From positions 1-36,540 of IMG/VR virus record IMGVR_UViG_3300036715_001408: a stretch of 36,540 nucleotides of DNA. The stretch is one strand, 5' to 3'. How positions within the stretch are numbered: the first letter of the stretch is position 1; each line of letters starts with the position of its first letter. A program made the position numbers and the translations under genes. The notes under the pieces are model-generated. The model was given only the letters and a program-made list of their open reading frames with translations. It ran no database searches and was not told the DNA's origin. The stretch is from a virus. Shown piece after piece: positions 1 to 36,540 of this stretch.

Positions 1-258
1 GCCAGCCATGTCCTTGACCACCGGAGCAGCGATGGCCGGAGGGCCGGTCACTGCGGTGGTGTGGATGCCACGCTGCGCGAGGTAGACGTACGACGCTGCC
101 GTGGAGTACGCACGGACGGTCTCCGTGTAGGTCTGGTAGCCCAGACCGGGGCCCACGATGACCAGAGCGCCCCCCGGCTGGGAGGTCGAGGTGACCACCG
201 GCTGGGAGTCGTCCTGGACGTAGACGCCCGGAGGCTGGAACTGGGTGAAGTCGACCAC
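1..258 (-). CDS. Tail sheath protein, N-terminal part (gene runs off the window)
   Basis: The frame opens with GTG at 258 and stays open to base 1, so only about 86 N-terminal residues are visible. The start has a good ribosome site (GAGGAG, about 8 nt upstream). The protein begins MVDFTQFQPPGVYVQDDSQP; a PGVYV motif near the N-terminus is typical of contractile tail sheath subunits, and is followed by an LVIVGPG segment as in many sheaths. The sheath polymerises around the tail tube and contracts on infection. Its place after a putative tail completion gene fits, and it has its own upstream copy (296-330) of the 36-nt repeated element, as might suit a very highly expressed gene. Most of the protein is missing, so the call rests on the N-terminal motif and position; another tail protein with a similar N-arm is possible. 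Confidence 0.65.
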   Translation of the reverse strand, partial: MVDFTQFQPPGVYVQDDSQPVVTSTSQPGGALVIVGPGLGYQTYTETVRAYSTAASYVYLAQRGIHTTAVTGPPAIAAPVVKDMAG

Positions 259-295
259 GACTCACTCCTCGGGACTCGACGATCGGACGGCCTTC

Positions 296-330
296 CACCC
301 CTTCCTGGGGAAGGTCGGCTGCCGGACAGG
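296..330 (-). repeat. 36-nt start-associated element, copy 1 (before the sheath gene)
   Basis: Minus-strand CCTGTC, 20 variable bases, GAAGGGGTG. It lies just after the stop of the 338-982 gene and 38 nt before the sheath GTG. The variable core can form a local hairpin (CCTTCC/GGAAGG) different from that of other copies. Confidence 0.75.
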
Positions 331-337
331 AGACCCC

Positions 338-982
338 TCAGACCCAGCCGTCCGGTGCGGGCTCTGAGGGGACCCCCACCTCCGTCGCATCGGCCGGGAT
401 GTAGACGGTCGGAGGATCGACCAGGATGCGGCTCAGGGGGACGAGCAGGCCCGTCTCGGCGTCGCTGACGAACTCGCCGACGACCTCCATGTTGATCGTC
501 CGCTCATAGATGTATTCATCTGTCCCCCACGGCGTCCCCGGCATGGCCGCGTTCCCCCGGACCTCGATCTTGTCGAAGTTGAAGTTGGCTGCGATGAGGT
601 CGTTGTCCTCGATGAACTGGCGGAACCGGAACGTGGACGGGTCAGCGGCCCCGAACGCGATCACCCGGACGACCTCGTCGAAGAGCCTGTCTCGCTCCAG
701 GCTGCTGAGGGCGGCCATGGTGAAGGTGGCGTAGCCGGTGAACTTCCACCGCCGGTAGCGACTGACAGTACTTCCGACGACCGTGATCTCGTGGTGGTCC
801 ACACCCGCAGTGACCAGAGGCTGGGTGTCGTCGTAGTCGACCCAGATGCCTGGGTAGTTCTGCGGCTCGACGGGGTACTCAATCGAGCAGTGGACATCAC
901 GGAAGTTCGCGACCGGGTACTGCGCGTCGAAGGTCCCCTGGATGGCCTCGACGAGCATGGTCTTGAGGGCGGAGAGGTACAC
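338..982 (-). CDS. Putative tail completion/terminator protein (214 aa)
   Basis: Starts GTG (MYLSALKTMLVEAIQGTF) one nucleotide after the stop of the upstream membrane protein, with GGAGG about 10 nt before the start. It is a soluble, acidic, mixed alpha/beta protein with no signal peptide or membrane segment. An N-terminal helix is followed by beta-rich stretches (YPGIWVDYDD, HHEITVVGSTVSRYRRWKF) and a TINMEVVGEF strand. Small proteins of this size and build next to the sheath gene are commonly tail terminators or tail-tube completion proteins that cap the tail end joining the head. That role is inferred from position and fold impression only; no diagnostic motif is visible. It could also be another neck protein. 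Confidence 0.5.
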   Translation of the reverse strand: MYLSALKTMLVEAIQGTFDAQYPVANFRDVHCSIEYPVEPQNYPGIWVDYDDTQPLVTAGVDHHEITVVGSTVSRYRRWKFTGYATFTMAALSSLERDRLFDEVVRVIAFGAADPSTFRFRQFIEDNDLIAANFNFDKIEVRGNAAMPGTPWGTDEYIYERTINMEVVGEFVSDAETGLLVPLSRILVDPPTVYIPADATEVGVPSEPAPDGWV

Positions 983-983
983 C

Positions 984-1370
984 TCAGGCCTCCTTCATCG
1001 GGCTCTGGGCACTCACCCTGTCAGCCTTCGTGCCGATCGACTGCATCTCCTTGCGCATCGCCTCGTGGTGATCGGAGAGGATGCGCTGGATCTCCTCGTG
1101 GTTGTCCTCGATCGCCTTCTTGTTCGTCTTCGAGTGGTGCACTGCCGCGACGCTGGCACCTGCCGCGACGGCAGCCGCGAGAGCCGACGAGACGTTGGTG
1201 TAGTTGCCCAGCGCGAGCGCGATGTTCACCGGCACCCACGACGGCAGGAAGACAGCGACGGGAACCAGCCAGATCAGCAGGATGAGGAGCCAGACGAGAT
1301 GTACCGGGGATGAGAGGATCACCGGGATCGCATCCAGGAAACGACGGAACGCCGACTTCTGCTCGGTCAT
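984..1370 (-). CDS. Small membrane protein with coiled-coil tail (128 aa), holin-like
   Basis: ATG at 1370 overlaps the stop of the preceding gene (TCATGA junction), implying translational coupling. Residues about 22-46 (VHLVWLLILLIWLVPVAVFL core) are strongly hydrophobic and a second Ala-rich hydrophobic stretch covers about 48-78, so two membrane segments are likely. The C-terminal third is charged and helical (KTNKKAIEDNHEEIQRIL) and may form a coiled coil. Two membrane segments plus a charged tail resemble class II holins, but no endolysin lies beside it and the gene sits in the tail region. It could instead be a membrane-interacting virion protein. The function is not recognised. Confidence 0.55.
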   Translation of the reverse strand: MTEQKSAFRRFLDAIPVILSSPVHLVWLLILLIWLVPVAVFLPSWVPVNIALALGNYTNVSSALAAAVAAGASVAAVHHSKTNKKAIEDNHEEIQRILSDHHEAMRKEMQSIGTKADRVSAQSPMKEA

Positions 1371-1828
1371 GACTCATCCAGATTCGTGTGCTCGAAGGTG
1401 AGTGGCCGACCAGCGATGGTGTCTGCCAGGAGCCGGTGGTGCCCGTCCAGGATGTGGTGCTGCCCGTCGTAGGAGAAGACGTGCGCTGGCTTGCTCGGCG
1501 GGTGGTTCATGTAGCGGATGACGGTCGCCGGGTCGATGACCTTCTCGTACCCACGCAGGTGGATCGAGCCAGGGGCGTGTGTCTCGATCGGACCCTTCGG
1601 CGCGAAGTACGCCTTATCCATCATCTCATCGTGGCGCTCGCTGTAGGCCGGGCAGTTCCCGTAGCCGCAAGGGGAATCGCCGAATCCGGCGTCGCGCAGC
1701 CACTGGTGCATGCGGTGCTCGTGGTGCTGCTCGTCGCGCCGACGCTCGTCCTCCTCGCTTGGAGGAGCGAAGTGGCGAGAGCCAGGCATCAGGCTGACGT
1801 CGGTGGCAGTGCGCCATAGCAGGCTCAT
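1367..1828 (-). CDS. MSLLW-family protein with ParB-like (LDGHHR) domain, copy C (153 aa)
   Basis: The start at 1828 is chosen because the gene begins with the same MSLLW leader as four neighbours and because ATG overlaps the upstream TGA. A longer upstream frame would run deep into the previous gene. The middle is charged and His/Glu-rich, with a Cys pair in PCGYGNCP. The C-terminal half reads VIDPATVIRYM, then FSYDGQHHILDGHHRLLAD, then AGRPLTFE. The IDP...DGHHR...A layout is the ParB/sulfiredoxin-like nuclease signature. Members of this fold act as CTP-dependent partition proteins, DNases or protein-modifying enzymes, so the substrate here is unknown. The leader codes ATGAGCCTGCTATGG, one base off the other copies. 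Confidence 0.7.
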   Translation of the reverse strand: MSLLWRTATDVSLMPGSRHFAPPSEEDERRRDEQHHEHRMHQWLRDAGFGDSPCGYGNCPAYSERHDEMMDKAYFAPKGPIETHAPGSIHLRGYEKVIDPATVIRYMNHPPSKPAHVFSYDGQHHILDGHHRLLADTIAGRPLTFEHTNLDES

Positions 1829-2322
1829 GACTCGTCCTTGACGTCGTGGTCCTCGGTGGGGATCCAGCGGCGGGGCTTGACGATGATGCCGACGTCGATC
1901 GGGTCTCCGTAGACGCCCTCGTGGACGTGGATGAAGTCGTGCCCCCGGGCCCGCAGCGCGAGGTTGCCCATCGCCGCGTCGTTGTAGTCCTTGTTGCCAC
2001 CGGGATGCGCGTCGCGGAACTCCCGGCCGAGCCCCTCCAACTGGCGGTGGGTGACGCTGACCGGGTTCTCCGAGTGCACGACGCCGTACTGCACCACCGG
2101 CCGCTTGCCGGAGAACTGCGCGGTGGCCTTGGCGTACTGCTCGGCATGGTCGCGGTTGCGGGTGACGTAGAGGCCGGGCCCGTGCACCTGGAGCCCGTGG
2201 AACCCGGAGTCGTGCTTGTGCAGGTCGTTGGCGGTGTCCTCGTCGGTGCCGTGCATCCACTCGTTCTCGTCGGGGTCGAACAGGTCGTCGGCCAGCAACG
2301 AGCGGACCCAGAGCAGGCTCAT
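1825..2322 (-). CDS. MSLLW-family protein, putative ADP-ribosyltransferase, copy B (165 aa)
   Basis: The start at 2322 carries the shared MSLLW leader and overlaps the stop of the upstream gene. After a short acidic linker the protein reads EWMHGTDEDTANDL, then HGPGLYVTRNRDHAEQYAKA, then a strand PVVQYGVVHSENPVSV. An HGT triad followed about 25 residues later by G-[LIV]-Y-[FV]-[TA] and an Ala/Tyr helix matches the His-Tyr half of the PARP/diphtheria-type (H-Y-E) ADP-ribosyltransferase fold, or the related DUF3990 group. E85 in HSENP or a later Glu could complete the site, but I cannot fix it. Known phage ARTs such as T4 Alt are packaged and injected to modify host RNA polymerase; a like role here is inference. 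Confidence 0.6.
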   Translation of the reverse strand: MSLLWVRSLLADDLFDPDENEWMHGTDEDTANDLHKHDSGFHGLQVHGPGLYVTRNRDHAEQYAKATAQFSGKRPVVQYGVVHSENPVSVTHRQLEGLGREFRDAHPGGNKDYNDAAMGNLALRARGHDFIHVHEGVYGDPIDVGIIVKPRRWIPTEDHDVKDES

Positions 2323-2993
2323 GCGGTCCTCGCCAACTGCTTCTCGTGGATAACCCGACCAGGGATGGACTCCTTGCCGAGCAGCAGGTCGGCCGAGACG
2401 CGGTGGTGCCCGTCGAGGCAGGTGTAGGACCCATCGGTGTGCTTGAGGAACCGGGGGAGGTCGGTCTTCGGCTGCGGCTTCCCGCCGTAGTTGCTGCCGA
2501 CCATGTCGTCGATCTCGCGGTGTCGGTCCTCGTCCCACTCGGGGTTGTAGTCCGGATCGCCCTCGGCCCCGTCCTCCTCGGGCGCTCGGGAGCCCGGGTG
2601 GAACAGGTTGTGCGCGACGCCGCTCGGCCGCACCCACGACTGGGAGGCCTTCATCCCCTTGAGCGGGACATCCGCGACGTGGGCCCGGTGCCACAGTTCC
2701 GGGGTGCGCATCTCCGCGCCTCCAGCATCGGCTCGGGCCTGGCCGCTGGCGTAGCCGGAGAAGCCGAAGTGCGAGGAGTCGGCGAGGTTGCCGGATTCGA
2801 TGTGGTTCTCGATCTTCTCCAGGGCTCGGTCGGCGTTCTCGCGCGGCACGTCATGCACGTCGGCGATGTGGTCGACGAGATCCTCTCGGCGCTTGTAGTA
2901 GGGGCGGCGGCCCTGGACCTCGCCGAGCCCGTCGGGGTCGGTCTCGGGGTCGTCGTCATGCCACGCCATCGCGCTCTTCCAGAGCAGGCTCAT
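2319..2993 (-). CDS. MSLLW-family protein with ParB-like (LDGHHR) domain, copy B (224 aa)
   Basis: It starts at 2993 inside the upstream TGATG junction and ends overlapping the next MSLLW gene. After the leader and an acidic linker, residues about 30-70 (YYKRREDLVDHIADVHDV...ALEKIENHI) look like a helical domain. A middle segment contains ELWHRAHVADVPL. The C-terminal domain reads REIDDMVGSNYGGKPQ, then LKHTDGSYTCLDGHHRVSAD and KESIPGRVIHEKQLARTA. The DGHHR turn with flanking strands is a ParB-like nuclease signature. It is the largest of the three ParB-like copies. The substrate is unknown. It ends in RTA, like several motifs in the giant virion proteins. Confidence 0.7.
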   Translation of the reverse strand: MSLLWKSAMAWHDDDPETDPDGLGEVQGRRPYYKRREDLVDHIADVHDVPRENADRALEKIENHIESGNLADSSHFGFSGYASGQARADAGGAEMRTPELWHRAHVADVPLKGMKASQSWVRPSGVAHNLFHPGSRAPEEDGAEGDPDYNPEWDEDRHREIDDMVGSNYGGKPQPKTDLPRFLKHTDGSYTCLDGHHRVSADLLLGKESIPGRVIHEKQLARTA

Positions 2994-3691
2994 CAGTGAC
3001 CCAACTCCCCGCGCCAGTTGCGGTCGGCGATGTAGACGCGCACCGGCAGGATGCCGTATCGCTGCGCAGCCAGGGCCATCGAGTTGTTGAGGAACAACTT
3101 CGGCGCGAGACCGGGGTGACGCCAGCGCACACCGACGTTGGTCCGAGCGATCTGGCCCGCGTTCTGGCCAGTGTCGTTCTTGCCGACGCGGGTGCCGATG
3201 CGACCAGGAGCACCCGGGTAGGACTGCGGCTTGTCGGAGACGACGGTGCGGATCCCAGTCACCGGGTCACGCCGGTAGACGACCTTGCGCGAGCCCTTGA
3301 TCGCAGCCTTGCGGAAGATCAGCACGAGGGTCCGGCCGTCCTCCGTGGTCTTGGTCTTGATCTTCGGGTTCTTCGCGCGCAACTTCCCGTCAGAGTCCTT
3401 GACCCACATAGGGATCGTCTTGCCCTGGAGGTTGTTCATCGTGAAGGGCCGGATGCCCTGCTCCTGGAACCAGGTGTAGCGATCCGGGAAGTAGATGCCG
3501 AAGAAGCCCTTGCCGTAGAGCGGCTGGATATGGCGGGCACTCGCGCCGGACATCTTGGGCATCCGCTTGCGGGCCATGTTGCAGGCCTCGTTCGCCGCTG
3601 CGCGAGCCTTTGCAGGACTCAACTTGTCGACGAATATGAGGATGCGATCAGGGTCCGACGACAGGGTGATCTCCGGGATCTCAGTCAGCAT
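2993..3691 (-). CDS. Putative minor structural protein inserted in the MSLLW cassette (232 aa)
   Basis: ATG at 3691 (MLTEIPEITL) overlaps the end of the upstream gene by 11 nt; the frame is open further upstream but that part lies inside the ART-like gene and is out of keeping. The protein is basic, without membrane segments. It contains a helix AKARAAANEACNMARKRMP, then ARHIQPLYGKGFFGIYFPDR and a TWFQEQGIRPFTM segment, then a basic beta-rich C-terminal half. The small-helix-then-beta pattern with a GxxPF turn resembles HK97 gp10-like head-tail joining or tail completion proteins, which would suit its position a few genes before the sheath. It lacks the MSLLW leader of all its immediate neighbours, so it splits that cassette. 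The assignment is tentative. Confidence 0.55.
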   Translation of the reverse strand: MLTEIPEITLSSDPDRILIFVDKLSPAKARAAANEACNMARKRMPKMSGASARHIQPLYGKGFFGIYFPDRYTWFQEQGIRPFTMNNLQGKTIPMWVKDSDGKLRAKNPKIKTKTTEDGRTLVLIFRKAAIKGSRKVVYRRDPVTGIRTVVSDKPQSYPGAPGRIGTRVGKNDTGQNAGQIARTNVGVRWRHPGLAPKLFLNNSMALAAQRYGILPVRVYIADRNWRGELGH

Positions 3692-3974
3692 CTGAGTGCT
3701 CCACTCGACGCCCGCGCACCGCAGGATCATGGACGAAGTAGTAGCCGGGCAGCCCCTGGGCCTCTGCCTCGTGCGGCTGCACATCCAGGTGGTAGACCTT
3801 GCCGTCAGGCTGAGTCTTGGAATATCGCGTGGCTGAGTCGAGGTTAGTCGTCCACCACCCGCCTGCCATGTCGCTCTTGGCCGGGTAGTAGGAGGGGGCC
3901 TCATGTGAGCCCTCGCCCCGATACAGCCGGAGTGAATCAGTCGGAGCAGCGGCCTTCACCCAGAGCAGGCTCAT
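3681..3974 (-). CDS. MSLLW-family protein, putative small ADP-ribosyltransferase-like domain, copy A (97 aa)
   Basis: It starts at 3974 with the shared leader, overlapping the upstream TGA. The body is DSLRLYRGEGSHEAPSYY, then GGWWTTNLDSATRYSKT, then VYHLDVQPHEAEAQ and GYYFVHDPA. An LYRGE strand followed by GxWxTxxxxxAxxY resembles the Arg and Ser/Thr elements of R-S-E type ADP-ribosyltransferase-like folds seen in phage toxins and MuF-associated domains. At 97 residues it is shorter than a full catalytic ART (usually 150 or more), so it may be a minimal or degenerate version. It differs in sequence from the H-Y-E-like copy at 1825-2322. The function is unproved; a non-enzymatic binding domain is possible. 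Confidence 0.5.
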   Translation of the reverse strand: MSLLWVKAAAPTDSLRLYRGEGSHEAPSYYPAKSDMAGGWWTTNLDSATRYSKTQPDGKVYHLDVQPHEAEAQGLPGYYFVHDPAVRGRRVEHSDAD

Positions 3975-4579
3975 CAGTCGCGCTCCCAGTCCGGGGTGCC
4001 ACCACAGTCGGAGCAGTACTCCTTGTGCTCCTGGCACTCGTGGCAGTGCTCCGGTCCGGCCTTGGGGTCGTCGGCGTCGAAGACCCGAGCCTGCATCGTC
4101 GGCTTGCCCAGCAGCCGATGCTCCATGAAGCGGTGGTGCCCATCGAGGAGATAGTGCTGTCCCTGGTGGTGGACGACGATCGGGTCCTCTGTCGGCTCAT
4201 GCTCGTCGAACTGCTCGTCGTGCTCGGGGTACTCATCCTCGATGTGGGCGCTGTCGATCTTGTGATGGACGATCCCCGGGATATAAGTGGGCTGCGTGTA
4301 GTGGAAGGCCCCATCGAGCGGGACATCCTTCCACGGCAGGTGGTGGGTGTGGACGTTGCCCAGCGTGGCGCTTGCCCCCCACAGTCCGCGCGAGACCTCG
4401 TGCGCCTTCTCGGGGTGAGCCCACCGGCCGAAGTTGTCGGGGATCTCGGAGACATGGGCATAGTCGTTCGGCGTCGTCTTCTGCCGGTCGACCCAGTTCT
4501 TCACGCGCTCCACCCGGTGCTCGCGAGCCTCCGGCGAGGCGTCCTCCCACGATCCGACGCGGGCCCAGAGCAGGCTCAT
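3974..4579 (-). CDS. MSLLW-family protein with ParB-like domain and C-terminal zinc-binding tail, copy A (201 aa)
   Basis: First of the cassette in transcription order. ATG at 4579 sits in a TGATG junction, with GGAGGA about 8 nt upstream inside the preceding gene. The N-terminal part is charged and helical. The core reads DVPLDGAFHYTQPTYIPGIV, then PIVVHHQGQHYLLDGHHRFM, then LLGKPTMQARVFDADDP; the LDGHHR turn marks a ParB-like nuclease domain. Unlike the other two ParB-like copies it ends in a Cys/His cluster (CHECQEHKEYCSDCGG) that should bind one zinc. It is likely a DNA- or protein-acting enzyme delivered or made late in infection. The target cannot be read from the sequence. Confidence 0.7.
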   Translation of the reverse strand: MSLLWARVGSWEDASPEAREHRVERVKNWVDRQKTTPNDYAHVSEIPDNFGRWAHPEKAHEVSRGLWGASATLGNVHTHHLPWKDVPLDGAFHYTQPTYIPGIVHHKIDSAHIEDEYPEHDEQFDEHEPTEDPIVVHHQGQHYLLDGHHRFMEHRLLGKPTMQARVFDADDPKAGPEHCHECQEHKEYCSDCGGTPDWERD

Positions 4580-5292
4580 CAGTCGTCCTCCGTGGGGATG
4601 AGTGGGGCGTGCACCTGTTCGTAGGCGGAGAAGTCGAATGGGACGTAGCGGCCCTGACTGAGGATCGTCCTGAGCGTCGTGGCGGTCGGCGGGATGTCGT
4701 AGGCCACCGAGGCGTTGACGTCCTCCAGGGCAGCCCGGCCGACGTTGTAGCCGATCGACGTCGTCGACTGGTACGGGGTGCCGAAGCCGGTCCGAAGGGT
4801 GACTCGTTCGGGAACGCGCAACTGGTATCGGTGACCGTTGGCGCGGAAGACGTAGTCGCCATGCAGGATGCGGAAGTCCTGGGTCGACTCGACGTTGAGA
4901 CCGGCCGGACGCGCAATGCCACGGGCCGTCTTCTGCTCGTCCTCATCCACCTCGGTGAACAGCGCGGGGCGGAAGATCAGGGCCCGCAGGCCACCCTCGA
5001 AGGTCGTCCCGAAGCAGTCAGGACAGCGGTTCCGGTCGCCCTGCCCGTAGGCCTTGGCGACACGCCCCTCGGCCAGGAAGCAGGTAGGGCAGCGGCCGAC
5101 CCGGCCAGCGGTGAAGTCCTGCTCGTGCCACATCAGGGCGAAGGCCGCGTACTCGCCGAGGCTGTAGAGCGCCTCGTCGTGCCGCTGGATCTCCTGAGTG
5201 ATCGCCCAAGGCTGCCGATCGCGGACGTAGTAGGGCTGCCTGTCTGGGACGACAGGGCTGCTCTGGGGGACGAACGGGACCGGGACGGGCAT
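4579..5292 (-). CDS. Zinc-binding virion protein of unknown function (237 aa)
   Basis: ATG at 5292 follows a strong AGGAGG site 6-10 nt upstream and a copy of the repeated element (5305-5341). The N-terminus is Pro/Val-rich (MPVPVPFVPQSSPVVPDRQP). A four-Cys zinc knuckle lies at about 68-92: CPTCFLAEG, then RCPDCFG. The second half is beta-rich (NGHRYQLRVPERVTLRTGF, SIGYNVGRAALEDV) and ends in an acidic tail. A fixed place in the structural run before the tail completion genes suggests a neck or baseplate part, but I recognise no family. It shares the zinc-ribbon habit of the giant proteins of this phage. Confidence 0.6.
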   Translation of the reverse strand: MPVPVPFVPQSSPVVPDRQPYYVRDRQPWAITQEIQRHDEALYSLGEYAAFALMWHEQDFTAGRVGRCPTCFLAEGRVAKAYGQGDRNRCPDCFGTTFEGGLRALIFRPALFTEVDEDEQKTARGIARPAGLNVESTQDFRILHGDYVFRANGHRYQLRVPERVTLRTGFGTPYQSTTSIGYNVGRAALEDVNASVAYDIPPTATTLRTILSQGRYVPFDFSAYEQVHAPLIPTEDD

Positions 5293-5304
5293 CTGGGCCT
5301 CCTC

Positions 5305-5341
5305 TCACCCCTTCGTCGGCGAGCGGGGCTCCAGGGCAGGG
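5305..5341 (-). repeat. 36-nt start-associated element, copy 2
   Basis: Minus-strand CCTGCC (one change from CCTGTC), 20 bases, GAAGGGGTGA. It begins right after the stop of the methyltransferase-glycosyltransferase gene and ends 13 nt before the ATG at 5292. A GAGC/GCTC hairpin can form in the core. Confidence 0.75.
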
Positions 5342-6961
5342 TCAGCCAGCGCGGTAGAACGCGATGTTGCCCCTGAGCCGCTCATCGTCAGGAGAGCATC
5401 CTAGAGCCATCTGGCCCATCTTGACCGCCTGGTCGCGTAGTCCGAGGTGGTGCGCCGCGATGGCCCCGAGGTCCCACGGGTGGCTGTCCCAGGCCCACGG
5501 CTCGCACAGGTAGTCCAGCGGCTTCTCGGTGATGGCCTGGGCCTTCTTCGCAGCCCACAGAGCGCCCTCCCAGGCCCCCTGGAGGTAGTAGTGGTTGGCC
5601 AGGGCCACCCACGGCTCACGACGCCCTGGGGCCTCCGCAGCGGCCTTGAGGTACCACCCCTCGGTGTGCTCTCTCTCTATCCCGCCCAGGTAGATCATCG
5701 CCCGGCTCCTCTCGGCGTCCCAGGCCGAGCAGGCCAGGTGCCGGTGGAACATCGCAGCAGCCTCGTCTCTCCGACCGACGGAGAGGTACTCGCGGGCGAG
5801 GTAGTAGATGTTTCGATCTCCGGTGGGGTCCTCGGCGACAGCCAGTTCGAGCAGCGGGAGGTACTGCGACCGGCTCTTCGAGTTGTCGGCGTGGTGATGG
5901 ATCTCCAGGTCGGCCCGACCGGTGATCTCGGTGAAGCCTGGCCGAGGGGTGAGGGTCTCGTGTACCGGATGACGCCACTCGTGCGTGAGCCGGTGGTGGA
6001 TGTGGTCGGCCTCGAAGACGGTCCCCTCGGACCCGTCCTCGTTCCAGTTCCAGACGTAGCGGTAACGGGGCCGGGTGATGCCACGGGACCAGGCATCCTC
6101 CAGGGCCTCGCGCCAGCCCGGGGTGAGCACCTCGTCGAGGTCGAGCGACACGCATAGGTCGATGTTGGTCGGGAGGCAGGCGAGCGCCGAGTTGCGGGCG
6201 ACATCGAAGCGCCACTCGTCGAAGAACTCGGTGATGACGCGGACGCCGTTCTCCTTCGCTAGCCGGACCGTGGCGTCGGCTGAGCCGGTGTCGAGGATGA
6301 ACAGGTGGTCTGCCTCCTTGGCCGATTCGGCCCAGCGGGCGACGTGCTTCTCCTCGTTGAGCGCGATGGCGTAGACGGCGACCCTCATCGCACGCCGGGG
6401 CTCAGGCCGCTTGCGGAGCCATACCTGCACGTTGCTGATCAGCAGGTCGTACTCGCCCTTGGCGGCTTCGAGGAACTCGTCGATCGCTGGTCGCGGCGCG
6501 TTTGCCGGGTCGGGTGCTCGCCAGACGTAGTCGTCAAACGCGATGATGCCGCCGGGCGCGAGTGCGATCCAGGCGTTCTCCGCGTCCCTGGCGACCTGGG
6601 CCTTCTCGTGCGATCCGTCGATGTAGACGAAGTCGAACTCGTCGGTCGAGCAGGCCGAGAAGAACTCGTCGCTGGTGCCTCGGAAGATGTCGAGCGGACC
6701 GCCGTACCAGGGGGCGACTCGCTCCATGTAGGTGGTCTCGACGTCGTCCCAGTCGAAGGTTCCGTGGATCTCCTCGTTGGCCGTTCCCTCCCACGTGTCG
6801 ACGTCGGTGAGGTGCGAGCCCTCGGCCATGTGGTTCAGGATCCACTCGGAGGCGTGGCCGACGTACGCGCCGATCTGGAGGACGCGGATCGGTCGGTCGG
6901 TGGGGAAGCCCTGCTCGAAGTTCCCCTGGGCGGACTGGGCGAACCAGTTGGGGTAGTCCAT
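5342..6961 (-). CDS. Methyltransferase-glycosyltransferase-TPR fusion protein (539 aa)
   Basis: ATG at 6961, 4 nt after the previous stop. Three domains are visible. Residues about 20-185 form a class I SAM-dependent methyltransferase: motif I VLQIGAYVGHASEWIL, acidic post-I VDTW, and FVYIDGSHEKAQVARDAENA, then LAPGGIIAFDDYVW, as in the Methyltransf_24 group. Residues about 193-380 form a GT2 (GT-A fold) glycosyltransferase: VAVYAIALNEEKHVARW, then FILDTGSADATVRLAKENGV, with the metal-binding SLDLDEVL acidic motif at 273-278. Residues about 385-539 are helical TPR-like repeats. It likely adds, and perhaps methylates, sugars on protein; the neighbouring collagen-like and Gly-rich fibres are plausible substrates. 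Glycosylated virions are known in actinobacteriophages, but the substrate here is inferred from context. Confidence 0.8.
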   Translation of the reverse strand: MDYPNWFAQSAQGNFEQGFPTDRPIRVLQIGAYVGHASEWILNHMAEGSHLTDVDTWEGTANEEIHGTFDWDDVETTYMERVAPWYGGPLDIFRGTSDEFFSACSTDEFDFVYIDGSHEKAQVARDAENAWIALAPGGIIAFDDYVWRAPDPANAPRPAIDEFLEAAKGEYDLLISNVQVWLRKRPEPRRAMRVAVYAIALNEEKHVARWAESAKEADHLFILDTGSADATVRLAKENGVRVITEFFDEWRFDVARNSALACLPTNIDLCVSLDLDEVLTPGWREALEDAWSRGITRPRYRYVWNWNEDGSEGTVFEADHIHHRLTHEWRHPVHETLTPRPGFTEITGRADLEIHHHADNSKSRSQYLPLLELAVAEDPTGDRNIYYLAREYLSVGRRDEAAAMFHRHLACSAWDAERSRAMIYLGGIEREHTEGWYLKAAAEAPGRREPWVALANHYYLQGAWEGALWAAKKAQAITEKPLDYLCEPWAWDSHPWDLGAIAAHHLGLRDQAVKMGQMALGCSPDDERLRGNIAFYRAG

Positions 6962-6964
6962 CGG

Positions 6965-7309
6965 TCAGGAGGGCTCGTCGAGACCGGGCTCATCCTCGTC
7001 GGCTGGGATCCCAACGAGCAGGTCCTCGCCCGTGATCTCCTTGAGGCGGGTGATCTCGGCGACCATGCCGGTGATGATCTGCTGCTGCTGCTCGATCTTC
7101 GCCTGGGCGGTGATCAACTGGCTCTCAAGCCCGATCGAGTGGTCGGTCTCCTCGGCGATGCGGGTTCGCTGGAGGTTGATGATGACCTGCGCGCGAGCGA
7201 CCTTCTCGGCGTCGGTCTCGACCGGGGCCTCGGGAGCGGAGGGCTGGGTCATGGGCTTCCTTCCTGACTTCTTGACCCGCCGCTTGAGGTGGGTCTTGGA
7301 CTGCGGCAT
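6965..7309 (-). CDS. Small coiled-coil protein (114 aa)
   Basis: The frame begins MPQSKTHLKRRVKKSGRKPM at 7309, a very basic N-terminus, but no clear ribosome site precedes it. An internal ATG at 7252 (MTQPSAPEAP) has AGGAAGG 7 nt upstream and may be the true start, giving 95 residues. Residues about 30-95 form a long amphipathic helix (EKVARAQVIINLQRTRIAEE ... AKIEQQQQIITGMVAEITRL), so it is probably a coiled-coil oligomer. The C-terminus is acidic. It lies between the fibre genes and the glycosyltransferase fusion. No family is recognised; a fibre chaperone or linker is one possibility. Confidence 0.6.
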   Translation of the reverse strand: MPQSKTHLKRRVKKSGRKPMTQPSAPEAPVETDAEKVARAQVIINLQRTRIAEETDHSIGLESQLITAQAKIEQQQQIITGMVAEITRLKEITGEDLLVGIPADEDEPGLDEPS

Positions 7310-7352
7310 GTAGGCAGGTTAGTACCCAAGGGTCCTTAGGAGCGAGCCCTGG

Positions 7353-8597
7353 CTAGATCTCTGCCGAGAAGTCGATCCAGGTTCCATTGGTGGCGTTCGT
7401 GGCCAAGAAGCAGGCGTTTCCTGCGGTACCTCCAGAAGCGACGGTGGCCGTCACGACAGACAGGGCCTCATGGCTGGACGCAGATTGCGTCATCGCGGTC
7501 GAGGCGATGCCGGATCCCGAGGGGCCGGTCGCGAGGAATGAGGTCACCCCCGATACTGCCATCGTCGGCTTAGCACGCATCTTCACTGGGAACGAGATAG
7601 AGGCAGCAGCGCCGGTCGTGGCTGTCCACTGCCCTGCCCCTAGCCACTTCTGAGCAGACCCATCGACGATGATCCGCCAGTAGGAGCGCTGGCAGAGGAT
7701 GAGTTCGAGGGCGTAGGGGCGGGACTCGAAGGGGGTGACGACGAGCCCCTCCTCCAACTGCACACCCGTGACCTCAAACCAGTCGTTGGTGCTGGCGGTG
7801 CCGACCGGTACGTAGCCGAAGTCGATGGCGACCTGGGTCAGGCCGGAGGCCAGCCCGGCATCGCTGATGACGAAGCGCTGCCACGATGTCGTCAGGATGA
7901 CGTTGGTCGAGATCTCTGCGACGTTGCCGGTAACGAACGCAGGACCAGCCGTCGTCACAGCCGTGACCTCGGTGCCGGTGCCAGAGACCAGAGTGGCCGT
8001 CAGGAAGGACGAGGCAGCAGAGAAGTTGGCTCCGCACTTGGCCCAGAACGACAGGACGACGGGCTTGGACTGGTAGCGAGCCGAGCCCTCGTTCTCGTAG
8101 GTCTGGCAGACATGCAGAGCACCCGTCGCGGCGTTGGCGTTGTCTCGCTGAACACGGAGCGAGTTGCCGAACCCGACCGGGAGAGAGGCAGCGATCTGGG
8201 TCCAGGTCAGGCCCGCGACGAAGCCGTTGCGGTAGGCCATCCAGCGGTCCATGCCGTTCATGCCGGTCGTCGCGTTGGTCGAACCGGCTCCGGTCGTCCC
8301 TCGCTGGGACACGCGCATCGCGCCGTTGTGCACCGAGTTCCGGCCGGACAACTGGTAGGCCGTGACGTCGAAGCCGGGGCTCGATGTATCGACCCACACC
8401 GCACCCTGAGCCGGGCTAGAAGGGGCGATGCCCGAGACGGTGATCGGGTAGGGGAGATCAGTCCACGCGCCAGACAGGTAGATACGCAGTGCACCGGTCG
8501 AGGTGTTGCGATAGACGTCTCCCGACTTGGGTGTCGGGAAGGTCGGATCCGTGGCCGCCTGGAAGACGTTGAAGGGGTCATACGCGGTCTTCGACAT
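7353..8597 (-). CDS. Tail fibre protein with carbohydrate-binding C-terminal region (414 aa)
   Basis: ATG at 8597 is nested in the stop of the previous gene (TGATG) with GGAGAGG upstream; a longer frame would enter the upstream gene. The N-terminus (MSKTAYDPFNVFQAATDPTF, then GDVYRNTSTGALRIYLSGAW) is a small beta module found at fibre ends. Residues about 105-310 match the widespread phage fibre domain: NSVHNGAMRVSQRGTTG, MDRWMAYRNG, VVLSFWAKCG, TTSWQRFVI, WFEVTGVQLEEG, TPFESRPYALELILCQRSYW. This jelly-roll domain is carbohydrate-binding-like. The C-terminal 100 residues form a further beta domain that may be the receptor tip. It is the last of the fibre run in transcription order. Confidence 0.8.
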   Translation of the reverse strand: MSKTAYDPFNVFQAATDPTFPTPKSGDVYRNTSTGALRIYLSGAWTDLPYPITVSGIAPSSPAQGAVWVDTSSPGFDVTAYQLSGRNSVHNGAMRVSQRGTTGAGSTNATTGMNGMDRWMAYRNGFVAGLTWTQIAASLPVGFGNSLRVQRDNANAATGALHVCQTYENEGSARYQSKPVVLSFWAKCGANFSAASSFLTATLVSGTGTEVTAVTTAGPAFVTGNVAEISTNVILTTSWQRFVISDAGLASGLTQVAIDFGYVPVGTASTNDWFEVTGVQLEEGLVVTPFESRPYALELILCQRSYWRIIVDGSAQKWLGAGQWTATTGAAASISFPVKMRAKPTMAVSGVTSFLATGPSGSGIASTAMTQSASSHEALSVVTATVASGGTAGNACFLATNATNGTWIDFSAEI

Positions 8598-10378
8598 CAG
8601 GGCCTCTCCCAGGTTCCGGAGACGTTGTCGCGCACCTTGGGCTGGGGCGACCATCCGGCCCCGTCCCACGCCGAGAGGCGGCCGTTGATCGGCTGTGTCC
8701 AGGTCGCAGTAACGGGGTCGTAGTGGAACGTGCTGCTATCGGCGTTGATCAGGCTGTTCGACCCGTTGATCGCCATCACGTGATCGGGGAGTGTCCGCAT
8801 CGAGGCGAGGTACTTGATGCGATCGACGGTCACGTTAGTCGCATCGCCCATGGCATTGAACCCCTGGTCACCGTCGAAGCCGGTGAAGTAGTTCTGCCCG
8901 ATGGTGACGGCCGTCTTCGTCAGCACGGAAGTTGCTGGTCCTCCGGATGACGGTGTCGCCGTTCCGATCCCATCGACGTACAGCGTCGGGATTCCGCTCG
9001 CATTGACCCAGATGAACCAGTGGTGCCACTTGCCGTCGTTGACCGGGACGGTCGTGCACTGAGTGAAGCCCACATCGGACGCGAACGTGTTGTACGTGAT
9101 CGCGAGGTATCCGATGGTCCCGGCGGTTGTGAGCGTGTCGTTGGAGTAGAGGAGTCGGAGATCAGTCACGCCCGGCGCGAAGGATACGGCGGCGACGAGG
9201 TAGTTGGTGTAGGAACCGAAGAAGTTCCAGACTGAATGGGTGGTCTTGAAGAAGCCGCCGATGTACCACGGCAGCGCCATGATCGGGTTTCGCGGGTAGT
9301 TGCCACGGTACACGGTCCCGCCAGCAGCGGGCGGCAGCGTGTAGAGAATCGAGTGGAAGGCCGAGCCAGGGTGACGGTAGGCGATCGTCTGAGTCCCGAT
9401 CTTCCGCTCGGCGCGAGGGCTCAAGAGGTCGAGACTGCTGGCTGGTTGCCCTGAGTCATCGACGTAGGTGACTCCGCGATAGGCGTCGTCGAGACGTCGA
9501 GGATTGACCCTGGCAGCGCTGGGAGATCCGGAGTTCTGCGCCATTCCGAACCCCGGAGCCATGCCTCCCGAGAAGTAGACATGGGTGGGCGTATCTGACG
9601 GTGCCCAGAAGTCCTGAGGCTCGACGAGCCCGGACCAGGCACGCATGACCGGGTCCTTGATCGTCTGGTACACCCGTGTCCCGGTGTTCCCGACGCCGTT
9701 GTAGAACCGGACATTGTCGAGATAGCCGGAAAGGCCGCTCGAAACAGCGAAGTTGTTGCGCACCGAGATAACGGCCGTCTCGTCATCGGCGATGAACGAC
9801 ACGGCGATGACGCCCCAGACGTTGGCTAAGGGGAGGGACTGGGAGAATCCGGGGGGAGCGAAGTTGACCGAGGCGTCGGTGCTGATGATCAGCGATCCGC
9901 TGCTCCAGTTGGCGAAAGCGTCGGTGACCAGCGTGTATACCTGTCCGCGCTCAAGACCGTCCACGTTGAGCGAGACGCCCGAGGTCAGCGTCGGCGTCGA
10001 TGCCACGGGGAAGTGGATCATCCCCATCCGGCCGTGGCCGTCGGTCGAGAGAGTGGTGGTGATCGTGGCACCGCCGCCAGCCAGTGGATACCAGCCGCCG
10101 ACACCGCTGATGAAGTTCTGGGTGTCCTCAGACAGGTAGTCCTCTGGCTGCTGGTAACCCATGTCGAACCACTCGGCCGAGCACCCGGCGGAGAGGTTGA
10201 CGCGATCCTGTGCGCTTCCGACGACGTTGGTCAGACGACCGGAGGCGAAGAAGACCCCGCTGTTTCCACCGCCCTCGGGGACAGTGTCGAGAGCCAGCCC
10301 GAGCGAGCCGTTGTTCCACGTGAGCAGTTCCCTCGTCACGCGAGAGGACTTGAGACTCCTGCCGAATCCGGGACGCAT
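8597..10378 (-). CDS. Tail fibre/adhesin with LamG-like lectin domain (593 aa)
   Basis: ATG at 10378, 6 nt after the upstream stop. No signal or membrane segment. Residues about 85-235 (FISGVGGWYPLAGGGATIT, then GYLDNVRFYN) look like a carbohydrate-binding jelly roll. Residues about 385-530 form a concanavalin A/LamG-like sandwich, with the hallmark VPVNDGKWHHWFIWVN, PTLYVDGIG and TAVTIGQNYFTGF segments. The C-terminus ends in a short INGRLSAWDGAGW module, like the small beta module at the start of the next fibre. Proteins of this kind bind cell-wall sugars; together with the next gene it likely contributes to receptor recognition. Confidence 0.75.
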   Translation of the reverse strand: MRPGFGRSLKSSRVTRELLTWNNGSLGLALDTVPEGGGNSGVFFASGRLTNVVGSAQDRVNLSAGCSAEWFDMGYQQPEDYLSEDTQNFISGVGGWYPLAGGGATITTTLSTDGHGRMGMIHFPVASTPTLTSGVSLNVDGLERGQVYTLVTDAFANWSSGSLIISTDASVNFAPPGFSQSLPLANVWGVIAVSFIADDETAVISVRNNFAVSSGLSGYLDNVRFYNGVGNTGTRVYQTIKDPVMRAWSGLVEPQDFWAPSDTPTHVYFSGGMAPGFGMAQNSGSPSAARVNPRRLDDAYRGVTYVDDSGQPASSLDLLSPRAERKIGTQTIAYRHPGSAFHSILYTLPPAAGGTVYRGNYPRNPIMALPWYIGGFFKTTHSVWNFFGSYTNYLVAAVSFAPGVTDLRLLYSNDTLTTAGTIGYLAITYNTFASDVGFTQCTTVPVNDGKWHHWFIWVNASGIPTLYVDGIGTATPSSGGPATSVLTKTAVTIGQNYFTGFDGDQGFNAMGDATNVTVDRIKYLASMRTLPDHVMAINGSNSLINADSSTFHYDPVTATWTQPINGRLSAWDGAGWSPQPKVRDNVSGTWERP

Positions 10379-10384
10379 CGGCAG

Positions 10385-11218
10385 TCAGTTCTGGGTGTAG
10401 GTGACCTGGGCGTCCACAACGCCAACGGCGGTGGCGGTGGGCAGGTAGACCATGAACGGGCAGGAGGTGTCGTATATCCGGGGGAGGCCCATCGCGATGG
10501 AGTCCTTGGCGTACGACGTGTTCGCCAGCGGGGTTCCGATCGTCGTGATCTGTCGGTAGAGGATCAGCGAGACCGTGCCGGTCACGAGCGAGGTACCGAG
10601 GGTGATCGACTGGATCGAACGGATGCCGGTGTCGCCAGCCTGGAGGGAGAAGGGGACGATCGAGCCAGCCACCGCCGTGGCGGGAAAGGTATAGAGAGTC
10701 GCCCCAGTGCGTCCAGCCGTGCCCGCTGAGTTGGTGTACGAGATCGTCATGTTCGCGATGGCACTACCGTTGGTGGTGGCTGTCTGAACCTCGACGGCGG
10801 CCATCACGCCTTCGCCGTTGATCGAGCCGTTCATGTCACGAGGCGGGAGGGCCACCAGGGTGATGGTCTGCGCGGTCAAGGTCGTGACGACGATGCCTGA
10901 GGTCACCGTGTCCACCTGCCAGAGGCGGTCCCAGATCGAGACTGCTCCGACGTTGCCACCATGGCTCACCTCCAGGTTGGCCAGATGGATGTTCTTGCCA
11001 CCAACGGTAGCAGGGAAGGGGATCGAGCCTGCGTATGCCGTGAGTGCTGTGGGCGCAGCCAGGGTGCGCGTGGCGGCTGCTGCCGCAGCACCGGGGATAC
11101 CAGCCAGGAGGATCGACGAGTGATACACACCGGCAGCCTTGGACGTGACGGCGACCTTGCATACGTCGTACGACGGGAGGAGTCCCGCGACGATTCCGTC
11201 GAGACTGGTGACCGCCAC
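10385..11218 (-). CDS. Virion structural protein of unknown role (277 aa)
   Basis: ATG at 11218 follows a good GGAGG site (about 7 nt). The protein is Ala/Thr/Ser-rich, without charged clusters, and alternates beta strands and turns in the style of a phage surface or baseplate protein. Recognisable pieces are MAVTSLDGIVAGLLPSYDVC at the N-terminus, a NIHLANLEVSHGGNVGAVSI segment, and VVDAQVTYTQN at the end. Genes in this place between two fibres in actinobacteriophages are often annotated simply as minor tail proteins. I do not recognise a domain. Confidence 0.6.
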   Translation of the reverse strand: MAVTSLDGIVAGLLPSYDVCKVAVTSKAAGVYHSSILLAGIPGAAAAAATRTLAAPTALTAYAGSIPFPATVGGKNIHLANLEVSHGGNVGAVSIWDRLWQVDTVTSGIVVTTLTAQTITLVALPPRDMNGSINGEGVMAAVEVQTATTNGSAIANMTISYTNSAGTAGRTGATLYTFPATAVAGSIVPFSLQAGDTGIRSIQSITLGTSLVTGTVSLILYRQITTIGTPLANTSYAKDSIAMGLPRIYDTSCPFMVYLPTATAVGVVDAQVTYTQN

Positions 11219-11255
11219 GGTGGATCCTCCTGAGTAGATATGAGCCGAGCGAGAC

Positions 11256-13340
11256 TCAGCCCCAGATGATGAAGCGGAGCGAGTTCGCGCCGGGGGCCAC
11301 GGCGAAGTTGAACGTGGTCACCGTAGTGGACGTCAGGACCACGTCGCACTCCACCTCGGTCGAGGATGCCACGTCGTAGACCTGGGCCACCACCCACTGC
11401 TGCCCGAGGCTGTGGGTGATCGCGATGGAGGTCGCGGAGGCGTGCGTCGCGGTCGTGAAGAGCACGGCGACGTGCGAGCCGGAGGTACCGGTGCGGTTGA
11501 CCGTGATGTCGTCGGCGTTGACGACGATCGTGTTGTTCGCGTTCTGGCCGACGGCGATGACGTTGGCCGTCGCGGTGAGACCGGCACCAGCCTGCGTCGA
11601 GGTGATCGTGAACATGAACGACCAGGTCGAGGTCGAGGTTCCGGGCACCCACGGGGTCGCGCCGGTCGCGGTGCAGTAGTAGAACGTGTTCGCGTTGGCC
11701 GTTCCCTGCTCAATCGGGACGACGGTTCCACGCGAGATCTCAGCGTTGGCGTCGGCGTCCGTCGCTCGGGTCGGAGCACCGGCACCGTTGACGGTGTAGA
11801 TGCCGTTCTCCGACGCGGTGGTCTGGCCTGCCAGCAGGATGCGGTCACCCGTCGCCAGGGTGACGCCGTCCACGACCGAGGTGTTGGCGTAGGCCGAGGC
11901 GAGGGTGCCGTTGGTGGTGGCGACGGCGCGGACCGAGGCCTTCCAGTCGAGCCCCTGGACCAGCGTGTCGACGTAGGACTTGGTCGCTGCGTCCTGGGCT
12001 GCGGAGGGGTCGAGCAGGTTGGTGATGCGCTTGGAGTTGTTCGACCAGTCGGCTGTCGCGAGGCCGAGGAGGTTCGGCGTGATGTTGCCGGGGACGACCT
12101 CGAACTTGATGTCAGACTGTGAGGCGTTGTCGACGGCGGTCGCGGTGGTGTACGTGCCGTTGATGAAGTTCAGGACGGTGCGGGCTGTGATGGCTGCCGC
12201 GTTGTTGGCCTTGACCGTGGTGTAGCCAGCCGAGCCGGAGACGCCGGTCCAGGTGCCGGGCGTTCCGCCAGTGGTACAGATGTAGATCGCGCCGGTCTGG
12301 GTGATGACCCAGTCACCGATCACGAAGGTTCCGGTGGTCGGGGCGATCGAGGCTGTGGCTCCGACGTAGCGGGAGGCGGCGACTGCGCCGGTCAGACCGG
12401 AGGGGATGAGCGCAGTCGCGGTGAAGGTACCCGCCACGCCGCTGGTGCCCGTACCGGTGAGGTTGATCTCCTTGTTGCCCGTGATGCCGACGGTGTTGAC
12501 CGCGACGCCGTTGGTGAAGGTGTTCGCACCGGACCACGAGTTGGTCGCCGCGAGGAGGTAGGAGCCGACGCGGACCCAGGTGCCAGGCGTGCCACCGGCC
12601 GAGCAGACGTAGATGTCGCCGCCGGTCGTGACCGTCCAGTCACCCGTGGCGTAGGTGCCGGACCCAGGTGCACCGGCGGCGTTGCCTCCTGCGTACTTGG
12701 TGCTCGTCGCGGCACCGGTCTGGCCGGTCGCCGTGAACTGCGTGCCCTGGTGAGTGTTGGTCGTGGTGATCGTGCCCGAGCCGGAAACCGCCGCGTTGAA
12801 GGCGTTCGTGCCGGTCCAGGTGTTGTTTGTGCCGAGCAGGTAGGAGCCGACCTGAGTCCAGGTGCCGGGGGTTCCTGCACCAGTGCAGACGAAGACGTTC
12901 CCGTTCTGCGCGATGACGAAGTCGCCGACTGCGTAGGTGCCGGAGGCAGGAGCGACGGTCGCGGTGGCACCCGCGTAGCGTGAGGCGCTGGTAGCACCCG
13001 TGTTGCCGCTGGCGATCAGGATGACGCCCGTGAAGTTGCCACCGACAGAGTTGGCACCCGTGCCGGTGAGGTTGATCTCCTTGTTGCCCGTGATGCCGAC
13101 GGTATTGACCGCCAGGCCACCGGTCAGTGTCAGAGCGCCCGTCTTGGTCTGTGCGATCGCACCACCATCGAGCACGCCGAAGAAGGCCGTGGCGTTCCTC
13201 AACTGGAGGGAGCCGATCGCGGTGTCGTAGTAGATCTGGCCGGAGAGCGGAGAGCCCGGCGCGGACGCCAGGTTCTGGATCCGCGCGTTCTGCAACTCGT
13301 TCTGGTTCAGGTCCAGGTTGACCAGGAACTTGCGCGACAT
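11256..13340 (-). CDS. Tail fibre with internal repeats (694 aa)
   Basis: ATG at 13340. The N-terminus MSRKFLVNLDLNQNELQNAR, then GSPLSGQIYYDT is the standard fibre attachment motif. Residues about 75-370 contain three imperfect ~95-residue repeats, each ending in a [VI]C..[AG]GTPGTW(T/V)xVGSYLL-like strand; repeats 1 and 3 both carry VNTVGITGNKEINLTGTG. Residues about 420-450 hold the fibre motif NSKRITNLLDPSAAQDAATKSYVDT split around a linker. The C-terminal region includes GDRILLAGQTTASENGIYTV and a final beta domain with ITHSLGQQWVVAQVYD, similar in style to the C-terminal domain of the next gene. It is a trimeric fibre by analogy with the family. Confidence 0.85.
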   Translation of the reverse strand: MSRKFLVNLDLNQNELQNARIQNLASAPGSPLSGQIYYDTAIGSLQLRNATAFFGVLDGGAIAQTKTGALTLTGGLAVNTVGITGNKEINLTGTGANSVGGNFTGVILIASGNTGATSASRYAGATATVAPASGTYAVGDFVIAQNGNVFVCTGAGTPGTWTQVGSYLLGTNNTWTGTNAFNAAVSGSGTITTTNTHQGTQFTATGQTGAATSTKYAGGNAAGAPGSGTYATGDWTVTTGGDIYVCSAGGTPGTWVRVGSYLLAATNSWSGANTFTNGVAVNTVGITGNKEINLTGTGTSGVAGTFTATALIPSGLTGAVAASRYVGATASIAPTTGTFVIGDWVITQTGAIYICTTGGTPGTWTGVSGSAGYTTVKANNAAAITARTVLNFINGTYTTATAVDNASQSDIKFEVVPGNITPNLLGLATADWSNNSKRITNLLDPSAAQDAATKSYVDTLVQGLDWKASVRAVATTNGTLASAYANTSVVDGVTLATGDRILLAGQTTASENGIYTVNGAGAPTRATDADANAEISRGTVVPIEQGTANANTFYYCTATGATPWVPGTSTSTWSFMFTITSTQAGAGLTATANVIAVGQNANNTIVVNADDITVNRTGTSGSHVAVLFTTATHASATSIAITHSLGQQWVVAQVYDVASSTEVECDVVLTSTTVTTFNFAVAPGANSLRFIIWG
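12231..13118 (-). repeat. Three tandem ~95-codon repeats inside the fibre gene
   Basis: Repeat 1 covers about residues 75-178, repeat 2 about 183-275 and repeat 3 about 279-370. Repeats 1 and 3 share nearly identical DNA over the VGITGNKEINLTGTG codons (13065-13103 and 12453-12491), which suggests recent duplication or gene conversion. Repeat 2 has a different first third. Confidence 0.75.
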
Positions 13341-13349
13341 GTCAGTCTC

Positions 13350-13685
13350 CTACGAGAGGTACGCGGTGCCAGAGAAGGCAGCCGAGAACGTGATGGTGAT
13401 CTGGGTGCTGCTGTCGTAGGAGATCGACCCCTCGACGGTGGTACCGGCGCTGTCTACGACGGTGACGTTGGGATTGAACCCCAGGCTGTGGACGATGACC
13501 CAGGTGTCTGTCGGGACGGCCTGGTTGTAGGCAAGAGATCCGCCGCCTCCCCCACCAGAGCCCGAGGGACCCGTCGGGCCGGTCGGCCCTGGAGGTCCTG
13601 GCACGGTCGATGCGGGCCCCGTGGGCCCGGTAGGGCCTGCGGCTCCGGGACCGGCGAGCGGGATCGTACGCAACGTCGGCGGCAC
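13350..13685 (-). CDS. Short collagen-like fibre protein (111 aa)
   Basis: GTG at 13685 (MPPTLRTIPLAGPGAAG) with GGAGGGCAG upstream and a copy of the repeated element at 13716-13751. Residues about 12-42 are G-P-T/G-P-x collagen-like triplets, followed by a Gly6 hinge. The C-terminal 60 residues form a compact beta domain (YNQAVPTDTWVIVHSLGFNP, then ITITFSAAFSGTAYLS). Collagen triplets fold as trimeric stalks in phage fibres, and the C-terminal domain probably caps and registers the trimer. The VIVHSLGFNP strand resembles ITHSLGQQW near the end of the following 694-residue fibre, hinting at a shared knob fold. Confidence 0.75.
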   Translation of the reverse strand: MPPTLRTIPLAGPGAAGPTGPTGPASTVPGPPGPTGPTGPSGSGGGGGGSLAYNQAVPTDTWVIVHSLGFNPNVTVVDSAGTTVEGSISYDSSTQITITFSAAFSGTAYLS

Positions 13686-13715
13686 TACCTGCCCTCCTAT
13701 CCCATCGAATCTTCT

Positions 13716-13751
13716 CTACCCCTTCGTAGGCAGAACCCCTACCAGGACAGC
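13716..13751 (-). repeat. 36-nt start-associated element, copy 3
   Basis: Minus-strand GCTGTC, 20 bases, GAAGGGGTAG. The 5' end overlaps the last codons and the TAG stop of the Gly-rich fibre gene. It ends 31 nt before the GTG at 13685. Internal GTAGG/CCTAC complementarity is present. Confidence 0.75.
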
Positions 13752-15124
13752 ACGATGCCGTAGCCGGAGCCGCCGAGGTTACCGTTGCCGCCGAGGCCCG
13801 GGTTCATCCCGACGCCACCACCGCCACCGCCACCACCCGCGAGGCCACCTACACCGCCATCGCCACCGGCACCACCAGCGAAGATCGTTGCTCCACCGCC
13901 GCCACCACCGGATCCACCGATGATGCTGCTCCCGGCAGCACCGGGACTGCCGGTACCACCGGGTGAACTTGAGCCACCGTCAGTGCCTGCCGCGCCGCCG
14001 CCGCCGGTCGCATAACTGTTGGAAGCCCCACCGGGGCCAGCGACGGTCGTGGTCGGGGTTGCTGTGTGTCCACCGCCGGAACCGCCGCCGCCGCCGCCGC
14101 GCATGGACGAGCCACCAGCCGGGCCAGTCGCGGTCGGCGGGTTCGCGGAACCAGCACCGCCACCGCCGCCCCACTCGGCGCAGTTCGTGGCTGCCGTGGC
14201 AGCAGCAGTCTGCGCGACACCGCCGATAGCGCCAGCGCCACCAGCGGAACCGCCGGAGGTCGGGGCCGCGCTGTACCAGGGGTAGCCACCAGCGCCAGCG
14301 GCACCTGAACCAGTGACCCCTGCACCAGCCGTGCCACCGCCTCCGCCACCGCCAGTGATCTGAGCAGAAGCAGTTCCACCGGAGCCACCCCCACCGCCGA
14401 AGGCGGAGAGATACGTGCCGAACGTCGTCGTGCCGCCGACTCCGCCAGCGCCACCACCGGCACCTGCGGCACCCTTGGCTCCGGCCGAACCTCCGGTCCC
14501 GATGGTGACCGCTACCGTGCTCGGAAGATCAGCCGAGGTGAAGTCGCGCCAGTTCGCACAACCACCACCGCCACCGCCGCCACCCTTGGCGACGACAGCC
14601 GTGGCGAGGGACGCACCAGCGCCACCGCCGCCACCGGCACCCCAGAGAAGGACGCGGTGGAACTTCGGGACGAAGTTGGTCGGCTTGGTCCAAGTCCCGT
14701 TGACGGAGAAGGGCTGGACGTCCGACGCTCCGCTGGCCCCGCTGGTGATGGGGATGCCTGCGCTGTTGACGTGGATGAAGCCGACGCCCGAGGAGTAGAT
14801 CAGCGACTCTCCAGCGGCCAGGATCGTCGAGAAGAGAGTGGCCGCGACGGTCCCGTCGTAGTGCACGACCGAGATCGTGTTCGAGATCGAGGCGTCCTCG
14901 TTGTGGATCGTGAGCAACTCGATGGATCGCTGGGTCACGGAGGCCGGTGATGCGACCAGGGTGGTATTGCCGATCGAGGAGATCGACGTGTTAGTGCTGT
15001 CCGGCGTCGTCGTGGTCACCCCAGCGCTGACCGTGGCGTCAATCCACGAGGCGTGCACCGATAGGGCGGCCGTCGCCGAGGTGTTGACGCGGATGACCTC
15101 CGACGTCGTGGCGAGAATCAGCAT
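13739..15124 (-). CDS. Glycine-rich tail adhesin (461 aa)
   Basis: ATG at 15124 (MLILATTSEVIRVNTSATAA). Residues 1-150 form a beta-rich head domain (SIELLTIHNEDASISNTISV, SLIYSSGVGFIHVNS). A linker FSVNGTWTKPTNFVPKFHRV introduces the Gly-rich domain at about 155-455, built of runs of Gly interrupted by short strands such as STVAVTIGTGGSAG and TTFGTYLSAFGG. It ends NLGGSGYGIVLSW. Such domains (Gly_rich_2 type, compare polyglycine-sandwich adhesins of T4-like phages) form exposed receptor-binding tips. The Gly runs are coded by GGN tracts that make the locus prone to slippage and length change. The assignment is strong for fibre/adhesin, weak for receptor. Confidence 0.8.
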   Translation of the reverse strand: MLILATTSEVIRVNTSATAALSVHASWIDATVSAGVTTTTPDSTNTSISSIGNTTLVASPASVTQRSIELLTIHNEDASISNTISVVHYDGTVAATLFSTILAAGESLIYSSGVGFIHVNSAGIPITSGASGASDVQPFSVNGTWTKPTNFVPKFHRVLLWGAGGGGGAGASLATAVVAKGGGGGGGGCANWRDFTSADLPSTVAVTIGTGGSAGAKGAAGAGGGAGGVGGTTTFGTYLSAFGGGGGSGGTASAQITGGGGGGGTAGAGVTGSGAAGAGGYPWYSAAPTSGGSAGGAGAIGGVAQTAAATAATNCAEWGGGGGAGSANPPTATGPAGGSSMRGGGGGGSGGGHTATPTTTVAGPGGASNSYATGGGGAAGTDGGSSSPGGTGSPGAAGSSIIGGSGGGGGGATIFAGGAGGDGGVGGLAGGGGGGGGVGMNPGLGGNGNLGGSGYGIVLSW

Positions 15125-15133
15125 GGCGTTCCT

Positions 15134-16411
15134 CTATCCGATCCCGGGGAACCAACGAGGTCCCACGAAGTTGCTACCTGCGGCACCTGCCGGACCAGTG
15201 GGTCCCGTGGGTCCTGGCACGATCGAGTTCGAGCCCGCCGATCCTGTGGGTCCAGTCGGTCCGGGGACGGTCGACGCAGAACCCGTCGGGCCGGTCGGTC
15301 CCGTGGACCCGGTGGGGCCAGGGACGGTGGAGTCTGCACCGGTAGGCCCAGTGGGGCCAGTAACCGTCGAGGCTGCTCCGGTAGGGCCGGTCGGGCCCAG
15401 CGGACCCGTGGGTCCGGCCGCGCCCTGGCGGACGAAGGCGACGGCGAGGTTGCCGTTGTTCGAGAAGCCCGTGGTGCCGGTGCCGCCAGAGGCGTTGAGG
15501 CTGACCGTCAGGGTCCAGTAGCCGCCCGGGTTCGACGTTGCGGAGATCTGCCAGTCCTGGAAGTTCGCCGAGTTCGCGAGGTCCTGGAGGTAGATCCGGT
15601 CGCCCACTCGCAGCGTCGTCAGGCCGACGGTGATATCCAGGTTGTCCTGGGTCAGCCGGTCGACGTTGATCTCCGTCGCCGACACCTGGCTGGCGTTGTT
15701 CCACAGCAGGTAGCCGGACGAGGGATCCCCTGAGGTGGACGACGTCTTCGCCTTGTAGGCGAACACCGAAGTCGAGCCGCCGGTCGCGCCAGTAGGCCCT
15801 GTGACGGTCGACGCTGCGCCGGTCGGACCAGTCGGTCCCGTGGGCCCCGCAGGGCCGGGGACGATCGAGTCAGCACCAGTCGGTCCTGTGGGGCCAGGGG
15901 TGGTGGACGTCGAGCCGGTCGGACCCGTCGGGCCAGGGACCGTGGATGCCGCACCCGTGGGCCCGGTAGGCCCGGCCGGGCCAGTTGGCCCAGGAACGGT
16001 GCTGGCGGCCCCTGAGGGGCCGGTGGGGCCAGGTATGGTCGACACGGCACCAGTGGGGCCGGTCGGACCAGGGACAGTGGAGTTAGCGCCCGAGGGACCC
16101 GTAGGACCGGTCGGCCCGGGGACGGCGCTGGCTGCGCCCGGAGAGCCCGTAGGGCCGGTCGGACCAGGGATGGTGGAGTTAGCGCCTGCCGAACCCGTAG
16201 GACCCGTAGGACCACCGGCTGGCCCGGTTGGCCCCATGACTCGCGAGACGGGCCCCGTGGGGCCTGTCGGGCCCAGCGGGAGGGGTCGGTTGACCGCGTC
16301 CTCCAGCACCTGGAGAGCGATGCGGATCGTCTCGTGGTCATCGACGTGGCCTGGGTCCCACTCGATACGAGGAGGCGGCTCGGGGACGTTGATCGTCACG
16401 GTCCCACCCAC
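15134..16411 (-). CDS. Collagen-like tail fibre (425 aa)
   Basis: ATG at 16411 lies inside the end of the upstream gene (16-nt overlap). An N-terminal segment ([20 protein letters not shown]) leads into a helix, then G-P-T-G-P-T-G-P collagen-like triplets over about residues 46-210. A globular beta domain at about 212-330 ([53 protein letters not shown]) is followed by a second collagen segment at about 334-415. The sequence ends with a short [11 protein letters not shown] tail. The domain with VGDRIYLQD...W occurs in other phage fibres between collagen stalks. A trimeric stalked fibre is likely, and the Thr/Ser of the triplets are possible glycosylation sites for the fusion enzyme at 5342-6961. 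Confidence 0.85.
15183..16290 (-). repeat. Collagen-triplet DNA repeats flanking a unique domain
   Basis: Degenerate 9-bp units coding Gly-Pro-Thr and Gly-Pro-x fill about 15183-15414 and 15780-16290. Units of about 45 bp, coding blocks such as [15 protein letters not shown], recur many times, so unequal crossover could change stalk length. The unique central domain is not repeated. Confidence 0.8.
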
Positions 16412-16893
16412 CCGATGCCGCCTCCGTAGAGGTCGACGTAGATGTCGGTGTAGAGGTCGGAGAAGGTGTCGTCGACCACCATGTAGACCGCGTTGTCAGG
16501 CGAGTTCGTCGTGTCGACCCAGATGAACGGAGGAGTGCGCTCACCGTTGGCAGGGAGAGCCGGACCCTCCCACACCTGGTGCTTGTCCATCTCGCGCAGG
16601 CGCGCAGCATCGAGCGCATCGAGCGGGTAGACCTGCGACCGGCCGATGGCACGCGCGTAGAGCACCTTGACCTCGGGCGGCCCGTAGAAGAAAGGCAGCA
16701 GACCGTCAGGCGTGACGTAGATCGTTGACCCGACGATGACCGACCGGGTGATGTCGCAGATGACCGCGAGCGTCTGGCACTCGGGCTCCAGGAAGATCTG
16801 GATGCCCTGAGTTGTCGACGCTTCGAGTAGCGGGTTCAGAGCGCCCGTGTAGACGTACGCGGTGCGATCCTCGGGAAAGATCCACCGGGCCAT
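16396..16893 (-). CDS. Structural protein of unknown role, possibly baseplate/connector (165 aa)
   Basis: The start is ATG at 16893 ([20 protein letters not shown]), one nucleotide after the upstream stop; the frame is open further upstream, but that part overlaps the whole end of the previous gene. It is a soluble beta protein with no membrane segment: [50 protein letters not shown], and a C-terminal [17 protein letters not shown]. The [14 protein letters not shown] strand suggests a fibre-anchoring head domain. Its gene couples into the collagen-like fibre gene, so it may be that fibre's base or hub. No family is recognised. Confidence 0.6.
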
Positions 16894-16894
16894 C

Positions 16895-17770
16895 TCAGTA
16901 GAACCTCGTCCAGTACCGGGGCCGGGCTGCCATCGAGCCAGCGACACGAGTCGGACCGAAACGACCGAAGACGCCGCCGGACACCAGGACACGAGGGCGG
17001 CCCAACTGCATGTTCGAGATCTTGAAGGTGTCCAACTGGCTCCGCAGCGTCGGAGCCTCGTCGCGGAGGACCTCGGACCAGCGGTCCATGTAGTCGCGTC
17101 GATCGAGCCGGGTGATGCCTCCGGCTCCGATGACGGCGGGCTGCTCGACGTAGGACCGGCGAAGGTGCTTGATGCACTCGACGTAGAGCGCAGTCTCAAG
17201 CAGCGATCCCCACTGCTCGACAGGGAACATGCCGCCACCCTGGCCGTCGGCGAGGGTGTAGGTCTGATACGGCTGGGCAGTGGTGTTCAGCAGGCCGACC
17301 GCGACCTTGAGCAACTGCGCGACGCGACCCCGGCCCCAGTTGCTCTGGAAGTAGGTCAGCAGGTTCGGCCCGCCGTCGGGTGAGTCGAAGAGGTCGGCGA
17401 AGCGGATCCAGACGTCGTCCACGATCTCCTTCATCGCGGGAGCCAGGTTGTCGTACGCCGGGGCGCTCTCGCCGATGTAGGCGTAGGTCCGGTACTCCTG
17501 GGCGATGGCGTCGAGGTCGTAGGTCCAGACGAAGGTGACCGGCCCTGGGGTGCTCGACTCGGCGGGGAGCAACTGCGTCTCGTAGAGCCCGATGCCGGGG
17601 TGGGTCGTGCCTCGCTGGAACACCTGGGTGTTGGTGTTCTCGGCGAACATCGTCACCGTGACGTAGTTGCCGTCGGCATCCGTCGGAGAACCAGCCGAGT
17701 TGATCGCCAAGCCGATGATGTCGGTGGCGTTCTGGCTGATGTACTGGCGGTCCCGGAAGTCGGCGGTCAT
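16895..17770 (-). CDS. Structural protein of unknown role, baseplate/connector-like (291 aa)
   Basis: ATG at 17770, 6 nt after the upstream stop. The N-terminal third is beta-rich (TDIIGLAINSAGSPTDADG, VTVTMFAENTNTQVF, VTFVWTYDLDAIAQEY), like a small Ig-type domain. From about residue 105 it is helical (AMKEIVDDVWIRFADLFDSP, NLLTYFQSNWGRGRVAQLLK, LLETALYVECIKHLRRSYVE, ITRLDRRDYMDRWSEVLRDE). The end is basic and ArgGlyPhe-rich. Such mixed proteins are common among head-tail adaptors and baseplate wedges of large actinobacteriophages. No diagnostic motif is visible. Confidence 0.6.
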   Translation of the reverse strand: MTADFRDRQYISQNATDIIGLAINSAGSPTDADGNYVTVTMFAENTNTQVFQRGTTHPGIGLYETQLLPAESSTPGPVTFVWTYDLDAIAQEYRTYAYIGESAPAYDNLAPAMKEIVDDVWIRFADLFDSPDGGPNLLTYFQSNWGRGRVAQLLKVAVGLLNTTAQPYQTYTLADGQGGGMFPVEQWGSLLETALYVECIKHLRRSYVEQPAVIGAGGITRLDRRDYMDRWSEVLRDEAPTLRSQLDTFKISNMQLGRPRVLVSGGVFGRFGPTRVAGSMAARPRYWTRFY

Positions 17771-17776
17771 CGTGTG

Positions 17777-18415
17777 CTACGCAGTCGCCGTCGCCTGGAA
17801 GATCGCGTGGCCGTTCACTCCGTGGTTGATCGCGTCAGCCACGACGGACACCTTCGGGATGTGCGCCCCAGCCGAGAGAAGGCCGGTCTTGAACAGGACG
17901 GTCGTCTGGAAGTAGTCGTTGCTCCCTCCGACCGTCGCGCCGTGGAACCGGCGCACGATCGCGCTGACCAGGGCGACCGAGGTGATGTCCACGATGGCCG
18001 CGTAGGTCATGTAGATGTCCATGCTCATCAGGCAGGACGACTGGATCACGATCGAGCCCGTGAGGGTGGAGGGGCGGATCAGCGTGATCGACGGGAACGA
18101 GTACGTTGCGCTCGAACCGGCACCCGGCGTCGCGAGGGCACCGCCCGAGTCGATCCTGGATATGAACGACTGTGCGTTCTGGTAGCAGTCGACCCAGGCC
18201 GAGCCCGTCCACTGCATGAGCCTCTGGGTGTCGGTCTCCAGATAGAGACGGCCTGCCTGGCCCGCCGCCCAGGTGATGGCCGAGCGGGCTGCGGCGGTCC
18301 CCGTGGCCACGCCTGGGGCCGCGTCGAGCAGGTCCCAGTTGAAGACGAAGTCGTCCCGCAGGAACGGGTCGGTCCCGACGTTGCTGCGAAGTCCGAGGAC
18401 GGGCGTGTTGATCAT
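17777..18415 (-). CDS. Putative head/tail fibre protein with C-terminal beta domain (212 aa)
   Basis: ATG at 18415 (MINTPVLGLRSNVGTDPFLR) is chosen over an upstream in-frame ATG because AGGAGG lies 8 nt before it. The N-terminal LRDDFVFNWDLLDAAPGV, then GRLYLETDTQRLMQWTG segments are the classic small fibre module (xGxLYLETDTxRLxxWxGxxW) found in many phage tail proteins. The second half (SIVIQSSCLMSMDIYMTYAA, FQTTVLFKTGLLSAGAHIPK) is a beta domain likely to be the exposed end. It is preceded by a terminator (18503-18552) and a copy of the repeated element (18436-18471), so it likely heads its own transcript. Confidence 0.75.
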   Translation of the reverse strand: MINTPVLGLRSNVGTDPFLRDDFVFNWDLLDAAPGVATGTAAARSAITWAAGQAGRLYLETDTQRLMQWTGSAWVDCYQNAQSFISRIDSGGALATPGAGSSATYSFPSITLIRPSTLTGSIVIQSSCLMSMDIYMTYAAIVDITSVALVSAIVRRFHGATVGGSNDYFQTTVLFKTGLLSAGAHIPKVSVVADAINHGVNGHAIFQATATA

Positions 18416-18435
18416 GAGCGAAGCCTCCTGAGGTC

Positions 18436-18471
18436 TCATCCCTTCGTGGGAAGTCCGGGCACTCGGACAGG
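18436..18471 (-). repeat. 36-nt start-associated element, copy 4
   Basis: Minus-strand CCTGTC, 20 bases, GAAGGGATGA. Located between the terminator at 18503-18552 and the AGGAGG site of the next gene; its end lies 20 nt before the ATG at 18415. The core contains GTCCG/CGGAC. Confidence 0.75.
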
Positions 18472-18502
18472 ATGAGTCGAGAGATGAGAGATCTATTCAC
18501 CT

Positions 18503-18552
18503 AGCACGGCAGCCCCAACACCCTGTGGGGATGCTGGGGCTGCCGGAGTGCT
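18503..18552 (-). terminator. Strong hairpin after the FN3 protein gene, probable terminator
   Basis: Begins 3 nt downstream of the TGA of the 18556-20178 gene. Stem GGCAGCCCCA/TGGGGCTGCC with an outer AGCAC/GTGCT arm around a loop. No T-run follows on the minus strand, as is common in high-GC hosts, so termination strength is uncertain. Confidence 0.75.
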
Positions 18553-18555
18553 GGA

Positions 18556-20178
18556 TCAGGCGACCGTGACGTTGGCCGAGGCCGCCGAGAAGGCTCCGGT
18601 GCCGACGGCGTTGACGGCCGCGACTCGGAACTTCCAGGTGCCAGCGCCGGACGACGCCGTGGCAGGGGAGACCGCATCGGTCGTCGAGCCAGCGACGGTG
18701 ACGAACGAGTCGCTCGACCACTGGATGACGTGGCTGGTGATCGCCGAGCCGCCCGTGTCCGCCGGGTCGACGTAGGTGATCGTCGCGTTGTGCGAGCCAG
18801 CACCCGCGTCGACACCAGTCGGAGCCGCCGCAGCAGCCGGGGCCAGCAGCGCGACGACCGTGGTGACCGCGTCGTCGGTGATCGTGCCGACGCTGTTGGT
18901 CATGCTCACCGTGGCGTAGTACGTGGTGCCGTAGGTGAGCCCGGTGACCGCCTGGCTGTTGGCGCTGCCTGCGAGCACGTAGTCGCCGCCGACCTGGACA
19001 CCCGTGGCCGCGTTGAACACCTTGAGCACGCCAGCGCTGTAGGCGTGGTTCGTGGGCGGGAGCACCCAGGTGTAGTTGATGCCGTTGCGGTTCTGGGTGC
19101 CGACCAGGAAGAAGTTGACGTTGCCCGACGGGGTGTAGACCGGGTTGAGCGCCGCGTCCGGGAAGACCCCGCCCGCGTAGTCGTTGAAGTTCACGTTCTT
19201 CGGCGTGACCGAGGCCGAGGCCACCGACTTGGGCGAGTCGCCGTAGTCGTTGGCGGCCCGCACCGTGAAGGTGATGGGCTGGTCGGCCTGGAGGAGCCAC
19301 GCGCTGGAGGTGTCGAACGAGGTGACGTTGGCCGGGACGTGCTGGCTGTAGCCACGGTCGGACTCGATGAACCAGCGCTTTACGACTGCTCCGCCGGACT
19401 GGGCAGCCGGGGTCCAGCCGAGGAGCACGCCGCCACCAGCAGTGGCCGTGGCCGTGACGCCGGTCGGAGCCACGAGGGGCGTGGTACCGGTCGCGGGGAC
19501 CGCGCCGACGTTGGCCGACTCGGTCGTGCCGGACAGGTAGCCCATCGTCGTGATCGAGACCGAGCCGCCGATGACAGCAGCCGAGACGATGTCCACGGAG
19601 GGCTTGTCCGTGATGAACGTGAAGGTGCCGGGGGTCGGCACCGTCGCGATCGTCTGGGTCCCGTCGAGGTTGGCGTCCACGCCGACGAGCACGGCGATCT
19701 GGCCAACGACCAGGTTGTAGGTCCCGTCGGTGATGATCGTCGCGATCTTCGTCGACTTCACGTACGCCTTGTTGGTCACCAGCACCGTGCCCGAGGTGGG
19801 CGAGTCGGTGCGCGTGGTGTCCAACTCGCCGTTCGCGCCGACCGACACCGGACCGGACGGAGCCCGGTAGGCCGGGTTGGCGTCGACCCTCAGCGAGCCG
19901 CCACCTTGGGTGGAGTCCGGCTCACCGCCGGAGATGCCGGTCCCGGTCGGGACGAAGGTCGCGCTGTTGGCGCTGTCCGTCCCCGACGTCGAGATGGTGC
20001 CGGTGGCCGAGTTGCTCACGTTCCCCAGGTTGGGGTCCTCGCCACCGCCACCGCCGAAGATGGTCGTATCCGCGTTGCTCGCGGTCCGCGCGGTGCCCTG
20101 CGACAGCGCTCCGGCGGATCCCATGCCACCAGTCGTGTCGACCGGGGTGATGGGCGGGTTCGGGTCTGTCGTCGTCAT
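18556..20178 (-). CDS. Virion surface protein with FN3-type Ig-like domains (540 aa)
   Basis: ATG at 20178 (MTTTDPNPPITPVDTTGGMG) with AGGAAGCAGGAGCC upstream. The first 110 residues are Gly/Ser/Thr-rich and probably extended. Residues about 115-235 form one beta domain (VLVTNKAYVKSTKIATIITD, PGTFTFITDKPSVDIVSAAV). Three FN3-like domains follow: about 237-330 (PTGVTATATAGGGVLLGWTP, ITFTVRAANDYGDS), about 335-450 (NFFLVGTQNRNGINYTWVLP, YYATVSMTNSVGT) and about 452-540 (PTGVDAGAGSHNATITYVDP, WKFRVAAVNAVGTGAFS). Such displays on capsids or tails bind carbohydrate or cell surfaces weakly. Its place right after the capsid block suggests a head or tail decoration. A hairpin terminator follows the gene. 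Confidence 0.8.
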   Translation of the reverse strand: MTTTDPNPPITPVDTTGGMGSAGALSQGTARTASNADTTIFGGGGGEDPNLGNVSNSATGTISTSGTDSANSATFVPTGTGISGGEPDSTQGGGSLRVDANPAYRAPSGPVSVGANGELDTTRTDSPTSGTVLVTNKAYVKSTKIATIITDGTYNLVVGQIAVLVGVDANLDGTQTIATVPTPGTFTFITDKPSVDIVSAAVIGGSVSITTMGYLSGTTESANVGAVPATGTTPLVAPTGVTATATAGGGVLLGWTPAAQSGGAVVKRWFIESDRGYSQHVPANVTSFDTSSAWLLQADQPITFTVRAANDYGDSPKSVASASVTPKNVNFNDYAGGVFPDAALNPVYTPSGNVNFFLVGTQNRNGINYTWVLPPTNHAYSAGVLKVFNAATGVQVGGDYVLAGSANSQAVTGLTYGTTYYATVSMTNSVGTITDDAVTTVVALLAPAAAAAPTGVDAGAGSHNATITYVDPADTGGSAITSHVIQWSSDSFVTVAGSTTDAVSPATASSGAGTWKFRVAAVNAVGTGAFSAASANVTVA

Positions 20179-20219
20179 GGCTCCTGCTTCCTCGCGTTCG
20201 TATTCGGTTCAGGCCGGGA

Positions 20220-20795
20220 TCAGGACTGGGGCTCAGCGGCCGGAGCCAGAGCAGCGTCGGCAGCGGCGAGCGCGTCCGAGGCTGCCTGCACCGAGTCGAC
20301 CGAGTCGGTCGGGTCGTTGACCTGGATCGCGTCAGCGCCCTGCTCGCTCCCCGGTGCGAGGAGCGTTCCCTCGGTCGCAGGAGCCTCGGAGACGGGCTCG
20401 ACGACGGGCTCGACCTCCTCAGCCACCGGCTCGGAGATGGGCTCTGCCTGGGCCTCTGCGGCCTCGGCAAGGACCTCCGGGTCCGACGTGACGTCGGTCG
20501 GCTGCGGGTCGCCCTCGATGACGGGGATCGCCCCCTCGTCCTCCGGGGTGGGGATGACCTGGTCAGAGACGATCTCGCCCTCGGGGATCTCATTCTCGTC
20601 CACGGGGAACGGGTCTGCGTCGACCACGCCGTACGCCGCGTTCACCAGGTCGCGGGTCTCCGACTCGGGGCGGAAGGCCCGCCCCTCCGGGAGGCCGATG
20701 GACGCGCTGTCGACGACGGCCGTGCCCGAGTGGGCTCCACCGGTCTCCGACGTGTCCAGAGTGCCGGTTGCGGCACCGAGGTCCTGCTCGCTCAT
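20220..20795 (-). CDS. Acidic low-complexity protein (191 aa)
   Basis: ATG at 20795 (MSEQDLGAATGTLDTSETGG) is chosen because GAGGAAG lies about 7 nt upstream; a longer frame would overlap the previous gene and start with no ribosome site. The protein is rich in Glu, Asp, Pro, Ala and Val, with repeats such as EPISEPVAEEVEPVVEPVSE, and no Cys, membrane segment or folded-domain signature. It is probably disordered. Acidic linkers of this kind occur between capsid and tail genes in actinobacteriophages. The role is unknown. Confidence 0.6.
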   Translation of the reverse strand: MSEQDLGAATGTLDTSETGGAHSGTAVVDSASIGLPEGRAFRPESETRDLVNAAYGVVDADPFPVDENEIPEGEIVSDQVIPTPEDEGAIPVIEGDPQPTDVTSDPEVLAEAAEAQAEPISEPVAEEVEPVVEPVSEAPATEGTLLAPGSEQGADAIQVNDPTDSVDSVQAASDALAAADAALAPAAEPQS

Positions 20796-20806
20796 CGTGC
20801 TTCCTC

Positions 20807-21352
20807 TCAGATCTGCTGGGTCTCGCGCGGGTTCATGACGGTACGGATCCACCGGGTGTGCGACGTGTCGCCCTCCTGCACGGACTCGGGCACGAACTCC
20901 GGCGCGAGGTCCTTGTGCAGATCACACAGGGTGGGCTTGGCGTACTGCTCCTTCTCGCGGACGGCCACCGGCTCTCCGCAGAGGCCCTGGCCGCGCGAGT
21001 TCGGGCCGATGCACGAGACCTGGATGATGTCGTTGTTGCTGGCCTGGTCGATCGCCGAGACGGCGTTGGCCGCTGCCTGCTGCGTGCGGGCCTGCCAGGA
21101 CGCGGTCTGCTTCTCCAGGGCGGCGACGGCGACGGGGTCGCTCTCGTCCTTGAGGAGCGTCAGCACGCCGCGCGAGAGGGCTCGCGTGAACGACGGGAGG
21201 GAGAGCATCTCCTCCGGGATCGGCTGGATGTCGTTTCCGGTGGGGTCGCCCTTGCCCGCCCACTCGACCACGATCGTTCCCTTGGGATCCGACGCGAGAA
21301 CGGTGGGGCCGTCCTGGTTGTTCTGGACGTACACGGGGGCGAGGACCGGCAT
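20807..21352 (-). CDS. Virion protein with Cys/His motif, unknown role (181 aa)
   Basis: ATG at 21352 with AAGGAG about 8 nt upstream. The gene follows the strong hairpin 21461-21496 and a repeated-element copy, so it probably starts a transcript. The N-terminal part is beta (MPVLAPVYVQNNQDGPTVLA, GTIVVEWAGKG); the middle is helical and Ala-rich (ALEKQTASWQARTQQAAANA); the C-terminal third has CIGPNSRGQGLCGEPVAV, then KPTLCDLHKDL, a C-C-C-H set that may bind zinc. It sits directly after the major capsid gene and may be a head protein, but I recognise no family. Confidence 0.6.
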   Translation of the reverse strand: MPVLAPVYVQNNQDGPTVLASDPKGTIVVEWAGKGDPTGNDIQPIPEEMLSLPSFTRALSRGVLTLLKDESDPVAVAALEKQTASWQARTQQAAANAVSAIDQASNNDIIQVSCIGPNSRGQGLCGEPVAVREKEQYAKPTLCDLHKDLAPEFVPESVQEGDTSHTRWIRTVMNPRETQQI

Positions 21353-21374
21353 GACAGGCTCCTTGAGTCAGTGG

Positions 21375-21388
21375 GACCCAGTCGGGTC
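21375..21388 (-). other. Leader hairpin between repeated element and start
   Basis: GACCC, loop of four, GGGTC, inside the 5' leader of the 20807-21352 gene just downstream of element copy 5. A similar GC-rich leader hairpin lies at 24079-24093. It may affect message stability or ribosome access, but is short. Confidence 0.4.
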
Positions 21389-21390
21389 TC

Positions 21391-21426
21391 CTACCCCTTC
21401 CCCGGAGAAGTGGGCTCCAGGACAGG
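21391..21426 (-). repeat. 36-nt start-associated element, copy 5
   Basis: Minus-strand CCTGTC, 20 bases, GAAGGGGTAG. It lies between the terminator 21461-21496 and the ATG at 21352. CCTGGAG/CTCCGGG gives a 7-bp hairpin with one G-T pair in the core, the best-paired copy. Confidence 0.75.
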
Positions 21427-21460
21427 GTTCACGGCGCTGCGAGTCGCCATGGGACAGCAT

Positions 21461-21496
21461 GGAGCCCCCTCCGTCGCGATGACGGGAGGGGGCTCC
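21461..21496 (-). terminator. Strong perfect hairpin after the major capsid gene
   Basis: GGAGCCCCCTCC and its exact 12-bp reverse complement separated by 12 nt, 24 nt downstream of the capsid gene stop. No T-run follows on the minus strand. Position after a very highly expressed gene supports a terminator or 3' stabilising hairpin. Confidence 0.8.
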
Positions 21497-21519
21497 GGCT
21501 CAGCCGACCTAGTGGCAGG

Positions 21520-22509
21520 TCAGGACTTGGTGATGCTGGCGAGGCCGCGCGGGTTGAGGATGGCCATCGAGACCATCTCGTCGAAGACCCAGCCCTTCCA
21601 GAACGCCTCGACGTTGTGGTTCTCCTCGACGTCCAGGCTGTAGAGCACCGGGAAGACACCGAGGAAGTTGGGCTCCGGCGTGAGGAACACCTTGCCCTGG
21701 GGCACGATGATCGAGCGCTGGATCTGGAACTCGCCGAACGAGGTGATGGTCTCGCCCGCGACGACTCGGTCCTTGAACGCCCAGCCGGTCTGGTTGATGT
21801 CCCAGCGGTAGAGGTCGCGGAAGTCGAACGGGTTGATGAGGATGCGAGCGGACTGCAACTCGTGCAGGTCCGTCATCGCCACCGCCGAGTAGAGCGAGCC
21901 GGGGGTGAGGTACCCGGACGCCTCGGTGATGTTGTGGTTGGGCGTGACCGTGTGGTCCGGGCGCGAGGCGTAGTCCGTGATGGCCGCCTGGAGCAGGACC
22001 AGGAGGCGCGAGTCCTCCTGCTTGAGGATGGCCTGCTTGGTCTCGTCCTGCGCCTGCTCGACCGCGTTGATGCGGAGGTAGAACAAGTCCTCCTTGCGGA
22101 TCGCCGGACGCGAGGCGATGCGGAAGAACCGCACCGGGACGCGCTTGCCCTCGAACGGGGTCACGCGGACCTCGCCCTCGGTGCCGGACAGGATGTAGGC
22201 CTGGCCGAGGTCGTCCCAGACGTCGTACTCGACCGGGGTGCCCGGGGTGACCGGGTCCTCGACGAGGACGTTGCGCACGATGCCCTGGTAGCGCAACTTC
22301 AACTGGATCGGGCCGATCATGCCGACGCCGAGGCGACGGATGCCGGAGACCTCGTCCTGGAGGATGAGGGCCATCTTCTTGACCTTGGCCTCGTGGGTGA
22401 GGCTTGCGCCCCGCTCACGACGCTCGATGATGCTGGCGACGTAGTCGTCGCTCTTGCGCGCGACCTTGCCCTGGAGGCCGGAGGCCGTGGCAACGAGTCC
22501 CTGACTCAT
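21520..22509 (-). CDS. Major capsid protein, HK97 fold (329 aa)
   Basis: ATG at 22509 (MSQGLVATASGLQGKVARKS). The layout is that of an HK97-fold capsid subunit: a helical N-arm (IIERRERGASLTHEAKVKKM), a beta-rich middle (IQLKLRYQGIVRNVLVEDPV, EGEVRVTPFEGKRVPVRFFR), a long spine-type helix (INAVEQAQDETKQAILKQED), and a C-terminal axial domain with LQSARILINPFDFRDLYRW, IIVPQGKVFLTPEPNFLGVF and WKGWVFDEMVSMAILNPRGL. About 330 residues is usual for this family. It follows probable scaffold and decoration genes in the expected order and is followed by a strong hairpin. The N-terminal arm may be trimmed by the protease encoded at 26541-29462. No single motif is decisive, but order and fold pattern agree. 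Confidence 0.85.
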   Translation of the reverse strand: MSQGLVATASGLQGKVARKSDDYVASIIERRERGASLTHEAKVKKMALILQDEVSGIRRLGVGMIGPIQLKLRYQGIVRNVLVEDPVTPGTPVEYDVWDDLGQAYILSGTEGEVRVTPFEGKRVPVRFFRIASRPAIRKEDLFYLRINAVEQAQDETKQAILKQEDSRLLVLLQAAITDYASRPDHTVTPNHNITEASGYLTPGSLYSAVAMTDLHELQSARILINPFDFRDLYRWDINQTGWAFKDRVVAGETITSFGEFQIQRSIIVPQGKVFLTPEPNFLGVFPVLYSLDVEENHNVEAFWKGWVFDEMVSMAILNPRGLASITKS

Positions 22510-22572
22510 GTGCGTGTCCTTCTCTCTCTGGTCTGTGTCTCGACGTTGGTCGGTGTGCTGTCAGGCCCCGTA

Positions 22573-23094
22573 CTAGACGGTGCCGGTCAGCCCGCCGATG
22601 GTGATCTTGGTCGCCGAGTTGACCTTGAGGAGTCGCGCGACCGGGTTGGTGGTGAGGGTGCCGCGACCGCCCTGGCCTGCGACCGTCAACTTGCCACGGT
22701 TCGCGCCGTCCACGATCGCGTGCACCAACTTGATGGTGCCGTCGCCCGGGTCGGTCCAGGTCGATCCGGTGTCGAACGCCGGAGCGAGGATCTCGAACTC
22801 CGCGTCGGGCGTGAGGGCCCAGACCGCGAAGGCGTTGATGCCCGAGTCGAGCACCTCGTCGATCTCGTCGCCGCCGACGTACAGAGCGCCGAGGCCGTAG
22901 ACCGGGTGACTGGCGGCGGAGACCAGGGTGACGTTCTCACCCGAGGTCTTCTCGAACGCCATGCCCGGCCAGATCTGGACCGACCGGTCCCACGCCGCGT
23001 CCAGGAAGACCGACTTGGGGGTCGCCTGGGTCCAGGCGTAGAGCGGACGGATGGTCCGCTTGATGTAGGACTTGGTGAGACGAGTGCGCAGCAT
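22573..23094 (-). CDS. Probable head decoration protein (173 aa)
   Basis: ATG at 23094 (MLRTRLTKSYIKRTIRPLYA), upstream of the capsid gene by 63 nt. The mid-part is beta-rich and reads IWPGMAFEKTSGENVTLVSA, then HPVYGLGALYVGGDEIDEVL and AFAVWALTPDAEFEILAPAF; P-G-M with a following V-xx-YGL is typical of lambda D-like and related decoration proteins. The C-terminus is beta (KLTVAGQGGRGTLT, KITIGGLTGTV). Decoration proteins bind the mature capsid surface and stabilise it. It has its own element copy (23142-23177) after a strong terminator, consistent with independent high expression. Confidence 0.65.
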   Translation of the reverse strand: MLRTRLTKSYIKRTIRPLYAWTQATPKSVFLDAAWDRSVQIWPGMAFEKTSGENVTLVSAASHPVYGLGALYVGGDEIDEVLDSGINAFAVWALTPDAEFEILAPAFDTGSTWTDPGDGTIKLVHAIVDGANRGKLTVAGQGGRGTLTTNPVARLLKVNSATKITIGGLTGTV

Positions 23095-23141
23095 CGGCTC
23101 TTACCTCCGTCTGGGATGGAGCCGAACTGCCCGGCTCGCCT

Positions 23142-23177
23142 TCAAGCCTTCATCGGTGAAACAGGCACTTCGACAGG
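23142..23177 (-). repeat. 36-nt start-associated element, copy 6
   Basis: Minus-strand CCTGTC, 20 bases, GAAGGCTTGA, the most diverged 3' half. It lies between the terminator 23184-23236 and the decoration protein start at 23094. Confidence 0.7.
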
Positions 23178-23183
23178 ACTGGG

Positions 23184-23236
23184 ATCCTTAGGAAAGCCGA
23201 GAGCCCCACCCGGTCTCGGGCGGGGCTCTCGCCTAA
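23184..23236 (-). terminator. Long hairpin after the scaffold gene, probable terminator
   Basis: Inner stem CGAGAGCCCC/GGGGCTCTCG (23197-23230), extended inwards by CCC/GGG, and outer stem CCTTAGG/CCTAAGG with a small bulge. It lies about 37 nt downstream of the scaffold stop and just before element copy 6. This is the strongest structure in the window; no T-run follows. Confidence 0.8.
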
Positions 23237-23273
23237 GGCAACGACCTCCAGGGGTCGTCCGACCTCCGATTGC

Positions 23274-24053
23274 TCAGAGGAAGAGGTCCTCGTCGCCACC
23301 GTCAAGCGAGGCGGTGGTGGACAGGGACGAGGAGTCCGGGACGAGCGACGGGCTGACCCGCTGCACTCCGGCCGAGCGCGGAACCGTGCCGGTCGAGCGC
23401 GAGGCCTGACGACGCGGACGGGCATCCACGACCTTCGAGAGGACGCGGACCTCGTGCTCCAGCATCTCGTTGGAGATGCTGGCGTCCTTCTCGATCTTCG
23501 CAGCGAGGACGAGGTCGTCGCCCTGCGCCAGACCGGCCGAGACGCGGAGCCGCGCGAGGTGCATCGCAGCCATGGTGCGGTTGGCTGCGATGGTCCACGG
23601 GAACGCGGGCTGCGGGTCGTCCGGGTTGCCGACGCGGACGTCGACCTCGGTGCGCACTGCGGGCAGCGGCACCTCTCCGGTGTTGGTGCCTGCGACCGGA
23701 GCGGTCACGTCGACCTGCTGGCCGAAGGGCGAGGTGGGCAGGGACTCTCCGACGTTGGTCGGGTTGTCCTGCATCTCCGCCGCGAGTCCGTTCATGGAGC
23801 CGGGGGTGGCCCCCATGACCGTCGGGTCGTCGTGGGCCTCGGCGGTGGCGGCCTGCTCGGTCGTCTGCGAGGGCCCCTGCTCGCCCGGGTCCGGGACCGG
23901 CTGCGCGGGGTTGTTGATGTCGGCGGTCTTCGCTGCGATGGCGGTCATCTGCGGCTGGAGACCAGCGACGTGTGCGATGAACGCGACCTGGGCACGGAGG
24001 GTCGCGATCTCTCGCTGCTGCTCCTGCATCGCCTGCACGAGGGGACGGGCCAT
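23274..24053 (-). CDS. Probable capsid scaffold protein (259 aa)
   Basis: ATG at 24053 (MARPLVQAMQEQQREIATLR) after GAAGGTAGG. Residues about 5-32 form a coiled coil. The middle is Pro/Gly/Thr-rich and probably disordered, and a second helix covers about 160-215 (AANRTMAAMHLARLRVSAGL, DASISNEMLEHEVRVLSKVV). The C-terminus is basic then acidic (QASRSTGTVPRSAGVQ ... GGDEDLFL). Helical, flexible proteins between protease and major capsid genes are commonly scaffolds, which nucleate shell assembly and are then removed by the protease. It contains an AAKTAD site like the SKTA motifs of neighbouring giants. The role is inferred from position and composition. Confidence 0.65.
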   Translation of the reverse strand: MARPLVQAMQEQQREIATLRAQVAFIAHVAGLQPQMTAIAAKTADINNPAQPVPDPGEQGPSQTTEQAATAEAHDDPTVMGATPGSMNGLAAEMQDNPTNVGESLPTSPFGQQVDVTAPVAGTNTGEVPLPAVRTEVDVRVGNPDDPQPAFPWTIAANRTMAAMHLARLRVSAGLAQGDDLVLAAKIEKDASISNEMLEHEVRVLSKVVDARPRRQASRSTGTVPRSAGVQRVSPSLVPDSSSLSTTASLDGGDEDLFL

Positions 24054-24078
24054 TACTACCTACCTTCATGGCGCGGCG

Positions 24079-24093
24079 ACCCCACGGCGGGGT
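24079..24093 (-). other. Leader hairpin between repeated element and scaffold start
   Basis: ACCCC, loop of five, GGGGT in the leader between element copy 7 and the scaffold ATG, in the same relative place as the hairpin at 21375-21388. Confidence 0.4.
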
Positions 24094-24096
24094 TGC

Positions 24097-24132
24097 TCAC
24101 CCCTTCATCGGAGAAGAGGCCTCCTCGACAGG
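24097..24132 (-). repeat. 36-nt start-associated element, copy 7 (before scaffold)
   Basis: Minus-strand CCTGTC, 20 bases, GAAGGGGTGA. Ends 43 nt before the scaffold ATG; the upstream gene stops at 24139, so the element begins 6 nt after it. Core can pair TCGAGGAG with CTTCTCCGA around a short loop with one bulge. Confidence 0.75.
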
Positions 24133-24138
24133 ATCGGA

Positions 24139-26541
24139 TCACACCATCATCGAGGAGATCGACTGCATGGCCGCCTGACCGCACCGGGGGCAGGCGTCGC
24201 CCTCGATCATGCCTGGGCTCGCGACCTGCGAGTCCATGGCAGAGTCGCCCTGACTGGTCGGCTGGCCGCCGTCGGCCTGGAAGCCGCAGGCGGGGCAGAT
24301 GAGGTCGGACACGCCGTCGTCCGGTGTCCCGGGCTCGCCGTCGGTGGCCGGAGCGGGCTCCTGCCCATCCATGCCAGGCTCGGGGATCCCCTGCTGCGAC
24401 GGGTCGATCGGGTTTCCCTCCTCGTCCAAGCCACCGGGCTCAATAGGCTGCTCAGGGCTCGGCGCGTTCGGACCAGGGGCGAAGGGCTCGCCCCCCTGGT
24501 TGAAGTACGTGTTGGCCGCACCCGGGTCGATCGGCTGGCCGCTCTCGTCGAGGTTCCCCGGGATGAGCATGTCGTTGGACGCCGACTGTGCGTCGGCCGC
24601 TGCGATCCCGTTGGGGTCGGCCTGGTCGGTATTCGGCATGGCGTCCCCGCCGCCGGGCTGCGTCGGGTCGTTCGGGTCGCCACCGATCATGCCGTCCTCG
24701 GACAGGGCGCTCGGGTCCATGGGGTCGTTGAGACCCATACCGCCGCCCTGGTTCTCCTGCGCCCCAGCACCACCGACGACATCACCATCAGCGTTCATGC
24801 CTGGCTGCTCGATGCCGTTCTGGTCGGCCACGTCCTTGCGGAGGTCGACCTCCCGGGCTACCGAGGTGTCGGGGTCCATGAACATCTGCGGGGGACGGAA
24901 GAAGCCGCAGACCTGGCATCGGTCGCCGTCCCACGAGTCATCGTTGCCGCAGACCGGGCACTCAGACTCGCGCAGCGTGTCGACGTCGTTGGGGGCCTTG
25001 ATGTCGCCGTACGCGAGCCGGTCCATGCGCGAGCCCTCCTTGGTGACGCCCTTCCCCTCGGACTTGAGGTTGACGGCGTGCTTCACGTCCTCGGGGGCCG
25101 ACGAGTAGCCGGTTCCGGGGATCTTCCCGAGCAGGCCCGGGTGGTGCTCGCCAGCGTAGGAGTTCCAGTGCTCGATCGACTTGCGAGCGAGCGATGCGCT
25201 GGAGGACGACGAGGTCTTCGAGGCAGCACGGTCCTCCTCCTCGTTCAGCCGCTGACGGACGAGCCATGTCGCCGCCTGCACCTGGTGCGCGCTGACCTTG
25301 TGGCCGACCTTCTTCGAGATGCGCTTGGCTGCGAGGTGGTAGGCGTGAGAGGCCTCGTCGTAGCGGCCCTTGTTGCCCAACTTCGAGTAGGAGTAGGCGA
25401 TGTCGGATGCACGTCGGCCGGTGGCTACGGAGAGCGCGTGACGGTCGATGACCACGTGCGAGTCATTGTCATCGGCGTTCCCGCCGTGCTCGATCAGGTG
25501 AGCGAACGCGCGAGTCTTCGGACCGGCCAGCACCTTGTCGTAGTGCTCGCCATCGAGCATGCGACCGGCGGCCTTCTTCTGATTCTCCGAGGCCAGCACG
25601 CCTTCGCCCTTGCCGCCCATCGGCGTCTTGGTCCGAGCGACCTTCGCAGCGGTCATGATGTTGGTGGCCCAGTGGGTCTGGGGCGAGTAGTTCGAGACAA
25701 GCCCGGCCATCACGTGCATCGGCGTGCCCGTGTCGTTGGCGATGTGCTTGGCCATGTGGTGGGCATCGTGGTACCACGACATGCCGGTGTGGATCTCGTC
25801 CGGAGTGGCCTTGTCCCAGTGGTCGACGATGTGCTTCGCGTTGATCTTGTGCTTCGCGTTCCAGGCTTCCCCCTCAGCCTTCTCGCGAGCCACCGTCTGC
25901 TTGTGCACCTCGTACTCGGAATCGGACATCTCGCCGACCGGCTTCTTCGGCTTGGCCTCGAAGAAGTAGAGGAAGGCCTCCAGGGTCAGCGAGGCGTTTC
26001 GGTCCAACTCCTTGAAGCGCTGGCGATCCGCGTACGACAGCGGCTCGTCCTCGGGGTGGTTGAACTGGGTGTAGGAGTCGCCGTTGCGCTTGACCCACGA
26101 GTTGAGGTGCCGCTGGAGACGAGACCGGGTGTACTTGCTCGCGAGTCCCTCGATCTCGTCGTGCCCCATGGCATCGCTGTAGCCCGGCAGGTGCGGCGAG
26201 TCGACCGGCTGGTCGCCGTCGTAGATGTGGTAGCGAGACCCGCCGTTGTACTCCGCGCGGTAGCCGCTCGGGTGCTCGGCGAAGAACCGGCGGGGACCGG
26301 CCGCCTCGACGTCGATACCTGCCTCCGACTCGGCAGCAGCGTCCGGTGTGTCGATCGGGTAGGCCTGGTGGGGCACCCCGGCACCGGCCGTGATGTCGTG
26401 CTGCCAGGAGTACTTGTCGGGGCTTCCGTCGTTGACCTTGTAGATGTCCGAGCCACAGATACGGCACGAGGACATCTCTCGCCCCGAGTGCTTGCCTGCG
26501 GCCTCTTCGTCCTTGGGGTACGGACCAGCGGTCGTCCTCAT
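24139..26541 (-). CDS. Zinc-ribbon protein with DUF7178-like core (800 aa)
   Basis: ATG at 26541 (MRTTAGPYPKDEEAAGKHSG) is nested in the protease stop (TGATG), as at other junctions here; an in-frame ATG 10 codons earlier is possible. An N-terminal CRICG sits at 26-30. Residues about 135-158 (RLQRHLNSWVKRNGDSYTQ) resemble a segment of the protease fusion. The core at about 240-435 reads SWYHDAHHMAKHIANDTG, VMAGLVSNYSPQTHWATNI, then KTRAFAHLIEHGG and SHVVIDRHALSVATGRR, the pattern of the phage/plasmid DUF7178 group as I recall it. A zinc ribbon CPVCGN...CQVCG lies at 528-546. The last 250 residues are Gly/Pro/Asp-rich and end in a second ribbon (CPACG...CPRCG). It is probably an internal virion protein; the activity is unknown. 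Confidence 0.6.
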   Translation of the reverse strand: MRTTAGPYPKDEEAAGKHSGREMSSCRICGSDIYKVNDGSPDKYSWQHDITAGAGVPHQAYPIDTPDAAAESEAGIDVEAAGPRRFFAEHPSGYRAEYNGGSRYHIYDGDQPVDSPHLPGYSDAMGHDEIEGLASKYTRSRLQRHLNSWVKRNGDSYTQFNHPEDEPLSYADRQRFKELDRNASLTLEAFLYFFEAKPKKPVGEMSDSEYEVHKQTVAREKAEGEAWNAKHKINAKHIVDHWDKATPDEIHTGMSWYHDAHHMAKHIANDTGTPMHVMAGLVSNYSPQTHWATNIMTAAKVARTKTPMGGKGEGVLASENQKKAAGRMLDGEHYDKVLAGPKTRAFAHLIEHGGNADDNDSHVVIDRHALSVATGRRASDIAYSYSKLGNKGRYDEASHAYHLAAKRISKKVGHKVSAHQVQAATWLVRQRLNEEEDRAASKTSSSSSASLARKSIEHWNSYAGEHHPGLLGKIPGTGYSSAPEDVKHAVNLKSEGKGVTKEGSRMDRLAYGDIKAPNDVDTLRESECPVCGNDDSWDGDRCQVCGFFRPPQMFMDPDTSVAREVDLRKDVADQNGIEQPGMNADGDVVGGAGAQENQGGGMGLNDPMDPSALSEDGMIGGDPNDPTQPGGGDAMPNTDQADPNGIAAADAQSASNDMLIPGNLDESGQPIDPGAANTYFNQGGEPFAPGPNAPSPEQPIEPGGLDEEGNPIDPSQQGIPEPGMDGQEPAPATDGEPGTPDDGVSDLICPACGFQADGGQPTSQGDSAMDSQVASPGMIEGDACPRCGQAAMQSISSMMV

Positions 26542-29462
26542 CAGTGCCCTCGCTCCTGGATGTCGTCCCATGAACTCGCGAAGCCCGGGTGCAACTTGAG
26601 ACCTGAGATCTCCCGCGCAGTGTGCCAGTCCGCTCCGCCATGCTCATCATCGTCCCCGGGCGGGTCGAACTGATTGTCCACGTCAGCGATGACCGTGTAG
26701 TACTTCCAGCCGCCGCAGTCGCTGATGTGGGTGTCCCGGACACGGAAGTTCGGCAGCGCGTGCATCTCCTCCAGGCCCTCTCGGATCGCACCGTGCACCG
26801 GGGTCTCACCGGGGGCGAGCGCGCCACCAGGGATCGAGTGGGTGTTCGGATGGTCGACCTTCGGCCCACGCTTCTGGAGAAGGTAGCGCGTCTCGCCGTC
26901 ATGCCCACGGTGGCGCAGCAGGAGGCCAGCAGCGCCTCCTGCGCCCCAGTGCTCGTGACCCTCGGTGCACTTCACCATCCGGTCGTTCGAGCCGCCAGCG
27001 GCCGTCCTGGAGCCTCGGCACTGGTGCTGCGCGATCAGCGAGTCGATGATGCCCTGGCCGAACTGCTCATGAGGCACAGTCCTGTAGTCGTATCCACCGC
27101 ACGTCGGGCAGTGGTAGGTCACCTGGTCGTTCGGCTTGTGCTGGATGACGTCGATCGGCGTCGGGCTGATCACCCGCTGGTCGAGCGAGGCGTGGTGGGT
27201 GCGCTGCCAGCGACGGATGCGCGGGTCGCTCATGTTCTGGGCGTACTCGTCCCCATGCTCGCCGACCCAGTGGTTCAACTTCTTCTGGAGGGTCGGCCGG
27301 TCGATCTTCTGCGCCCCGTAGCCGTCGGGGTTCGACACGTTGAAGACGTCATGGTCCTCGTCGTCGCCGGTCGCCTCGTGCCCGATGCCGATGTAGACGC
27401 CGCCCCGGTCCTTGGCATGCCAGCCCGACGGGTGGGTCACCTTGGCGTACGGCTCGTCGTCCTCGTCGAACTTGATGTGCTCCGGCTTGTGCCCCTTGTC
27501 GAGCAGATCGCTCATCGTCTGGGTCCGGCGCTCGGAGGCCCGAGACTCGTCGGTGCCGCCCGGGTCGAAGATGTCCATCATCCCCTTCCACAAGGACTTG
27601 CCGAGTTCCTCGCCCTTGTTTGCGGGCAGGTCGAGACCATGCCTGATCTCCTCGTCGGACAACTCGGCGGTCTTGCTGGCCGAGTGGAAGTGGCTCTCCC
27701 CCACGATGATTCCGGGGTAGTCGCCGGGCGAGTGCTTGTGGTCGTGGGCGTGCAGCCTCTTCAACTCGCCATGGCGTAGCGGCCGGTCGTCGCCGTGGGC
27801 GATGTCGAGCGCCGGGTGGTCCTCGTCGTAGGAGTTGCGCCAGAAGTCAGCGGGGTATATGTCGTGCGCCTCGCACAGGTGCGACTTGAGGTCGGTGGGG
27901 TCGGCGAGGTTCACCTCGCGCTTCTGGCCGTGCTCGTGCATCTGCGCCCGCATCTCGCCCGCGTCGCGCATCTGCTGGTAGAAGTTCCGGTCGTCGTCGG
28001 ACAGCGGGATCTCGAAGGACTCAGCCATGGTCCGAAGGGACGAGGCGAAGTGCGAGGCCATCGACGAGAGAGAGTGCATCGTCTCGTCCTCGGGGCCAAA
28101 GGTCCGGTGCTCGGCATCGGTCCACTTCTCGCCCTGCGGGTAGGGGCCAGCGTTCTCCTGGTAGCCGAGGCTCTTCGGGTTGCCCTCGCAGGGAGAGGCG
28201 TGCAGAGCGCCACGGGAGAGCCACTCACCCGGGTGCTTCGACGAGCCGCCCTGGTAGTAGACGGTCGTAGTGTTCGGGCAGTGCTCGCAGTGGATGTTGA
28301 TGACGCCCTTGCCAGCGACACCCATCGGCTTGTGGCCCATGAGTCGCGCCTGGTGCATCGTCTCCAGGGTGTGGTCTATCCCGTTCTGCTGGCGCTCAGG
28401 CATCTCGTAGTACGACGCCGGTCGGTGGGGTGCGGGATCGAAGTCGAACAGCCCAGCCATCACCGACAGGCTCGACCACTTCGTCGGGCCGATCGTCTTG
28501 TGCCGGAGCAGCCACGCTTCGTTGCTGCCCTTGAAGGCGTCCTCGACGTTCCGCTCGGCGCTCTGGTAGTCCGGGTGGCCCGGGTCCAGGTGCGGCGGGT
28601 CCATGTGCTCGCCCTTGGAGTGCGGTGCCTCGTGGTCCTGGCACCACTCGTTGTCGCACGGCTCGTCATCCTCGGTCGCGGCCGACCAGCCGCACTGCAT
28701 GCACTGGCCGTGCCGGTTCCACGATCCGTCGTGAGGACAGGTGGCCTGGTCGCGCATGGCCGTCTTGCTCGCGGTAATCGCCAGGCCGGATGTGTCGACC
28801 CCGGTGAAGAACGCAGTCGGATCGGCAGGCTCCTCGACGAGCAGGCTGTTCTCGAAGAAGCGCAGCCCGTAGCAGATCTCGCGGACGAGGATGCCCTCCT
28901 TCCTTCCCGTCTTCGGGTCGGCCCGATAGATCCGCTGGCCCTTCATTCGCGGGATGTGCTTGCAGTACTCGGCCGGGTTGGTGGCCTTGTTGTCGCAGAC
29001 CGAGCAACGCGAGTAGTCGACGTCGCAGCCCATCGAGGTGCGGTCGATGTCGCCCTTGATGATCGCCTTGGCCAGTCGCGGGAAGCGGACTGCATCGACC
29101 TCCATGAGGCCCTCGACCCAGGTGTCGGGGGCACCGCTGGGAAGGGTGTCGCGGTGGAGCGCCGCGTCGATGATGACCCCACGCATGCGGCGGTGGTCGT
29201 CGTTGTGGTGGTTGACGAAGACCGGCTTGCCGATGAAGGTCTTGTAGCCCTTCTCGATCTCGGGGGCCGGGAACTCGTCGAAGTTGTCATTGCAGCGAGA
29301 CGAGATCATCCGCGACCTCACGTAGAGGTATCCAGCGCGCGGGGTGTAGTTGAAGTGGTGCCGGTGCGCGACCTTGAGGGCTCGGCGGGCAGAGCGATTC
29401 GCGTCCTGGGGTACCAGGACCGAGTCCAAGATCTTTACATCTGCCACAGCGAACTTGAGCAC
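26541..29462 (-). CDS. Prohead protease fused to long linker and C-terminal Nudix hydrolase (973 aa)
   Basis: GTG at 29462 after GGAGG. Residues about 1-225 form a prohead protease: KTFIGKPVFVNHHNDDHRRM (His85/His86), WVEGLMEVDA, then KGDIDRTSMGC with probable nucleophile Ser143, as in the S78/HK97-type assemblin fold (a separate zinc-binding loop CSVCDNKA...YCKH follows). The family is usually 180-250 residues, so over 700 residues are extra. They hold zinc motifs (CPHDGSW...CMQCGW, CEHC, HCPTCGG), an IGPTKWSS site, SKTA sites at about 232 and 596, and a Nudix domain at about 828-973 with the box GALAPGETPVHGAIREGLEE. Nudix enzymes split nucleoside diphosphate-linked substrates. The protease may cut its own C-terminal part away at maturation. 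Confidence 0.8.
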   Translation of the reverse strand: MLKFAVADVKILDSVLVPQDANRSARRALKVAHRHHFNYTPRAGYLYVRSRMISSRCNDNFDEFPAPEIEKGYKTFIGKPVFVNHHNDDHRRMRGVIIDAALHRDTLPSGAPDTWVEGLMEVDAVRFPRLAKAIIKGDIDRTSMGCDVDYSRCSVCDNKATNPAEYCKHIPRMKGQRIYRADPKTGRKEGILVREICYGLRFFENSLLVEEPADPTAFFTGVDTSGLAITASKTAMRDQATCPHDGSWNRHGQCMQCGWSAATEDDEPCDNEWCQDHEAPHSKGEHMDPPHLDPGHPDYQSAERNVEDAFKGSNEAWLLRHKTIGPTKWSSLSVMAGLFDFDPAPHRPASYYEMPERQQNGIDHTLETMHQARLMGHKPMGVAGKGVINIHCEHCPNTTTVYYQGGSSKHPGEWLSRGALHASPCEGNPKSLGYQENAGPYPQGEKWTDAEHRTFGPEDETMHSLSSMASHFASSLRTMAESFEIPLSDDDRNFYQQMRDAGEMRAQMHEHGQKREVNLADPTDLKSHLCEAHDIYPADFWRNSYDEDHPALDIAHGDDRPLRHGELKRLHAHDHKHSPGDYPGIIVGESHFHSASKTAELSDEEIRHGLDLPANKGEELGKSLWKGMMDIFDPGGTDESRASERRTQTMSDLLDKGHKPEHIKFDEDDEPYAKVTHPSGWHAKDRGGVYIGIGHEATGDDEDHDVFNVSNPDGYGAQKIDRPTLQKKLNHWVGEHGDEYAQNMSDPRIRRWQRTHHASLDQRVISPTPIDVIQHKPNDQVTYHCPTCGGYDYRTVPHEQFGQGIIDSLIAQHQCRGSRTAAGGSNDRMVKCTEGHEHWGAGGAAGLLLRHRGHDGETRYLLQKRGPKVDHPNTHSIPGGALAPGETPVHGAIREGLEEMHALPNFRVRDTHISDCGGWKYYTVIADVDNQFDPPGDDDEHGGADWHTAREISGLKLHPGFASSWDDIQERGH
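28470..28493 (-). repeat. 24-nt repeat coding IGPTKWSS, copy in the protease fusion
   Basis: Identical over 24 nt to 35576-35599 in the giant protein gene. Both code IGPTKWSS in the same frame, preceded by a related VEDA/VDDA helix segment. Confidence 0.85.
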
Positions 29463-29472
29463 CTGGCACCTC

Positions 29473-29508
29473 CTACCCCTTCGTCGGGGAAGCAGCCTGC
29501 CCGACAGG
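29473..29508 (-). repeat. 36-nt start-associated element, copy 8 (before protease)
   Basis: Minus-strand CCTGTC, 20 bases, GAAGGGGTAG, ending 10 nt before the GTG at 29462 and merging into the AGGAGG site. Core flanks pair as GTCGGG/CCCGAC. Confidence 0.75.
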
Positions 29509-29564
29509 GGGCCGTGCTCTTGGCTGGGTCCACTATCCTGGCGTCTGTGGGCCGGGGCGCTTGC

Positions 29565-29801
29565 TCAGCGACGAGCGACCCGCCGGGTGATGATCTGCTC
29601 GAAGCCGTCCGACTCCCTGAGCACGACGCTGTCGCCGTCCTGGAAGGTGCTCTGGATCCAGGCGATGCACTTCATCTTGGTGGTGCCGGGGAGCGCCTCG
29701 CGCCCGTCCCGCTCGACGACGAAGCGGCCCGGCTCCTCCTCCACGATCATCCAGCGGATGCGCTTGCGGCGAGCCGGGCTCTGCGTCGAGGGGTGCTTCA
29801 C
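29565..29801 (-). CDS. Small basic protein of unknown function (78 aa)
   Basis: ATG at 29801 overlaps the stop of the DUF6011-like gene by 4 nt (ATGA type), so it is coupled to it. It starts MKHPSTQSPARRKRIRWMIV and contains two beta hairpin-like strands (EEEPGRFVVERDGREALP, DGDSVVLRESDGFEQ). No Cys, membrane segment or known motif. It is probably co-transcribed from the promoter at 30423-30452. The role is unknown. Confidence 0.6.
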   Translation of the reverse strand: MKHPSTQSPARRKRIRWMIVEEEPGRFVVERDGREALPGTTKMKCIAWIQSTFQDGDSVVLRESDGFEQIITRRVARR

Positions 29802-30388
29802 CAGGAGACCTTCGTGATGCAGTCAGGGCCGTATCCGGCGTGCAGGCTGGCGGGGACGGTCAGGGTGCGACCGCAGCGGGCGCAGCAGCCGGACTCCTCA
29901 GCGTAGGCGAGCGCGGCAGCCTGAGGCGAGGCGATGAGGACCTTGAGCGCCTCGCGCAGAGACTCGGTGGCCTGGTGCTTCTGCCAGACCACGACGGTGC
30001 CGTTCTCCAGGAAGTGCGCGAAGCGCGTGTAGTCGCTGTCGTTGTTCGAGCCGGACAGGTAGGAGATGACCTGGCGGCCGGGCATGAAGTCGGCGTCGTC
30101 GGGCTGCACCGCGACCTTGAGGGTCTTGTAGGTGCCGTCGGCGAACTGGATCGTGTAGCGGCCGTCGGGGACCTTCACGATGGTGGGACGCGACGGAGGA
30201 GCGGCCACGGGCTCGGTGACACCACAGCGACCGGCGGGGTGCCGGACGACCCACTGGCTGTCCTCCAGGCTGAGGAAGCCCTGCTCGGCCTCGACGCGAC
30301 CGTGGCACGACTCGCAGGTCGCGGCGTACTTGTTCACGCGGACGGGCATCTGGCTCTGACGGCGGAGCGTCGGGGCGGGGCGGTTCAT
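29798..30388 (-). CDS. DUF6011-like zinc-finger protein (196 aa)
   Basis: The start at 30388 (MNRPAPTLRRQSQMPVRVNK) is fixed by a strong AGGAGG 6-8 nt upstream; an upstream ATG at 30436 would fall in the promoter. The N-terminal half has CESCHGRVEAEQGFLSLED and a nearby RCGV, one zinc knuckle. The middle (IVKVPDGRYTIQFADGTYKT) is beta-rich. The C-terminus holds CCARCGRTLTVPASLHAGYG then GPDC, the DUF6011 pattern common in actinobacteriophage proteins. These proteins often combine a binding domain with a C-terminal zinc finger; the function is not known. It follows the best promoter in the window, so it may be expressed apart from the late block, perhaps earlier. Confidence 0.75.
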   Translation of the reverse strand: MNRPAPTLRRQSQMPVRVNKYAATCESCHGRVEAEQGFLSLEDSQWVVRHPAGRCGVTEPVAAPPSRPTIVKVPDGRYTIQFADGTYKTLKVAVQPDDADFMPGRQVISYLSGSNNDSDYTRFAHFLENGTVVVWQKHQATESLREALKVLIASPQAAALAYAEESGCCARCGRTLTVPASLHAGYGPDCITKVSW

Positions 30389-30422
30389 GGGGACCTCCTG
30401 TGGCTGCTGCTCTGGCTCCACC

Positions 30423-30452
30423 AGTATCGCACCCAAGGATCCCTGGAGTCAA
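30423..30452 (-). promoter_or_regulatory. Sigma70/SigA-type promoter
   Basis: TTGACT (-35, 30447-30452), 18-bp spacer, GATACT (-10, 30423-30428), all minus strand. Transcription should start near 30417, giving a leader of about 29 nt with AGGAGG before the ATG at 30388. The -35 overlaps the stop of the 30449-30859 gene. Four to five matches in each hexamer. Confidence 0.7.
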
Positions 30453-30859
30453 TCCTCGTCGGGGCTGAGATCTCGGAGGGTCGTCGGACGGATCGGCACG
30501 GTCATCCCCTGAGCCCGCAACGTCTCCTCCAGCCGACCCATGTGGTCGACAGCGGTGTTGAACTTGGTCCGCAGGTTGCGCAACTGGCGGAAGGCCTTGT
30601 CGGCCCGGCGCTCCGCCTCGTCTGCCCGTTCCTCGGAGGTGTCCACCCGCGCTCGGAGTTCGATGAGGTCGTTGCGCATCTCCAGCATCTGCTCGGCCGC
30701 CGCGCGCTTGACCTGGTTGAACAGGTTCACATCGTCGTTGCGGCCCGCCCGCTCGTCTCGCCGGAGGGCGATCAGCGAGGTAGCACCATAGGCCAGCACC
30801 GCGACGACGACAGCCACGATGATGTCGACGACTGCCTGGCTCGTGGTCAGGTCGGTCAC
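30449..30859 (-). CDS. Membrane-anchored coiled-coil protein, spanin/holin-like (136 aa)
   Basis: ATG at 30859 overlaps the upstream stop (ATGA). An N-terminal membrane segment covers about residues 9-31 (VVDIIVAVVVAVLAYGATSL), followed by a basic stop-transfer RRDERAGR and a long helix at about 45-110 (AAAEQMLEMRNDLIELRARV, ERADEAERRADKAFRQLRNL). The C-terminus is Asp-rich. One N-terminal membrane segment and a periplasm-side coiled coil would suit an i-spanin-like or holin-accessory protein, and such pairs with a polytopic membrane partner occur in phage lysis cassettes. No endolysin lies in the window, so the lysis role is unproved. Confidence 0.6.
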   Translation of the reverse strand: MTDLTTSQAVVDIIVAVVVAVLAYGATSLIALRRDERAGRNDDVNLFNQVKRAAAEQMLEMRNDLIELRARVDTSEERADEAERRADKAFRQLRNLRTKFNTAVDHMGRLEETLRAQGMTVPIRPTTLRDLSPDED

Positions 30860-31323
30860 TTGTCTTCCTCCCCCTCGGCTGGCTCGGTCGAGGGGGCCTC
30901 GAACAGGATCAGCATGAACGCCTGGATGTCTTCGACATCGGCTCGGTAGCCCTTGAAGATCCCCTGGGCCAAGCCCCAGAGGACTGCGCTCTGCGCGATC
31001 AACGAGATGCCGCCCATGATGTTCTGGGAGCCGCTCGTCCAGACCGAGTAGAGCACGGCGCAGCCCCAGGCCAGCGACAGCGTGCTCATCATGCGCAGCG
31101 CGATGATCTCGGCCTCGTCATCGCTGTTGAACCTGGCGTAGATCCCGATCAGGCCTGCGATCAGGAGGCCGATGCTTAGGACCAGGCCGAAGTCGGGGAT
31201 GATCCCCAGGACTGGCGAGAGGCGGCCTGTGATCCCGATGAGCCCGGCCAGGGCGAACAGGGCGTGGTGGATGACGTAGCAGCCACGGGGAAGCATCTGA
31301 CCAAGGGCTCTCGACTTGAGCAT
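30856..31323 (-). CDS. Polytopic membrane protein, holin-like candidate (155 aa)
   Basis: ATG at 31323 (MLKSRALGQMLPRGCYVIHH) with GGGAGG upstream and element copy 9 at 31355-31390; a longer frame would run through that element. Four membrane segments are visible: about 16-36 (VIHHALFALAGLIGI), 41-62 (GIIPDFGLVLSIGLLIAGLI), 76-98 (MMSTLSLAWGCAVLYSVWTS) and 103-120 (GGISLIAQSAVLWGLAQGIF). The C-terminus is acidic. It is coupled to the coiled-coil membrane protein downstream. Size and topology fit holins of actinobacteriophages, but membrane topology alone does not prove it. Confidence 0.65.
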   Translation of the reverse strand: MLKSRALGQMLPRGCYVIHHALFALAGLIGITGRLSPVLGIIPDFGLVLSIGLLIAGLIGIYARFNSDDEAEIIALRMMSTLSLAWGCAVLYSVWTSGSQNIMGGISLIAQSAVLWGLAQGIFKGYRADVEDIQAFMLILFEAPSTEPAEGEEDK

Positions 31324-31354
31324 GCGAGCCTCCCTCTGTCCGGTTTGCGTTCCT

Positions 31355-31390
31355 CTACCCCTTCGCTGGGCAAGAGGGGCCTCAGACAGC
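31355..31390 (-). repeat. 36-nt start-associated element, copy 9
   Basis: Minus-strand GCTGTC, 20 bases, GAAGGGGTAG, overlapping the last codons and TGA stop of the 31382-31678 gene and ending 31 nt before the ATG at 31323. Core can pair CTG(A)GGC with GCCCAG. Confidence 0.75.
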
Positions 31391-31678
31391 AGTGAGCACG
31401 AAGTAGTCGGTCGACAACGCTGCGTGACCGCCCGCATCCTCGAAGCGGACCAGCCAGGTATAGGTGGCGGGCTGGAAACCCGTGGTGTTGATGATGATCT
31501 TGTAGGTGCCGAGAGAGACGTGGACGACCGTGAGGCCGGTCACATCGAGGCTCGTAGTGCCATGCTTGAGCGACACCAGGATGACGGCTGCGGGATCGAC
31601 GAGTTCGCCGGTCGAGGGGTCCTTCGAGGTGGCCACCAGGACGACGGTCTCGCCGACCAGGTACGACTGCTTAGCCAT
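31382..31678 (-). CDS. Small Ig-like/beta-sandwich protein (98 aa)
   Basis: ATG at 31678 is nested in the stop of the upstream gene (GAGGAGGGGTGATG), which also supplies the ribosome site. The protein is a run of beta strands: MAKQSYLVGETVVLVATSKD, AAVILVSLKHGTTSL, VTGLTVVHVSLGTYKIIINT, ATYTWLVRFEDAGGH and STDYFVLTAV. This is an Ig-like or BACON-like seven-strand sandwich of the kind found as phage surface or tail proteins. It has no partner motif. The first of two element-linked membrane genes follows. Confidence 0.6.
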   Translation of the reverse strand: MAKQSYLVGETVVLVATSKDPSTGELVDPAAVILVSLKHGTTSLDVTGLTVVHVSLGTYKIIINTTGFQPATYTWLVRFEDAGGHAALSTDYFVLTAV

Positions 31679-32112
31679 CACCCCTCCTCGCTGTTCGTCT
31701 CGACGTAGAAGACCGGCTGATGCCTGGTCACGGCCATGTAGATCCGCTGCATGCCGATCGCAGCATCGAACGGTGCGGGTGAGACGACCGCGACCTGCTG
31801 CTGCATCCGACACTCGTTCCCCACGTCATCAGCCACGGTGATGAAGAAGATCCCGCGCCCCTGCGCGAGTCCGAGACTGGGACAGATCACGAGGTCAGTG
31901 CGCTCGTCGAGAGACTCGTAACCGAGCCGGAAGGTCTGACCGGCATCGTCTACGAAGGAGTAGGAGCGGGCTGCGATCGGCTTGTCCGAGACCACGAGGA
32001 AGTCGACGGGGTCGGGCCACTCGGCCCTCTCCTCGCTGGTGATCGTGACCCGGGGAGGCGTCTGGTCGACCGTGATGGTGACTAGCGCCGAGCGAAGATT
32101 GACGTTGCCCAT
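31678..32112 (-). CDS. Ig-like virion surface protein (144 aa)
   Basis: ATG at 32112 (MGNVNLRSALVTITVDQTPP) overlaps the upstream stop by one base. Strands VTITVDQTPPRVTITSEE, PVDFLVVSDKPIAARSYSFV and GIFFITVADDVGNECRMQQQ form a sandwich. The VDxTPP start and VADDVGN strand match bacterial Ig-like domains of the Ig-like/HYR-type used on phage capsids and tails. The last part (QRIYMAVTRHQPVFYVETNS) may be an attachment segment. It shares the VDxTPPx motif with the following, larger gene in the cluster. Confidence 0.65.
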   Translation of the reverse strand: MGNVNLRSALVTITVDQTPPRVTITSEERAEWPDPVDFLVVSDKPIAARSYSFVDDAGQTFRLGYESLDERTDLVICPSLGLAQGRGIFFITVADDVGNECRMQQQVAVVSPAPFDAAIGMQRIYMAVTRHQPVFYVETNSEEG

Positions 32113-32780
32113 CAGGGGGACCAGCGGCCAGAGGCGTCCTTGACGAACACCTTGATGATGACCGGCCCGTCGCCGGGGCTCGCAGCCTGGAGGTCGGCCC
32201 CCTTGACCGTTGTGGTGATCGGCGTGGTCGCAGGGAAAGAGCCTGTCCCGACGACGTTGACCGAGCCGTGCGCGATGCCGATCGCGGATCCCCCGTAGTA
32301 CGGGCTCGCGGTCGTCGGCATGACTCGCACCTCGTAGTCGGTGAAGGGGTGATTAGCCTCCCACGAGAAGGACGCGGTGTCGTGGCCGGACACCTCCGAG
32401 ACCCGGCTCACCAGAGACGGCACGACGATGGTCACCAGCGGGTAGCCGGGGTCATAGTCGATGTAGGCACCGAACACCGGGCTGAGGTTGCCGAGGTCGT
32501 CTCGGACCCTGGCGTAGATGCGCTTGCGGCCGACCGGAACCGAGAAGGTGACGTCGGTGTCTGCGGTGAAGGGGATCCACGTCGAGTTGGTCTCGAAGTC
32601 CTGGATATTCACGTTGGCCGTGAGGTCGACGTCGCCCCAGATCTTCATGTCGGCCGCACCGGATGCCGTGAGGTGCACGGTTCCGTCGAGCGATGCAGTG
32701 AAGAGCACCCCTCCGTCGAGGACCATCTGAGGGTTGCCTGGAGGCGTCGTGTCCACGGAGAGCGTGAAGGCGTTCGTCAT
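32112..32780 (-). CDS. Two-domain Ig-like virion protein (222 aa)
   Basis: ATG at 32780, overlapping the upstream stop by 4 nt. Residues about 1-115 form one Ig-like domain with VDTTPPGNPQMVLDGG and VGRKRIYARVRDDLGNLSPV; residues about 120-222 form a second with DTASFSWEANHPFTDYEVRV and IIKVFVKDASGRWSP. The pattern TTPP...R[DV]xxGNxS is that of bacterial Ig-like repeats. It is likely a structural ornament, coupled to the neighbouring one-domain proteins, which could form a hetero-assembly or a series of duplicated domains. Confidence 0.65.
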   Translation of the reverse strand: MTNAFTLSVDTTPPGNPQMVLDGGVLFTASLDGTVHLTASGAADMKIWGDVDLTANVNIQDFETNSTWIPFTADTDVTFSVPVGRKRIYARVRDDLGNLSPVFGAYIDYDPGYPLVTIVVPSLVSRVSEVSGHDTASFSWEANHPFTDYEVRVMPTTASPYYGGSAIGIAHGSVNVVGTGSFPATTPITTTVKGADLQAASPGDGPVIIKVFVKDASGRWSP

Positions 32781-33058
32781 GGCATCGCTTCCCCTGCTGG
32801 TTCTTCGATCTCCGGCATCTCAGGTTGCTCAAGCAGTTCGGAGACTGCCTTCTCCCGGTTCAACTGCTTGGCGAGCCAGCCCAGCGGGCCGACGAGCCAT
32901 CGCAGAATAGCCCGGACGATGAGTGGGGCGTTGGCCCTGTCGAGGTAGTCGAGCAGGGTGGTTCCGTGCTTCGACAAGGCCCAGACCAGGGCCCGGTACT
33001 CGCGGATGATCAGCGGGGCCAAGACGATCAGGAGCAGAACGACCAGGAACTCGTCCAC
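32777..33058 (-). CDS. Small membrane protein with acidic tail (93 aa)
   Basis: ATG at 33058 (MDEFLVVLLLIVLAPLIIRE), 3 nt after the upstream stop; the Met/Leu/Val-rich first 20 residues form one membrane segment. A second weaker hydrophobic stretch lies at about 45-65 (APLIVRAILRWLVGPLGWLA). The C-terminus is acidic (EKAVSELLEQPEMPEIEEPA). It may be a membrane-bound virion or holin-like protein. No family is recognised. Confidence 0.55.
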   Translation of the reverse strand: MDEFLVVLLLIVLAPLIIREYRALVWALSKHGTTLLDYLDRANAPLIVRAILRWLVGPLGWLAKQLNREKAVSELLEQPEMPEIEEPAGEAMP

Positions 33059-33061
33059 TCA

Positions 33062-36000
33062 TCAGCCCATCCAGTCCTCGTCATCGTCGTCGTCGCCACG
33101 GATGGCGTCGAGCGCCGCGTAGTGCGTGTCTGCGATGTCGAGGACGTCGGTGTTGCCAGCGCGGCCGGGCTCGTCGATCAGGCGGCGCTGCTCCTCCGGA
33201 GAGAAGGCCCGCATCGCAGTCTTCCCCTCCAGGTGGGCTCGCGCTGCTGCGGCGATGTCCGAGTCGCTCGGGCCAGGGCCTCCGCGACCCGAGTCCTTCA
33301 TGATGACCTGTGCCCCGGCAGTGCGCTGGAACTCGGCGACGATCGACTCGACCGAGCCGGTCGACATGATCGACTCGCTCTCGGGGCTCAGTACGTCGTC
33401 ATAGACGGCATGCCCCTGACTGGACTGGTCTCCCAGCAGGCCATCGCTGATCGCCGATCCGTCGGTCGACGGGAGGGCGGGCTCAGGCTCGTCGTGGAGA
33501 TCTGCCTGGACGCCGTACTCGTTCTGGTCTCCCGAGTCCCAGGTGGCCGTGCCGTCATCAAGGGACGACTCGTGCTGGCCACCCATGGGTGAGAGGTCGT
33601 CATCGGAGTTGCATCCAGGGCAGTTGCCCTTGCTATCTGGCGTGACGCCCATCCCGCAGAAGTGGCACCAATGCGTCGGAGAGAGTTCGTTCTCCGGCGT
33701 GTGCATCGTCGGTGCAGCCTCGCCGGAATCAACGCCCTGGAGCATCACTGCGTCCGCCGGGGAGGACACGTCGCACTTGGAGTTGCCCGAGTGGTGGTGG
33801 ACCCACGGGACGTTGGGATCCATTGTCGTGCGCCTGATCGACTTGCCGCAGTTCGCGCAGACGTCGGAGTCGCCCTCGTACGCCTGCTCGCTGTAGTGCG
33901 ACGCGACGCGGTCACCCATCGTCATCGGGCTGATCGAGTGCCAGCCGATGGGGTCGGGACCGGCCGCGAATCCGGCGCTGGCCGGGTTCTCCATCGGGTC
34001 CTTCTGCTTGGTCGCGCCGGGCAGCGTCGGCCATGTCTGCTGAGGCGGCGCAGGCTCGCCCCAGGCATCGTTGACCGCAGCCATCTTGGCGAAGCGCACC
34101 AGGGCCGTCGATCGGATCGAGGAGGCCTCAAGGAGGATGCCGATCTCGTCAGCGTCGTCTCCGGACGTGGCCATCTGCGCGACGGTCGTGATGACCGGCG
34201 CAGGCTCGATGACCTTCGACCAGACGGTGCGCATGTTGCCCGGCGGCACGGTGCGGCGCGTCAGGTTCTTGTCGTCGTCCTTGTCGAACTGGATGACGAC
34301 CGGGGTGCGCTTCTTCTGGCCGGGGAGCAGGCCATCGCCCTGGCTGACCTCGCGGCCGAACATGCCCCGAGAGGAGGCCTCGAACTGGACAGCCAGCGCG
34401 TGGCTGCACATGCGCCCCTCGAAGCGCTTGTAGCGAGGGCTGCGTCCCCAGGCGTACGCGGCCCACTTGCAGCCGCACTGCCAGATCGCGATCTTGCGCG
34501 AGCCGGGTGCGTACTGGAGACCGGTCTCGTAGATGTGGTGGTCGCCCTTGACCTCAGCCTGGATGCCCTGGCTCGAAGCGACGACGATGCGGACACCGCC
34601 CTCGGTGCGGATCCGCTTGGCCTTGTTGCGGACGTCGCTCCACGAGCCCGTGAACTCGAAGCGGAACTCGGGGTCGGCTGCCGCCTCGCGGATCAGCGAG
34701 TAGGGGTCGAGCGAGGAGTACTTGCTCGGGCCGATGCGGTTCTCGGCCAACTCGTCATAGACGTGGTGCGGCGTCCCGGCGAAGGCGTCCTCGATCTTCT
34801 CGGCGGCGTCGTAGAAGCCACGCTGCGGCTCGTGCAGGTGGCCGTCCTTGCCCGACTCGTTCTTGCGGTTGACCCAGACGCCCTCGTCGTAGAGGTGCTT
34901 GCGGAGCGGCTCACCGCAGTGGACGCAGGTGCTGTCGTACGGGCCCGGGGTCCCCTGAGACGAGTACTTCGTCGGACCCTCGTGCTGCTGGTCGAGCAGC
35001 CACTCGCTCCCTGAGGTGGCGTCGTTGACCTGCTTGCGGAGGTTCTTCTCCTCGGGGCTCGCGACGTCGTTGGCGAGCCAGCCCGGCATCTCGCCAGGCT
35101 TCTGCTCGTACATCGACTGCGGGTGCTCGGTGCAGTCGTAGTTGTTGCAGTCCCATGCGCCGTGCCCGTCGAACGCCTGGTGCAGAGGGCGGCCCCAGGC
35201 GTCGTGCGTTCCCTCGGCATGACGCGCCTGGGCCCACTCGTAGTGCTCGTCGCCGGAGTGACCGCCCCCTCCGCAGTTACACGGACCCGAGGCTGCCGTC
35301 TTCGAGGCCTGGCCACGGATCTCGTTGATGCGATCCTTGGCCATCATGAGGTCGTCGGTGGGGCCGGAGTACTCACCTGGGTGCTGCTCGCGGATGTGCC
35401 GCGAGCGAGCGTCCTCGGTCATGAACCCGTCCTTGCAGTGCGGGCATCCGAGACCGGGCTCGTAGGTGAAGGACTCGCCCTTCCAGGTGTCGTGCCCGTG
35501 CGAGTACTCCTTGCCGTCGCTGTCGTCGGTCGGGCCTACCTGGAGATCGCGGTGGTCCCCATGGTCAGCAGTCTTGCTCGACCACTTCGTCGGGCCGATC
35601 TTGTTGTCGCCGAGCAGGCCCTTGAGGTGCTCGCTGTCCCCCAGCGCGTCATCGACGGTCTCGCCGACGTCGCGCTGCTGGGCGTGCTCGTAGTCGGGGC
35701 TGTTGCGCATCATCCAGCCGTGCGGGTCCTTGTCGTACTCCTGGCGGTCATTGGACGTGTCCAGGTGGCCGTCGACCCAGTGGTTGGGGTGGTAGCCGGG
35801 GTGCTCGTCCTCGTGGTCCCACAGCGCGGCACGGGCCTGGGCCTCGTCCGGGAAGTGTCCGAGGTACGCGCGCCCGTGGTGGGCGTGGTACGCGGTCTCG
35901 TTGCCCCAGCGGTTGGTGCCGACCTCGACCCTCGCGTCGTCGGGGTCCGGCCCCTCTGGATCGTGGTCGAGGTCCTCGTCCTCGTCGCCCTCGACCTCAG

Positions 36001-36540
36001 CCGTGCGGGAGAAAGGGGGCGGCTCTGCCAGCGAGTAGGTACGACGACGATCCATCGCGTCAGCGTGCCGGTCGTAGGGATCGCCGGAGTCCATCGCGGA
36101 GTCGGGGTCGTCGTAGTAGTCGTCCTGGTCGTCGCGCGGCTCGTGGTCGGTGAACTGGTGGATGTCCTTCTCACCGCAGTGCGGGCACGCGCCGTGCGCG
36201 TCGTAGTTGAAGTCGCCTCCGCAGGAGTTGCACTGCGTGTCGGCCGGAGCCTCGCCGGGGTCGCGCTGGTTGGCGACCTCGGAGGAGTACTGGCTCATCT
36301 CGGCATCGTTGACGGCGTGGCGGGGTGCGTAGCGGCGGGCAGCATCCTGATACTGCTTCTTCGAGCAGTCCTCGCACTGGGACGGGAAGGCCACCGGTCC
36401 GTTCTCGGTCTGTCGGTCTCCGCCCAGGGTGCGCATCTCGTCGACCGGCTTGGTCTTGCCGCAGTCCTCGCACTCAGCCGTGTCTGGCTCGGAGAGCGAG
36501 GTCTCGGTCTGGCGGAGCGAGGCGTAGGACGTGATGGGGG
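33062..36540 (-). CDS. Giant zinc-rich virion protein with SWIM finger, C-terminal part (>1158 aa visible)
   Basis: The frame is open to the window edge and its start lies beyond it; the internal ATG at 36436 falls inside a zinc motif (ECEDCGKTKPVDEMRTLGG), so it is not the true start. It carries many Cys pairs: CEDC, CNSCGGDF, CPHCGEK, CPHCKDG, CNCGGGGH, CVHCGEP, CANCGKS, CHFCGMG, CPGCNSD. At about 34405-34500 it has a SWIM finger: IWQCGCKWAAYAWGRSPRY followed by GRMCSHALAV (CxC...CxH). Three copies of a ~26-residue module end in GPTKWSS or GPSKYSS (35576, 34958, 34712). Sites such as FSRTAE, ASKTAA, FQRTAG and GKTAMR recur. It is encoded just upstream of the head genes, so a portal-associated or internal virion protein is likely. 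The function is not recognised. Confidence 0.7.
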   Translation of the reverse strand, partial: PITSYASLRQTETSLSEPDTAECEDCGKTKPVDEMRTLGGDRQTENGPVAFPSQCEDCSKKQYQDAARRYAPRHAVNDAEMSQYSSEVANQRDPGEAPADTQCNSCGGDFNYDAHGACPHCGEKDIHQFTDHEPRDDQDDYYDDPDSAMDSGDPYDRHADAMDRRRTYSLAEPPPFSRTAEVEGDEDEDLDHDPEGPDPDDARVEVGTNRWGNETAYHAHHGRAYLGHFPDEAQARAALWDHEDEHPGYHPNHWVDGHLDTSNDRQEYDKDPHGWMMRNSPDYEHAQQRDVGETVDDALGDSEHLKGLLGDNKIGPTKWSSKTADHGDHRDLQVGPTDDSDGKEYSHGHDTWKGESFTYEPGLGCPHCKDGFMTEDARSRHIREQHPGEYSGPTDDLMMAKDRINEIRGQASKTAASGPCNCGGGGHSGDEHYEWAQARHAEGTHDAWGRPLHQAFDGHGAWDCNNYDCTEHPQSMYEQKPGEMPGWLANDVASPEEKNLRKQVNDATSGSEWLLDQQHEGPTKYSSQGTPGPYDSTCVHCGEPLRKHLYDEGVWVNRKNESGKDGHLHEPQRGFYDAAEKIEDAFAGTPHHVYDELAENRIGPSKYSSLDPYSLIREAAADPEFRFEFTGSWSDVRNKAKRIRTEGGVRIVVASSQGIQAEVKGDHHIYETGLQYAPGSRKIAIWQCGCKWAAYAWGRSPRYKRFEGRMCSHALAVQFEASSRGMFGREVSQGDGLLPGQKKRTPVVIQFDKDDDKNLTRRTVPPGNMRTVWSKVIEPAPVITTVAQMATSGDDADEIGILLEASSIRSTALVRFAKMAAVNDAWGEPAPPQQTWPTLPGATKQKDPMENPASAGFAAGPDPIGWHSISPMTMGDRVASHYSEQAYEGDSDVCANCGKSIRRTTMDPNVPWVHHHSGNSKCDVSSPADAVMLQGVDSGEAAPTMHTPENELSPTHWCHFCGMGVTPDSKGNCPGCNSDDDLSPMGGQHESSLDDGTATWDSGDQNEYGVQADLHDEPEPALPSTDGSAISDGLLGDQSSQGHAVYDDVLSPESESIMSTGSVESIVAEFQRTAGAQVIMKDSGRGGPGPSDSDIAAAARAHLEGKTAMRAFSPEEQRRLIDEPGRAGNTDVLDIADTHYAALDAIRGDDDDDEDWMG
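34712..34735 (-). repeat. Diverged copy of the GPTKWSS-coding repeat (GPSKYSS)
   Basis: Codes IGPSKYSS in the giant protein, after an IEDAFAG helix. Same codon pattern as 28470-28493 and 35576-35599 but with several changes. Confidence 0.7.
34958..34981 (-). repeat. Diverged copy of the GPTKWSS-coding repeat (EGPTKYSS)
   Basis: Codes EGPTKYSS after a VNDATSGSEW helix in the giant protein. Boundaries are given to within a few bases. Confidence 0.7.
35576..35599 (-). repeat. 24-nt repeat coding IGPTKWSS, copy in the giant protein
   Basis: Identical to 28470-28493 in the protease-fusion gene; preceded by VDDALGDSEHLKGLL. Confidence 0.85.

Follow-up and report, generated by a model that had tools for sequence, protein, structure and literature searches.

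A split, module-shuffled prohead protease polyprotein with a RenU-type Nudix domain: a candidate for head-packaged cargo in an actinophage-like virus

Described head-packaged effectors and the position of this locus

A previous study of phage Nudix domains described their fusion to MuF, portal or capsid-processing serine peptidase domains and proposed that they are packaged and injected, so that Nudix domains fused to capsid peptidases and read as injected cargo are already known, and the fusion principle is the same as in the gene analysed here (Iyer et al. 2022; PMC9503650, in the text searched). The Nudix domains in that portion of the text are of the T4 NudE type, and RenU-type domains, split polyproteins, joint motifs and leaders do not appear in it. 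Polyvalent proteins, which string many effector domains (ART, GNAT, ParB, 2H, InPase) together in a single phage polypeptide encoded close to head genes (Iyer et al. 2017; PMC5512222), resemble the focal chain in carrying several effectors, whereas the focal chain begins with a prohead protease and has candidate protease sites at its joints. Phage T4, with its head-packaged IPI-III and gpAlt (an ART) and its gp21-fold protease, is alike in kind (PMC9958956), but its cargo is encoded by separate genes and the focal candidate cargo is fused to the protease. The short N-terminal capsid-targeting sequence of T4 IPII and IPIII (PMC9958956) and the N-terminal signal of P1 DarB (PMC9024508) are both alike in kind to a leader described below, MSLLWxxA, although the T4 sequence differs from it. 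In SPN3US, gp245 processes its own chain as well as head and ejection proteins, all at one tripeptide, AXE (PMC10052503); the candidate site of the focal system parallels this, but the motif differs and SPN3US has no fused cargo array. RenU (PMC4401782; PDB 6uuf) is a free cytosolic mycobacterial enzyme, whereas the focal Nudix domain is part of a phage polyprotein. Finally, Myrna gp97, Tonenili BI081_gp249 and Pupper gp94 are orthologous protease genes with the conserved tail and the same synteny, but unlike the focal gene they lack a Nudix domain.

The present analysis concerned a 36.5-kb metagenomic fragment of a soil phage (IMG/VR record IMGVR_UViG_3300036715_001408, 36,540 nucleotides; hereafter the window) with a GC content of 66.7%. 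A search of the window DNA against phage records gave no match. Its genes run gp96-like, protease, gp98-like, major capsid protein, an order also found in Myrna, Tonenili and Pupper, where the protease gene likewise closely precedes the capsid gene. We therefore regard the virus as distantly related to the actinophage myoviruses of cluster C. A scan of bacterial genome contigs for a host met no relative; the GC content and the relatives make an actinobacterium the likely host. Our main reading, to which we give a probability of about 0.52, is that the focal gene carries head-packaged cargo in cis on its prohead protease, that this cargo would be released by self-cleavage and injected, and that its Nudix domain would act on ADP-ribose-like or FAD/NADH-like nucleotides. 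Relative to the literature searched, the new points are that the Nudix domain is of RenU type, that the polyprotein is split and its modules shuffled, that the candidate joint site recurs in the capsid protein and the scaffold, and that there is a leader, MSLLWxxA.

Protease, Nudix domain and polyprotein architecture

The focal ORF is an uninterrupted reading frame of 973 codons (Table 1). Its N-terminal part matches PHROG 18299, 'head maturation protease' (E 6.6e-22), and also PHROG 2774. An AlphaFold model of the protease domain, predicted alone with 20 relatives, had a pLDDT of 80, and its best PDB match was T4 gp21 (5jbl; Z 9.2 over 127 residues, 2.8 A), followed by the herpesvirus proteases (assemblins); viral models in BFVD named prohead protease matched it as well. 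These PDB matches, like those of the DUF7178 model below, came from a VIA second look; with Foldseek alone neither model had a confident match in the PDB, and a profile search of PDB sequences with the protease returned nothing. Judged by the model, residues ~39-226 are predicted to fold like the T4 prohead protease gp21 and the assemblins. The sequence-only reading had assigned the protease domain to the first ~225 of 973 residues, and the PHROG matches and a fold that extends to residue 226 agree with it. The candidate catalytic His85, Asp123 and Ser143 do not vary among 24 relatives, nor in the distant proteases of Erwinia and Burkholderia jumbo phages, and the CxxC..CxH motif is likewise kept even in these jumbo phages. 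Two uncultured phage proteins in BFVD that are annotated as ferritin/Dps (A0A6J5N5R9 and A0A6J5RFH1) also match the protease model, which suggests that they are prohead protease-Dps fusions.

Table 1 Features of the focal locus and of related genes, with positions in the window
Feature	Positions	Strand	Remarks
Prohead protease–module array–Nudix gene (ORF1)	26541..29462	-	973 aa, GTG start
Prohead protease domain, residues 1-226	28785..29462	-	fold 39-226; candidate catalytic His85, Ser143, Asp123
Zinc-knuckle-like CxxC..CxH, residues 153-169	28956..29006	-	inside protease domain
Candidate cleavage site K233-T-A235	28758..28766	-	protease/module joint
Cys/His module 'ZnA', residues 237-334	28461..28754	-	module profiles
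Module 'MID', residues 346-484	28011..28427	-	shared only with L001/L002
Module 'HFHT', residues 487-597	27672..28004	-	other positions in L005, L003, L004, L002
Candidate cleavage site K597-T-A599	27666..27674	-	
Module 'HPSG', residues 615-757	27192..27620	-	also ORF2, L002-L005, L036
Cys module 'C2', residues 756-820	27003..27197	-	module profiles
Candidate cleavage site R819-T-A821	27000..27008	-	cut after A821 would free 152-aa Nudix
RenU-like Nudix hydrolase domain, residues 836-972	26547..26957	-	Pfam, PDB similarity
Nudix box, residues 880-902	26757..26825	-	E886 R894 E895 E898 E899
TGATG stop-start overlap	26539..26543	-	couples split polyprotein genes
ORF2, polyprotein second half	24139..26541	-	likely start MRTTAGPYPK; ORF finder start 26571
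DUF7178 module of ORF2	25231..25845	-	Pfam PF23802, 8.8e-40
Conserved tail module 1 (KAPxDVDTLR..CPVCG..DLRK)	24832..25014	-	module profiles
Conserved C-terminal zinc-ribbon-like module of ORF2	24160..24315	-	module profiles
Scaffold-like coiled-coil/acidic gene	23274..24053	-	[KR]xAD-xNPAQP site
Major capsid protein	21520..22509	-	PHROG 2522; candidate propeptide site GKVA/RKSDDYV
ParB-like gene	3974..4579	-	leader MSLLWARV
Small ART-like gene	3681..3974	-	leader MSLLWVKA; motif only
ParB-like gene	2319..2993	-	leader MSLLWKSA
ParB-like gene	1367..1828	-	leader MSLLWRTA

At the other end of the protein, Pfam PF00293 matches residues 855-954 with an E of 6e-10 and 39.6 bits, above its curated cut-off of 21.1 bits. 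The Nudix box reads GALAPGETPVHGAIREGLEEMHA against the consensus GX5EX7REUXEEXGU. It contains every catalytic Glu, as had been claimed, together with R894, and these five residues are invariant in 11 of 11 relatives; two non-catalytic positions of the box deviate (U to G896 and G to H901). The top solved relative is RenU (6uuf; 5.8e-35, 123.5 bits, the next reaching 43.1 bits), which the focal domain resembles over its full length, including WGxxGAAGLLL and LHPGFAxSW. RenU acts by preference on ADP-ribose, FAD and NADH and leaves NAD+ uncleaved (PMC4401782). This makes NAD+ as such an improbable substrate of the focal domain, and the earlier proposal of NAD as a target loses ground; removal of ADP-ribose-like nucleotides is the most likely role, with redox or FAD/NADH targets next. 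In a comparison of the window with L002, the Nudix domain had a dN/dS (NG86) of about 0.30 and the protease one of 0.31, whereas three modules that separate the two gave 0.79-1.16. The Nudix domain is thus under purifying selection as the protease is, and the neighbouring modules and linkers are without such constraint.

The fusion itself recurs. A second IMG/VR contig (L001) is 100% identical, and a Nudix domain of the focal type lies on the protease ORFs of other viruses in differing contexts (L002, L024, L036 and L050), so the survey of homologues that the sequence-only reading had proposed found the fusion in independent IMG/VR relatives with varied domain orders. Such domains also occur on portal proteins (L044, L048) and on a portal-MuF protein (L047), in part accompanied by a 2H phosphoesterase-like domain, and they are absent from most relatives. 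A tree of the Nudix module gave no order among the fusions. Among 50,697 phage records no known isolate with a protease-Nudix fusion was found, and the nearest Nudix domains were those of jumbo-phage MutT-like genes at ~30% identity. A 1494-aa protein (L045) of the L022 virus combines Nudix and 2H phosphoesterase domains and is located in a different stretch of that genome from its protease gene.

Relatives were drawn from IMG/VR and their modules mapped with one profile per module. The protease and the C-terminal tail are conserved in them, tail module 1 being found in nearly all, including Myrna, Tonenili and Pupper, and the middle is a variable array. Judged from the reading frames, the focal protein is one half of a split polyprotein, the start of ORF2 lying inside the stop of ORF1 (TGATG). 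The DUF7178 module and the tail are within the protease ORF in most relatives, but in ORF2 in the window; a similar split is present in L002 and L004, and in L005 and L032 the polyprotein breaks at another place. We considered a missed sequencing error or read-through as the source of the split and regard either as unlikely, because two TGA codons stand in tandem and L002 and L004 have a like split. The protease ORFs of relatives range from 575 to 2013 aa, the shortest (L029) being nearly only protease and tail, and the longest single ORF (L036) placing several effector domains on one polypeptide in a head-gene context: protease, GNAT, Nudix, GNAT, DUF7178, HPSG, two ART-like modules (so labelled from motif inspection alone) and tail. 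HFHT and ZnA are swapped in L005, and the scaffold gene is joined to the protease ORF in L007. Because split and fused forms coexist, covalent linkage is not essential, as is expected if the modules end up separate. The 'zinc motifs' of the sequence-only reading are present, as the CxxC..CxH motif within the protease domain and as two Cys-rich modules (residues 237-334 and 756-820), but the middle as a whole is a shuffled module array.

The model of the DUF7178 module had a pLDDT of 88, and its best PDB match was the 8-oxoG glycosylase 3knt (Z 12.1), with mostly glycosylases in the leading rows but a Foldseek E of 0.6. We tentatively assign it a predicted HhH-GPD DNA-glycosylase-like fold, tentatively because the module is all-helical. 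Myrna and Tonenili have a standalone DUF7178-like form, encoded downstream of the capsid gene (L039:14689-16599).

Candidate processing sites and a shared leader

The [KR]TA tripeptides of the focal protein at residues 233, 597 and 819 coincide with module joints defined by BLAST. The variable regions contain 53 copies of [KR]TA and their shuffles 11; in the window it was enriched in head and cargo genes (10 against 1.4) and without enrichment in 20 tail and other genes (4 against 3.9). Module starts lay within 20 aa of a [KR]TA in 40 of 212 cases against 15 after rotation, a value reached in 0 of 500 rotations, though these nulls are simple in that shuffles ignore dipeptides, the motif is short and the sequences are related. 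Sites of the wider [KR]xA type are also seen where the protease is joined on its N- and C-terminal sides, ahead of the conserved SDDYV part of the capsid protein (GKVA, GRVA, VRTA, RKSA) and ahead of NPAQP in the scaffold. Two relatives deviate: in L024 the nearest KTA is more than 30 residues ahead of the Nudix domain, and in L050 the site is KVA. We put [KR]TA forward as a candidate prohead-protease site; the kinship of the sequences and the simplicity of the nulls leave it a statistically supported hypothesis and not a proven site.

Four window genes start with MSLLW, three of them ParB-like and one ART-like by motif, and ParB-like modules also occur within the protease ORFs of relatives. 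A DNA pattern for M-S/T-L-L-W gave 14 matches in 20 related records against 3 with the reversed pattern; nine of the matches are starts of real-looking genes, which with the four of the window makes 13, and Ala stands at leader position 8 in 12 of these 13. The leader is shared by several unrelated body types, Arr-like ADP-ribosyltransferase domains included. ART-like genes had been claimed for the same transcription unit; one gene of 97 aa (3681-3974) fits this by motif (LYRGEG...WWTTNLDSATRYS), but Pfam found no ART in the window and no match for this gene, and the claim is accordingly weak. A profile of eight residues built from the leaders and the capsid-protein junctions and run over the polyproteins scored joints no better than shuffles or controls, and for that reason we rejected the idea that leader and joint are one motif; only the tripeptide is common to both. 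Three of the four MSLLW genes of the window are coupled by an identical TGATGAGCCTGCTCTGG stop-start. Among the related records, a domain resembling the rifampin ADP-ribosyltransferase Arr (PF12120, up to 5e-8) occurs on MSLLWxxA-tagged proteins of L094, L095 and, more weakly, L096, and in the cultured phage Tonenili a gene adjoining the head genes (L040, about 14549-14890) has the leader-like N-terminus MLLPWRTAMPWYG.

Proposed mechanism and competing readings

In the mechanism that we propose, the polyprotein would co-assemble inside the prohead through its protease and, by way of ORF2, through the conserved tail and the scaffold. The protease would cut itself, the scaffold, the N-terminus of the capsid protein and the joints between modules, probably after [KR]-[TSV]-A, and so free single modules, including a RenU-type Nudix hydrolase of 152 aa. 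The freed modules would remain in the capsid and enter the host along with the DNA, probably to disarm it. In the host the Nudix enzyme may break down nucleotides of the ADP-ribose or FAD/NADH kind, which would be NAD-derived defence signals of the host or else ADP-ribose produced by phage ARTs. Other effectors would be loaded by the leader. The broader proposal, of a delivery system in this actinophage-like lineage in which modules travel either in cis, cut at [KR]TA, or in trans with the MSLLWxxA leader, and in which effector types switch between the two routes, is a tentative one that we hold to be somewhat less probable than its negation. If it is true, a predicted protease site and a targeting leader would form a code by which head-packaged proteins, unknown modules included, could be read from sequence, and the vague idea that phages inject effectors would become testable in a lineage that includes well-studied phages of Mycobacterium smegmatis and Gordonia; a RenU-type Nudix enzyme in the head would suggest that ADP-ribose or redox nucleotides need clearing at once on entry.

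Like the sequence-only reading, we favour a packaged and released Nudix enzyme of ADP-ribose type because the domain is RenU-like, the joints carry [KR]TA, the same domain sits on portal and portal-MuF proteins, and it is under purifying selection; that reading had overlooked the split of the polyprotein and the leader-tagged modules encoded elsewhere. Prohead proteases usually leave the head or get destroyed, however, so fused modules might be lost with them, and the two non-canonical Nudix-box positions, the deviating sites of L024 and L050 and the failure of the eight-residue profile also count against cargo. An unlikely competitor is a Nudix enzyme that acts inside the cell that makes the phage, in the late phase, either released into the cytoplasm or still part of the chain, where it would clean up the nucleotide pool or clear ADP-ribose produced by phage ARTs. 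RenU is itself a cytosolic redox and nucleotide housekeeping enzyme (PMC4401782) and the genomes of relatives carry Arr-like ART genes, but the Nudix domain is repeatedly fused to proteins of the capsid interior (protease, portal, portal-MuF) and not just encoded beside them, and fusion would bring a cytosolic enzyme no evident gain.

It is more doubtful still that the middle region acts as filler of the internal core or scaffold and thereby determines the size of the head, its modules being domesticated folds for which catalysis is not needed. The wide variation in length and the fast evolution of the spacer modules beside conserved tail and scaffold parts would suit a filler, whereas the invariance of all catalytic Nudix residues (11/11) and a Nudix dN/dS of about 0.3 would not, nor would L029, nearly devoid of a middle region and yet with a genome record about as long. 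That the Nudix domain remains joined to the protease as a sensor of a nucleotide such as ADP-ribose or NADH, and so controls protease activity or capsid maturation, seems improbable to us: the fusion is covalent and the Nudix fold can serve as a ligand sensor in transcription factors (NrtR; PMC9503650), but catalytic residues are retained, position and partner modules vary among relatives, the domain also occurs on portals, and most relatives do without it. A chance fusion or assembly artefact, conceivable for a metagenomic virus fragment, is refuted to near certainty by the identical second contig and by independent relatives with different arrangements.

Two further elements of the window stand apart from the polyprotein. 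A recurring, hairpin-like element with a Shine-Dalgarno sequence, about CTTCYCCGANGAAGGGGTAGGAG, occurs on the minus strand at 310, 5319, 13730, 21405, 24111, 29489 and 31370, mostly in intergenic positions just upstream of late genes, including those for the protease, scaffold and capsid protein. At 5342-6961, amid the tail genes, lies a fusion of a methyltransferase and a glycosyltransferase-like domain.
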